IMG/VR virus record: IMGVR_UViG_3300033816_000174
Coordinates: 1-39,255 of that record
Source: a virus
Direction: 5' to 3' (one strand)
DNA length: 39,255 nt
Below are positions 1 through 39,255 of this stretch, piece after piece. The position numbers and the translations under genes are program-made. Position 1 is the first letter of the stretch. Each line of letters starts with the position of its first letter. The notes beneath the pieces were generated by a model. It saw only the letters and a list, made by a program, of their open reading frames with translations. It did no database searches and had not been told where the DNA came from.

Positions 1-508
1 AGTCATACTCAATAATTAGTTTGTTTGCGTATACCGTTCTGGCTGAGGCTAGTTCTAGAACGTCTCTGGTCTCGTCTGCCTGATATACCTTTAAGTTATG
101 AAAATAAACATTGTATGGCTCTATGCCAGTGACAGGATCTGAGCACCATGCGTTTATGTCTTGGGCTGCTGAATCTTCACGATCAAGAGCGTCTGTGATA
201 ATTCTGTGAGCATCTGTTATTTTGCTTAAGTTGGTGCAATATAAATAATAGACCAACTGCTCTCTTTTATGTCTATAAAATGGGCTTGGTCTAAATCTAA
301 TTAATCTTTCATACTGAATCAATAGTGGGTCAGAGACTCCTGGTGCAGCAATATAATTTCTAAATACATCTTCTATGTTTGTAGGGGATGTAGGGAATAT
401 TGGAACCATTTGCTCTGTACCGCTTAAAATACCAAAACGTTGAAGTTGTCCAACAACATAGTGATTTACAAAAGTTGGTGGAAATGCGGTAACGTTAATA
501 TTTTCCAT
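1..508 (-). CDS. Partial structural (tail/connector-region) protein, 3' end beyond window
   Basis: An open frame runs from ATG at 508 to the left edge (169 codons) without a stop. It begins MENINVTAFPPTFVNHYVVG. It is the next gene downstream of the head-tail connector series and is separated from the preceding stop by 4 nt, so it is probably co-transcribed. The protein is soluble, with no signal peptide or membrane segment, and has many aromatic and charged residues. From position it could be a tail terminator or tail-joining protein, but I do not recognise the family. No strong Shine-Dalgarno is visible, so translation may be coupled to the upstream gene. Confidence 0.85.
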   Translation of the reverse strand, partial: MENINVTAFPPTFVNHYVVGQLQRFGILSGTEQMVPIFPTSPTNIEDVFRNYIAAPGVSDPLLIQYERLIRFRPSPFYRHKREQLVYYLYCTNLSKITDAHRIITDALDREDSAAQDINAWCSDPVTGIEPYNVYFHNLKVYQADETRDVLELASARTVYANKLIIEYD

Positions 509-512
509 AATC

Positions 513-1190
513 TTATTCTACCCCAATCTTTGCATTTGTTATCCACTTGTACCCAGTAGCAACGCCTCTTGGTCTGCCCTGCTTTGCTCCTGCTTTTAAA
601 TTCTTTTTATAAATAGTTGGGTTGCTAATATAATCTGAAACTCCACTTGCTCTTAGGAATGCTTGAGTAAAATATCTTCTCATGAATTCATCAAAGATTC
701 TTTCAAAAGAACCTTCCACTTCTGTTCCACCTGGATTTCTTACTGTAATTGGCTTTGATGTAAAAACAGTTTCTCCACCTGAGTAAAATCTTATTACAGA
801 GTTTTTCTTTGGTTTTATGAAAACTGGAATTCCATCTTCCATTATTCTTGCTTTATTATAAAAAGGTGTATTAGTGTCTGCTTGAACACTTGTTGATTGT
901 CTAAAAGTTGAGCCTATAGAAAGACCAAGATTGCTAACAGTATAATTAATATCAAACAGTCTTGCTTCTGGACTTCCAGTTCTGTACCACTCATATACGT
1001 GGTGAAGTGCTGAACTGTTTGCTCTTGCTTCAACATCTATGTACTCACCTAAAGCAAAAATAACGCCTCTTCCCAAATTGTCAAGAAACACCTTTTTGCC
1101 TTTTTGTGCACCTTCTAAAAACCCTAAAGAATAGTTTGCAATATTTAAAAGATCTTTTTCAAAGTTGTTTGTTGTTAGTGAAACTCTCAT
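513..1190 (-). CDS. Putative tail-completion / neck protein
   Basis: A 225-residue protein starting MRVSLTTNNFEKDLLNIANY. Its start overlaps the stop of the upstream gene by one base (TAATG), a junction used throughout this connector cluster and typical of translational coupling. The basic C-terminus (GAKQGRPRGVATGYKW) and mixed alpha/beta composition would fit the small proteins that sit between head connector and tail tube (HK97 gp10-like). No catalytic motif is visible. The gene is certain from context; the function is inferred from gene order alone. Confidence 0.85.
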   Translation of the reverse strand: MRVSLTTNNFEKDLLNIANYSLGFLEGAQKGKKVFLDNLGRGVIFALGEYIDVEARANSSALHHVYEWYRTGSPEARLFDINYTVSNLGLSIGSTFRQSTSVQADTNTPFYNKARIMEDGIPVFIKPKKNSVIRFYSGGETVFTSKPITVRNPGGTEVEGSFERIFDEFMRRYFTQAFLRASGVSDYISNPTIYKKNLKAGAKQGRPRGVATGYKWITNAKIGVE

Positions 1191-1639
1191 TAGTCACCAA
1201 CTGTCTGGTTTTCGGTTCTACGCCAGAGCATTTTGTAGTATTCTATTTCGCCAAATGGACCAACAAATGGCTCAAGAGTTCCAACTTCATATATTGTTCC
1301 ACGACCAGTTCTTGGTCCAGCAGTTTCCTTATAAAGTATAATATCGGTTTTGCTTCTAATGTTTGTAATAAGAATGTTTGTTATTGCATTTTCTGACTCA
1401 TTAGAAGACACTCTTATGTCTGATCTTGATCTACAAACTAATTTTCCATCATATTGTAAAAATGTATCTGGCTTTAATTCAACATCTCCAGCACCGCCTA
1501 CTGTAGTAGCATTGCAAACAATAGTTCTATCAAATACCCATTCTTTGTTAGGCTGACCATAACTATTTTGTGTAATTATAGGATAGTAAATATCAGCCTT
1601 CATTGGATAGATAAAATCTGTTGTATCGCAACTTATCAT
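1190..1639 (-). CDS. Putative head-tail stopper / connector protein
   Basis: A 149-residue protein with beta-rich composition (YPIITQNSYGQPNKEWVFDR near the N-terminus). It shares one base with each neighbour (TAATG at 1639 and at 1190), placing it in a tight four-gene translation unit. Small beta proteins in this position, after an adaptor and before a tail-completion protein, are commonly head-closure (stopper) proteins. The phrase YGQPNKEW resembles the start of such proteins, but I cannot confirm the family. The functional call is mostly positional. Confidence 0.85.
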   Translation of the reverse strand: MISCDTTDFIYPMKADIYYPIITQNSYGQPNKEWVFDRTIVCNATTVGGAGDVELKPDTFLQYDGKLVCRSRSDIRVSSNESENAITNILITNIRSKTDIILYKETAGPRTGRGTIYEVGTLEPFVGPFGEIEYYKMLWRRTENQTVGD

Positions 1640-2643
1640 TACAATACTCCAGGTGTACCAAAGTTTGTTATATACTTTTCTAGGATTCTGTCTACTAGGA
1701 TATTTCCTGTACCTTCAAGTGCAGACTTATCAATCTTAATCTTATATTGATCGGTAGAGTAGTCAAGGATATATCTCTTGTGATATTCCATTCTTCCACA
1801 CTTAATATCATCAATAACCATTGTAATAGCATCCTGGATATCATAAGGCACTACCTTGTACCCAGTTTCAAGCGAGAACAGATAGTTGAAGGTTATTGGA
1901 AATGTAACACCTGCTGCAACTGCTAAAGTTACTGGGCTATCTTCTGTGTCATATAAATATATGGAATCTGATTCACCAAGCGGTACACCCTTTGGTGTTC
2001 CAACTGCTCTAACATATGAATCAGTCATTTGCTGATTCCATTCTTTAATAATTGCTGTCTTATCTTTTGTTAACAAATAATTCCACTCATATAATGCTGC
2101 AGGATCTTGTGTTGAATCCCAGACAAGTTCATTATTTTCGTAAGCCTTTAAGATTTTATAAACTCTGTCCCAGATAGCAAGGTAGTCTGTTCCATTACCA
2201 TTTACTTCATACCAAGATCTTTCGTAGTAAAATCCACCTGGAACTATGGAGTCAATAATTGCTCTAGCCAAGGCTTCATACTTAATGTATTCATTAATTT
2301 CTGTTGCTGTGCCAGAACCATTAGTTCTTGCCAATGTTGTAGGATTTACATACGGACGCATAATCTCTAGGTTGTCTTCAACAACGATATCTCCTGGCTC
2401 TGGATTTTCAGAACCTGTTGAGTATACCGCTTCAAATATTGCTAAATAGTATGACTCATCATAAGAATTAAATTGATCTGGCAGTGTATACTCTAGTTTT
2501 GACGCACTGGTAGATACGATGGTTTCTGTAATATCGTTTACATTTCTTGTGCTTTCATTAATAACAAGAATATAATCAGTATTTGGCAAAGGAACATCAT
2601 AAGATATTGTAAGCGGATATGGTGGTAAGCGCAGAATTTGCAT
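1639..2643 (-). CDS. Putative head-tail adaptor, with N-terminal beta domain
   Basis: A 334-residue protein. Residues 1 to about 85 look like an Ig-like beta domain (PPYPLTISYDVPLPNTDYIL and following). The remainder is helical and acidic, ending with a long segment containing YDIQDAITMVIDDIKCGRME. Adaptor proteins that dock under the portal are helical and occupy this position, so an adaptor with an extra decoration domain is the best guess. It starts one base inside the stop of the upstream 117-residue gene and ends one base inside the next gene. Family membership is not certain. Confidence 0.85.
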   Translation of the reverse strand: MQILRLPPYPLTISYDVPLPNTDYILVINESTRNVNDITETIVSTSASKLEYTLPDQFNSYDESYYLAIFEAVYSTGSENPEPGDIVVEDNLEIMRPYVNPTTLARTNGSGTATEINEYIKYEALARAIIDSIVPGGFYYERSWYEVNGNGTDYLAIWDRVYKILKAYENNELVWDSTQDPAALYEWNYLLTKDKTAIIKEWNQQMTDSYVRAVGTPKGVPLGESDSIYLYDTEDSPVTLAVAAGVTFPITFNYLFSLETGYKVVPYDIQDAITMVIDDIKCGRMEYHKRYILDYSTDQYKIKIDKSALEGTGNILVDRILEKYITNFGTPGVL

Positions 2644-2996
2644 TAGATTTTACCGTAGTGTTTGGCTACTTCTTTAGGCGATGCTTCACGCACTGCTTTA
2701 TGAGTTAACCATTTAACGGATGCCTCCTTAGTGACAATGTTATATCCTTTTTCAAGGGCACCCACACCAGTCCAATGTAGATTACGCTCTGAGTAAAGTG
2801 CAATCTTTTCTTTTGGATTCTCTACTGCTACTTCTTCTACTGGATCTTTTCTTGGTACAAAAGGCAAAATAGCCTCTAGCATTTCCTCTTTTGTTTCAGT
2901 TCCATATAAATCTATATTGTGCTTTTTGGCATATGCCTGTAATTGTGGTACTGTCTTTTTAGCAAATTTTTCTACTACTTCTACTGTTGTTGCCAT
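2643..2996 (-). CDS. Small capsid-associated protein with SAP/HeH-like helical N-terminus
   Basis: A 117-residue protein starting MATTVEVVEKFAKKTVPQLQ. I chose ATG at 2996 because GGAGG (3006-3002) lies 5 nt upstream; the in-frame ATG at 3008 overlaps that ribosome-binding site. Residues about 5-45 (VPQLQAYAKKHNIDLYGTET) resemble the short helix-extension-helix/SAP-type fold seen in several phage head proteins. A linker rich in Val, Glu and Pro and a C-terminal domain (ALEKGYNIVTKEASVKWLTH) follow. An extended -10 (TGATATAAT) lies just upstream, so the connector cluster can be transcribed from here as well as from the capsid gene. Confidence 0.9.
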   Translation of the reverse strand: MATTVEVVEKFAKKTVPQLQAYAKKHNIDLYGTETKEEMLEAILPFVPRKDPVEEVAVENPKEKIALYSERNLHWTGVGALEKGYNIVTKEASVKWLTHKAVREASPKEVAKHYGKI

Positions 2997-3012
2997 AATA
3001 TCCTCCACTGCT

Positions 3013-3021
3013 ATTATATCA
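3013..3021 (-). promoter_or_regulatory. Extended -10 late promoter TGATATAAT
   Basis: TGATATAAT on the minus strand. The predicted start is near 3006, giving a leader of about 10 nt that begins with GGAGG before the ATG at 2996. No -35 hexamer is visible. Confidence 0.65.
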
Positions 3022-3029
3022 GAAATGAA

Positions 3030-3254
3030 TTATCTTCTGCTTGCTCTCAATGTTTGTGGTCTTCTAATACCACTAGGTGTTCCAGAAATTGATATATTCT
3101 CACCAAATATGGGTGTTGGTATATTTCCTAAAACATTGTTTTGTGTAATAATTCCTGATGGACCCATTACTATTACCCCGCCAACTCCTCCAACAGCAAT
3201 TGCTCCATCACCATCGTGCTGATGAGGAACTGTAGGATTTCCTGGATATGACAT
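3030..3254 (-). CDS. Paralogue of the capsid protein N-terminal arm
   Basis: A 74-residue protein whose whole length matches the first ~80 residues of the capsid protein encoded just upstream. Shared blocks in order are YPGxPTVxHxHxGDG (here SYPGNPTVPHQHDGDG, there NYPGSPTVNHNHQGDG), GxIGG/GVGG, LGNIxTxxFG and GTPxGIxxP. The capsid body is absent. It starts with ATG after AAGGA and lies downstream of a hairpin that follows the capsid gene. This looks like a partial gene duplication kept as a separate small protein. It could act as a decoration or capsid-interior competitor; the function is unknown. Confidence 0.85.
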   Translation of the reverse strand: MSYPGNPTVPHQHDGDGAIAVGGVGGVIVMGPSGIITQNNVLGNIPTPIFGENISISGTPSGIRRPQTLRASRR

Positions 3255-3275
3255 TTATATTCCTTAATTGATAAA

Positions 3276-3301
3276 GGAGGGCAGTTTTTACGCTGCCCTC
3301 C
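3276..3301 (-). terminator. Hairpin terminator/attenuator after the capsid gene
   Basis: GGAGGGCAG and CTGCCCTCC form a perfect 9-bp stem with an 8-nt loop. Read on the minus strand it is followed by TTTAT, a weak U tract. It sits between the capsid gene and the downstream small genes, so it probably lowers rather than abolishes read-through, a common way to keep capsid mRNA in excess. Confidence 0.7.
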
Positions 3302-3325
3302 CTATCGTTTAGTTTTTACAAACTA

Positions 3326-4465
3326 TTATGCTGTAGGATCAACTGCTGCGTCTGCATAAGCAACCGCATCAAGTTCTTCCCACTGTAGACCAAAGCGGAC
3401 GAATACTGTGTATTCAATTGTATCCTTCTTTGGCTTGTATTCACGGTTTACAGTGATATCTCTCTGGAAGCCCCATACACGGTTAGCAGGGAATGTCAAG
3501 TCGACATAGTTTGCTGGGTAGTAAGGAACTTCTTGTACATCAATGCCTAGAACACGAGTTGTACGTGCTCCACCGAATGTCTGTGCTTGTCCATCAAGGT
3601 ATGCCTGACGGTTACGCTCTGTACCAGCAGTACGTGGAGCAAATGCTTCTGCGATTGCGTCAGCAAGTGTTCCGTTGTTCTTTACGATACCCTGGAAAGC
3701 ATCTGTACCTGCGTAGAACTTTAGGTTCTGCTTTAGTGCACGATACTTACGTGGCATTGCAAGGATGATATCCTGCATTACCTCGGTTGTCCAGTTGTCA
3801 TCAGTAACAGTGACTAGTGCTTCGTGAGCATCGCCATCGTTTTCTACCTTGTGTACGAAACCTTCCATGATTGAAAGGAAGTCACCAGTTGAACCATCAC
3901 CATTAATGGCTAGGTCTTCAATATCGTTAGCAAATGCATTTGTCATCAAGCGAACTAGATGATCTTCAAGTGCACCGCCTTCAATATTATCTTCAAGTGC
4001 TTCTGTAGATACTTCCCAGTCAAGACGAATCTTCTTGGTTGTTAGTTCTACCTTTGTGAATGTAGCACCAGCGTTTGTGTAGTTATTGTTTGCCTGTGCA
4101 GCAGCACGAATAACACGCTCACCAACGTTAACTTTTTCAAGTTCCATGGTGTTTGCTCTCATTGTAACTCTACGACCATCCTTGGCGAGAACTGTTGCAT
4201 CCCACACATAGTCGATGAAGCGGCGAGCCTGCTCTGGGAGCAGAATACCGCCTGGTGTTCCAGTTGGATTTACTGCATTAGCGCCATTGGATACACCAAA
4301 GTTTGCTGTTGCAATATTTCCTAGTTGTGCACCAACATCAGAAGTGCTTGGACTGGTAGCAGTTGCTCCGCCAATGTCACCTGATGCGAATGAACCATCA
4401 CCTTGATGGTTGTGGTTCACGGTTGGAGAACCTGGATAGTTCTTTACGATTTCTTGTTCCGACAT
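3326..4465 (-). CDS. Major capsid protein (HK97-like)
   Basis: A 379-residue protein starting MSEQEIVKNYPGSPTV. I placed the start at ATG 4465 because TAGGAGG lies 8 nt upstream; the upstream in-frame GTG at 4474 overlaps that ribosome-binding site. The N-terminal ~80 residues are a flexible arm with His/Gly/Asp (HNHQGDG). From ARRFIDYVWDATVLAKDGRR onward come features of HK97-fold capsid proteins of the PBSX/XkdG type: a long spine helix, a VSTEALEDN segment and a C-terminal beta region with FQRDITVNREYKPKKDT. It follows the protease/scaffold gene, as expected, and is followed by a hairpin. Its arm is duplicated in the next gene. Confidence 0.92.
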   Translation of the reverse strand: MSEQEIVKNYPGSPTVNHNHQGDGSFASGDIGGATATSPSTSDVGAQLGNIATANFGVSNGANAVNPTGTPGGILLPEQARRFIDYVWDATVLAKDGRRVTMRANTMELEKVNVGERVIRAAAQANNNYTNAGATFTKVELTTKKIRLDWEVSTEALEDNIEGGALEDHLVRLMTNAFANDIEDLAINGDGSTGDFLSIMEGFVHKVENDGDAHEALVTVTDDNWTTEVMQDIILAMPRKYRALKQNLKFYAGTDAFQGIVKNNGTLADAIAEAFAPRTAGTERNRQAYLDGQAQTFGGARTTRVLGIDVQEVPYYPANYVDLTFPANRVWGFQRDITVNREYKPKKDTIEYTVFVRFGLQWEELDAVAYADAAVDPTA

Positions 4466-4491
4466 ATTGTTCACCTCCTAGTGATTTATAC

Positions 4492-5061
4492 TTATTGGAA
4501 TAAGTCGGCTGATTTGAGGAAACGGCCGCCCCATAGGGATTTTTGAGTCTTCGTTTCCGAAAACTCCTGCACGATCTCGCCTAGATCGCCAGACTTGCGG
4601 AAAGCGGTGTCTTTTTCGACCATATCTACTCGCTTTCCAAACTCATTAAAAGAACCCTTGACTTCTTTTACCTCATTTGATACAGACTTTACTTCACCTG
4701 TAACGGCTTCAAGGGACTTCGTAATTGCCTCTACAGTTGTCTGCATAGACTTTACTGTATCTGCAAGATTGCTCAAGGCATTAGTTAGATTTTCATTGAT
4801 TGAAGAAACTGCCTTAGCAACTTCCTCTGTTGCATTAACAACAGCATCAACTGAATCATTTGCTTCTTCAACAACAGGTGCTTCTTCAGCCTCTGATGCT
4901 GCTTCTGCTGCTGGCTCTGTAGCAGGTGTATCCTCTGTAGGAACTTCTACTGGAGCCTCTTCTACAGCAACTGCTGCAGCCTCTGGAGCAACCTCAACAT
5001 TTTCAACCAACTCTACTGTCTCTGCACCTTGTGCTTCAACGATTGTTGTTTCTTCTGTCAT
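4492..5061 (-). CDS. Nested in-frame scaffold protein (internal start)
   Basis: An in-frame ATG at 5061 (codon 254 of the protease gene) is preceded by GAGGAGG (5076-5070) at 8-nt spacing, the best Shine-Dalgarno in the gene. Translation from it would give a 189-residue acidic, coiled-coil protein lacking the protease domain, i.e. a free scaffold. Lambda C/Nu3 is the established precedent for such nesting. The site could be partly coincidental because it encodes EEE residues, but both sequence and spacing are ideal. Confidence 0.65.
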   Translation of the reverse strand: MTEETTIVEAQGAETVELVENVEVAPEAAAVAVEEAPVEVPTEDTPATEPAAEAASEAEEAPVVEEANDSVDAVVNATEEVAKAVSSINENLTNALSNLADTVKSMQTTVEAITKSLEAVTGEVKSVSNEVKEVKGSFNEFGKRVDMVEKDTAFRKSGDLGEIVQEFSETKTQKSLWGGRFLKSADLFQ

Positions 5062-5820
5062 AGGATTTTCCTCCTCTGTCATCTTAATTGTTCTAATGCC
5101 TTTTGCACTATCAACTAAGAACTTTATTTTTTCTGTATTTTCTGAATCTGATTTTTCAACAAAACCAATGTTTTTCATGGGTCTTCCAGAAGTAGGACTA
5201 TCTGCTGAATCATCTTCTGATACTAAAACAATATCATTTTCTGAATCCCAGAATACATTCTTAACTTCTGTTTTTGAAAGGTATCCACTAACTGTATTCT
5301 TACCATCGACTTTTTCGATAGAAATTACATTAGCAAATTGATTTGCTGGATTATCAACTAGTGACAACTCAAACAACTCATACTCTTTAATTATACGCAC
5401 TGATTTATCAAGATTTTCGTCAAACTTATCATCTGACTTTGTGATGTTACCACCGATAGAAAATCCAGTAAGAGTACCATCAAGCACCTTTTCCCAGGTA
5501 TCCTGAGCACCCTTTGAAACATAGGCGGACACATAAACTCCGCTATAAAACTTCTTTGACTGAGGCTCAAAATATCGATCTTCTTTAAATGAAACGATCT
5601 TGCCAACAGCCATAGGCTGGTGCATTTCTCTCAGATTTCCACGGAATTTTCTAAATGCTTCTAGACTTGCCTCTGTTGTAACAATATCATCTTGCTTGTC
5701 AACATTGTCTAGAGTTGCAAAACCTGATACGATTCTACGTTCTTGATCTACTTTGCCAATTGGCATAGAAAAGCGAACATTGTCACCATCAGTAATCCAG
5801 TGTGCTTTATTTATAATCAT
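4492..5820 (-). CDS. Prohead maturation protease fused to scaffold
   Basis: A 442-residue protein. Residues 1 to about 170 form a herpesvirus-like (U35/XkdF-type) prohead protease: His67 in LREMHQPM, Ser121 in LTGFSIGG, and the conserved ELSLVDNPAN strand near residues 151-160. Residues about 254-330 are acidic and rich in Ala, Glu and Pro. Residues about 330-410 are a predicted coiled coil (VDAVVNATEEVAKAVSSINE and following), as in scaffold domains. The gene lies between portal and capsid. An extended -10 (TGATATAAT) ends 9 nt before the ATG, giving a leader of about 3 nt. A ribosome-binding site inside the gene predicts a second, shorter product. Confidence 0.9.
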   Translation of the reverse strand: MIINKAHWITDGDNVRFSMPIGKVDQERRIVSGFATLDNVDKQDDIVTTEASLEAFRKFRGNLREMHQPMAVGKIVSFKEDRYFEPQSKKFYSGVYVSAYVSKGAQDTWEKVLDGTLTGFSIGGNITKSDDKFDENLDKSVRIIKEYELFELSLVDNPANQFANVISIEKVDGKNTVSGYLSKTEVKNVFWDSENDIVLVSEDDSADSPTSGRPMKNIGFVEKSDSENTEKIKFLVDSAKGIRTIKMTEEENPMTEETTIVEAQGAETVELVENVEVAPEAAAVAVEEAPVEVPTEDTPATEPAAEAASEAEEAPVVEEANDSVDAVVNATEEVAKAVSSINENLTNALSNLADTVKSMQTTVEAITKSLEAVTGEVKSVSNEVKEVKGSFNEFGKRVDMVEKDTAFRKSGDLGEIVQEFSETKTQKSLWGGRFLKSADLFQ

Positions 5821-5829
5821 GGCAGTATT

Positions 5830-5838
5830 ATTATATCA
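5830..5838 (-). promoter_or_regulatory. Extended -10 late promoter TGATATAAT before protease gene
   Basis: TGATATAAT on the minus strand. The predicted start is near 5823, leaving a 3-nt leader (GCC) before ATG 5820, so the mRNA would be nearly leaderless. No -35 is visible. Confidence 0.65.
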
Positions 5839-5860
5839 AACCTTTTTAGGTTTTTCTCAA

Positions 5861-7486
5861 CTATTGAGACGATCTTCCCTCTCCTTGTGGATTTCTTCCT
5901 TCAAGTGATGCTGGGGAATCTGAAGAGTTGTTCGTTCTTTCTGCATCCCGCTGACGATTGCCAGCAAGATTTGCTCTAGCGTCTGTTGCTTGTCGTGGTG
6001 TCATTGAGAATGGTTCTCCACCGTCACCGTCTGGTCTTGGTGGCATATCAATCATTTCACGAGCCTCATCTGGAGTAATAACCTGTGTCTTTACATAACG
6101 CTCAATAATTTGAGATTGAGCAATTTCATCTGTAAGAGTTAGTTCGTTAAACTTAAGAGTAAGGATATCTGTCTTTTCTTTAACAATCTTATTAATGATT
6201 TTTTCAAGTTGTGCCTGTGCTGGACGTGCAACCTGTTCTTTAAAAGTTCTATCCTGTGACATTGCAGCAGCAATGGCAGCAGAATCTGATCCACCTAGTT
6301 TTGAAATAGGAACCTGATGTGCAACCAGAATATCATCACGATTTTGCTTTCGATACTTTTCAAAAGATGCTTCTTGAATTGCAGTCTCAACAGGCTCCAT
6401 CTTAAACTCAACCTTATTATTGTCTGTATCTCCAGGAAGTGGGATATAAAGAGTTCTATGATTTTGACCCTTTAGGCCAGTCTGCAAGAATCTAAACATT
6501 TTGTCTTCTGCATCTGCAGATAGTTTTGCACCCTTTACTGTAATAATATAGCGTGGGGCTCCCTTGTTTTGGAAGTAGTCAATATTGTATTGAGCAGCAA
6601 GTGAGTCACCAATTAGTGATGATACCGCTGAAATAATGTCTGGAATTCCATAATAAGTGTTTAATGGTGAATATTCTTTAATGTGAATAATCTCATTAGG
6701 ACGTGTATCAGTAGTCATTGGGTTTACGTTGTTGGCTCCAAAGTTACGGAAATAAACAACCTTTTGTCCAATAATTTGCACAAAACCATCACGGAGTCGT
6801 CTAACACGAATAGTTGTTGAAGGGATGTGTCCAACATATCCAATTTCACCAGTAACGGTTCTACCTACTTCTAAAAAGCCGTTGCCAGTAGCCTGAAGAT
6901 CTGTATATACTTTTTCCATAGTTGTTGTAAATGAATCATCATCATTCAATGACTCTATCCATTCACGCATTTCCAACTTCATTCTTTCAATTCTGCGTCG
7001 TGCACGTTCTACTGCAGCCTGATCATCACTTGTTTGAAAACGCAACATTGTTCTATCTGTGATGTCAAAATGATAACCAAGACCAACAACATTTTCTACC
7101 TTTGCATCAATAGCAGCATGGTTGGCAAAAGATGTATCGTAATAACTTGCCAACTCATACATGTTGTATGGAGGAGTGATTACGTCAAATAGTCCATAGC
7201 CATTACGATATACCGTTCCAGGATTAATCTGCTTTGATTCTGCACCGTCTCCAGATGGGACTGCGTTTGCAGAGTTTAGGTATTGATTGGATGGCTCTAC
7301 TGTGTTATATGCGTATGTTACCTTTGAAACATTTCTTGTTGTTCTGCGCTTAAAGTTTTGATCAATTCCAACATAGTCTTTTAGCACAGTCCAATCTTTG
7401 CCGAATGGATCTTGTGATTTAAATATATTCTCAGATTCTTCTTGAGTTCTAAGACTTGCTTGAATGTAATCGTAATCTTCGCTCAT
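5861..7486 (-). CDS. Portal protein (PBSX family)
   Basis: A 541-residue protein forming the dodecameric DNA portal at the capsid vertex. Family signatures are ANHAAIDAKVENVVGLGY near residue 120, the stretch EIIHIKEYSPLNTYYGIPDI (YGIPDIISA is typical of PBSX-type portals) followed by helices through SLIGDSLAAQYNIDYFQNKG, and the VAHQVPISKLGG loop. The C-terminus is a Gly/Asp/Ser-rich tail (PPRPDGDGGEPFSMTPRQA). Its start overlaps the end of the upstream 131-residue gene by 4 nt (ATGA), so translation is coupled. The protease follows after a 40-nt gap that carries a promoter-like element. Confidence 0.93.
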   Translation of the reverse strand: MSEDYDYIQASLRTQEESENIFKSQDPFGKDWTVLKDYVGIDQNFKRRTTRNVSKVTYAYNTVEPSNQYLNSANAVPSGDGAESKQINPGTVYRNGYGLFDVITPPYNMYELASYYDTSFANHAAIDAKVENVVGLGYHFDITDRTMLRFQTSDDQAAVERARRRIERMKLEMREWIESLNDDDSFTTTMEKVYTDLQATGNGFLEVGRTVTGEIGYVGHIPSTTIRVRRLRDGFVQIIGQKVVYFRNFGANNVNPMTTDTRPNEIIHIKEYSPLNTYYGIPDIISAVSSLIGDSLAAQYNIDYFQNKGAPRYIITVKGAKLSADAEDKMFRFLQTGLKGQNHRTLYIPLPGDTDNNKVEFKMEPVETAIQEASFEKYRKQNRDDILVAHQVPISKLGGSDSAAIAAAMSQDRTFKEQVARPAQAQLEKIINKIVKEKTDILTLKFNELTLTDEIAQSQIIERYVKTQVITPDEAREMIDMPPRPDGDGGEPFSMTPRQATDARANLAGNRQRDAERTNNSSDSPASLEGRNPQGEGRSSQ

Positions 7487-7878
7487 GATTCGTACGCATC
7501 TCTTCCGTGTTTATTAAGTGTGTCCTGTGCGGCTTTCCATGCACCTAAATCGTTTAGTGAAGGAATTAATCCCTGCTTCATTCTATCAAGTTGCTCTGAA
7601 TATTCTTCTTCGCTGACCCTTGTTAAGCCAGGAACAAAGACTGCTTCACCATCACCATCATCGCCATAATACTTTGCAGCATCCTTTAATTTGGCAATTT
7701 GTGCAATATCTCCACGAGTTGACTCAATGTTTAAGACATTGCCATCTTCGTCTGTAAACCACTTGCCGTTTGACTTCTTGTAAACATACAAACCCCAGTT
7801 ATATTTCTTTTCAATGACCTGACGACGTACATTTCCTACAATGGGCTTACCAGTTTTTGGACTAATTAATGGATTCAT
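7483..7878 (-). CDS. Conserved small protein upstream of portal, unknown
   Basis: A 131-residue hydrophilic protein starting MNPLISPKTGKPIVGNVRRQ. The first half is beta-rich with a WGLYVYKKSNGKWFTDEDGN segment; the acidic middle contains YYGDDGDGEAV; the C-terminal part is helical (SLNDLGAWKAAQDTLNKHGR). No enzyme motif is seen. It overlaps the portal start by 4 nt and is likely a co-translated head-assembly protein. A TGGTATACT element ends 7 nt before the ATG and predicts a leaderless message. Confidence 0.88.
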   Translation of the reverse strand: MNPLISPKTGKPIVGNVRRQVIEKKYNWGLYVYKKSNGKWFTDEDGNVLNIESTRGDIAQIAKLKDAAKYYGDDGDGEAVFVPGLTRVSEEEYSEQLDRMKQGLIPSLNDLGAWKAAQDTLNKHGRDAYES

Positions 7879-7885
7879 ATACTAA

Positions 7886-7894
7886 AGTATACCA
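7886..7894 (-). promoter_or_regulatory. Extended -10 late promoter TGGTATACT
   Basis: TGGTATACT on the minus strand with 7 nt between the hexamer and ATG 7878, so transcription would begin at or one base before the start codon. Confidence 0.6.
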
Positions 7895-7896
7895 GA

Positions 7897-10800
7897 TTAA
7901 ACGGGTGTACCCAACCTAATGGTCCATGTTGTGTCATTATAGACCTTAAGTTTCTCTGCATCGAACACCATTCCCTCTTCATCATCAATAATAATCTTAT
8001 TAGTTCCAATATATGTCTTATAAACATCTGAAGGAAGAACTCCATAAAGGTCTGATGCAGAAATAACAAGAACGCCTTCCCAGTTAAAACTATTAAGCCA
8101 GAACTCCCAGTCAAAGTTTGTTATCCCGTCAGTTTTAACCTTAAGCCATGGTCTTAGCAGACTACTTTGAACCTGTTGTAAATTATTAGCCTGGTAGTAG
8201 GCAATATTATTAAATACCAGTGGACCAGTTAGATTAATAGATCCCAGGAATAAGTCAAAACTTAGTGCACTGGCAAAAGCAATACCTAGTACTCCCCATT
8301 CCTTAATTGTTAATACTGGCTCTCTAACAATTGATCCATTCATAAAATAAGAAATACCATTGTAGGGAGAATTTGTTGCTAGGCTTGTAGCGTATATTCT
8401 TGCTCTAGTTCCTTCTGGATTATCTGCCACCATATAAAACTTTATGGTATCTGCCTTGTATTTTATTTCAAATATTTCTGTTGGTGTAATTGGGAATGCA
8501 TCTTGATCGTATCTCATCCAAACCTGGGAAGCACTAATACGATAGTTATCTGCAATATTTTCATTAATTGGAATAGAGATACCCCGACTTACAAGTGGGT
8601 CAAAACTTCCACGTACCTCTACTCCAGACGTTCTATTTAAATAAAGGTATGGGGTACTTCCTTTATATATACTAAATGGATTTTTAGCCTTATAGTCAAA
8701 ATATAGTCCAGACCTTGTGTATGGGAACATATCAATACCAAATCTTGTACCAACTGGATTAAACGAGTTATCATTAAATGCTTGTGATGCAATTTCTAGT
8801 TTTCTTAGATTAATCGGCTTTCTCAATATGCCACGAATATTAAAGTCAAGGTGGTAGACAAGTGCAAGATCATTAAAGTCAACTGTCTTTGTAGGATAAA
8901 TCAAAGTATTATCAACAACTTCAAACTTTGTAGATAACCAGTGAGGATACTCGTCCATATCAATTATTGCATCCTCTTTTGCTGGAAGAACTGTCGCAAA
9001 GTCGGTCTGTGGTGCATTTGCTCCTGATGCTATATACTGAAAAGTAATATAACTTCTAATAGATGCACCTTCTGTATCATATTCATAATATTTTTCTGCT
9101 CTTTGTGCCATATCCGCATAATCATTCCAACCAGTAAACAAGTTATTGTCTAGTTGTAGATATGTTCTTTGTACTGGGTGAGCGTATTCGTCTTTTAATT
9201 CTTGATAGGTCCAAGAACTTGTTGTCTCATACTCTTTTAATTTTGTAGGAGAAGGGTAGCCAATATTAAATTGCAAGAAGTCAAGGTCGTAGTATGTATT
9301 TCCAACATCGTTTGACACATACTTTGCAAAATATGACAATGGCATGTAGTCTTCCCAATACCCCGCAACGCCTATGTCTAAAAAGTAAGAGCCGTATGCC
9401 TGCTGTGGAAGTAGTGTATAACTTGCAGTATGTTCTAGCAAGGCTATTGCATTTGCTGACTCTTCTGATCCAGTTGCTAAGTAACTATCAACAATCGCTG
9501 TTCCATTATCTTCAAAGTGACTTGTTAGTTCTACCGCATTATATGATGTTGCTAAACCAACAGAATAAATGTTTCCAGTAAACTGGTAAATGCCTTCTGC
9601 TTCTCCACCAACATACATCTGCAAACCATTTTGATTACCAAAGAAGGAAGAAACATTTCCTCCAAATGAAGCAACTAGTGTTTTAATCTCAATTCCTGCT
9701 GCAAATTTTTCATTAGAAACAATTATTCCACTGGTGTATATCTCTTCTTCAACTCCATTAAAAAATAAATAATAGTGAACTTCGTCTAGGTCTTTTCTTA
9801 TACTAAAGTAGTTTCCAGTAAGCGGATTATATATCTTAAAAAGCGTTTCTTCTGTTAAAAGATTGTCTGATGAAAATACCCCATATATTGTATGAATTTC
9901 ATCACTTAAAACATTAAATGCTGGAAAATTAATGTAACAGTTTTGAGAGTTCCAAGTGTTGTTTGGTCTAAATGTTACAAAGTCATAATCTAATGGGTCC
10001 TGTATTAGTTTATTGTCTGCATATAGGTTTTGTATTGTTTTTGTTCCAAGATTAATGTCTGGCAAAGAATACTGAGGAGTTGTTAAAGAATTAGATGTTG
10101 TGGTTAGATTATCAAAAGTGCCTTGATCCCATTGTGCAAAATCTGGATAGTTGTAGTTTGATACATAGTCTGCAAATGGATAATCAATAAATGCTGCAGT
10201 TCCACCATATGCTGAGTTAATTCCTTCTGGAGAAAGAACTCCTTGTCCATAAACCCATCTTCTTTTTGCAACATTTATCGCAACTGAGTATGGATAAACA
10301 GCAACACAGTCAATCTCGATTGGTGTTACGTCTGTATAGGCATAGAAGCCAAGCCAATCTTGATTATCTCCAGATTGATTAACGATGTCTGGTAGGTCTA
10401 ACGTATCTGTATTAATTGGTAAATTAATTACTTCTTCGCCATTTAATAAAACTGTTGCATTGTTTCTAATTATTCTAACATGAATAAGCATTGGCCTAAA
10501 CCATTCACCAACAAAGTGTGATGCAAACTCTGTTCCTATAACAAGTGTTAAAAATCCTGATTCTACATATAGTCCATCTGTAGAAGAAATTGGACCAAAG
10601 ATTCTTTTTGCTATATAAGCATTTGAATTAATTCTTGTCCAAAACTCTACTGTGTATTCTTTGTACTGGCCTGACTTATTTAAAAATCCTTTTCCAGGGA
10701 CAATTAAAGATGGTTGATTATTTGAGTTGGGTGTCATTCTTGTAATGTTGCTTGCACCAAATACCATTGGCACTCCGCTATTTCTAGCAAGAAGTGCATT

Positions 10801-11514
10801 ATTGTTTGCTAAATAGTATCCAACTTCTCCTGCAAGTCCATAAGGATCTGCAGGAATGCCCTGAGTTGAAGGAATTGCAATTGTTGAAGGAATAGTAGTT
10901 GGGGTTACTCCAAGAGATGTTGTGTTAAACTCTTCTGACCATTGACCTGCAGTTATTCCATTAATATAAAAATCGTAATCTCCAGCACTTCCACCAGTTG
11001 CATAGGTTAATTTTATGACTACCTGAAAGTCTGTATTTTCATCTACAATATCAAAAGTACCAGAAACAAAACTCCAAGATTGAAAAACGGAAGTTGTAAA
11101 AGAATCCAACTCTTCAATAGGCAAAGAAGTGGTTGTATCAATATACCTAAATCCTATTTGAACAGATTGCAAATAAGCACTGTCAGAATAAAAGTATGAT
11201 CCAATAGAAAAAGATCCAAGATCTGTGTTTAAATCTTGAAAATTAACTAAGTCTGGACTTATTAAGGTAACTGTTTCTGTTGCACCAGATGGTACATCTC
11301 CTTGAACAAGAGTTGTATAACTATCTGGAAATGGCTCTCCAGTAACTCCAGCAGCAGATGTTACAGATGCATTGGTTACAGTCCAGCCAGAAGATATATT
11401 TCTTTGCTGTTCTGTAATAAGAGTGATATAGTCAGCCGCATCGTCCAAAGCCCAAAGAATGGTTGGGTGCTCAGAATAAATCTTTTCTGCATATAAATTA
11501 GACGGCTGGGACAT
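7897..11514 (-). CDS. Large LamG/ConA-like tail or surface protein
   Basis: A 1205-residue protein starting MSQPSNLYAEKIYSEHPTIL. Phrases such as HPTILWALDDAADY at the N-terminus and YTVEFWTRINS...GLYVESGFLTLVIG (about residues 285-330) with VRIIRNNATVLLNGEEV are typical of concanavalin A/LamG-like jelly-roll domains; at least one and probably more repeats are present. The protein is beta-rich with many aromatic residues and no signal peptide. It lies between nrdJ and the portal gene. A minor tail or adhesin role (glycan binding) is likely but not proven. ATG 11514 has AAGGAG 4 nt upstream and a TGCTATAAT promoter just before that. Confidence 0.88.
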   Translation of the reverse strand: MSQPSNLYAEKIYSEHPTILWALDDAADYITLITEQQRNISSGWTVTNASVTSAAGVTGEPFPDSYTTLVQGDVPSGATETVTLISPDLVNFQDLNTDLGSFSIGSYFYSDSAYLQSVQIGFRYIDTTTSLPIEELDSFTTSVFQSWSFVSGTFDIVDENTDFQVVIKLTYATGGSAGDYDFYINGITAGQWSEEFNTTSLGVTPTTIPSTIAIPSTQGIPADPYGLAGEVGYYLANNNALLARNSGVPMVFGASNITRMTPNSNNQPSLIVPGKGFLNKSGQYKEYTVEFWTRINSNAYIAKRIFGPISSTDGLYVESGFLTLVIGTEFASHFVGEWFRPMLIHVRIIRNNATVLLNGEEVINLPINTDTLDLPDIVNQSGDNQDWLGFYAYTDVTPIEIDCVAVYPYSVAINVAKRRWVYGQGVLSPEGINSAYGGTAAFIDYPFADYVSNYNYPDFAQWDQGTFDNLTTTSNSLTTPQYSLPDINLGTKTIQNLYADNKLIQDPLDYDFVTFRPNNTWNSQNCYINFPAFNVLSDEIHTIYGVFSSDNLLTEETLFKIYNPLTGNYFSIRKDLDEVHYYLFFNGVEEEIYTSGIIVSNEKFAAGIEIKTLVASFGGNVSSFFGNQNGLQMYVGGEAEGIYQFTGNIYSVGLATSYNAVELTSHFEDNGTAIVDSYLATGSEESANAIALLEHTASYTLLPQQAYGSYFLDIGVAGYWEDYMPLSYFAKYVSNDVGNTYYDLDFLQFNIGYPSPTKLKEYETTSSWTYQELKDEYAHPVQRTYLQLDNNLFTGWNDYADMAQRAEKYYEYDTEGASIRSYITFQYIASGANAPQTDFATVLPAKEDAIIDMDEYPHWLSTKFEVVDNTLIYPTKTVDFNDLALVYHLDFNIRGILRKPINLRKLEIASQAFNDNSFNPVGTRFGIDMFPYTRSGLYFDYKAKNPFSIYKGSTPYLYLNRTSGVEVRGSFDPLVSRGISIPINENIADNYRISASQVWMRYDQDAFPITPTEIFEIKYKADTIKFYMVADNPEGTRARIYATSLATNSPYNGISYFMNGSIVREPVLTIKEWGVLGIAFASALSFDLFLGSINLTGPLVFNNIAYYQANNLQQVQSSLLRPWLKVKTDGITNFDWEFWLNSFNWEGVLVISASDLYGVLPSDVYKTYIGTNKIIIDDEEGMVFDAEKLKVYNDTTWTIRLGTPV

Positions 11515-11531
11515 GTTACTCCTTAGCCTTT

Positions 11532-11540
11532 ATTATAGCA
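11532..11540 (-). promoter_or_regulatory. Extended -10 late promoter TGCTATAAT
   Basis: TGCTATAAT on the minus strand. The predicted start is near 11525, giving a leader of about 11 nt with AAGGAG before the ATG of the LamG-like gene. Confidence 0.65.
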
Positions 11541-11542
11541 TT

Positions 11543-13570
11543 TTAGAGTTTTATTTCGCACACATCTGTGGTGCAATATGCCTCGCCCATAGCCTCAAGG
11601 TTGTCAACACCATCATAAATTGCATCCCAGTTAATCTTCTTAATTTGACCAAGATGTGCTTCATATTCTTCTCTTGTAATCTGGGTATATGGCTGTTGAG
11701 GATAAACGGTATTTCCCATTGGTAAAAATGATACCGCTTTAAGTTGACCCTCATACATGTGAAGTGCTGGAGCAACATGCTTTGACTCTGTTTCCTTGTC
11801 AAATGAAAGGGTAACAGAAACACCATTATCTGACCAATACTTTTGAGCAGTTGCAGCAAGAGCAATCTTTTCAAATAATGTTACATCCTTTTCAGAACGT
11901 GGATGTCCTGAATGTACTGGGAAATATACTACTTGAGTATTTGCTGATACAAGGTCTTTTTCAATCTTGTACCCCGCTGCTTTAAATAAATGAAGCATCG
12001 GATCTGTTTCACCAAAACGAATAGCACGTAGGAAGTATTCTCCTCCTGGTCCCCAGTGAACTCCAGGTGTTGCGCCAGAAAGAATTGAGACAGAACCTGA
12101 TGGCTTTACCGTTGTTACACGAATTGATTCACGTACACATAGCCACTCTGAATACTTGTGGTCGTAGTGACGAATCTTTTCATAGCCTTCATCCATCCAC
12201 TCACGAGTTGTTGGAAGTCCTCTTTCATCTGCAAAAGATGCAATGCCTGTTAGAGATGTTCCAATACGACGATTGCGTTGCATGATACCGTTTGTCTGCT
12301 GCCAATGTGTTGGAAGCAGTGTTACAGTCTTTCCATAAAGATATGCAAACTTCAATGTCTTGAGGAAGTCTTCCTTGGTTTCATGGCGATTTAAGTGCAC
12401 TTCTACAAGTGTACAAAGTTCGTATGATTCCAATGGCTGCTCCGCACAAGGATTGAAGCCCATCACACGGAAGTCTTTTCCGTCTGCTGGATCTTTTAGT
12501 CGACCATAATTTCTGGCAACATCAAGCCAAATAAAACCTGGCTCTCCATTGTCAACAATTAAATCTACATATTTTTCATAATCCATTCCTACGTTTGCAG
12601 AAATAGAATTATTAGACATCCATGCCCAACCTGGGTTTTCTGGATCAAATGAGTTTCTTTCAGGAAATGCTTCTGCATTTTTTAGATTAATAAAATCTTG
12701 ATCTCCTGGTGCGCCCAAAGCAAGAGTAGCAGAACGACGTACGTTTCCAGAAACAACACATGTTCCAATAAGGTTTACGATATCTGTAATTGCACGAGAA
12801 TCTAACTTCTCTCCTGCTCTGCCACCAATAACTTTACGAATACGTGTATGGAGGTCAACCAATGGCTGTGGACCGCTTGCAACCCCTCCAAAGCCCTTAA
12901 TAGGGGCACCTAGAGGACGGATCGCAGAGTAGTCAAACTCTTGAATATTCTGATTTGGCCTTAAAAAGGAATTTAACAAGAATCTGACAGACTCAACCCA
13001 TCCTTCACGGGTGTCTGGAATTTGATAGGTAGAGACTGGCTCTGTTGGTGCATAAATTGGATATTCTTTGTCAGCACCGACGGTATCAAATCCAACTCCA
13101 ATACCCAGCATTAATGCATCCATAACCCATGCAAATAATGCACCAGGGTCGTTACGGTCAATATCACGAGTAGAAACCATTGCACAGTTTTGCAATGCTG
13201 CAGAGTTCTTCTTTTCCATAGTCATAGGTGTACCAAATGTCCACATACCGCGACCTGGTGGAGTCCACTTAAGATTGAACATGCGCTCATAGGCTTCTTG
13301 TGCAGACTTCTGAGCCTTGTTATCATTCCAAGGAAGTCTGTTTTCCTTAGCATGGTTCTTTTGAACTGAGTACATACCCTCAATTACACGCTTACAAACC
13401 TCATGCCATCTTTCTTTTGTTCCGTCTTCCTTGATTCTAGAATAGGTGCGAATGAAAGTGATTTCTCCTAAAGAGTTATTGCCTGCGTCTGTAAAGCCAA
13501 AAGGAGGCTCAACCTCCTTGTATTTTGCAATAAAATCATCTAACAAACGAAAAGAAAAGATATCTGACAT
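11543..13570 (-). CDS. nrdJ: Class II ribonucleotide reductase, adenosylcobalamin-dependent
   Basis: A 675-residue enzyme that makes deoxyribonucleotides for phage DNA using a B12-derived radical; a monomeric Lactobacillus leichmannii-type RTPR by length and motifs. Visible residues: Cys129 (LQNCAMVS), Cys375 and Glu377 in NPCAEQ, Cys386 in ELCTLVE (11 residues after Cys375, the same spacing as C408/C419 in the RTPR), and the C-terminal CxxxxC pair Cys666/Cys671 (CTTDVC) that shuttles reducing power. The active-site motif reads NPCAEQ instead of the usual NPCGEQ. It is embedded among late structural genes. A 19-bp dyad and a TGATATACT element lie upstream. ATG follows GAGAGG at a rather long 12-nt spacing. 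Confidence 0.95.
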   Translation of the reverse strand: MSDIFSFRLLDDFIAKYKEVEPPFGFTDAGNNSLGEITFIRTYSRIKEDGTKERWHEVCKRVIEGMYSVQKNHAKENRLPWNDNKAQKSAQEAYERMFNLKWTPPGRGMWTFGTPMTMEKKNSAALQNCAMVSTRDIDRNDPGALFAWVMDALMLGIGVGFDTVGADKEYPIYAPTEPVSTYQIPDTREGWVESVRFLLNSFLRPNQNIQEFDYSAIRPLGAPIKGFGGVASGPQPLVDLHTRIRKVIGGRAGEKLDSRAITDIVNLIGTCVVSGNVRRSATLALGAPGDQDFINLKNAEAFPERNSFDPENPGWAWMSNNSISANVGMDYEKYVDLIVDNGEPGFIWLDVARNYGRLKDPADGKDFRVMGFNPCAEQPLESYELCTLVEVHLNRHETKEDFLKTLKFAYLYGKTVTLLPTHWQQTNGIMQRNRRIGTSLTGIASFADERGLPTTREWMDEGYEKIRHYDHKYSEWLCVRESIRVTTVKPSGSVSILSGATPGVHWGPGGEYFLRAIRFGETDPMLHLFKAAGYKIEKDLVSANTQVVYFPVHSGHPRSEKDVTLFEKIALAATAQKYWSDNGVSVTLSFDKETESKHVAPALHMYEGQLKAVSFLPMGNTVYPQQPYTQITREEYEAHLGQIKKINWDAIYDGVDNLEAMGEAYCTTDVCEIKL

Positions 13571-13606
13571 TGAATTTGTAAACCTCTCACTAAAAATAAT
13601 AATAGA

Positions 13607-13625
13607 ACTTTACATATTGTAAAGT
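13607..13625 (-). promoter_or_regulatory. Perfect 19-bp dyad at the predicted nrdJ transcription start
   Basis: ACTTTACATATTGTAAAGT: 8-nt arms with a 3-nt centre. With the -10 at 13632-13640 the predicted transcript would start at 13625, the first base of the dyad. It could be an operator or a 5'-terminal hairpin. It does not match the NrdR box as I know it. Confidence 0.6.
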
Positions 13626-13631
13626 AGTCTA

Positions 13632-13640
13632 AGTATATCA
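13632..13640 (-). promoter_or_regulatory. Extended -10 promoter TGATATACT before nrdJ
   Basis: TGATATACT on the minus strand; predicted start near 13625, leaving a leader of about 55 nt before ATG 13570. A second possible promoter (TTTACA, 16 nt, TATTAT) overlaps the dyad downstream. Confidence 0.5.
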
Positions 13641-13722
13641 CATGATTATATTATTTTTTTACGCTTAATTTAAAACATTAAGTATAAAGTAAAGGTTTAG
13701 TACTTTTGATTTTAGAAAGTAA

Positions 13723-14847
13723 TTAACTAATTACAAGTCCAGACTTACCATTTTTAACTTCTCCCCATGTAAGGGATGGTAAGGCTGCTGATATTGCTGT
13801 ATTGTTAATTTTATAAGACTTGCCTGAAACTAAGTTCATATGCTCAGAAGATGTCCAAGCATCTGTTGCATCTACCCATGTAAAGGTTTTATCTGTTGTA
13901 CCCTTTAATGTTATACCGCCGCCATCTGCTCCAACATCTGAAGTATTAGCATCTGCAAGAATAATGTTTTTATCTTCAATAGATAATGTCTGAGAATTAA
14001 TAGTTGTGGTTGTTCCATTAACAGTTAAGTCTCCAGTAACAACAAGATCATCATTGATTGTTGTTGTTCCAGTAGCGGCACCTATTGAAATTACTGTTGC
14101 TGCACCACCAAAATTTATTGTTGTAGCAGTTGCATTTAATAGGTCAAAAGATGTTGATGCGGTTACAAGGGATGTTCCAATAGATGGGCTTGTAAGAGTC
14201 TTATTGGTTAATGTCTGAGCAGTTGTAAGATCTGCTGTAACAGATGTATCTATGGATAAAGTTACATCTCCGCTTGATCCTCCACCACTTAGTCCTGTAC
14301 CTGCAGTAACTGCTGTAATATCACCAATACTGATTGAACCACCAAGAGAAACGCTTGATCCGTTGATTGTAATAGCAGAGTTTGTCAATGAAGCATTGCC
14401 GATATTAGAAATAGTATTTGTCGACCCAGAAATAGATTTATTTGTAAGGGTGTCTGTTGTTGCACGACCAACAAGTGTATCTGTTGAATTTGGAAGGCTT
14501 AATGTAATGTCTGATGCTGGCTCAGTTACAGTTAGAAGTGTTTCAAAGTCGTTTGCAGTAGCACCTTCAAAAACAACAGAAAGTGCAGTAACAACATTTT
14601 TGTTTGCATCAAGGATTGCTACGCCATCTGCTGCATTCTTTTCTGTAGAAGCAATTGCGCCAATCTCACTTGGTGTTATATCTGCTGCTGCTTGATAATA
14701 ATCTAGTTCAGACCAAAGAGATTCTCCATCTCCAATTTTAAAAGAAGTAAGTGTTGAGTTATACCCAATTTCTCCTTCATTAAGAATTGGGTCGGCTGTG
14801 TTCCATTCAGAGGTTGTACCCCTACGCATTTGAATTCTAACTGACAC
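13723..14847 (-). CDS. Tail fibre protein with Mtd-like N-terminal domain
   Basis: A 374-residue protein starting with GTG after GGAGG. Residues 1 to about 50 (IQMRRGTTSEWNTADPILNE, then GEIGYNSTLTSFKIGDG) match the N-terminal fibre-attachment domain found in major-tropism-determinant-like and T4-like fibres. The middle carries fibre shaft repeats (TDTLTNKSISGSTNTISNIG; TAGTGLSGGGSSGDVTLSID) and ends with a beta region (GTTDKTFTWVDATDAWTSSE). The shaft section is nearly duplicated at DNA level in the 750-residue fibre. Probably a receptor-contacting or attachment fibre. Confidence 0.9.
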   Translation of the reverse strand: MSVRIQMRRGTTSEWNTADPILNEGEIGYNSTLTSFKIGDGESLWSELDYYQAAADITPSEIGAIASTEKNAADGVAILDANKNVVTALSVVFEGATANDFETLLTVTEPASDITLSLPNSTDTLVGRATTDTLTNKSISGSTNTISNIGNASLTNSAITINGSSVSLGGSISIGDITAVTAGTGLSGGGSSGDVTLSIDTSVTADLTTAQTLTNKTLTSPSIGTSLVTASTSFDLLNATATTINFGGAATVISIGAATGTTTINDDLVVTGDLTVNGTTTTINSQTLSIEDKNIILADANTSDVGADGGGITLKGTTDKTFTWVDATDAWTSSEHMNLVSGKSYKINNTAISAALPSLTWGEVKNGKSGLVIS

Positions 14848-14870
14848 AGCGAACCTCCATATTATGTTTA

Positions 14871-14879
14871 ATTATAGCA
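14871..14879 (-). promoter_or_regulatory. Extended -10 late promoter TGCTATAAT
   Basis: TGCTATAAT on the minus strand, predicted start near 14864, with a 16-nt leader carrying GGAGG before GTG 14847. Confidence 0.65.
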
Positions 14880-14886
14880 GAATTTG

Positions 14887-15285
14887 TCATGCTGCCGCCC
14901 CGCCATCAATAGTCATTGTAAACGATGTTGTGGCTGGTGAGCCGCCATCTAAGGATGTTCCAAGCCATGGGCCAACAGGACCATTGCCCTGATATGTGTA
15001 GACATCTTGAACAAAACCATCTGCATTGTGATTGTGATCTGTAACTGAAGCGGTATCATCATAATTAGCCATTGCATACCAAGTACTAGAATAATAGTAA
15101 TAAATTCTATTTGTATTTGTATCTAAATGCATTGCACCATTTGATGGGCTAACTGGAAATGTACTACCAACAGTAATTGCACTTCCAGTAAATGCCGTAG
15201 TCTGTACAGAGTTATCAGGGAATGTGACTCCAGTGGCAACCTTAAGTCCTTGTTTTACAACAAAGTCTTTATTATTAGTCGTCAC
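14887..15285 (-). CDS. Small tail-fibre component with HxH motif
   Basis: A 132-residue protein starting (GTG) MTTNNKDFVVKQGLKVATGV. The N-terminus is of the fibre type NKDFVVKQGL...FPDNSVQTTAF. Then comes a short beta unit with LDTNTNRIYYYYSSTWYAM, then VTDHNHNADGFVQDVYTYQG. The His/Asp/Gly phrase recalls the HNHQGDG of the capsid arm but only loosely. It follows the 750-residue fibre gene by 27 nt and is presumably part of the same fibre complex. The start has only a distant AAGGG, so its position is moderately certain. Confidence 0.82.
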   Translation of the reverse strand: MTTNNKDFVVKQGLKVATGVTFPDNSVQTTAFTGSAITVGSTFPVSPSNGAMHLDTNTNRIYYYYSSTWYAMANYDDTASVTDHNHNADGFVQDVYTYQGNGPVGPWLGTSLDGGSPATTSFTMTIDGGAAA

Positions 15286-15312
15286 TGAAGTTCACTGTCC
15301 CTTCAGTCCACA

Positions 15313-17565
15313 TTACGCTTCAATAAGCGTCTTGTGAACCTTTACTGTAGTACCGTTTGTAGATGTTACTAACAAGCGGACATTGCCACCTGAGTAGTCT
15401 GCATCTGTTGTTCCAATTTGTTCATTGCTAATTACATCAGCATATTCTGTTAAGTAAACATTGTTGTTTGCGTCAACTGTTACTAGAACTTCTAGAACTT
15501 CAATGTCATTACCGTTCTTCATTTGAACAGTATACTTTGCAGTGCTATATGTTGTTGCTGACCATGTATCAACTACTGTTGCACTTGTTGTGCTTAGGCT
15601 AGTTGTTGCAGTTCCAATAAGAGCATCTGTCAGTGTTACTGAACCTGCTGTTAATGAACCAGAACCGATAGACAGTGCTGCAAATGTTGGACTAGATGTT
15701 GTTGCAATTGACTGTGGTAGAGATAGTGTTACTGATCCAGTAGATGCAGATGCTGTAATCTGGTCTGCTGTTCCAGCAAGGCTTGTTACACCAACGTTAG
15801 TAATTGTAAGAATATCTGATGTTGATGCATATGATGCGCTAATTCCTGTACCGCCAGTTACAGCACCACCAAATGTGTCAATTGCAGATGTGATGTCTGA
15901 TGTAAGGGCAATAGTTCCTGTAGCATTTGGAAGTGTAAGTGTGCGATCTTCAGTTGGGTTTGCAACTGTAAGAGTTGTTTCGTGATCATCAGCGCTTGAT
16001 CCCTCAAACACAATACTTGAATCATCTAACTTAAGTCCAGTTACAACTGGTGTTGTAATTGTTGGGCTTGTTAATGTCTTATTTGTAAATGTCTGTGCTG
16101 TTGATAGGTCTGCAGTGACTCCTGTATTAATACTAAATGAGTTACCAGTTAGTGTTAATCCGTTACCTGCAACATATGATCCTGCACCAGAGAACTGTGC
16201 AAAAGTAATTTCAGTTGTTCCAACAACTACTGAGTTGTTAGTACATACGTATCCAGTATCTGCATTTGTAGTTCCTTGCTCAACAAATGTAAATGCTCCT
16301 GGAAATTCTGCGGCTGCATTCATGTCTGTTGAACGAGTAGGTGCTCCAGATGCTGCAACTACGTAAATACCATTTGCTGTTGCATCTGTTTGGTTCTTGA
16401 TAAGAATTCTATCTCCTGTTGCAAGTGTTACACCGTCAATTACACTTCCGTTATCAAATGCGGTAGCAAGTGCTCCGTTTTCGGTTGTAGCAGCCTTTAC
16501 AGAGGCTTTAATATCTAGTCCTTGTGCAACAGAGTCTACGTATCCCTTTGTTGCTGCTTGAAATTCTTCTGTTGGTGCTGCATTAAGAGTAACTGTTCCT
16601 GGGAATGTTACTGCGCTTGGAAGTGATAGTGTGATATCTCCAGTTGTTGCACTTACTGCAATCTGATTAGTTGTTCCAGAAACACTTGATACTCCAGAAG
16701 TAATGTTTACTGATCCACCAAGAGAAATTGCATTTCCATTGATTGTAATAGAAGAGTTTGTAAGTTTTTCATTTGCAATTGATCCTGCAAGCATTGTGTT
16801 TGTTACAGATCCTGTATCGCCTGTTGTTACTACTGTACCGCTTACGTTAGGCAATGTAATTGTGCGATCTTCTGTTGGGTTTGTTACTGTAAGTGTAGTT
16901 TCGTGAGCATCTTCAGAAGATCCTTCAAAAACAATACTTGAATCATTTAATGTAAGACCAGTTACAACTGGTGATGTAAGAGTCTTGTTTGTAAGAGTCT
17001 GTGTTCCAGATGTTGTTGCAACTGTTGAATCAATTGCTACTGTTACACCAGTAGAACCATTATAAGATGTTCCAGAAAGGCCAGTTCCAATTGTTAATGC
17101 ATCTAGGTTAGTTCCTAGTGCCTTGCCAGAAATAGTAGAGTTTGTAAGTGAGCCATTTCCAATATTTGAAAGTGTATTTGTAGATCCAGAAATAGACTTA
17201 TTTGTAAGAGTATCTGTTGTTGCCTTACCTACCAAAGTATCTGTAGCATTTGGAAGGGTTACTGTTACATCTTGTGTTGGTTCTGTAACAAGAAGAGTTA
17301 ATTCATAATCATCAGGTGTTGCGCCTTCAAATGTAATTCTATCTGCAAATGTTGGTGTTGTAGATACTGTTGCAGTAATCTTTCCTGATGTATCATTATA
17401 TGAAAATGAGATACCGCTTTGAGAGCCATCAAACATGGCTGCTGTGGTATCTTGTAGAAATTCTGTAGAGGCTTCTGTAAGGACTGTTGATCCATTTACA
17501 GTAGCCGATGCGCCTTCAACTACTAGGCCATTTTTAATGCGAAAGGCTTTGTCGACTGTAGCCAT
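15313..17565 (-). CDS. Long tail fibre with repeated shaft modules
   Basis: A 750-residue protein starting MATVDKAFRIKNGLVVEGAS after AAGGAG. It contains repeated fibre units: FEGATPDDYELTLLVTEPTQ at about residue 80, two close copies of SSIVFEGSS-[EA]-D-[AD]-HETTLTV with NPTEDRT, several TxxTLTNKTLTSP joints, and a central insert AATKGYVDSVAQGLDIKASV typical of phage fibres. The C-terminal ~95 residues (ATVVDTWSATTYSTAKYTVQ) form a beta domain also present in the next gene. The paired FEGSS modules are similar at DNA level, indicating recent internal duplication. Likely a trimeric receptor-binding fibre. Confidence 0.92.
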   Translation of the reverse strand: MATVDKAFRIKNGLVVEGASATVNGSTVLTEASTEFLQDTTAAMFDGSQSGISFSYNDTSGKITATVSTTPTFADRITFEGATPDDYELTLLVTEPTQDVTVTLPNATDTLVGKATTDTLTNKSISGSTNTLSNIGNGSLTNSTISGKALGTNLDALTIGTGLSGTSYNGSTGVTVAIDSTVATTSGTQTLTNKTLTSPVVTGLTLNDSSIVFEGSSEDAHETTLTVTNPTEDRTITLPNVSGTVVTTGDTGSVTNTMLAGSIANEKLTNSSITINGNAISLGGSVNITSGVSSVSGTTNQIAVSATTGDITLSLPSAVTFPGTVTLNAAPTEEFQAATKGYVDSVAQGLDIKASVKAATTENGALATAFDNGSVIDGVTLATGDRILIKNQTDATANGIYVVAASGAPTRSTDMNAAAEFPGAFTFVEQGTTNADTGYVCTNNSVVVGTTEITFAQFSGAGSYVAGNGLTLTGNSFSINTGVTADLSTAQTFTNKTLTSPTITTPVVTGLKLDDSSIVFEGSSADDHETTLTVANPTEDRTLTLPNATGTIALTSDITSAIDTFGGAVTGGTGISASYASTSDILTITNVGVTSLAGTADQITASASTGSVTLSLPQSIATTSSPTFAALSIGSGSLTAGSVTLTDALIGTATTSLSTTSATVVDTWSATTYSTAKYTVQMKNGNDIEVLEVLVTVDANNNVYLTEYADVISNEQIGTTDADYSGGNVRLLVTSTNGTTVKVHKTLIEA

Positions 17566-17581
17566 TTCCTTCTCCTTTAGG

Positions 17582-18019
17582 TCAGGCCTTCAAACCTGTA
17601 CGGTAGAACCGTATGGTCATCGGGCTTAGTGCTGGTGTAACTGTCATGCTAATTGTACCAGAATTTAAATTAGCAGTGATATTTCCTACATTGCTATTGG
17701 TGTTAGCAACAGAGGCAAATTCTGTAATATTTTGATTGGTACCATCAAAAACTATGTTTATTTCTGCACTTCTATATGAAGAAGATCCAGCATGGGACAT
17801 TTGAACCATGTACTTGATTGTTCTCCAGGTAGCAGTGTCTATTGTGTCAAATACTGTTGCTGACTCAATACCGTTGATTGTTACGGAGTTGTTTCCATCT
17901 CCACCAAGGGAGTCTGCTCTGTATGATGTGGTATCTATTAAATCAGAAAAGTCTGAACCTGTTGGCCTGTCGCCAGTCTCAAATTTTGCTTTAAGGGTGT
18001 TTATTGGTAGAACGGCCAT
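17582..18019 (-). CDS. Short fibre protein sharing the C-terminal domain of the long fibre
   Basis: A 145-residue protein starting MAVLPINTLKAKFETGDRPT. Residues about 55-145 (ATVFDTIDTATWRTIKYMVQ, then TEFASV) align with the last ~95 residues of the neighbouring 750-residue fibre (ATVVDTW...KYTVQM; TEYADV). It appears to be a stand-alone version of that terminal domain with its own attachment segment (DFSDLIDTTSYRADSLGGDG). The start is fixed by a TGATATAAT element whose hexamer ends 7 nt before the ATG, predicting a leaderless mRNA; no Shine-Dalgarno is present. Confidence 0.9.
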   Translation of the reverse strand: MAVLPINTLKAKFETGDRPTGSDFSDLIDTTSYRADSLGGDGNNSVTINGIESATVFDTIDTATWRTIKYMVQMSHAGSSSYRSAEINIVFDGTNQNITEFASVANTNSNVGNITANLNSGTISMTVTPALSPMTIRFYRTGLKA

Positions 18020-18026
18020 ATCTTAG

Positions 18027-18035
18027 ATTATATCA
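18027..18035 (-). promoter_or_regulatory. Extended -10 late promoter TGATATAAT overlapping a stop codon
   Basis: TGATATAAT on the minus strand. Its TGA is also the stop codon of the upstream 66-residue gene. The hexamer lies 7 nt before ATG 18019. Confidence 0.68.
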
Positions 18036-18233
18036 TAAAATATAGTTATTTAATCCGATGATGGCTATGCCAATCGGCGGTACATTAATTGGAGAGTAGG
18101 CTGGAACCGTTACATTGGTAATTCTAATCTTAAAAGGAAGTTGACTTATTACTAAGGCCTGGCGTTTTTTACATGTTGAATTTACTTCTATTACTCTGTT
18201 GGCTTCAGTATTAATTACTTTTGCTAGAGCCAT
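18033..18233 (-). CDS. Small conserved phage structural-region protein
   Basis: A 66-residue beta-rich protein starting MALAKVINTEANRVIEVNST and containing RITNVTVPAYSPINVPPIGI. It begins 2 nt after the stop of the preceding gene and has no Shine-Dalgarno, so translation is probably coupled. The pattern resembles small proteins near fibre genes of aquatic phages, but no function is known to me. Confidence 0.8.
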   Translation of the reverse strand: MALAKVINTEANRVIEVNSTCKKRQALVISQLPFKIRITNVTVPAYSPINVPPIGIAIIGLNNYIL

Positions 18234-18235
18234 TT

Positions 18236-18610
18236 TTAAGTAATGTCTTCAATCATTTTAACCTTGCCCTGCAAAACTGTCCAAACAACCGCATTACCAC
18301 TATTGGCCATTTGAATATCAAACTCGTCATCTGTTTCTAAAAGTTCTGTTTCATCATACTCAAGATAAACTGTGAACTCTCCGTCTGGCTCTCCTTCTTC
18401 TGCAGAAGGTGTTACTGTTAAAATTACAGAAGATGTATTTGGTCTAGCAAAGTCCATTGTAATTGTCCAGTCTTCAATTATTAATGGATCACCAGCATCA
18501 TCTTGTACATACATTTTAAAAGATGCTGTATCTCCTCTAACAATTGTCCAGATAGATTGTGGTGGCTCTGAACCAATTTGATAAGGTGTTTGACTTCTAT
18601 ACTGTGCCAT
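18236..18610 (-). CDS. BppU-like baseplate/fibre attachment protein (GDT family, copy 1)
   Basis: A 124-residue protein starting MAQYRSQTPYQIGSEPPQSI. I chose ATG 18610, which overlaps the previous stop (TAATG) and has AGGA upstream, over the longer frame to 18640. The segment IWTIVRGDTASFKMYVQDDA followed by IIEDWTITMDFARP resembles the beta-sandwich of BppU-type N-terminal domains. Two paralogues with the same GDT signature lie at 30422-30769 and 30866-31276. Likely a small baseplate or fibre-joining protein. Confidence 0.85.
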   Translation of the reverse strand: MAQYRSQTPYQIGSEPPQSIWTIVRGDTASFKMYVQDDAGDPLIIEDWTITMDFARPNTSSVILTVTPSAEEGEPDGEFTVYLEYDETELLETDDEFDIQMANSGNAVVWTVLQGKVKMIEDIT

Positions 18611-19149
18611 TATGATAATCCTGCTTTCATTGATCCCCACGTACCATTGCCTTTAAAAGATCCTACAAGAATAACACCAGTAGTGCTATTTGATTTTGCA
18701 ACAATTCCAACTACTCCAGAATTTGTTGTAGCAGTAATTGGCTGAGTTGCTGTAAGACCACCGCTTGATCCAACATATAGCCTATCTCCAGCGGCATACG
18801 AAGAAGTATTAATGTCAGTAAATACACCTGATATAACAACAACTCCATCATTACCATTTCCAATTGCAGATTGTGCTAATCCAATTACTGGAAATGTAGC
18901 AATACTTGATGCTTGTGATTTTGCTACTCTTGGTTTGCTGGTACCAAAACCTGATATGTATACAGGATCACCCTTAGCAATAGAAACACCACTATTATTT
19001 ACAACTTCTAATGTATGATAAGGTAATCCAAGAGTAGGTAAAATAACCTCAATGCGCTCAGCAAGTGATTGAATATCCCCTGCTACGTTTACGGGGTCTG
19101 AATTAACTGGATACGGTAAATCATATACCGTTGTTTCGCCTGATGCCAT
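18610..19149 (-). CDS. Tail fibre accessory / structural protein with Gly-rich beta repeats
   Basis: A 179-residue protein starting MASGETTVYDLPYPVNSDPV. The N-terminus (YDLPYPVNSDPVNVAGDIQS) is a common fibre-protein opening. The middle carries a beta domain with VVNNSGVSIAKGDPVYISGF and GLAQSAIGNGNDGVVVISGV, widespread in phage structural proteins. It ends TWGSMKAGLS, similar to the TWGEVKNGKSG end of the 374-residue fibre. It is the first minus gene left of the divergent lysozyme gene; TGGTATAAT ends 9 nt before the ATG. Confidence 0.88.
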   Translation of the reverse strand: MASGETTVYDLPYPVNSDPVNVAGDIQSLAERIEVILPTLGLPYHTLEVVNNSGVSIAKGDPVYISGFGTSKPRVAKSQASSIATFPVIGLAQSAIGNGNDGVVVISGVFTDINTSSYAAGDRLYVGSSGGLTATQPITATTNSGVVGIVAKSNSTTGVILVGSFKGNGTWGSMKAGLS

Positions 19150-19158
19150 AGTCTTATT

Positions 19159-19167
19159 ATTATACCA
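19159..19167 (-). promoter_or_regulatory. Extended -10 late promoter TGGTATAAT
   Basis: TGGTATAAT on the minus strand, predicted start near 19152, leader of 3 nt before ATG 19149. It is divergent from the lysozyme promoter at 19206-19235. Confidence 0.65.
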
Positions 19168-19205
19168 CTTGCAATTAAAATAATTTTGATTATTATTACG
19201 TATAT

Positions 19206-19235
19206 TTGACTTAAAAGGCCAAAAGATGCTATAAT
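19206..19235 (+). promoter_or_regulatory. Sigma70-type promoter of the lysozyme gene
   Basis: TTGACT, 18 nt, TATAAT: close to the housekeeping consensus, unlike the -35-less late promoters around it. The predicted start is near 19242. Confidence 0.75.
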
Positions 19236-19242
19236 TATCTTA

Positions 19243-19260
19243 TGCTACTGAAAAGTAGCA
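19243..19260 (+). promoter_or_regulatory. 5'-UTR hairpin with GAAA tetraloop before lysozyme
   Basis: TGCTACT-GAAA-AGTAGCA: 7-bp stem closed by a GNRA loop, starting one base after the predicted transcript start and ending 10 nt before the AGGAGG ribosome-binding site. Probably an mRNA-stabilising 5' structure. Confidence 0.65.
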
Positions 19261-19282
19261 TTTGTAGTCTAGGAGGAAAAAC

Positions 19283-19849
19283 TTGAGAGACAACAAAATA
19301 CTATCGGGGGTTCTTGTAACATTGCTTACTTTGACATTATTAAATAATGGTCTTGGTATTGCACATGCTACAAAGAACAATTTACTAAGTAGTACCGCCG
19401 TAAGCCAACCTGCCGCCGACAAAGCGGCTTTTTTGCTTTCTAAGCCTACTACTGATGTGGTGCTTGCTAAGTATGCGGACGCTACAAGTTTGACTGACAG
19501 CCAGTTGGTTGAATTACTGAAAGCCGTTGGATTTAAGGGACAAGGACTAAAGACTGCTTGGGCTGTTGCCAAAGCGGAATCAAATGGTCGCCCTTTTGCT
19601 TTCAATGGCAACGTTAATACAGGAGACTCTTCATATGGAATCTTCCAAATTAACATGATAGGTAATTTAGGTCCAGATCGTAAAGACAAATTCAATCTTG
19701 ATTTAAATGCTGAACTCTTTAGCCCAGTTAAGAATGCTCAAATCGTGTTACACATGACAAAGGGCGGTACTAATTGGAGTGCTTGGTCATCCTATAAAAA
19801 AGGTGCCCATTACAAATGGTTAAAGAGATTTCCCAATAATTTAATTTAA
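19283..19849 (+). CDS. Exported lysozyme/transglycosylase-like protein (endolysin or moron)
   Basis: A 188-residue protein beginning with TTG, fixed by AGGAGG at 6-nt spacing. Residues 1-29 form a signal peptide: RDNK, then a hydrophobic run (ILSGVLVTLLTLTLLNNGLG), then AHA as a possible cleavage site. The mature part contains AWAVAKAESNGRPFAFNG and SSYGIFQINM, the lysozyme-superfamily pattern with catalytic Glu in AESNG and the glycine/aromatic SYGIFQ strand. It should cleave peptidoglycan outside the membrane. It is the only plus-strand gene in the late block and has its own consensus promoter and terminator, so it looks like an independently expressed insert. It could be the phage lysin or a cell-wall-active accessory gene. 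Confidence 0.9.
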   Translation: MRDNKILSGVLVTLLTLTLLNNGLGIAHATKNNLLSSTAVSQPAADKAAFLLSKPTTDVVLAKYADATSLTDSQLVELLKAVGFKGQGLKTAWAVAKAESNGRPFAFNGNVNTGDSSYGIFQINMIGNLGPDRKDKFNLDLNAELFSPVKNAQIVLHMTKGGTNWSAWSSYKKGAHYKWLKRFPNNLI

Positions 19850-20037
19850 GGGATAAAAAATACCCCCCATTGGCTTTTGGCTTTTGGGGGGTTATTTTTT
19901 TTAATTATTAAGCAGTATCTTCTATTTTTTTTATAGTGTTCTTCTACTGATACAACAAAATTAATACAATCCCAAGTCCAGCCAATACCAGCGGGGTTTT
20001 TATTGTATATTTTATACAGGTTAAACTCATGCTCAGG
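19846..20037 (-). pseudogene. Open frame without a normal start codon; possible remnant
   Basis: Downstream of the zinc-ribbon gene a frame of about 60 codons stays open on the minus strand and reads protein-like (PEHEFNLYKIYNKNPAGIGW, then TWDCINFVVSVEEHY). It has no ATG, GTG or TTG; the only candidate start is an ATT just after an in-frame stop. It runs through the terminator into the end of the lysozyme gene. It may be a decayed gene or one using a rare start. The rest of 19903-20053 holds nothing else I recognise. Confidence 0.3.
19862..19902. terminator. Bidirectional rho-independent terminator
   Basis: ACCCCCC/GGGGGGT stem (7 bp) with a 17-nt loop, followed by eight T on the plus strand. 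On the minus strand the same stem is followed by TATTTTTTAT. It ends the lysozyme transcript and also leftward transcripts coming from 20182 and beyond. Confidence 0.88.
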
Positions 20038-20053
20038 AGCAATAATTTATTAG

Positions 20054-20182
20054 TTATTCACTTACTAGCATGTATTCTGTTCCACATACATCACAATGTG
20101 TGCGAGATTGTGCATCAGTTACAAGGCGATACTCAAGATAATCTTTGCCACACCCATTACACTTATACTTATATGTAGGCAT
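20054..20182 (-). CDS. Small zinc-ribbon protein
   Basis: A 42-residue protein starting MPTYKYKCNGCGKDYLEYRL. It has two knuckles, CNGCG and CDVCG, 20 residues apart, as in FmdB-like zinc ribbons. ATG 20182 is preceded by AAAGGAG at 6 nt. It is the last gene of a short leftward run that ends at the bidirectional terminator. A possible promoter (TTGACC, 16 nt, TAGACA) lies upstream. The function is unknown; such proteins often bind nucleic acids or act as adaptors. Confidence 0.8.
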   Translation of the reverse strand: MPTYKYKCNGCGKDYLEYRLVTDAQSRTHCDVCGTEYMLVSE

Positions 20183-20287
20183 ATTTTACTCCTTTACCTG
20201 TATGCTTTTGGTTGTCTAAACATTAACTTATAACGGTCAAAAAACTTAGTCCTTAACCTATGGTATAAGTAAATTTTATATCCATAA

Positions 20288-20506
20288 TTATTCTGATTCA
20301 ATAATAGTTGGTTTATTGAATTTTACGCCATCCCATACCCAAAAGTATGTGGGCATTTCACCATCAACCATTAGTTCATCTACCAATTCAACTGCATCAA
20401 TTCCAATTCCACCTTTGATTGCAGCCTCTTTGGCTGTTTCCAAATCTTCTGCAACAATAACTGTTCCAATTTGATTTGAGTGATTTAAGATTCCAAAGTT
20501 AGCCAT
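20288..20506 (-). CDS. Small tail-region protein
   Basis: A 72-residue acidic protein starting MANFGILNHSNQIGTVIVAE and ending with a PTYFWVWDGVKFNKPTIIES segment. The opening (observer-type FGILNxxNxIxxVIVAED) and the closing W-DG-KF-P phrase resemble small proteins encoded beside fibre genes (compare EWTGTKFKSP in the 129-residue gene at 24070). AAAGG lies 9 nt before the ATG. Possibly a fibre-assembly chaperone; unproven. Confidence 0.82.
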   Translation of the reverse strand: MANFGILNHSNQIGTVIVAEDLETAKEAAIKGGIGIDAVELVDELMVDGEMPTYFWVWDGVKFNKPTIIESE

Positions 20507-20512
20507 TAGTTA

Positions 20513-20716
20513 TTACCTTTCGTTAAATTTGTTATTAGTTTCATCATAATAAAAGCCTATTTCTGCAGGACTATTTGCTTCTATCATTTCTATTAGTTTA
20601 ATATTATCACTATTTTTGTATTGCTTATTAGTCAAAGGTGATACTGCAATTTTATTTTTTTCAATTACACAATCAATTACTATTGACTCACAAACAACTG
20701 CGTACATTTTTACCAT
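20513..20716 (-). CDS. Small hypothetical protein, leaderless
   Basis: A 67-residue protein starting MVKMYAVVCESIVIDCVIEK. The C-terminal half (MIEANSPAEIGFYYDETNNK) again looks like the short fibre-associated family. A TATAAT at 20730-20725 ends 8 nt before ATG 20716 and no Shine-Dalgarno is present, which supports a near-leaderless message. An in-frame ATG three codons later is an alternative start. Function unknown. Confidence 0.75.
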   Translation of the reverse strand: MVKMYAVVCESIVIDCVIEKNKIAVSPLTNKQYKNSDNIKLIEMIEANSPAEIGFYYDETNNKFNER

Positions 20717-20724
20717 CTATCTAT

Positions 20725-20730
20725 ATTATA
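20725..20730 (-). promoter_or_regulatory. -10 element TATAAT (no TGn)
   Basis: TATAAT on the minus strand, 8 nt before ATG 20716. It lacks the TGn extension (preceded by TAA) that most other leftward promoters here have. Confidence 0.45.
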
Positions 20731-21819
20731 TTAATAATAAAGAATAACTGCACCAGCACCACCTACGCCACCGTTACCAGTTATATTGCTATTTCCACCG
20801 CTACCGTGTCCACCAGCACCGCCGCCACCGCCACCAGCGCCACCTGCTCCGCCATCACGCCCGCTTGCAGCACCACCATTACCTGTTATGCCAGCACCAC
20901 CGCCGCCGCCGCCACCAAAGGAGTTAGTTGAACTTGTGCCACCTGCTCCGCCATTAAAACCAAATATTGGAGAGTTACCACCAGATCCACCAGTCAAATT
21001 TCCAGCAGCAAGCGAAGTACCACCACCACCACCACCAGTAATAGCAGACATACCTGGTAAACCGTTTGCTCCTGTATTTGCAGCGGCTGAACCCCAACCG
21101 CCACTAAAGTTTGCTGAATACGCTGGTTGAATTACCAGACCCGCTCCACCACCTGAACCGCTCATAAGTGCCCCAAGACTACTATCTGAGTAAAGTCCCG
21201 CGTTTGGAACGCCAGACCATCCAGGTCCGTGAGCACCAGTTTGTCCACTTTGTTTTGCTGTTATAGAAAAACTTGTAGTATCACTGGGTCCATACCAACC
21301 ATTTGTTCCACCATTTGCTCGCAAACTTCCAAACGTAGAAAATCCACCAATATTTGGAGAAGTATTGTTTGTTGCATTTCCACCATTGCCGCCTGCGCCG
21401 ACAACAAGTGTGCTAGTAGGTCTTGTTAATCCAAAAGCAACTCCTCCCCCGCCCCCGCCAGCAATTGGTTGGTTGTTTCCAGTTGAGTTTCCTCGGTCGC
21501 CACCTCTGCCGCCACCAACAACGAGAGCATAAACAAAAGTTCGTCCACCAACTGATACGTTATTAGATGATGTATTAAATGTCTGTTGTGCTGACATATT
21601 AGTTGGGTTAAATGATGTACCAACTGCTGCTGCAACTGCATTAGCAATACTTGAATTTGTAGGAACTGCTGCAGCCACAGCATTAGCAATACTTGAATTA
21701 GTAGGAACTGCTGCTGCTACTGCATTTGAAATGCTTGAGTTAGTAGGAACTGCTGCAGCAACTGCTGTAGCAATATCTGTATTTGCTGGGCCTACTCCAG
21801 GAATTCTGTCAATAGCCAT
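20731..21819 (-). CDS. Glycine-rich adhesin (copy 1) with N-terminal 14-residue repeats
   Basis: A 362-residue protein starting MAIDRIPGVGPANTDIATAV after AAGGAG. Residues 14-67 are four tandem copies of TNSSIANAVAAAVP-like units (the first degenerate), probably a helical or beta-roll stem. From FVYALVVGGGRGGDRG on, the protein is a glycine-rich domain (runs of 5-7 Gly separated by short loops) that ends GAGAVILYY. This matches the glycine-rich adhesin domain found at phage fibre tips; polyglycine-II packing is known for T4-like S16 gp38 adhesins. Two further glycine-rich proteins lie at 24643 and 27164. Probable receptor-binding tip. Confidence 0.9.
   Translation of the reverse strand: MAIDRIPGVGPANTDIATAVAAAVPTNSSISNAVAAAVPTNSSIANAVAAAVPTNSSIANAVAAAVGTSFNPTNMSAQQTFNTSSNNVSVGGRTFVYALVVGGGRGGDRGNSTGNNQPIAGGGGGGVAFGLTRPTSTLVVGAGGNGGNATNNTSPNIGGFSTFGSLRANGGTNGWYGPSDTTSFSITAKQSGQTGAHGPGWSGVPNAGLYSDSSLGALMSGSGGGAGLVIQPAYSANFSGGWGSAAANTGANGLPGMSAITGGGGGGTSLAAGNLTGGSGGNSPIFGFNGGAGGTSSTNSFGGGGGGGAGITGNGGAASGRDGGAGGAGGGGGGAGGHGSGGNSNITGNGGVGGAGAVILYY
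21619..21780 (-). repeat. Tandem 42-bp repeats coding for TNSSI-N-AVAAAVP units
   Basis: Four consecutive units, the 5'-most degenerate, encode a 14-residue motif at the start of the first glycine-rich adhesin. Unit number could vary by slippage. Confidence 0.85.
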
Positions 21820-21830
21820 TTATGTTCTCC

Positions 21831-22145
21831 TTATGATATTTCTACGCCACTGATGTGGAAGTTAATCGTTGTTGCAGATGCACTACCAGAAACCGTCTTA
21901 GGTGTTGCATTTGCAGGAATTACTTGCTTCAAATCAATAGTAGTAACACCATTTGCAGAAATTGCTGCAGCAGATGCGATGGCTACGCCATCAATATTAA
22001 GTGTAAATGTTCCAGCAGATCCTGCAGTATTTGCAATAAGGATATTTGTTACAACTGCTGTTGTAGATGTATTTGGAACTGTATATAGAGTGGTGTTGCT
22101 TGTTGCAGCAGCACCTCTATATAGTGCCTTTGTTGTTGTAGCCAT
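21831..22145 (-). CDS. Small beta-sandwich fibre-associated protein
   Basis: A 104-residue protein starting MATTTKALYRGAAATSNTTL with GGAGG 9 nt upstream. LYTVPNTSTTAVVTNILIAN, FTLNIDGVAIA and the C-terminal INFHISGVEIS are characteristic of a small structural family common in fibre clusters of aquatic phages. It lies 11 nt upstream of the glycine-rich adhesin and may be its partner or chaperone. Confidence 0.88.
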   Translation of the reverse strand: MATTTKALYRGAAATSNTTLYTVPNTSTTAVVTNILIANTAGSAGTFTLNIDGVAIASAAAISANGVTTIDLKQVIPANATPKTVSGSASATTINFHISGVEIS

Positions 22146-22178
22146 TAATTACTACCTCCAATAGTATTATATAACATT

Positions 22179-22658
22179 TTAATATACCCCCATAATTGAA
22201 CTAATCTCTAGTGTTTCTAAATCTGATTTTAGAGCAACATAAGATGTATCAACGCTTAGAGTAATTGTTCCTGATGTACCGCCGCCTGTTAAACCTGTGC
22301 CTGCTGTAACTCCAGAAATATCTCCGTCATTTGCAACCCAAGCGGATCCATTATAAAATTGAATTTGATTAAGTGGTGAGCCACCTGCATCTTGTCTTAC
22401 AAAAACAAGAGTACCTGCAACTGGTGCTGTCAAAGCAGCATCTCTAGCAGCAGGGTTTAGAAAATTATTAAAACCATCTCTTAAAATAACAGTAGCATCA
22501 GTAGTTACAGTATTTAAGAATGTTTGTGTACCAGCCCACTCGTATCCTGCGGCGGTATCAACTTTGGCACCAACGGCATACCAAACACCATCAGTAGAAG
22601 TTGCCCCAGCCTGGAACATGTAAGTTGGTTTGCCGCTATTATCAAAGGTAATTGCCAT
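22179..22658 (-). CDS. Tail fibre segment protein, leaderless
   Basis: A 159-residue protein starting MAITFDNSGKPTYMFQAGAT. It contains a fibre unit VFVRQDAGGSPLNQIQFYNG and the shaft phrase SGVTAGTGLTGGGTSGTITL, also found in other fibres of this cluster (TAGTGLSGGGSSGDVTLSID). No Shine-Dalgarno is present; TGCTATAAT ends exactly 7 nt before the ATG, predicting transcription start at the initiation codon. A second promoter element and a 7-bp hairpin lie further upstream. Confidence 0.88.
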   Translation of the reverse strand: MAITFDNSGKPTYMFQAGATSTDGVWYAVGAKVDTAAGYEWAGTQTFLNTVTTDATVILRDGFNNFLNPAARDAALTAPVAGTLVFVRQDAGGSPLNQIQFYNGSAWVANDGDISGVTAGTGLTGGGTSGTITLSVDTSYVALKSDLETLEISSIMGVY

Positions 22659-22665
22659 AGTTTAA

Positions 22666-22674
22666 ATTATAGCA
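22666..22674 (-). promoter_or_regulatory. Extended -10 late promoter TGCTATAAT (proximal)
   Basis: TGCTATAAT on the minus strand, 7 nt before ATG 22658. Part of it also forms the right arm of a hairpin (22669-22688) in transcripts from the distal promoter. Confidence 0.65.
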
Positions 22675-22688
22675 GTTATTTCTGCTAT
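22669..22688 (-). promoter_or_regulatory. Hairpin overlapping the proximal promoter
   Basis: ATAGCAG and CTGCTAT form a 7-bp stem with a 6-nt loop near the 5' end of the transcript predicted from the distal promoter at 22701. Confidence 0.45.
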
Positions 22689-22700
22689 CTCCTCATAGAA

Positions 22701-22709
22701 ATTATACCA
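22701..22709 (-). promoter_or_regulatory. Extended -10 late promoter TGGTATAAT (distal)
   Basis: TGGTATAAT on the minus strand, predicted start near 22694. It is a second late-type element 35 bp upstream of the proximal one, immediately after the 249-residue gene ends. Confidence 0.58.
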
Positions 22710-22714
22710 TAAGA

Positions 22715-23464
22715 CTACTTATATTCTTTTGTTTGCCTATACTGTGTTTTGTAGGAATCAAAGAATTTGGTGCGTAGTTTACTTGTTACCCTGGCCTGTT
22801 CATTGAAGTCCTCCATAGTCCCTAACTCCATCTGCCAAGAATCTCTCTTGAATGGAATAACCTGAGCCATCGGGGTACCTGCAGGAATTAGACCCTCAAA
22901 CTTATCTGCCTCATTTAATACAAATGGGAAATTAACAGCAGCCTTGTATTGATCGGTATCTACAACACCAGGAAGAATAGTAAACATGGATTCTCTATGC
23001 AATGGTTGTACAAACAATACTGAGTACCCTGGTGGCGTTGCAATTGCCCAAGGATTAATCCATTTTGGATATGATATTGTGTGAGCACCCTTTCCAGGAT
23101 GCTGTGGAGCCTGCTCTAATGGGTGAAACTGAATTGGACTAAATGAAGGCCATTCATAAAATGGTTGTGTTGGAAATTGTGACATATCTGTATTTTCATC
23201 TAGAACTGTTCCTTCTGGAACTTGAGGAACTTGTTTTACCCATACATCTACATAGGTAGTTAATATATACCCGCCTGAAATTGCATCAAAGATTGGCATA
23301 CATCTTTTTGCAGTTCCAGTTGTTCCACCATTGCCGTCTGGTTGTTTGACACCGCTAAGATAAGACTCTAAATTTTTATACCAATCAGGCACAAACCTAT
23401 CTGCTGGTTTTGGACGGTATTCTTCAGGAACACCCATTGTATCTGTAAATTTAATAATTGTCAT
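22715..23464 (-). CDS. Conserved phage protein of unknown function (possibly DUF6065-like)
   Basis: A 249-residue soluble protein starting MTIIKFTDTMGVPEEYRPKP with GGGGG before the ATG. Recognisable blocks are AKRCMPIFDAISGGYILTTY, PPGYSVLFVQPLHRE, and the closing IPAGTPMAQVIPFKRDSWQM. I have seen this pattern in proteins of aquatic phages and some bacteria annotated as an uncharacterised family, but I cannot name its activity. The cupin-like wording (PLHRE ... IPAGTP) hints at a small-molecule or dioxygenase-like fold, which is speculation. It sits beside the sulfotransferase-like gene, so both may modify fibres or host surface. Confidence 0.88.
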   Translation of the reverse strand: MTIIKFTDTMGVPEEYRPKPADRFVPDWYKNLESYLSGVKQPDGNGGTTGTAKRCMPIFDAISGGYILTTYVDVWVKQVPQVPEGTVLDENTDMSQFPTQPFYEWPSFSPIQFHPLEQAPQHPGKGAHTISYPKWINPWAIATPPGYSVLFVQPLHRESMFTILPGVVDTDQYKAAVNFPFVLNEADKFEGLIPAGTPMAQVIPFKRDSWQMELGTMEDFNEQARVTSKLRTKFFDSYKTQYRQTKEYK

Positions 23465-23531
23465 TTTAATTCCCCCGAATTAGTAATTTCTCCTGCTTAA
23501 AAGTATACACCATCTTTGCTATTTTGCACAA

Positions 23532-24086
23532 CTACTGTTGTTCTGAAATCTTTAGTAAGTTGCTATAAACTTCTAAACAGTTATTAAAATCTTTATGATT
23601 AACTAGATTATTTTTGATATTTTGCAATTCATTTGCATTGTTTCTTGGAAGATTTATTTCTTTGCCTGAACTTAGCATAGAGTTTTTTATTTCTTCTATA
23701 CTGGTTTCAGATATTGGCCTAACTCCAAAGTTATTAGATATTTTATCTTTTATGTAGTTTAAGTCTTTTGTAAATTTATGAAAATCTAATAAAACAACTT
23801 TTTCTTTTTTGTTTAAAACTTCTGTATAAAATCTTAAGTAATACCTTATATCCATATCAAGAGTAGATTTGTCTTTATGTGGAAATATGTGCCAAGAGGC
23901 TATAGATTCTTCTGGATTTCTAAATGGAACAATTATTTTTTCAGACCTATTTAAAGAATTTGCTGTATGATAATTCATACTTGGTTCGCCTTTATAATAA
24001 AGAGAATTTATAGCAGAGTTTAAAAAAGTACTTCCACTTCTTGGAAAAGTAGAAATTACTAATAAATTTTTATTCGCTTGGCTCAC
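23532..24086 (-). CDS. Sulfotransferase-like P-loop protein
   Basis: A 184-residue protein starting (GTG) MSQANKNLLVISTFPRSGST. FPRSGSTFL (residues 14-22) matches the 5'-phosphosulfate-binding loop of PAPS sulfotransferases, and FRNPEESIAS (Arg56 then Ser64, an R-x7-S spacing) matches the 3'-phosphate motif. It is short for the family (usually 250-300), so it may be minimal or use another nucleotide. By eye it is more AT-rich than its neighbours, which suggests acquisition. It overlaps the upstream gene by 17 nt. A likely role is sulfation of a glycan, fibre or small molecule; unproven. Confidence 0.85.
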   Translation of the reverse strand: MSQANKNLLVISTFPRSGSTFLNSAINSLYYKGEPSMNYHTANSLNRSEKIIVPFRNPEESIASWHIFPHKDKSTLDMDIRYYLRFYTEVLNKKEKVVLLDFHKFTKDLNYIKDKISNNFGVRPISETSIEEIKNSMLSSGKEINLPRNNANELQNIKNNLVNHKDFNNCLEVYSNLLKISEQQ

Positions 24087-24459
24087 TATACTCTACCCAA
24101 GACGTAGAGTCTTCATCCCATGACCAGTAACCAGAATCTGGCTTTGCAACTGGTGCAATCCATTCTAAGTTATCTGAGTCTAAAGTCCAAGACTCAAAAG
24201 GCTTTGGTGCTAACCATTTTCCAGATGTTGCATTTTCAATCCACGTTGAATCTGAACTAGGTTGTGGAGACTTAAACTTTGTACCAGTCCATTCTGCTCC
24301 AATGCAAGCATTATTATCATTTTCTACAAGTTTATAAAAAACTCCACCATTTGCTAAACATATCGAAGTTATTAAAGACTCATCTTCAGAATTAAAAACA
24401 GCAATATTTGTTATGATATTTTCACTATTAACAAATGCATATGGTTTTAAATTAGTCAT
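24070..24459 (-). CDS. Fibre-associated protein with PKPFxSWTLD module (copy 1)
   Basis: A 129-residue protein starting MTNLKPYAFVNSENIITNIA. The N-terminal half resembles fibre-assembly chaperone-like proteins (AFVNSENIITNIAVF, EWTGTKFKSP). The C-terminal half has APKPFESWTLDSDNLEWIAP followed by WSWDEDSTSWVEYSE, a Trp-rich module shared with the 64-residue neighbour and with the protein at 26775. It overlaps the upstream gene by 8 nt. Confidence 0.85.
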   Translation of the reverse strand: MTNLKPYAFVNSENIITNIAVFNSEDESLITSICLANGGVFYKLVENDNNACIGAEWTGTKFKSPQPSSDSTWIENATSGKWLAPKPFESWTLDSDNLEWIAPVAKPDSGYWSWDEDSTSWVEYSEPSE

Positions 24460-24646
24460 TGATCTCTACCCATTCTAAATTTTCTTCACTCCAGTAGTAT
24501 TTTTTGTTTTCAGTACTTTCTGGTAATGCTGTTGGTGCTTCCCACAGACCATGCAAATACTCTTTTGTTCCATCTGAATGCTCATAATATTGCTCACTCC
24601 ATGTCCATGATGGAAATGGTTTTGGAGGTTTAATTTCTTCTGTCAT
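24452..24646 (-). CDS. Short PKPFPSW-module protein (copy 2)
   Basis: A 64-residue protein starting MTEEIKPPKPFPSWTWSEQY and ending YYWSEENLEWVEIND. It consists almost only of the Trp-rich PKPFPSW module with an insertion before GLWEAPTALP. It overlaps the upstream adhesin stop (ATGA) and the downstream gene by 8 nt, so all three are translated together. Confidence 0.82.
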   Translation of the reverse strand: MTEEIKPPKPFPSWTWSEQYYEHSDGTKEYLHGLWEAPTALPESTENKKYYWSEENLEWVEIND

Positions 24647-26007
24647 CCTATATACCTCAAAATAACAATTCCTGTTTGACCTGCTGCGCTATTTCCTCCA
24701 GTGCCAGAATTTAGGTTAGTTGTATTTGCTCCACCGCCACGGCCACCGAAAGCATAAGTTGTTCCAAAATAACTTCTTCCATTACCAGGTGCTCCGTAAA
24801 CTGTGCTGTTTTCTCCATTGCCACCAGCACCACCTGCTCCTCCACCACCGCCGCCTCCAACTGTAGTAAAGTTTGCGTTACCTGCCGCAGAGCCTCCGCT
24901 AGATCCATACCCTGTTGCATTTGCAGGACTTGATTGAGTATTTGATCCACCGTTCTTACGTGGCTGGGTTGCCGCTGCTGCGTTTCCAGCACCTCCACCA
25001 GAGCCACCATTACCGCCATCGGCACCTAAAGTATATGATGCAGTTCCTCCATAACCTCCGCCTATTGCAGTTATGTTATGAAAAACACTATTTCCACCAT
25101 TATTTCCTTGTGTAGTGTTATTTGTTGGTGCAACAGAGTTTGGGCCTGTATTTCCACCAGAACCGACTGTAACATTATAAGTTGTACCACCACTTATTGG
25201 TAGTGCTGCTGCATAGACAAGGCCTCCTGCGCCTCCACCGCCACCCACGGCAACCTGGCCATGGTGTCCTCTTGGATAAAATCCACTACCGCCTGCTCCT
25301 CCGCCACCAGCAATAACTAATGTCTCAACAGTGTTTAAAGAACTAGGTGCTGTCCATGTAGATGATGCATTAAATGTTTGAGTTAGTAGTGTTGGTGCTG
25401 CAACTGAATTAGATGCAGAAGATGCAGAAGATGTTCCATTAGCATTTGTTGCTGTAACTGTAAATGTATAAGAAGATCCTTCTGTTAAACCAGTAACTGA
25501 TATTGGAGAAGATCCTGTTGAGGTAATTGAGCCTGGAGAAGATGTTGCAGTAAATGTGGAGACTGCTTTACCACCAGTTGCTCCTGCTGTATATGCAACA
25601 AGTATTTGTCCTAAAGATGATCCCTTTGATGCTGTACCAATAGTAGGAGCCTGTGGAACAGTAGTAGCAGTAATGCTTGAAGAAGCAGAACTTGCATCAG
25701 ATGTTCCAACTGCATTTGTAGCAGTAACAGTAAATGTATATGATGTATTTGATTGTAATCCTGTAACTTGTACAGAAGTAGAAGATGTTGTTGCTGTATA
25801 CCCGCCTGGAGACGACAGAACAGTATAAGAAGTAATTGGTGCACCATTTGAAGAAGGTGCTGACCAAGTTACATCTGCTGCACCATTATTAAATGCACGG
25901 GCTGTTCCTACATCGGTAGCAGAAACTGATGTTGGAGCATTTGGTTTACCAGCACCCTGGAAACCTAAACCTCTTACACCAATTTGTCTTCCACCAATAA
26001 TAGGCAT
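24643..26007 (-). CDS. FN3-containing glycine-rich adhesin (copy 2)
   Basis: A 454-residue protein starting MPIIGGRQIGVRGLGFQGAG after AAGGGG. Two fibronectin type III domains follow (about residues 20-117 and 118-208; each shows the YTFTVTATNxxGT strand). Then comes a glycine-rich domain (about 215-454) beginning [15 protein letters not shown] and ending GQTGIVILRYIG. The architecture equals that of the protein at 27164. The FN3 pair probably positions the polyglycine tip; the latter likely binds a host surface polymer. Strong sequence repetition makes it a candidate for recombination with its paralogues. Confidence 0.92.
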   Translation of the reverse strand: MPIIGGRQIGVRGLGFQGAGKPNAPTSVSATDVGTARAFNNGAADVTWSAPSSNGAPITSYTVLSSPGGYTATTSSTSVQVTGLQSNTSYTFTVTATNAVGTSDASSASSSITATTVPQAPTIGTASKGSSLGQILVAYTAGATGGKAVSTFTATSSPGSITSTGSSPISVTGLTEGSSYTFTVTATNANGTSSASSASNSVAAPTLLTQTFNASSTWTAPSSLNTVETLVIAGGGGAGGSGFYPRGHHGQVAVGGGGGAGGLVYAAALPISGGTTYNVTVGSGGNTGPNSVAPTNNTTQGNNGGNSVFHNITAIGGGYGGTASYTLGADGGNGGSGGGAGNAAAATQPRKNGGSNTQSSPANATGYGSSGGSAAGNANFTTVGGGGGGGAGGAGGNGENSTVYGAPGNGRSYFGTTYAFGGRGGGANTTNLNSGTGGNSAAGQTGIVILRYIG

Positions 26008-26017
26008 TTAAAACCCC

Positions 26018-26743
26018 TTAAGCAAACTTTGTCTGTGATCCAAAGGCTGTAAAAGTAGCCGAACCTGTCTTTACAATTGTAAATGAATAAATATCAATAC
26101 TATTTGCATTACCACCAGAAGGTGCTACACCATTTTGCCATTTTGGAGTAATAGCATTTCCATCAATTGTTAATGCTGTTTGATAATAAGCAGGTGAACC
26201 TTGTGTTGCAAACATTACTACTGTAATTGAATCATTAGTTGTCATGATTGTATCTAAAGATGTTGATGAACTACCACGAACATTTAGTGTCCAGTTACCA
26301 GTAGCAGATGCTGTTGAATAATATACCCCAGCAGTTAGGACATCTAGGTTTACCGTTCCTGTTGCAGCAACTGCTGTAACAGTCCATCGCTCTTCTGGAG
26401 ATAACAAAACGTTACCTGATAACAATTTGTTTGTTAATGTTTGAGCGGTATTTAAATCTACAGTTGAAGCAGTATCAATAGCAATAGTAGGAATTGGACC
26501 AGTACCGTTGGTTACTGTGATTCCTGTTCCTGAACTCACGGCGGTAATGTCACCAGACTCAGTAGCATTTACCCAATTAGTACCATTATAAACTAATGCC
26601 TGATTTGTGGCTGGAGATGTAATAATGACATCACTCAATGCATCCAGAGTTGTTGTTGCAATACCCTGCAATGGGAACCAAGTGTCTGTGTCTAGGTCGT
26701 AGACAAACCCTGGTTTTGGATCGGTAGTGTTAATAGTTGCCAT
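26018..26743 (-). CDS. Tail fibre protein with shared C-terminal domain
   Basis: A 241-residue protein starting MATINTTDPKPGFVYDLDTD after GAGGAG. It has fibre shaft phrases (DALSDVIITSPATNQALVYN; LNTAQTLTNK). From about residue 115 (RWTVTAVAATGTVNLDVLTA) to the end (SATFTAFGSQTKFA) it forms a beta domain closely similar to the C-terminus of the 388-residue protein at 28649. Each of these two genes lies directly downstream of... its own upstream promoter element and next to an FN3/glycine adhesin, suggesting a duplicated two-gene unit. Confidence 0.9.
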   Translation of the reverse strand: MATINTTDPKPGFVYDLDTDTWFPLQGIATTTLDALSDVIITSPATNQALVYNGTNWVNATESGDITAVSSGTGITVTNGTGPIPTIAIDTASTVDLNTAQTLTNKLLSGNVLLSPEERWTVTAVAATGTVNLDVLTAGVYYSTASATGNWTLNVRGSSSTSLDTIMTTNDSITVVMFATQGSPAYYQTALTIDGNAITPKWQNGVAPSGGNANSIDIYSFTIVKTGSATFTAFGSQTKFA

Positions 26744-26761
26744 TTGAATCTCCTCTGGTTT

Positions 26762-26770
26762 ATTATATCA
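26762..26770 (-). promoter_or_regulatory. Extended -10 late promoter TGATATAAT
   Basis: TGATATAAT on the minus strand, predicted start near 26755, with a leader of about 12 nt containing GAGGAG before ATG 26743. Confidence 0.65.
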
Positions 26771-26774
26771 GATA

Positions 26775-27164
26775 TTACTCTGATACCCCTTGCCAATTTA
26801 ATAGTTCTTCATTCCATATATAAGATACAGGGTTTTCTGGGTCAGGGTTAGGGTATGCAACTGGTGAATTCCATTTGCATTTTTCTTCATCCAGTGTCCA
26901 TGAAGGGTATGGTTTTGGTGGTATAAAAGCATCCAATGTTTCGCTATAACTGTAGCCTATCCCTGCATAATTTTTTCTAAATGGAATTTTATTTTCTCTA
27001 TGAACACCATCTGCTGTATTGTAAGATGTTCTTTTACATGTTTTCCCTCTAAAATTTCCATACCAGGTCTCAGTGTCTAAACCTTCAATAAGTTCAGTTT
27101 CATCAATACCAACAATTACCTCTACTACAATATTATTTTCATCTAAAAATGCATAGTGTGCCAT
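26775..27164 (-). CDS. Fibre-associated protein with PKPYPSWTLDE module (copy 3)
   Basis: A 129-residue protein starting [21 protein letters not shown] chose ATG 27164, which overlaps the upstream stop (TAATG), over an upstream TTG. It contains the blocks FRKNYAGIGYSYSETLDAFI, then PPKPYPSWTLDEEKCKWNSP, then YIWNEELLNWQ. This full-length arrangement is a familiar small protein of T4-like aquatic phages. Its function is not known to me; it travels with fibre genes and may be an assembly factor. Confidence 0.9.
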   Translation of the reverse strand: MAHYAFLDENNIVVEVIVGIDETELIEGLDTETWYGNFRGKTCKRTSYNTADGVHRENKIPFRKNYAGIGYSYSETLDAFIPPKPYPSWTLDEEKCKWNSPVAYPNPDPENPVSYIWNEELLNWQGVSE

Positions 27165-28636
27165 TACCAACTCACATTTCCTGTACCAGAGTTAAATGTA
27201 TAAATTCTACTACCACCAGAAGTTGTAGCGTTATAACCTATTCCAGCACCAACTGTTAATGCTCTGGAATTTTCAGGATATTTAATTATAATAATTCCTG
27301 AACCACCTGCACCGCTTACACCATAAACATTTTGTCCTGGACCGCCACCACCGCCGCCGCTACCTGTTGCAGCAGCACCAGCATTTGCATTATTAAGCAT
27401 TGTATTAGTTGATCCAGTACCACCATTTCCACCAATACTAGATCCTCCAGCAGCGCCATTTCCAAGGCCATCTCTGCCACCGCCTCCGCCTCCACCTGCA
27501 TAAAAGTTTGCATTTCCAGAAATTGAGTATTGTTTTCCTAATCCACCAACACCGCTACTTTTTTGAACACCGCCAATACCTCCAGCACCACCACCACCTG
27601 CACCGATAAATGGAGGACCACCGCCAGCATTAGCACCTCCATTAAATCCAAATCCGCTTAAACCAGTAAAGTTTGTTTGTGTTGTTGAACCAGATCCTCC
27701 GCCACCAGAACCTCCAGAACCGCCAGCACCGTTAGGCTGATGTCCAGCACCGCCACCACTAGCATTTGCAGAACCAAACACTGTGTCAGACCCAACAGAT
27801 CCTATTGTTTTTAGTGCATTTTGTGCAGGACCACCTGCACCTACTGTTAGTGTGTAGTTTGTTGAAGGTGAAACTGAATATGTTGCACCATATAATAATC
27901 CTCCAGCACCACCACCACCTGCACCATCTGCTGAAGCAGTACCTCCTGATCCACCGCTACCGCCACCGCCAACCATCAATATTTCAACCGTGCTTGGTGC
28001 TGGTAACTGTGGGGTTGCGCTATTTGATGCAGCAGATGCCGTTGAAGTTCCATTAGCATTTGTTGCTGCAACTGTAAATGTATAAGAAGTTCCATTAGAC
28101 AATCCTGAAACTGTAATCGGACTTGATCCTGTTCCAGTAAGTGAGCCTGGAGATGATGTTGCTGTGTAGGCAGATACTGCTTTACCACCTGTTGCTCCTG
28201 CAGTATATGTAACAGTTGCAGATGCATTTCCACCTGTAGCAGTACCAATAGTAGGTGCCTGTGGAACAGTAGTTGCAGTTGCACTTGCTGCGGTAGATGA
28301 ATCTCCAGTACCAACTGTATTTATGGCAGAAACCTTATAATAATAAATTTGCGAACTTGTTAAAGATGTATCAGAATATGTTGTAGCAGATGTTCCTGTG
28401 CTTGCAACTAGTGTTGAATAAGTTGAGTTATCAGTAGATCTTTCAATTTTATACCCTGAAATTGTTGCACCATTATTTGAAGGTGCCGTCCAAGATAAAT
28501 CGATTCGTCCATTATTAAATGCTCTTGAAGTACCAAAATCTGTAGCAGTTAATCCTGTTACTTGATTTGGTTTTGCAGCACCAGCAAAGCCAAATGCTTT
28601 GTTAGTTCCTGCTCCACGAGTTCCTAGAAATGGCAC
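27164..28636 (-). CDS. FN3-containing glycine-rich adhesin (copy 3)
   Basis: A 490-residue protein starting with GTG, GGGGG 7 nt upstream ([20 protein letters not shown]). FN3 domain 1 (about 20-122: [20 protein letters not shown]) is longer than in the paralogue at 24643. FN3 domain 2 (125-213) is nearly the same ([20 protein letters not shown]). The glycine-rich domain (about 216-490) begins [17 protein letters not shown], has a [11 protein letters not shown] strand and then an extra ~30-residue tail ([19 protein letters not shown]). Likely an alternative receptor-binding tip. Confidence 0.92.
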
Positions 28637-28648
28637 CCTCTATCCCCC

Positions 28649-29815
28649 TTATGCAAACTTGGTTTGAGATGCTAATGCTGTATATGTTGCGCTACCAGTT
28701 TTAATAAGAGTAATTGAATAAATATCAATACTGTTTATATTTCCAGCAGCGGGGGCAGTACCGTTTTGCCACTCTAGTGTGACTCCAGATGTTGTTCCAT
28801 CAACTTGAAGTGCTGTCTGATAATATGCTGTACCACCATTTGTTACAAGAAATGCTACAGTAAGTGATTTTCCAGTAGACATAACTGAGTTCATTGTAGT
28901 AGAACCATCTCCACGCAAATTAAGTGTCCAGTTGCCTGATGCATTTGATGTGTAATATGTAACTGCACCATTTGTTAAAACATCATAGTTTACTGTACCA
29001 GTTGCTGCTGTTGCAGATACCGTCACGTTTTCCATCATCTGCCAGATTGAAGCAGTTCCAGTAATGACTGGTGCCGTTAATGCTGCAGATGTTAAAGTTT
29101 TATTTGTAAGTGTTTCGCTACCTGCAACTGTTGCAAAGTCTGCATCTGTTACGGCGGTATTAAACTGTGCAATTGTTCCTGTTACAGTATTTGTTCCAAG
29201 TGCAATCGACTTGTTAGTTAATGTTTGTGTACTTGCTGCTGAGTCAACCCAAGCAAGTCCTGAAGTTGTAGAAGAGTTAACATTAAGAACATATCCATTT
29301 GTAGATGCTGCACTTAAAATAGTTACATCATCATTTGCTTCTCCAACAATTAAATCACCCTTTGCTGCAATTGCTGCAGTTGGAATATATGGGTTTGATG
29401 CAATCTCTGTTGCATCTTTATCTACCCAGATAACACCAGTTGTAAGAGATGTTGTTGGAGCAGAGTTTGTAAATACTGAAGTTGCAGATGTTGGTTGTCC
29501 ACCTACGCTACCGTCGGAATCTACCCAAATAAAACCATCTGGAATTTCTGGTGGTGTAAAATCTGCTGGTACTGGCTCTGTATTATCTACCTCTCCACCA
29601 GATGATGGACGGTTCTCAAGAGCGGTGATGTCTGTCTGAATATCATAAATAGTCTTTGCCATAGAAGGGCTTACAAGTGATGCTGGTGATGTATTAGCAG
29701 GGTCATAAGTATATGAACCATAGTGGTATGCACGTAGTGCTGCTTGGATATCTGCTGAATCAGTATACCCTGGAATTGCTGTTGGTATTAACGTACCAAT
29801 TGACTCTGTTGCCAT
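28649..29815 (-). CDS. Tail fibre protein with GDLIVG repeat and shared C-terminal domain
   Basis: A 388-residue protein starting MATESIGTLIPTAIPGYTDS after AGAGG. Features in order: a helical attachment segment (TDSADIQAALRAYHYGSYTY; MAKTIYDIQTDITALENRPS), an IPDGFIWVDSDGSV unit, AAIAAKGDLIVGEANDDVTI followed by the GLAWVDSA fibre repeat, TQTLTNK joints, and a C-terminal ~130-residue domain (SATAATGTVNYDVLTNGAVT to SATYTALASQTKFA) shared with the protein at 26018. Probable structural fibre carrying the downstream adhesins. Confidence 0.92.
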   Translation of the reverse strand: MATESIGTLIPTAIPGYTDSADIQAALRAYHYGSYTYDPANTSPASLVSPSMAKTIYDIQTDITALENRPSSGGEVDNTEPVPADFTPPEIPDGFIWVDSDGSVGGQPTSATSVFTNSAPTTSLTTGVIWVDKDATEIASNPYIPTAAIAAKGDLIVGEANDDVTILSAASTNGYVLNVNSSTTSGLAWVDSAASTQTLTNKSIALGTNTVTGTIAQFNTAVTDADFATVAGSETLTNKTLTSAALTAPVITGTASIWQMMENVTVSATAATGTVNYDVLTNGAVTYYTSNASGNWTLNLRGDGSTTMNSVMSTGKSLTVAFLVTNGGTAYYQTALQVDGTTSGVTLEWQNGTAPAAGNINSIDIYSITLIKTGSATYTALASQTKFA

Positions 29816-29832
29816 TAGATCACCTCTTGAAA

Positions 29833-29841
29833 ATTATACCA
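29833..29841 (-). promoter_or_regulatory. Extended -10 late promoter TGGTATAAT
   Basis: TGGTATAAT on the minus strand, predicted start near 29826, with a short leader containing AGAGG before ATG 29815. Confidence 0.65.
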
Positions 29842-29843
29842 TA

Positions 29844-30422
29844 TTATGATACTGCACCCGCTTCAACAATGGTAATGTTGAAGTGAATTGTAACTGACTC
29901 ATCTAGTGCCGACCATGCAGCGCCAGCATACTCAACGGCTTCAAGGTTAATGACAAGATTAGTTCCTGCGCCTACTAGTGCTGGAATCTGCATTGCTGAA
30001 GCAACTGGATTGGTATGGGCGATGCTGTATTGCACACTAAAGTTATCCGATGTTAGCGGGGTACCAGTAACCGTTACAATATCTGCTACTGGAATAACAA
30101 CTTCTGCACTGCCTGCCTCAAATGTGACCTGTGCATTTTCTGAATATACTGAAGGATAAATATCAAGTACTTCTACCCAAACATTTCCACCAGGTTCTGA
30201 TCTATACTGATATAAATATCCTAATTCTCCACCAGGAGATGTATTTATATATAAATCGTTTAAATTTGGGGTTTGTCCAATATTTATTGAGTTTGGATTT
30301 CCTACCCCGACAAAAAACTGGCTTCCACGAATTCCTTGTGGTCCAATATCTACAAGAAGTTCAACTATTGCAGGTGGTGCAAAAATTGTAATATCGTCAT
30401 TATTTAAAACGACATTTGTCAT
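29844..30422 (-). CDS. Fibre attachment protein with collagen-like turn
   Basis: A 192-residue protein starting MTNVVLNNDDITIFAPPAIV; start overlaps the previous stop (TAATG), GGAG upstream. It has a short GPQGIRGS collagen-like segment near residue 28 and a linker unit NIGQTPNLNDLYINTSPGGE with YLYQYRSEPGGNVWVEVLDI, typical of small fibre or baseplate linkers. The C-terminal ~100 residues form a beta domain (VTVTGTPLTSDNFSVQYSIA). Translation is coupled to the GDT-family gene before it. Confidence 0.88.
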   Translation of the reverse strand: MTNVVLNNDDITIFAPPAIVELLVDIGPQGIRGSQFFVGVGNPNSINIGQTPNLNDLYINTSPGGELGYLYQYRSEPGGNVWVEVLDIYPSVYSENAQVTFEAGSAEVVIPVADIVTVTGTPLTSDNFSVQYSIAHTNPVASAMQIPALVGAGTNLVINLEAVEYAGAAWSALDESVTIHFNITIVEAGAVS

Positions 30423-30769
30423 TACGCTGCTCCAGTTACTTGCTCTGTTACCGAGATTGTTCCTGTAACGATTGTATAAATTGTAGAAGGGCCAGAAGTA
30501 ATCTGTACGTCATAAACATACGACCCAGCATCTAATGTTCCACCAACACCTGGCAAAATTGTGCATGTAACTGTATCGTTTACTGCGCTGACTACTGCCT
30601 GTGCTTCAACAGAAAATGCTGGGTTATCTCCACGGGCTGATGCAATAAAAAATTCAGCGGTATAACCAGTTAGATCAAATGCTGCTCCACTAGAATTCTT
30701 TGGACGAATAACAAACTCATTTGTATCACCCTTGTAATAACTAAAATTATATGTACCTGGAAATGCCAT
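30422..30769 (-). CDS. BppU-like baseplate/fibre attachment protein (GDT family, copy 2)
   Basis: A 115-residue protein starting MAFPGTYNFSYYKGDTNEFV with AAGGG upstream. The pattern KGDTNEFVIRPKNSSGAAFD then LTGYTAEFFIASARG is that of BppU-type N-terminal beta-sandwich domains. It resembles the proteins at 18236 and 30866. It starts one base after the stop of the 32-residue gene. Confidence 0.88.
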   Translation of the reverse strand: MAFPGTYNFSYYKGDTNEFVIRPKNSSGAAFDLTGYTAEFFIASARGDNPAFSVEAQAVVSAVNDTVTCTILPGVGGTLDAGSYVYDVQITSGPSTIYTIVTGTISVTEQVTGAA

Positions 30770-30770
30770 G

Positions 30771-30869
30771 TTAGCCCTTTACCTTAAAAATCTTATTGTT
30801 TACTTTTACGATAGGTGGAAAATTTGTACGTGTGTCATTAATCTTAATAACTGGCGGTAGTGCTGTCAT
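30771..30869 (-). CDS. 32-residue basic miniprotein in baseplate operon
   Basis: MTALPPVIKINDTRTNFPPI followed by VKVNNKIFKVKG. ATG 30869 overlaps the upstream stop (ATGA), and GGAGG lies 6 nt upstream, a strong ribosome-binding site. The protein is basic and beta-like, with no membrane segment. Its position between two GDT-family genes suggests a small linker or stabilising peptide of the baseplate/fibre base. Confidence 0.8.
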   Translation of the reverse strand: MTALPPVIKINDTRTNFPPIVKVNNKIFKVKG

Positions 30870-31276
30870 AGACTTCCTCCTGGAGTAATATCACCTAGTA
30901 CACATATTGTACCAATAACTGGTGTCCAAATTGTGTCATTTGGCCCATATGTTGGAATTGTTATCTGTAAATCAAATGGCAATTCTGCTACCACTGATTT
31001 ATATGCTGTTCCCCATTTTTCTGTAAGGCATGAATCTGCTGTAATGACCGCAGAGCCTGTTGTAGCCGTTACTGTTAAAGCATCTAAGACATCACCTGTG
31101 GCATCGTATGCTGTGGCCTTATACGTCCAGCCATCGGTGTCAAACGGTGTGGTTTCATCTATCTCTAAGAACTCAACCTCTAGGCTTGCGGTGTCTCCAC
31201 GCACAACCTTCCATTGTATGCTTGCAGGATCTGCACCATATTTTTGAATTTGCGGGGAACAAGATGAACATGTCAT
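30866..31276 (-). CDS. BppU-like baseplate/fibre attachment protein (GDT family, copy 3), leaderless
   Basis: A 136-residue protein starting MTCSSCSPQIQKYGADPASI. The CSSC at the N-terminus is unusual and could bind a metal or form a disulphide. IQWKVVRGDTASLEVEFLEI and TDGWTYKATAYDATG match the GDT domain; VVRGDTASLEV is close to IVRGDTASFKM in the copy at 18236. No Shine-Dalgarno; TGGTATAAT ends 8 nt before the ATG, predicting a 2-nt leader. Confidence 0.88.
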   Translation of the reverse strand: MTCSSCSPQIQKYGADPASIQWKVVRGDTASLEVEFLEIDETTPFDTDGWTYKATAYDATGDVLDALTVTATTGSAVITADSCLTEKWGTAYKSVVAELPFDLQITIPTYGPNDTIWTPVIGTICVLGDITPGGSL

Positions 31277-31284
31277 AATTATTG

Positions 31285-31293
31285 ATTATACCA
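31285..31293 (-). promoter_or_regulatory. Extended -10 late promoter TGGTATAAT
   Basis: TGGTATAAT on the minus strand, predicted start near 31278, 2 nt before ATG 31276. Confidence 0.65.
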
Positions 31294-31302
31294 TAAATAA
31301 AG

Positions 31303-31360
31303 GCTGAACCCACTAGGGGCAGTGGGGGTGGGTAGAGCAACCTAGTGGGCCAGCGTTTTT
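31303..31360. terminator. Large structured hairpin; plus-strand terminator and minus-strand 5' structure
   Basis: CCCACTAGG (31309-31317) pairs with CCTAGTGGG (31341-31349), extended by GCTG/CAGC across a small internal loop. On the plus strand it is followed by GTTTTT, a good terminator. On the minus strand a TGTTATAAT element predicts a transcript starting at 31354, exactly the first base of the outer stem, so it could also begin a small structured RNA. Confidence 0.65.
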
Positions 31361-31369
31361 ATTATAACA
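31361..31369 (-). promoter_or_regulatory. Extended -10 late-type element TGTTATAAT
   Basis: TGTTATAAT on the minus strand, predicted start 31354 at the base of the hairpin. A second late-type element (31285) lies just after the hairpin. Confidence 0.55.
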
Positions 31370-31431
31370 TTAAATTATATAAATAAAAGTAATTATAACA
31401 AAACGTTATATATATGATAACAAAAAGTTAT
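31364..31431. promoter_or_regulatory. Cluster of ATAAC-N5-GTTAT dyads (left half of control region)
   Basis: Dyads at 31395-31409 (ATAACAAAACGTTAT) and 31417-31431 (ATAACAAAAAGTTAT) are exact; 31364-31378 (ATAACATTAAATTAT) has one change. They lie upstream of the leftward late promoters. Candidate operator for a phage regulator. The rest of 31432-31575 is AT-rich, with two copies of CCAGGGTATTAAG. Confidence 0.55.
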
Positions 31432-31435
31432 AAAC

Positions 31436-31508
31436 CCAGGGTATTAAGAATTGTTACAAAATTGTTATAAACAACTTTACTTAAAAAGTAGAAATCCAGG
31501 GTATTAAG
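31436..31508. repeat. Two direct copies of CCAGGGTATTAAG exactly 60 bp apart
   Basis: Copies at 31436-31448 and 31496-31508, each preceded by AA[CT]. Sixty bp is close to six helical turns. They lie in the non-coding control region downstream of the holin-like gene. Confidence 0.7.
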
Positions 31509-31575
31509 GTGTATACTTAAAATATATAAAGAAAAGAAGTATAAAGTAAGAGGTTTTTAAGATATCTTATATATA

Positions 31576-31863
31576 CTATTTAGAGTTTTTAGATATATAC
31601 TCTATAAGAATTTCGTACATATGATCTAACTTGTTGTTATACGCTGCTCTAGTTTTAGCAGATCTTTCTTGCTCAAGTTTAATAAATTTAATTTCATCAC
31701 GCATTGAGGTTCCGCCGTTTGTTTTAGTCTCGGCACGAATATCTTCAATGGCTTCTGCTATGGGTTTAATTTGCATATGAATATACCACCTGATTCCGCC
31801 GAGTATAATACCGCTGATTGAAAGCAAAGTAAGTAAGAATCCAGCCCAGTCTTGTGCGGTCAT
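31576..31863 (-). CDS. Holin-like single-span membrane protein
   Basis: A 95-residue protein starting MTAQDWAGFLLTLLSISGII. One membrane segment spans about residues 6-27 (WAGFLLTLLSISGIILGGIR), followed by a long charged helix (DEIKFIKLEQERSAKTRAAY) likely to form a coiled coil in the cytoplasm. This plan is common in small phage holins or holin-associated proteins. It is the first gene of the leftward block. TGATATAAT ends 9 nt before the ATG and no Shine-Dalgarno is seen. The lysis role is inferred; the lysozyme gene is 12 kb away. Confidence 0.85.
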   Translation of the reverse strand: MTAQDWAGFLLTLLSISGIILGGIRWYIHMQIKPIAEAIEDIRAETKTNGGTSMRDEIKFIKLEQERSAKTRAAYNNKLDHMYEILIEYISKNSK

Positions 31864-31872
31864 AATAAAATT

Positions 31873-31881
31873 ATTATATCA
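31873..31881 (-). promoter_or_regulatory. Extended -10 late promoter TGATATAAT before holin-like gene
   Basis: TGATATAAT on the minus strand, predicted start near 31866, leader of 3 nt before ATG 31863. Confidence 0.62.
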
Positions 31882-32023
31882 TTATTTGAGATCAAAAATG
31901 CTTTTATGCGGCGGTATAAGTCGAAGCCGAAAATAGAGTTACCCAAACCCCCTATAGACAAACAATGTATGCAAGCATACTCTATGTCTAATAAAGGTTA
32001 GTTTGCTCTAGTATGTCTGGATT

Positions 32024-32064
32024 ATAACAATTTGTTACATATATACTTTATAACGAAATGTTAT
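32024..32064. promoter_or_regulatory. ATAAC-N5-GTTAY dyads (right half of control region)
   Basis: ATAACAATTTGTTAC at 32024-32038 and ATAACGAAATGTTAT at 32050-32064. The second sits in a 21-bp stretch that repeats 31395-31415 with two changes. They lie 28-80 bp before the start of the rightward zinc-protein gene. Confidence 0.55.
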
Positions 32065-32091
32065 ATATATTCAAGTATAGGTGATATAGGA

Positions 32092-32097
32092 TATAAT
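32092..32097 (+). promoter_or_regulatory. -10 element TATAAT of leaderless zinc-protein gene
   Basis: TATAAT with 6 nt to ATG 32104, so transcription is predicted to begin at the A of the start codon. A weak -35 (TTCAAG) lies 16 nt upstream. Confidence 0.6.
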
Positions 32098-32103
32098 CGT
32101 TAT

Positions 32104-32307
32104 ATGTCCAGCGATGATGTTAAGCCATGGGATTTATTAAATCCTAATTCACCTAGGTCCCAGGAGGAATTGGTTGCATACCGCCTTGAAATTTGTAAGG
32201 CATGTCCATTTTTTAGAAAACTTTCTCAAACATGTAGAAAGTGTGGATGTTTTATGACTTTAAAGACTACCCTTAAGAATGCTAAATGCCCTGTGGATAA
32301 ATGGTGA
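32104..32307 (+). CDS. Small cysteine-rich zinc-binding phage protein
   Basis: A 67-residue protein starting MSSDDVKPWDLLNPNSPRSQ. I use ATG 32104 rather than the upstream frame start at 32032, because TATAAT ends 6 nt before it. The core pattern CKACPFF...CRKCGCFM...CPVDKW (Cys-x2-Cys, Cys-x2-Cys-x-Cys, Cys) is a known small phage family, frequent in T4-like aquatic phages and probably zinc-binding. It is the first rightward gene beyond the control region. The DNA coding its end includes a DnaA-box-like TGTGGATAA (32292-32300). Confidence 0.9.
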   Translation: MSSDDVKPWDLLNPNSPRSQEELVAYRLEICKACPFFRKLSQTCRKCGCFMTLKTTLKNAKCPVDKW

Positions 32308-32324
32308 TCCAGAGTTATATACCC

Positions 32325-32404
32325 TGGCAAAATCTGAATATTATTTTATATACCGCTTTTCTGAAAATCTGTAAAAATTTCCATTTTGGCAAAATCTGAA
32401 TATT
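32325..32404. repeat. Two 18-bp direct repeats TGGCAAAATCTGAATATT with a degenerate third copy between
   Basis: Exact copies at 32325-32342 and 32387-32404. AAAATCTG also occurs between them at 32364-32371. The gene-free stretch 32308-32497 holds these plus a GC-rich hairpin. Iteron-like, but short and few. Confidence 0.7.
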
Positions 32405-32468
32405 TGTTTGGTTTGTATGATGCGTGATTTCAAAAAAAGAATTGATAATAATTAGTGAGCACACACCT

Positions 32469-32491
32469 GGGAGGGGGCGTACCCCCTACCC
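32469..32491. terminator. Strong GC hairpin after the leftward mini-operon
   Basis: GGG-AGGGGG / CCCCCT-CCC with a one-base bulge and a 4-nt loop, 7 nt beyond the stop of the last leftward gene. No U tract follows on either strand, so termination is uncertain. Confidence 0.5.
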
Positions 32492-32497
32492 TATACC

Positions 32498-32602
32498 CTA
32501 ATCACATTTGCAAGGGTCTATGCGTGTTGTGTTGCCATCAAATAAAATAATTCCCGTATCTCCACAATAGTTACATGTGTGTGCGTACATTGCTGATGTC
32601 AT
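32498..32602 (-). CDS. 34-residue zinc-finger miniprotein
   Basis: MTSAMYAHTCNYCGDTGIIL continues FDGNTTRIDPCKCD. The CNYCG ... CKC arrangement could bind one zinc; small phage proteins of the CxxCxxxGxI...CxC type recur in this window (compare 35484). It starts directly after the stop of the upstream gene (no gap) and is the last gene of a four-gene leftward operon. Confidence 0.72.
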   Translation of the reverse strand: MTSAMYAHTCNYCGDTGIILFDGNTTRIDPCKCD

Positions 32603-32740
32603 TTACTTAGCCTTCTTTCTTTTGTAAATCTTGTAAGCAATTAGCGCAATAGTAGCAGGGGCAAGAAATTGCCATGATAGAGCGATATAGCATACATAGG
32701 TATCAAAGACAAAGCCATAGTCATTTAGTTCAATAGTCAT
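32603..32740 (-). CDS. 45-residue single-span membrane protein
   Basis: MTIELNDYGFVFDTYVCYIA continues LSWQFLAPATIALIAYKIYK and ends KRKKAK. One membrane segment at about residues 15-38 and a strongly basic C-terminus, which by the positive-inside rule would be cytoplasmic. It starts directly at the end of the preceding gene. A small early membrane protein; function unknown. Confidence 0.75.
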   Translation of the reverse strand: MTIELNDYGFVFDTYVCYIALSWQFLAPATIALIAYKIYKRKKAK

Positions 32741-32908
32741 TTAGTTAGTTACCTTAATGTCCATAACGTTAGCAGTAAATTTCTTACCCTTGCCTAATTC
32801 GCTATCGTTTAGCGTGTTGATTAGATTGTCAATAAACTTAACATCGTTAGCAGTGTTATCGATTGAGATGAGTTTTGAGCCTTGCCAAATTGAGAATGTG
32901 ATAGTCAT
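32741..32908 (-). CDS. 55-residue hypothetical early protein
   Basis: MTITFSIWQGSKLISIDNTA continues NDVKFIDNLINTLNDSELGK and ends KKFTANVMDIKVTN. It is a small soluble alpha/beta protein. It starts 2 nt after the stop of the upstream gene and only a weak AGAAG is present, so translation is likely coupled. I do not recognise the family. Confidence 0.78.
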   Translation of the reverse strand: MTITFSIWQGSKLISIDNTANDVKFIDNLINTLNDSELGKGKKFTANVMDIKVTN

Positions 32909-32910
32909 AA

Positions 32911-33057
32911 TTAGTTTTCTTCTTTCGTTAGTAGGTATGAGTTATTTAGGGGGCGAGCATTGTTAGAGAACATAGCCTCTATCTTAGCCTTGTTAGCCTC
33001 ACGCTCTTTTGCATAGCGTTCTTGCTGTTCTAGTCTAATTCTTTCTAGTGTATTCAT
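32911..33057 (-). CDS. 48-residue helical early protein
   Basis: MNTLERIRLEQQERYAKERE continues ANKAKIEAMFSNNARPLNNS. Residues 1-30 are a highly charged amphipathic helix, probably a short coiled coil. AAAGG lies 10 nt before the ATG. It is the first gene of a leftward operon (33057 to 32498) driven by the same type of promoter as the rightward early operons. Confidence 0.78.
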   Translation of the reverse strand: MNTLERIRLEQQERYAKEREANKAKIEAMFSNNARPLNNSYLLTKEEN

Positions 33058-33092
33058 TTGATGAGTACCTTTCTTTTAGTTTGTATAGTAGT

Positions 33093-33115
33093 ATCCTATA
33101 CCATAGCCCTGACAT
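33093..33115 (-). promoter_or_regulatory. Early promoter unit, leftward: ATGTCAG / 11 / TAGGAT
   Basis: On the minus strand ATGTCA (33115-33110), 11 nt, TAGGAT (33098-33093); predicted start 33086. The CRP-like dyad at 33143-33158 is centred at -64.5. Confidence 0.6.
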
Positions 33116-33142
33116 TTTCAAGTCTATTTAGGGTGTTTCTCA

Positions 33143-33158
33143 TGTGATTTGTGTCACA
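33143..33158. promoter_or_regulatory. CRP/GlxR-type site TGTGATTTGTGTCACA
   Basis: Exact TGTGA-N6-TCACA, centred at -64.5 of the leftward early promoter. Confidence 0.75.
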
Positions 33159-33223
33159 TTGTTTTACCCTGTTATTTAATTGTATAGGAGTATCCTAACA
33201 TATACCGCCCCAAAAGTCAAGGC

Positions 33224-33236
33224 GACACGCCGTGTC
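33224..33236. promoter_or_regulatory. Palindrome GACACGCCGTGTC
   Basis: Perfect 5-bp arms around GCC. The core GACACGCC recurs at 33324-33331 and 34211-34218, and inverted at 35054-35061 and 35195-35202, always in early promoter gaps. Confidence 0.5.
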
Positions 33237-33241
33237 TCTGA

Positions 33242-33257
33242 TGTGATGTCCGTCACA
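33242..33257. promoter_or_regulatory. CRP/GlxR-type site TGTGATGTCCGTCACA
   Basis: Exact TGTGA-N6-TCACA directly before the GC palindrome GGCCCGGGCC (33259-33268) and the DnaA boxes. Confidence 0.72.
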
Positions 33258-33269
33258 TGGCCCGGGCCC

Positions 33270-33290
33270 TGTGGATAACTCTGTGGATAA
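33270..33290 (-). promoter_or_regulatory. Two perfect DnaA boxes (TTATCCACA), candidate origin element
   Basis: TGTGGATAA at 33270-33278 and 33282-33290, i.e. TTATCCACA on the minus strand, 12 bp apart. They lie between two CRP-like sites in the largest gene-free gap of the early region, next to AT-rich DNA. Host DnaA binding for replication or regulation is likely. Confidence 0.6.
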
Positions 33291-33294
33291 GTAG

Positions 33295-33310
33295 TGTGAT
33301 GCTTATCACA
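33295..33310. promoter_or_regulatory. CRP/GlxR-type site TGTGATGCTTATCACA
   Basis: Exact TGTGA-N6-TCACA, centred at -74.5 of the first rightward early promoter. Confidence 0.78.
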
Positions 33311-33347
33311 AAAATACTTTGCAGACACGCCCGAGAAACAGGCTAAT

Positions 33348-33370
33348 TTGTCAGACCCCCCTGTTATACT
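33348..33370 (+). promoter_or_regulatory. Early promoter unit: TTGTCAG / 11 / TATACT
   Basis: TTGTCA, 11 nt ending in TGT, then TATACT (extended -10). The predicted start is 33377; the first gene begins at 33422. Confidence 0.7.
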
Positions 33371-33421
33371 TCTAGTATAAAGAAAATCAAGAAAGGTTCT
33401 TGATAAAGAAAGGAATTCACA

Positions 33422-33562
33422 ATGAATTCACTACATGAAAATAGAAACTCTTTAGAGAGTTACTCACAAATCCGTGAGCGTCTTGCAGACAGTATCTGCC
33501 CTGAGTGCGAATACGCTTGTTTCGTACATAAAGAAAATTGTTCTAGAAAGGTGGTCAAGTAA
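33422..33562 (+). CDS. 46-residue Cys-rich early protein
   Basis: MNSLHENRNSLESYSQIRER continues LADSICPECEYACFVHKENC. CPECEYAC...C suggests a small zinc site after an N-terminal helix. AAAGGA precedes the ATG. It is the first gene of a five-gene operon (33422-34122) in which each gene overlaps the next by 1 or 4 bases. Function unknown. Confidence 0.78.
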   Translation: MNSLHENRNSLESYSQIRERLADSICPECEYACFVHKENCSRKVVK

Positions 33563-33741
33563 TGACTACATCAACACTAACAGTATGCAAAGAGCATACA
33601 CCTATGGTATCTGCTATCTCCTCAGTAGGAGATGAGCAATTCACCTTCTGCCAAGATTGTGAACAAAACATTGAGCGTTACTACTATGATAGTGACCCTG
33701 AGCAATTCCCTATGTGGACAGATTGGTATGTATCTAAATGA
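33562..33741 (+). CDS. 59-residue early protein with Cys motif
   Basis: MTTSTLTVCKEHTPMVSAIS continues SVGDEQFTFCQDCEQNIERY and ends QFPMWTDWYVSK. CKEH and CQDC could form a zinc knuckle; the C-terminus is acidic and aromatic. Junctions are TAATG upstream and ATGA downstream. The family is unknown to me. Confidence 0.78.
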   Translation: MTTSTLTVCKEHTPMVSAISSVGDEQFTFCQDCEQNIERYYYDSDPEQFPMWTDWYVSK

Positions 33742-33905
33742 GTACTTTTGTAAATCTACCCTCAGTATGTGGGGCAACATCAGCAAGCGTTGATGTCTAT
33801 GACTTAGAACTTAACCCTCATGGGGTTATCTGTTGTGACAATTGCAAATCAATTGTGCTATGCCGTAAGGCTTGGGATTTTCTATACAAGGAGGTTAGCA
33901 AATGA
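33738..33905 (+). CDS. 55-residue early protein with CCDNC motif
   Basis: MSTFVNLPSVCGATSASVDV continues YDLELNPHGVICCDNCKSIV and ends WDFLYKEVSK. CCDNC with C11 and a later LCR Cys may coordinate a metal. Overlaps both neighbours by 4 nt (ATGA). Function unknown. Confidence 0.75.
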   Translation: MSTFVNLPSVCGATSASVDVYDLELNPHGVICCDNCKSIVLCRKAWDFLYKEVSK

Positions 33906-34063
33906 AAACTAACAATGAAGTAATTGCAGAGATAAACACTCTTGCTAAAAAACACTATGATGACATGGCACTTGCGTGGTCATGGGGTTGTGCAACAGCA
34001 CTACTCACAACAAAACAATTAGATTTAATTCTTGGAATACTAAAAGAAAAAGAGGTTGCGTAA
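33902..34063 (+). CDS. 53-residue helical early protein
   Basis: MKTNNEVIAEINTLAKKHYD continues DMALAWSWGCATALLTTKQL and ends LILGILKEKEVA. Mostly helical, with a moderately hydrophobic centre but no clear membrane segment. AGGAGG lies upstream inside the preceding gene (33890s), giving a good start. Unknown family. Confidence 0.78.
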   Translation: MKTNNEVIAEINTLAKKHYDDMALAWSWGCATALLTTKQLDLILGILKEKEVA

Positions 34064-34122
34064 TGCTAGTTATTCTAATCGCAATAACTTGTTTTGCTTT
34101 TGTAATTGCAATTCATAGTTAA
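34063..34122 (+). CDS. 19-residue membrane micropeptide
   Basis: MLVILIAITCFAFVIAIHS: essentially one transmembrane helix. The ATG overlaps the stop of the previous gene (TAATG) and GAGG lies 7 nt upstream. Because it ends the operon just before a strong terminator, it is a plausible translated micropeptide, comparable to the 22-residue one at 37435. Confidence 0.62.
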   Translation: MLVILIAITCFAFVIAIHS

Positions 34123-34131
34123 TAAAAAAAG

Positions 34132-34159
34132 ATCGCAAACTAAAAACTTGCGATTTTTT
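34132..34159 (+). terminator. Rho-independent terminator of the first early operon
   Basis: ATCGCAA / TTGCGAT, 7-bp stem (extendable by A/T pairs), 9-nt loop, six T. It lies 9 nt after the micropeptide stop. Confidence 0.9.
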
Positions 34160-34191
34160 GCCGGGCCCTCTCAGTTAGTTCTCAGCAATAA

Positions 34192-34207
34192 TGTGTTAAG
34201 TATCACA
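34192..34207. promoter_or_regulatory. CRP-like near-match TGTGTTAAGTATCACA
   Basis: One mismatch from TGTGA-N6-TCACA. Centred at -72.5 relative to a consensus promoter TTGACA (34237-34242), 17 nt, TACTAT (34260-34265). Confidence 0.5.
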
Positions 34208-34236
34208 TACGACACGCCGTGTTTGGACTTGACTTT

Positions 34237-34265
34237 TTGACATTTATCGTGTAGTATTCTACTAT
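34237..34265 (+). promoter_or_regulatory. Sigma70-type promoter TTGACA / 17 / TACTAT
   Basis: Perfect -35, 17-nt spacer, 4/6 -10. The predicted start near 34272 is upstream of a second CRP site and the TTGTCAG unit that serve the same operon. Confidence 0.6.
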
Positions 34266-34310
34266 AACAATTAAATAAAGATAAATCAGGCAGTGAGCCT
34301 AGCAAATAAG

Positions 34311-34326
34311 TGTGATGCAAATCACA
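34311..34326. promoter_or_regulatory. CRP/GlxR-type site TGTGATGCAAATCACA
   Basis: Exact TGTGA-N6-TCACA, centred at -64.5 of the following promoter unit. Confidence 0.78.
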
Positions 34327-34353
34327 ATGAGCCTAGCGAATAAATGCCCCGAT

Positions 34354-34376
34354 TTGTCAGCCCCCAATGATAAGAT
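34354..34376 (+). promoter_or_regulatory. Early promoter unit: TTGTCAG / 11 / TAAGAT
   Basis: TTGTCA, 11 nt ending in TGA, TAAGAT. The predicted start is 34383, 27 nt before ATG 34410. Confidence 0.6.
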
Positions 34377-34409
34377 AGTCTTATCAATTAAACGAAAGGA
34401 AGTCACTCA

Positions 34410-34595
34410 ATGACTTACACTGTAAAACTAGAAACCTTTTCAGGTTCTACCAAATCAATCTCGCTACCTTCTAAAGGTGCGGTTGCTCAATTCGTAAACG
34501 AATACCCTAACACTTTACCTGTTGGCGTATCTGTAAAAATCGCTTGCGATACTCTTGGAATTACTGGAACACTACGAGGAAAGGCTGTACTATAA
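34410..34595 (+). CDS. 61-residue hypothetical early protein
   Basis: MTYTVKLETFSGSTKSISLP continues SKGAVAQFVNEYPNTLPVGV and ends GTLRGKAVL. Small soluble alpha/beta protein. AAAGGAAG precedes the ATG by 7 nt. First of three consecutive genes (34410-34987) with no gap. Unknown family. Confidence 0.82.
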   Translation: MTYTVKLETFSGSTKSISLPSKGAVAQFVNEYPNTLPVGVSVKIACDTLGITGTLRGKAVL

Positions 34596-34805
34596 ATGAC
34601 AATCAAAATCGAACACAATCTAAAATTCGTAACTGAATTTCAAGAGGACCACCCTGTAACTATGCAAATGCTAAACCTTCCTGAGTCGATGCGTGTTGTT
34701 ATGCTAGAGTCAATGCTAAAGGAATTACTTGCTCCACGCATCCAGCCAGCGCTAGATGAAATAAATGCAGGTGGGTCCTATGCAATTCTAAAGGTGGCAG
34801 ACTAA
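34596..34805 (+). CDS. 69-residue helical early protein
   Basis: MTIKIEHNLKFVTEFQEDHP continues VTMQMLNLPESMRVVMLESM and ends GGSYAILKVAD. Helical middle with an amphipathic pattern. It starts directly at the end of the preceding gene; downstream it overlaps the next ATG by one base. Function unknown. Confidence 0.82.
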   Translation: MTIKIEHNLKFVTEFQEDHPVTMQMLNLPESMRVVMLESMLKELLAPRIQPALDEINAGGSYAILKVAD

Positions 34806-34987
34806 TGATGACACGCAAAGACTATGTAGAAACTGCAAAAATTCTAAATCAGTTTTCAGATACTATTGACTCACACGTTTTTCAAGATTTAGTTTTTGAA
34901 TTCAGTGAGTGGTTTAGTGCAGACAATCCAAGATTTGATGAAAATAAATTTTGGGATGCTTGCACAAAAACTTATGAGTTAGCATAA
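34805..34987 (+). CDS. 60-residue conserved actinophage-type protein
   Basis: MMTRKDYVETAKILNQFSDT continues IDSHVFQDLVFEFSEWFSAD and NPRFDENKFWDACTKT. The pattern (T)R-x-DY-x(3)A-x-IL ... F-x(5)DNPRFDxxKFxxAC is a small family I know from many phage genomes, especially actinophages; function undetermined. The second Met (34808) is an equally possible start. It is followed by a shared type of 3' hairpin. Confidence 0.85.
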   Translation: MMTRKDYVETAKILNQFSDTIDSHVFQDLVFEFSEWFSADNPRFDENKFWDACTKTYELA

Positions 34988-34999
34988 AATAAAAAACCT

Positions 35000-35020
35000 A
35001 AGCAAGTTTTAAAACTGCTT
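35000..35020 (+). terminator. 3' hairpin of the AGCA...TAAAACTGCT type (copy 1)
   Basis: AAGCA and TGCTT with inner GTTTT/AAAAC pairing, 13 nt after the stop of the 60-residue gene. Followed by GATCTTTTC. Similar elements lie at 37798, 38307 and 38881. Confidence 0.6.
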
Positions 35021-35039
35021 GATCTTTTCAAATAAAAAT

Positions 35040-35056
35040 GCCCGGCGCGGTCGGGC
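35040..35056. repeat. GC hairpin GCCCG-N7-CGGGC before CRP-like site
   Basis: 5-bp GC stem preceded by AAAAAT, directly upstream of the CRP-like dyad at 35065. Comparable GC palindromes precede the dyads at 33295, 34192, 36455 and 38948. Confidence 0.5.
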
Positions 35057-35064
35057 GTGTCGCA

Positions 35065-35080
35065 TGTGAGATTTATCACA
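35065..35080. promoter_or_regulatory. CRP/GlxR-type site TGTGAGATTTATCACA
   Basis: Exact TGTGA-N6-TCACA, centred at -84.5 of the TTGAGA promoter at 35122. Confidence 0.75.
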
Positions 35081-35121
35081 TAGGCTGAGCGTCTCATTAT
35101 TTAAGATTACTTAAAAGTAAC

Positions 35122-35150
35122 TTGAGATTTTTTGTCTAATAGGCTAGACT
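35122..35150 (+). promoter_or_regulatory. Sigma70-type promoter TTGAGA / 17 / TAGACT
   Basis: Spacer exactly 17 nt, predicted start near 35157. A TGTCAG unit follows 60 bp downstream, so this operon seems to have two promoters, as at 34237/34354. Confidence 0.5.
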
Positions 35151-35211
35151 TACATAGTAAGAAAAAATAAATAAAAGAAAGTCTATTCTCTTACGGCGTG
35201 TCTAACCGAAA

Positions 35212-35234
35212 ATGTCAGACACCCATGATAGGAT
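35212..35234 (+). promoter_or_regulatory. Early promoter unit: ATGTCAG / 11 / TAGGAT
   Basis: ATGTCA, 11 nt ending in TGA, TAGGAT; predicted start 35241, 26 nt before ATG 35267. Confidence 0.58.
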
Positions 35235-35266
35235 AGAATTATCACCAAAAAGAAAGAGGTTGGCAA

Positions 35267-35479
35267 ATGTCAGCAAATGTCTATACAATAGAAAACCTAC
35301 TTGTAGGAAAAATGTATCGCTCAAAATCTCTTACAGGAGAAATAATCTCAGCGGAAAAAGATAATTCCGTATGGTATGCGGATTGCGATACTTATTTGGT
35401 TGAGGTGCGACCACTTTATTCTGCACCACTAAATTTAAAAGATACTTACCGCTATTTAGCAGTAAAGACAGGAGAATAA
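35267..35479 (+). CDS. 70-residue hypothetical early protein
   Basis: MSANVYTIENLLVGKMYRSK continues SLTGEIISAEKDNSVWYADC and ends DTYRYLAVKTGE. Beta-rich, small-barrel-like. The N-terminal phrase (ENLLVGKMYRS) resembles the KVGDLYTT start of the 53-residue protein at 37624, so the two may share a fold. AGAGG precedes the ATG by 7 nt. First gene of a five-gene run to 36439. Confidence 0.82.
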   Translation: MSANVYTIENLLVGKMYRSKSLTGEIISAEKDNSVWYADCDTYLVEVRPLYSAPLNLKDTYRYLAVKTGE

Positions 35480-35483
35480 ATAA

Positions 35484-35675
35484 ATGGGAAACTTAATTGA
35501 GGCACTTGTTGATTGTGTCGATTGTAATGATGAGGGAGTTATCTTTTGGGGTAACTCAGCGGGAGAGTACGACTCAGAATTTTGTGAGTGTGCTAAAGGT
35601 CAAGAGACAGAAAATTACTATGTCGAATGGTATGCTAGTAATGAATTAAACGAATACACATTGGAGAATGCATAA
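35484..35675 (+). CDS. 63-residue zinc-knuckle early protein
   Basis: MGNLIEALVDCVDCNDEGVI continues FWGNSAGEYDSEFCECAKGQ. CVDCNDEGVI...CEC is a DnaJ-like or zinc-ribbon half-motif common in small phage proteins. Acidic C-terminus. Overlaps the next gene by one base (TAATG). Confidence 0.82.
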   Translation: MGNLIEALVDCVDCNDEGVIFWGNSAGEYDSEFCECAKGQETENYYVEWYASNELNEYTLENA

Positions 35676-35884
35676 TGGAATACTTATACTCACTTACTAC
35701 TTCCTATGACGGAAAACTTGTTAATGCCGTCAAAAGTGTTGATTTGCTTGACATTGTTAATGCATGGAATAAATGCGTTGATAGTGGAGATGCAAAAGAA
35801 TACGCCACTTATAACTTGTCAGACCCTTCAGGCAAGATGCACACAAAAACTTTTTACACCAACGGAGAGGTAACAATACGATAA
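35675..35884 (+). CDS. 69-residue hypothetical early protein
   Basis: MEYLYSLTTSYDGKLVNAVK continues SVDLLDIVNAWNKCVDSGDA and ends HTKTFYTNGEVTIR. Soluble alpha/beta; pattern suggests a small two-layer domain. One-base overlaps on both sides. Unknown family. Confidence 0.82.
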   Translation: MEYLYSLTTSYDGKLVNAVKSVDLLDIVNAWNKCVDSGDAKEYATYNLSDPSGKMHTKTFYTNGEVTIR

Positions 35885-36204
35885 TGGGAAGCAATTTCGC
35901 AACAGACTTAGCAGAAAACATTGACATAAGCCTTGAGCAGGCTATTGGTTATCACTTGCAGGGTAATCACTATCCACCCGTACCACTTAGCATGGTTCCA
36001 GTATGCATACAGGCACTTGATTTTGCTAATGAGGATTTGTGGGATGAAACTATTGAAATGCCTGATGGTATTTTATACAAGGGCAACACCGCTGCACCTG
36101 TATGGGCTATCATTGAGCAACACCACTTACACGCATGGCTACCTGAAAACATTGAATACTATAATGAAGATGAAGGATTTGAATTGGGATTGGGGCTAGA
36201 ATAA
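35884..36204 (+). CDS. 106-residue conserved phage protein
   Basis: MGSNFATDLAENIDISLEQA continues IGYHLQGNHYPPVPLSMVPV and CIQALDFANEDLWDET. The block HLQGNHYPPVPLSMVPxCxxA is well conserved in small proteins of several actinophages and other phages, as far as I recall, with no known activity. His, Cys and Asp residues in the block could bind metal. Acidic C-terminus. Confidence 0.87.
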   Translation: MGSNFATDLAENIDISLEQAIGYHLQGNHYPPVPLSMVPVCIQALDFANEDLWDETIEMPDGILYKGNTAAPVWAIIEQHHLHAWLPENIEYYNEDEGFELGLGLE

Positions 36205-36205
36205 A

Positions 36206-36439
36206 ATGACTGCTACAATGATAAACATGGAATTAGTTAAAGCCGATACACTAACTGCAGACTCACTAGAAATTGGTGATCTAATTAGTTACAATGATGA
36301 AATTGTTGAAGTGCTATTTATTGAAAGCGATTCAACAGGAGATAACTATGATGTGCAGATTGTAAATGATTTTGGTGAAAAAGAAATTATTCAATTTGCA
36401 TTTGATGATGCAATTGATTGGTACGTTCCAATTCAATAA
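36206..36439 (+). CDS. 77-residue acidic early protein
   Basis: MTATMINMELVKADTLTADS continues LEIGDLISYNDEIVEVLFIE and ends DDAIDWYVPIQ. Beta-rich, SH3-like pattern (LEIGDLISYNDEIVEVLFI), strongly acidic. Alternative in-frame starts at the Met codons 5 and 8. Last gene of the run; followed by a GC palindrome and a CRP-like near-match. Confidence 0.82.
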   Translation: MTATMINMELVKADTLTADSLEIGDLISYNDEIVEVLFIESDSTGDNYDVQIVNDFGEKEIIQFAFDDAIDWYVPIQ

Positions 36440-36442
36440 ATG

Positions 36443-36470
36443 GGGCCCGGCCCGTGTGATCTACACCACA
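36443..36470. promoter_or_regulatory. GC palindrome GGGCCCGGCCC plus CRP-like near-match
   Basis: The palindrome (36443-36453) is followed directly by TGTGATCTACACCACA (36455-36470; one mismatch). The dyad centre is at -54.5 of the promoter at 36482. Confidence 0.5.
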
Positions 36471-36481
36471 ATTAAGAAGAT

Positions 36482-36510
36482 TTGCTATTTTTTCCCATTT
36501 CTGCTAAAAT
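36482..36510 (+). promoter_or_regulatory. Promoter TTGCTA / 17 / TGC-TAAAAT, leaderless
   Basis: Extended -10 (TGCTAAAAT) with a 17-nt spacer. The predicted start, 36517, is the A of the start codon of the 46-residue gene. Confidence 0.6.
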
Positions 36511-36516
36511 TATTAG

Positions 36517-36657
36517 ATGAAGAAAAGTGAAGAGGAATTACGACGTATACAAGAATTACGGCGATCTAATGCTGCTTCCCCAATTCCTAACAAGAAAAAA
36601 TACAATAGAAAAAAATGTCAGTCCTTGATGTTAGAATTAAAGAAAGAAAGAGAGTAG
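36517..36657 (+). CDS. 46-residue basic helical protein, leaderless
   Basis: MKKSEEELRRIQELRRSNAA continues SPIPNKKKYNRKKCQSLMLE and ends KKERE. Very basic; two charged helices around a Pro/Lys linker, suggesting nucleic-acid binding. No Shine-Dalgarno; the -10 places transcription start at the ATG. The GP88-family gene follows after 4 nt. Confidence 0.72.
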   Translation: MKKSEEELRRIQELRRSNAASPIPNKKKYNRKKCQSLMLELKKERE

Positions 36658-36661
36658 CCCT

Positions 36662-37384
36662 ATGACTAAACTACTAAGAAGCAAAGATAGAAAGGTAGCC
36701 AACCTTGTCACACCAAATGGAAAACAAGCAAGCATTGCCAACACTTTCGGATTACCCGCAGGAAAGGCTTATTCATGTCCTGGAGCGACTAGCGTATGCG
36801 AGAGTGTTTGTTATGCTGGGAAACTTGAAAAGGTATTCCCAACAGTAAAGAAAAACCTATTGCATAATTGGGAGTTATTGAAAGACGCAGACCATGACAC
36901 CATGGAAGCATTGCTAGAAGAAATGATAAATGATTTCAAGAATGATTGTGTAAGGCGTGAAGCCCCTATGCTATTTCGTATTCATTGGGACGGAGACTTC
37001 TTCTCAGATGAGTATGCGTTTGCATGGAAGCATGTCATTCTTAATAATCCTGAAATTCAATTCTGGGTGTATACCCGTGTAAAGTCTGCCGCCGTAATGT
37101 TGAAGGGTATTGATAATCTATCTTTATACTATTCAACAGATAGCGAGAATAAAGATACAGGTATTGAACTTAAAAAAGATCATGGAATTAAATTAGCATA
37201 CCTTGCTAAAAACTTTCTAATAGGACAAGCAGACTTAAAGGCATTGACTAATAGACCTGGGGCTAAGTGTCCTGAAAACCTAAAGGCTATTCCCCTTATC
37301 TCTCAACAGGGTAGTGCTTGTGTGTCTTGTTCATTGTGTGTTTATAATAAATCAGACATAGTATTCTCAGCGACAAAGAAGTAA
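36662..37384 (+). CDS. GP88-family phage protein with Cys clusters
   Basis: A 240-residue protein starting MTKLLRSKDRKVANLVTPNG. It carries the family's hallmarks: CPGATSVCESVCYAG (residues about 39-53), FRIHWDGDFFSDEYAFAWKH (about 104-123), FWVYTRV (about 134-140) and a C-terminal CVSCSLCVY cluster. This matches the mycobacteriophage gene-product-88 family, whose activity is unknown. The cysteines and the HWDGDF/FWVYTR segments suggest an iron-sulfur or metal enzyme. Longest gene of the early region; expressed with the 46-residue gene. Confidence 0.9.
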   Translation: MTKLLRSKDRKVANLVTPNGKQASIANTFGLPAGKAYSCPGATSVCESVCYAGKLEKVFPTVKKNLLHNWELLKDADHDTMEALLEEMINDFKNDCVRREAPMLFRIHWDGDFFSDEYAFAWKHVILNNPEIQFWVYTRVKSAAVMLKGIDNLSLYYSTDSENKDTGIELKKDHGIKLAYLAKNFLIGQADLKALTNRPGAKCPENLKAIPLISQQGSACVSCSLCVYNKSDIVFSATKK

Positions 37385-37385
37385 C

Positions 37386-37414
37386 TTGACAGTACCGCTG
37401 GAAATTGGTAAAAT
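37386..37414 (+). promoter_or_regulatory. Near-consensus promoter TTGACA / 17 / TAAAAT
   Basis: Perfect -35 and 17-nt spacer, directly after the GP88-family stop; predicted start near 37421. It drives only a 22-residue reading frame before the next promoter. Confidence 0.7.
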
Positions 37415-37434
37415 GAAAGAAACAAGGGAGAATA

Positions 37435-37503
37435 ATGGAACTATTTATAATGGGCTTATTAGTCTTTATCTTGCTATCCGCAGGCATGGGGCATAGAAAG
37501 TGA
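37435..37503 (+). CDS. 22-residue membrane micropeptide
   Basis: MELFIMGLLVFILLSAGMGH then RK: one transmembrane helix with a short basic end. AGGGAG lies just before the ATG, and the gene has its own near-consensus promoter, a strong sign that it is expressed. Similar in plan to the 19-residue peptide at 34063. Possibly a holin-like, antiholin or membrane-signalling peptide; unproven. Confidence 0.68.
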   Translation: MELFIMGLLVFILLSAGMGHRK

Positions 37504-37514
37504 CCCAAATCACA
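37499..37514. promoter_or_regulatory. CRP-like near-match AGTGACCCAAATCACA
   Basis: One mismatch from TGTGA-N6-TCACA. It overlaps the micropeptide stop and is centred at -84.5 of the promoter at 37556. Confidence 0.42.
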
Positions 37515-37555
37515 CCCCCTAGCGTCTCACATAGTGAGAAATACTAGAAATGGAT

Positions 37556-37584
37556 TTGTATTTTTGGTATTTTTTGGCTATACT
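37556..37584 (+). promoter_or_regulatory. Sigma70-type promoter TTGTAT / 17 / TATACT
   Basis: Spacer 17 nt, predicted start near 37591, 33 nt before ATG 37624. Confidence 0.62.
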
Positions 37585-37623
37585 TAATACATAAGCAAAA
37601 CAACCTAACAGAAGGAGAAACAA

Positions 37624-37785
37624 ATGACAGTAGCAGTATCAACATACAAGGTAGGCGACCTCTACACAACACAGAAGTCAAAGGTCACAGGTACAATTCT
37701 TGAGATTGCACCAACTAACAAGAACACAGTTCGTGTAAAGTTAGATGTAAATGGCAACACACGCTGGACAACTTGGAAGGCATAA
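37624..37785 (+). CDS. 53-residue small-barrel protein
   Basis: MTVAVSTYKVGDLYTTQKSK continues VTGTILEIAPTNKNTVRVKL and ends GNTRWTTWKA. Five predicted beta strands, basic: an SH3/OB-like small barrel that could bind nucleic acid or protein. AGAAGGAG precedes the ATG. Codon use looks less AT-biased than in the micro-genes upstream, suggesting high expression. Followed by the shared 3' hairpin. Confidence 0.85.
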   Translation: MTVAVSTYKVGDLYTTQKSKVTGTILEIAPTNKNTVRVKLDVNGNTRWTTWKA

Positions 37786-37797
37786 GCCAACTATTCC

Positions 37798-37820
37798 TGA
37801 GCATGAAGTAAAACTGCTCA
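37798..37820 (+). terminator. 3' hairpin of the AGCA...TAAAACTGCT type (copy 2)
   Basis: TGAGCA / TGCTCA, 6-bp stem, loop containing GTAAAAC, 12 nt after the stop. No U tract follows (ACACAACCCC), so it may protect 3' ends or bind a protein rather than terminate by itself. Confidence 0.6.
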
Positions 37821-37864
37821 ACACAACCCCCTAACCAACACACCAAAGAAAAGGAAAATAAAAC

Positions 37865-38290
37865 ATGGCAAGAAACGGGAAATCCATCTCAGTAAAAATC
37901 GCAACACCAAAGGTAATCAAGGCACTAGAAGTTCGTCTAGCAGAACTAGAAAAGAACTATGCTAATCAAGAAACAAATGAAGCAAAGTACAAGAAGGCTT
38001 ATGAGAAGTGGCAGAAGGAACTTGTTGAGTATGCGGTAGCAAACATCAAGAAGGCAGAGAACTTTCGCACCAACTATCGTTCTTGGAATAATCAACTAAA
38101 CATTGACTTTGACCTAACAGTATCCAAAGATGGTCTGCCAGTAGAGCCTGAGCGTGACTTTGAGCAGATGGGTTCTCATACATACAAGGAACAAAAGCAA
38201 GAAATCGAAAACGCAATTCGTATTCTCAAGATGACAGATGAGGAAACAGTTAATACTAGCACTTACAATGCTATTGCTCGTTATCTCTAA
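37865..38290 (+). CDS. 141-residue coiled-coil early protein
   Basis: MARNGKSISVKIATPKVIKA continues LEVRLAELEKNYANQETNEA and KYKKAYEKWQKELVEY. Residues about 15-65 form a charged coiled coil; a second helical part (KEQKQEIENAIRILKMTDEE) follows. An N-terminal basic segment could bind DNA. Weak AAAAGGAA ribosome-binding site 10 nt from the ATG. Not recognised; the layout resembles single-strand-binding or scaffold-type early proteins only superficially. Confidence 0.87.
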   Translation: MARNGKSISVKIATPKVIKALEVRLAELEKNYANQETNEAKYKKAYEKWQKELVEYAVANIKKAENFRTNYRSWNNQLNIDFDLTVSKDGLPVEPERDFEQMGSHTYKEQKQEIENAIRILKMTDEETVNTSTYNAIARYL

Positions 38291-38306
38291 TTAGATAATA
38301 AACGAC

Positions 38307-38331
38307 CTGAGTATGTCGCTAAACTGCTCAG
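38307..38331 (+). terminator. 3' hairpin of the AGCA...TAAAACTGCT type (copy 3)
   Basis: CTGAG / CTCAG, 5-bp stem with GCTAAACTG in the loop. It lies 16 nt after the stop of the coiled-coil gene. Confidence 0.52.
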
Positions 38332-38390
38332 CCTTACCCCTTGCGTTTCACGCTATGGTTAGCAAGGATCCCCTAGGGGTATGGCACAAT

Positions 38391-38413
38391 TTGTCAGCGG
38401 TACCTAGTACAAT
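38391..38413 (+). promoter_or_regulatory. Early promoter unit: TTGTCAG / 11 / TACAAT
   Basis: TTGTCA, 11 nt, TACAAT; predicted start 38420, 25 nt before ATG 38445. The only unit of this type without a recognisable CRP-like site; a CCCCTAGGGG palindrome (38370-38379) lies just upstream. Confidence 0.62.
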
Positions 38414-38444
38414 TAAATTAACCAACTAACAGAAAGAGGCCCCC

Positions 38445-38858
38445 ATGGACCAACAAAAAGACACACACTACATGACACGAGAATTTCTTGAGTCTAAGTT
38501 AGTAGAAAACACAAACCGTATCAAGCAACTTGAAGAGCACATCCAAACAGTAACTCAGCGCTCATACGGCGAGGCTGCAGAACGTTCACGTATGCGTAAT
38601 GAAATGCAAGAGTGGACCTTGGAAGCGCTAGAGAATGGCACTTTTGATGAAGGCGTTGCAGAAGAGATTGCAAACATTTGTGGTTTTGAATTAACAAAAG
38701 AATTTGAATTAGAAGTTACAGTTCAATATTCAATTACAGTCAATGCTCGTGATGAAGAAAGTGCACAGAACTTAATTCATGATATTGATTTTGATTCAGT
38801 TTCATATGGTGAAGAAGTAACTTACTTATCATCCAGTGTTGACAGAATAGATATTTAG
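38445..38858 (+). CDS. 137-residue early protein, coiled-coil plus beta domain
   Basis: MDQQKDTHYMTREFLESKLV continues ENTNRIKQLEEHIQTVTQRS. An N-terminal coiled coil (about 12-50) is followed by FELTKEFELEVTVQYSITVN and ARDEESAQNLIHDIDFDSVS. The closing beta-alpha-beta unit (V-x-V-x-ARDEExA) occurs at the C-terminus of many small phage proteins. AGAGG precedes the ATG by 5 nt. Function unknown. Confidence 0.87.
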   Translation: MDQQKDTHYMTREFLESKLVENTNRIKQLEEHIQTVTQRSYGEAAERSRMRNEMQEWTLEALENGTFDEGVAEEIANICGFELTKEFELEVTVQYSITVNARDEESAQNLIHDIDFDSVSYGEEVTYLSSSVDRIDI

Positions 38859-38880
38859 TAGGGGGCTACTAATAAATCCT

Positions 38881-38901
38881 GAGCACGATTTAAAACTGCT
38901 C
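38881..38901 (+). terminator. 3' hairpin of the AGCA...TAAAACTGCT type (copy 4)
   Basis: GAGCA / TGCTC with TTTAAAAC in the loop, followed by CTAATTTTTATT; the copy most like a real terminator. It lies 22 nt after the stop. Confidence 0.62.
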
Positions 38902-38932
38902 CTAATTTTTATTCATGCCGTTGCATAAAAAT

Positions 38933-38963
38933 GCGGGCCGGGCCCGCTGTGATATTGATCACA
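38933..38963. promoter_or_regulatory. 15-bp GC palindrome abutting CRP/GlxR-type site
   Basis: GCGGGCCGGGCCCGC (38933-38947, perfect palindrome) is followed without gap by TGTGATATTGATCACA (38948-38963, exact TGTGA-N6-TCACA). The dyad is centred at -85.5 of the promoter unit at 39012. Confidence 0.75.
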
Positions 38964-39011
38964 ATTAAGAAATGTCCGAATTGTCCCATGATTAAGTATC
39001 CTGATTTGCAT

Positions 39012-39034
39012 TTGTCAGTCTGTCCTGTTATACT
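39012..39034 (+). promoter_or_regulatory. Early promoter unit: TTGTCAG / 11 / TATACT
   Basis: TTGTCA, 11 nt ending in TGT, TATACT (extended -10); predicted start 39041, 28 nt before ATG 39069. Closest in sequence to the unit at 33348. Confidence 0.7.
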
Positions 39035-39068
39035 TAAATCTCATCACAAAAGAAAAGGAAATAAACTC

Positions 39069-39255
39069 ATGGCACATGAACTAGAAACACAAAATGGCGT
39101 AGCATCTTTTGCATCATTTCGTGAACCTGCTTGGCATGGATTGGGTACCGTATTTACAGAAGAAAAAACAACAAGCGAAATGCTTGCTGCTGCCAATCTA
39201 AATAATTGGAATGTTCGTCTGGAAGATTTGGAAACCCCTACACATCTCACAAGCG
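39069..39255 (+). CDS. DUF932-family protein, N-terminal part (runs off window)
   Basis: MAHELETQNGVASFASFREP then AWHGLGTVFTEEKTTSEMLA: the first 62 residues. FREPAWHGLGT near residues 17-28 is the signature start of DUF932 (phage/plasmid-like TIGR03299) proteins, usually about 300-400 residues and involved in plasmid/phage DNA metabolism by context, activity unknown. AAAGGAAA precedes the ATG. The remainder lies beyond the right edge. Confidence 0.88.
   Translation, partial: MAHELETQNGVASFASFREPAWHGLGTVFTEEKTTSEMLAAANLNNWNVRLEDLETPTHLTS

Follow-up and report, generated by a model that had tools for sequence, protein, structure and literature searches.

A compact sulfotransferase-domain gene coupled to a fibre-associated partner in a viral genome record

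A gene in the fibre cluster of an uncultured bacterial virus was found to encode a 184-aa protein that very probably possesses a sulfotransferase fold and a PAPS donor site in an unusually compact form, as judged from conserved motifs and a predicted structure. The protein is likely to be an active sulfotransferase. We see about an even chance that this PAPS sulfotransferase is recruited to the tail-fibre module via a Trp-rich partner, with a candidate acceptor on the fibre or a fibre-associated protein. The window, i.e. the whole stretch of DNA analysed, is an IMG/VR viral record of 39,255 bases, which may be a fragment. The relevant features are:

23532..24086, minus strand: compact sulfotransferase-domain gene (ORF, 184 aa; family alignment, AF2, Foldseek PDB)
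24021..24047, minus strand: 5'-phosphosulfate-binding loop FPRSGSTFL, residues 14-22
23967..23969, minus strand: His40, candidate catalytic base
23895..23924, minus strand: 3'-phosphate-binding motif FRNPEESIAS, containing R56-x7-S64 (RNPEESIAS)
24070..24459, minus strand: phrog_7759-like Trp-rich partner, 129 aa (phrog_7759, E 8e-10), directly upstream of the sulfotransferase gene
24452-24646: 64-aa fragment-like gene between 24643-26007 and 24070-24459
24643..26007, minus strand: fibre protein with fn3 and Gly-rich parts, upstream in the cluster (PF21722, E 8e-18; PF00041, E 1.5e-16)
26775..27170, minus strand: second phrog_7759 copy (E 6e-38), directly after the Gly-rich fibre gene 27164-28636
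27164-28636: Gly-rich fibre gene (PF21722, E 1.4e-16)
22715..23464, minus strand: phrog_7084 gene (E 4e-52), conserved downstream neighbour and anchor of the comparisons

Reading frame, donor-site motifs and predicted fold

The preliminary description had reported a frame of 184 residues with FPRSGSTFL and an R-x7-S FRNP motif, overlapping a neighbouring gene. The frame is real, both motifs were confirmed, and the overlap of the 5' end with the upstream gene 24070-24459 amounts to 17 nt. The GTG start is the sole start ahead of the P-loop. In Pfam the best profile match of the protein was Sulfotransfer_1 (PF00685; E=0.0012), with 18.8 bits below the gathering cut-off of 22 bits. No match was obtained with the NCBIfam profiles and no convincing one with PHROGs. 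A tblastn search of 50,697 isolate phage records with the window enzyme and two related enzymes gave zero matches, and an exact-spacing DNA pattern covering both motifs found nothing in the viral contigs. Galactosyltransferase matches by phmmer (E 0.2) were rejected as noise. The compact family escapes current profile libraries.

The first two scans for relatives returned just one locus (L001), with 99.98% DNA identity the same virus and not independent. The phrog_7084 anchor has 110 relatives in IMG/VR; 80 loci bearing it were fetched and the slot was screened for diverged enzymes. Such enzymes were detected in the same slot of L039/L041, L055, L057/L058 and L062, and in the same region of L068. 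Relatives in other IMG/VR phages share 22-44% identity with the window enzyme. An alignment of the slot enzymes reached further relatives and two distant bacterial MAG contigs; in the genome scan, the relatives from bacterial MAGs were limited to these two, with 25-26% identity. L099 (3346-5557) has two family members in what looks like a single operon, separated by a 241-aa gene of unknown family.

Among 19 aligned sequences R16, G18, R56, P58 and S64 are the sole invariant residues, and these are PAPS-binding donor-site positions. His40 is invariant in the phage-only alignment A3 (14 sequences) and missing from the distant members L103-L105. It occupies what we take to be the position of the catalytic His of SULTs (KTHLP). 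The C-terminal RKGxxGxxK PAPS-binding segment of SULTs is absent from the family alignment. For every pair compared dN was well below dS (e.g. 0.09 vs 0.44 and 0.08 vs 1.18). Because of this and the residues kept invariant in relatives of 20-44% identity, the gene is not a chance ORF.

AlphaFold (AF2) with the 19-sequence alignment gave a model with pLDDT 89.1 and pTM 0.86, whereas the prediction from the single sequence was unusable (pLDDT 35). In the model the 5'-phosphosulfate-binding loop comes after the first strand, with a strand at 10-12 and a helix at 19-30. A Foldseek search of the PDB with this model returned sulfotransferases at ranks 1 to 25, headed by SULT7A1-PAP (E 4e-5, prob 1.00); matches include SULT1C3, SOT18, SULT2B1, SULT1E1, TPST2, Teg12 and StaL. 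Kinases and GTPases appeared with low probability only. The TM-scores against PDB sulfotransferases are moderate (about 0.39-0.54 over the query), values to be expected if some 100 residues present in the larger enzymes are missing from the domain. Among viral models the best-covering match was the uncharacterised 161-aa phage protein A0A6J5S636 (TM 0.69/0.78); annotated viral sulfotransferases came next. The preliminary description had named an unrelated predicted fold, or motifs not conserved in orthologues, as refuting; neither was observed, and both results favour its reading of the motifs as PAPS sulfotransferase signatures.

Trp-rich partner, fibre cluster and enzyme slot

The order of a Gly-rich fibre gene followed by a phrog_7759 gene is repeated in the window, once as 27164-28636 and 26775-27170 and once as 24643-26007, 24452-24646 and 24070-24459. 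The sulfotransferase gene comes after the last phrog_7759 gene. It had been placed between fibre-assembly genes; it does lie among Gly-rich fibre genes, but its direct flanks are the phrog_7759-like and phrog_7084 genes, both annotated 'unknown function'.

Further observations concern the surroundings. A fibre gene contains internal repeats at 42-bp spacing (window 21622-21775), and two fibre genes have stretches of about 79% identity in common (25408-25671 and 28022-28279). The internal repeats and the shared stretches indicate duplication within the fibre cluster. Among the structural genes an adenosylcobalamin-dependent ribonucleotide reductase is encoded at 11543-13570 (TIGR02505, E 1e-102). 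The phrog_7084 protein (22715-23464) has relatives of about 30-36% identity in haloarchaeal tailed viruses (Hafunaviridae), where they lie close to a baseplate gene.

The partner adjoins the enzyme, or is partly or fully fused to it, in 14 of the 17 core clusters (built at 80% identity). Of these 14, 4 have a full fusion and 3 a Trp-box fusion; the partner is adjacent upstream in 6 and adjacent downstream in 1. Full fusions occur in L097, L102, L113, L164 and L112 and were confirmed with PHROGs (phrog_7759, E 9e-18 to 6e-27); the window partner matches the N-terminus of the L097 fusion in direct BLASTP (E 8e-13). In the group of L055, L068 and L091 the Trp-rich C-terminal box alone is fused to the sulfotransferase. 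Partner and enzyme are overlapping genes in other relatives, by 17 nt (L087/L088) or 4 nt (L085). The distant relatives L103 and L105 have no partner.

Two loci differ in the state of the fusion. In L055 a phrog_7759-like N-terminal half (7174-7356) and the Trp-box with the sulfotransferase (7363-8007) form separate ORFs a few bases apart, i.e. a split fusion. In the L112 fusion (886-1728) the sulfotransferase half has lost a recognisable P-loop and kept RNPKDSIAS; it is perhaps a decayed or repurposed member.

The slot before phrog_7084 is an enzyme-cargo slot. A Trp halogenase (PF04820, E 2e-105) occupies the place of the sulfotransferase in the close relatives L006 (6412-8004) and L007 (3122-4714), with 97% identity at the neighbour protein.

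APS-kinase-like neighbour and possible roles

Many relatives carry an APS-kinase-like gene directly after the sulfotransferase gene or after phrog_7084 (representative gene: L088, 7340-8098). The first 84 residues of the 252-aa protein match APS kinases (PF01583, E 4e-17; PDB APS kinases, E 2e-12), the Pfam match spanning just positions 4-91 of 152. The apsK equivalog score is 62.7 vs a cut-off of 138.7, and the second half resembles NMN adenylyltransferase. Isolate phages have this two-domain protein annotated as kinase or hypothetical.

Where the flank was long enough, the gene was present in 5 of 6 anchor loci with the enzyme vs 0 of 46 without it (Fisher p 2e-6). This count includes near copies, so that the p-value overstates independence and should be taken as no more than an indication. 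Over a 3.8-kb flank, L062 and L063 share about 95% identity, and they have the anchor in common; L062 has enzyme and kinase around it, L063 neither. Classical Sulfotransfer_3 genes, too, have the kinase gene directly behind them (L085/L149, L169). One fibre cluster, that of L085 (2533-3378, 5998-6531, 6573-7409, 7412-8173), comprises three sulfotransferases of two families and the APS-kinase-like gene.

A strict kinase-sulfotransferase pair was rejected, since the kinase is widespread without a sulfotransferase: it was found in at least 600 viral contigs, most of which have no sulfotransferase next to it; a compact-family relative lies within about 5 kb of it in 13 of the best 80 contigs; and in Stenotrophomonas phages it is located away from any annotated sulfotransferase. 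The window's 39-kb record does not contain it. It is plausible from these sequences that the kinase is a helper supplying PAPS in the relatives; this is not certain because the gene is absent here, is widespread alone and has a second half like NMN adenylyltransferase.

In the proposed mechanism, the minimal PAPS-dependent sulfotransferase would take sulfate from PAPS inside the infected cell. The PAPS would be made by the host and perhaps boosted by the APS-kinase-like enzyme in relatives; for the window enzyme, whose record has no kinase, the host's own PAPS would serve. The Trp-rich partner would hold the enzyme at the tail-fibre module. As a guess from genomic association, the most likely acceptor would be a hydroxyl (Tyr/Ser/Thr or glycan) on the fibre or a fibre-associated protein, which would be changed before virion release and alter host binding. 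Fusion and coupling are the basis for placing the action of the enzyme at the fibre module and not at some other site, to which we give slightly less than even chances. Tentative, and somewhat below that, is a dedicated phage fibre-sulfation module, in which the compact enzyme, linked to a fibre-associated protein by a tether or by fusion and often accompanied by an APS kinase of its own, would sulfate the receptor-binding fibre (or tip) during assembly. Partner fusions and the kinase neighbour in relatives make the link to the fibre cluster stronger than originally described, but the acceptor stays a candidate.

An active enzyme could instead modify a host surface glycan, a lipid or a small metabolite and thereby alter superinfection, signalling or defence, its place in the fibre cluster being a cargo slot only. 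The Trp halogenase in the slot of L006/L007 speaks for this reading, as does the 2OG-Fe(II) oxygenase gene which some relatives (L103) adjoin instead, and we regard it as possible but rather doubtful. A free metabolic enzyme would hardly be expected to show repeated full fusion with a fibre-associated partner, and the Pfam Sulfotransfer_3 genes in L085 and L169 are unfused.

Fusion would also suit a virion-borne domain at the fibre that has lost catalysis and binds like a lectin, and L112 offers one fusion without a recognisable P-loop. Such a domain is improbable: nearly all members strictly keep the PAPS-site residues, which, like the APS-kinase-like neighbour, fits catalysis better. The weak single-sequence scores, with Pfam below cut-off, might even hint at another P-loop enzyme (kinase-like) resembling sulfotransferases by chance. 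We hold this to be very improbable, as both halves of the sulfotransferase signature and the His are conserved together and only sulfotransferases head the fold search. Compared with these alternatives, recruitment of a sulfotransferase to the fibre module is the reading we prefer.

Comparison with known systems

Cytosolic SULTs have about 250-300 aa and the window protein 184 aa; between the two motifs SULTs have about 80-90 residues and the window protein 40. The 5' P-loop of PxSGxT type, the RNPxxxxxS 3' motif and the predicted fold are the same as in Sulfotransfer_1 enzymes (PF00685; PDB 5x2b, 2h8k), and the candidate catalytic His lies at the KTHLP position. In contrast to these, the window family scores below the Pfam cut-off and is joined to a fibre-associated protein by fusion or coupling.

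The tyrosylprotein sulfotransferases (PDB 3ap3, 8w5z), which match in fold, would set a precedent for sulfation of a protein; they are larger enzymes of the animal secretory pathway, and Tyr specificity is without support here. The predicted fold of A0A6J5S636 (161 aa, uncultured Caudovirales phage, without annotation) matches well at 15% identity. The phage Trp halogenases (PrnA, T4-like cyanophages; PMC3037559) are unrelated modification enzymes, found in the same slot in L006/L007.

The preliminary description held that modification of fibre, capsid or host-surface glycans would be a new trait for such a phage. The enzyme type itself is not new: phage sulfotransferases with a Sulfotransfer_3 domain were reported as auxiliary metabolic genes and their role called unclear (PMC10580990), and virome sulfotransferases were classed among auxiliary metabolic or sulfur-cycle genes (PMC8290583, PMC13079714). 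The Sulfotransfer_3 proteins (PF13469) of OM43 phage contigs and Synechococcus phage S-SRM01 (PMC10580990) are likewise phage-borne, predicted PAPS sulfotransferases. Genes of this type in L085 are full-size (278 and 281 aa; PF13469, E 3e-15 and 9e-17), whereas the window family is compact and escapes the libraries. Titles, abstracts and passages from the open-access literature, outside which most subscription papers lie, yielded no report that links a sulfotransferase to tail fibres or describes sulfated fibres, which is weak evidence.

The fusion with a fibre-associated protein provides a concrete, testable alternative to a metabolic role, namely chemical modification at the host-binding end of the virion, and suggests that the structures with which some phages grab their hosts may be chemically decorated. 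Phage sulfotransferases as such were already known; the compact form fused to a fibre partner is new.
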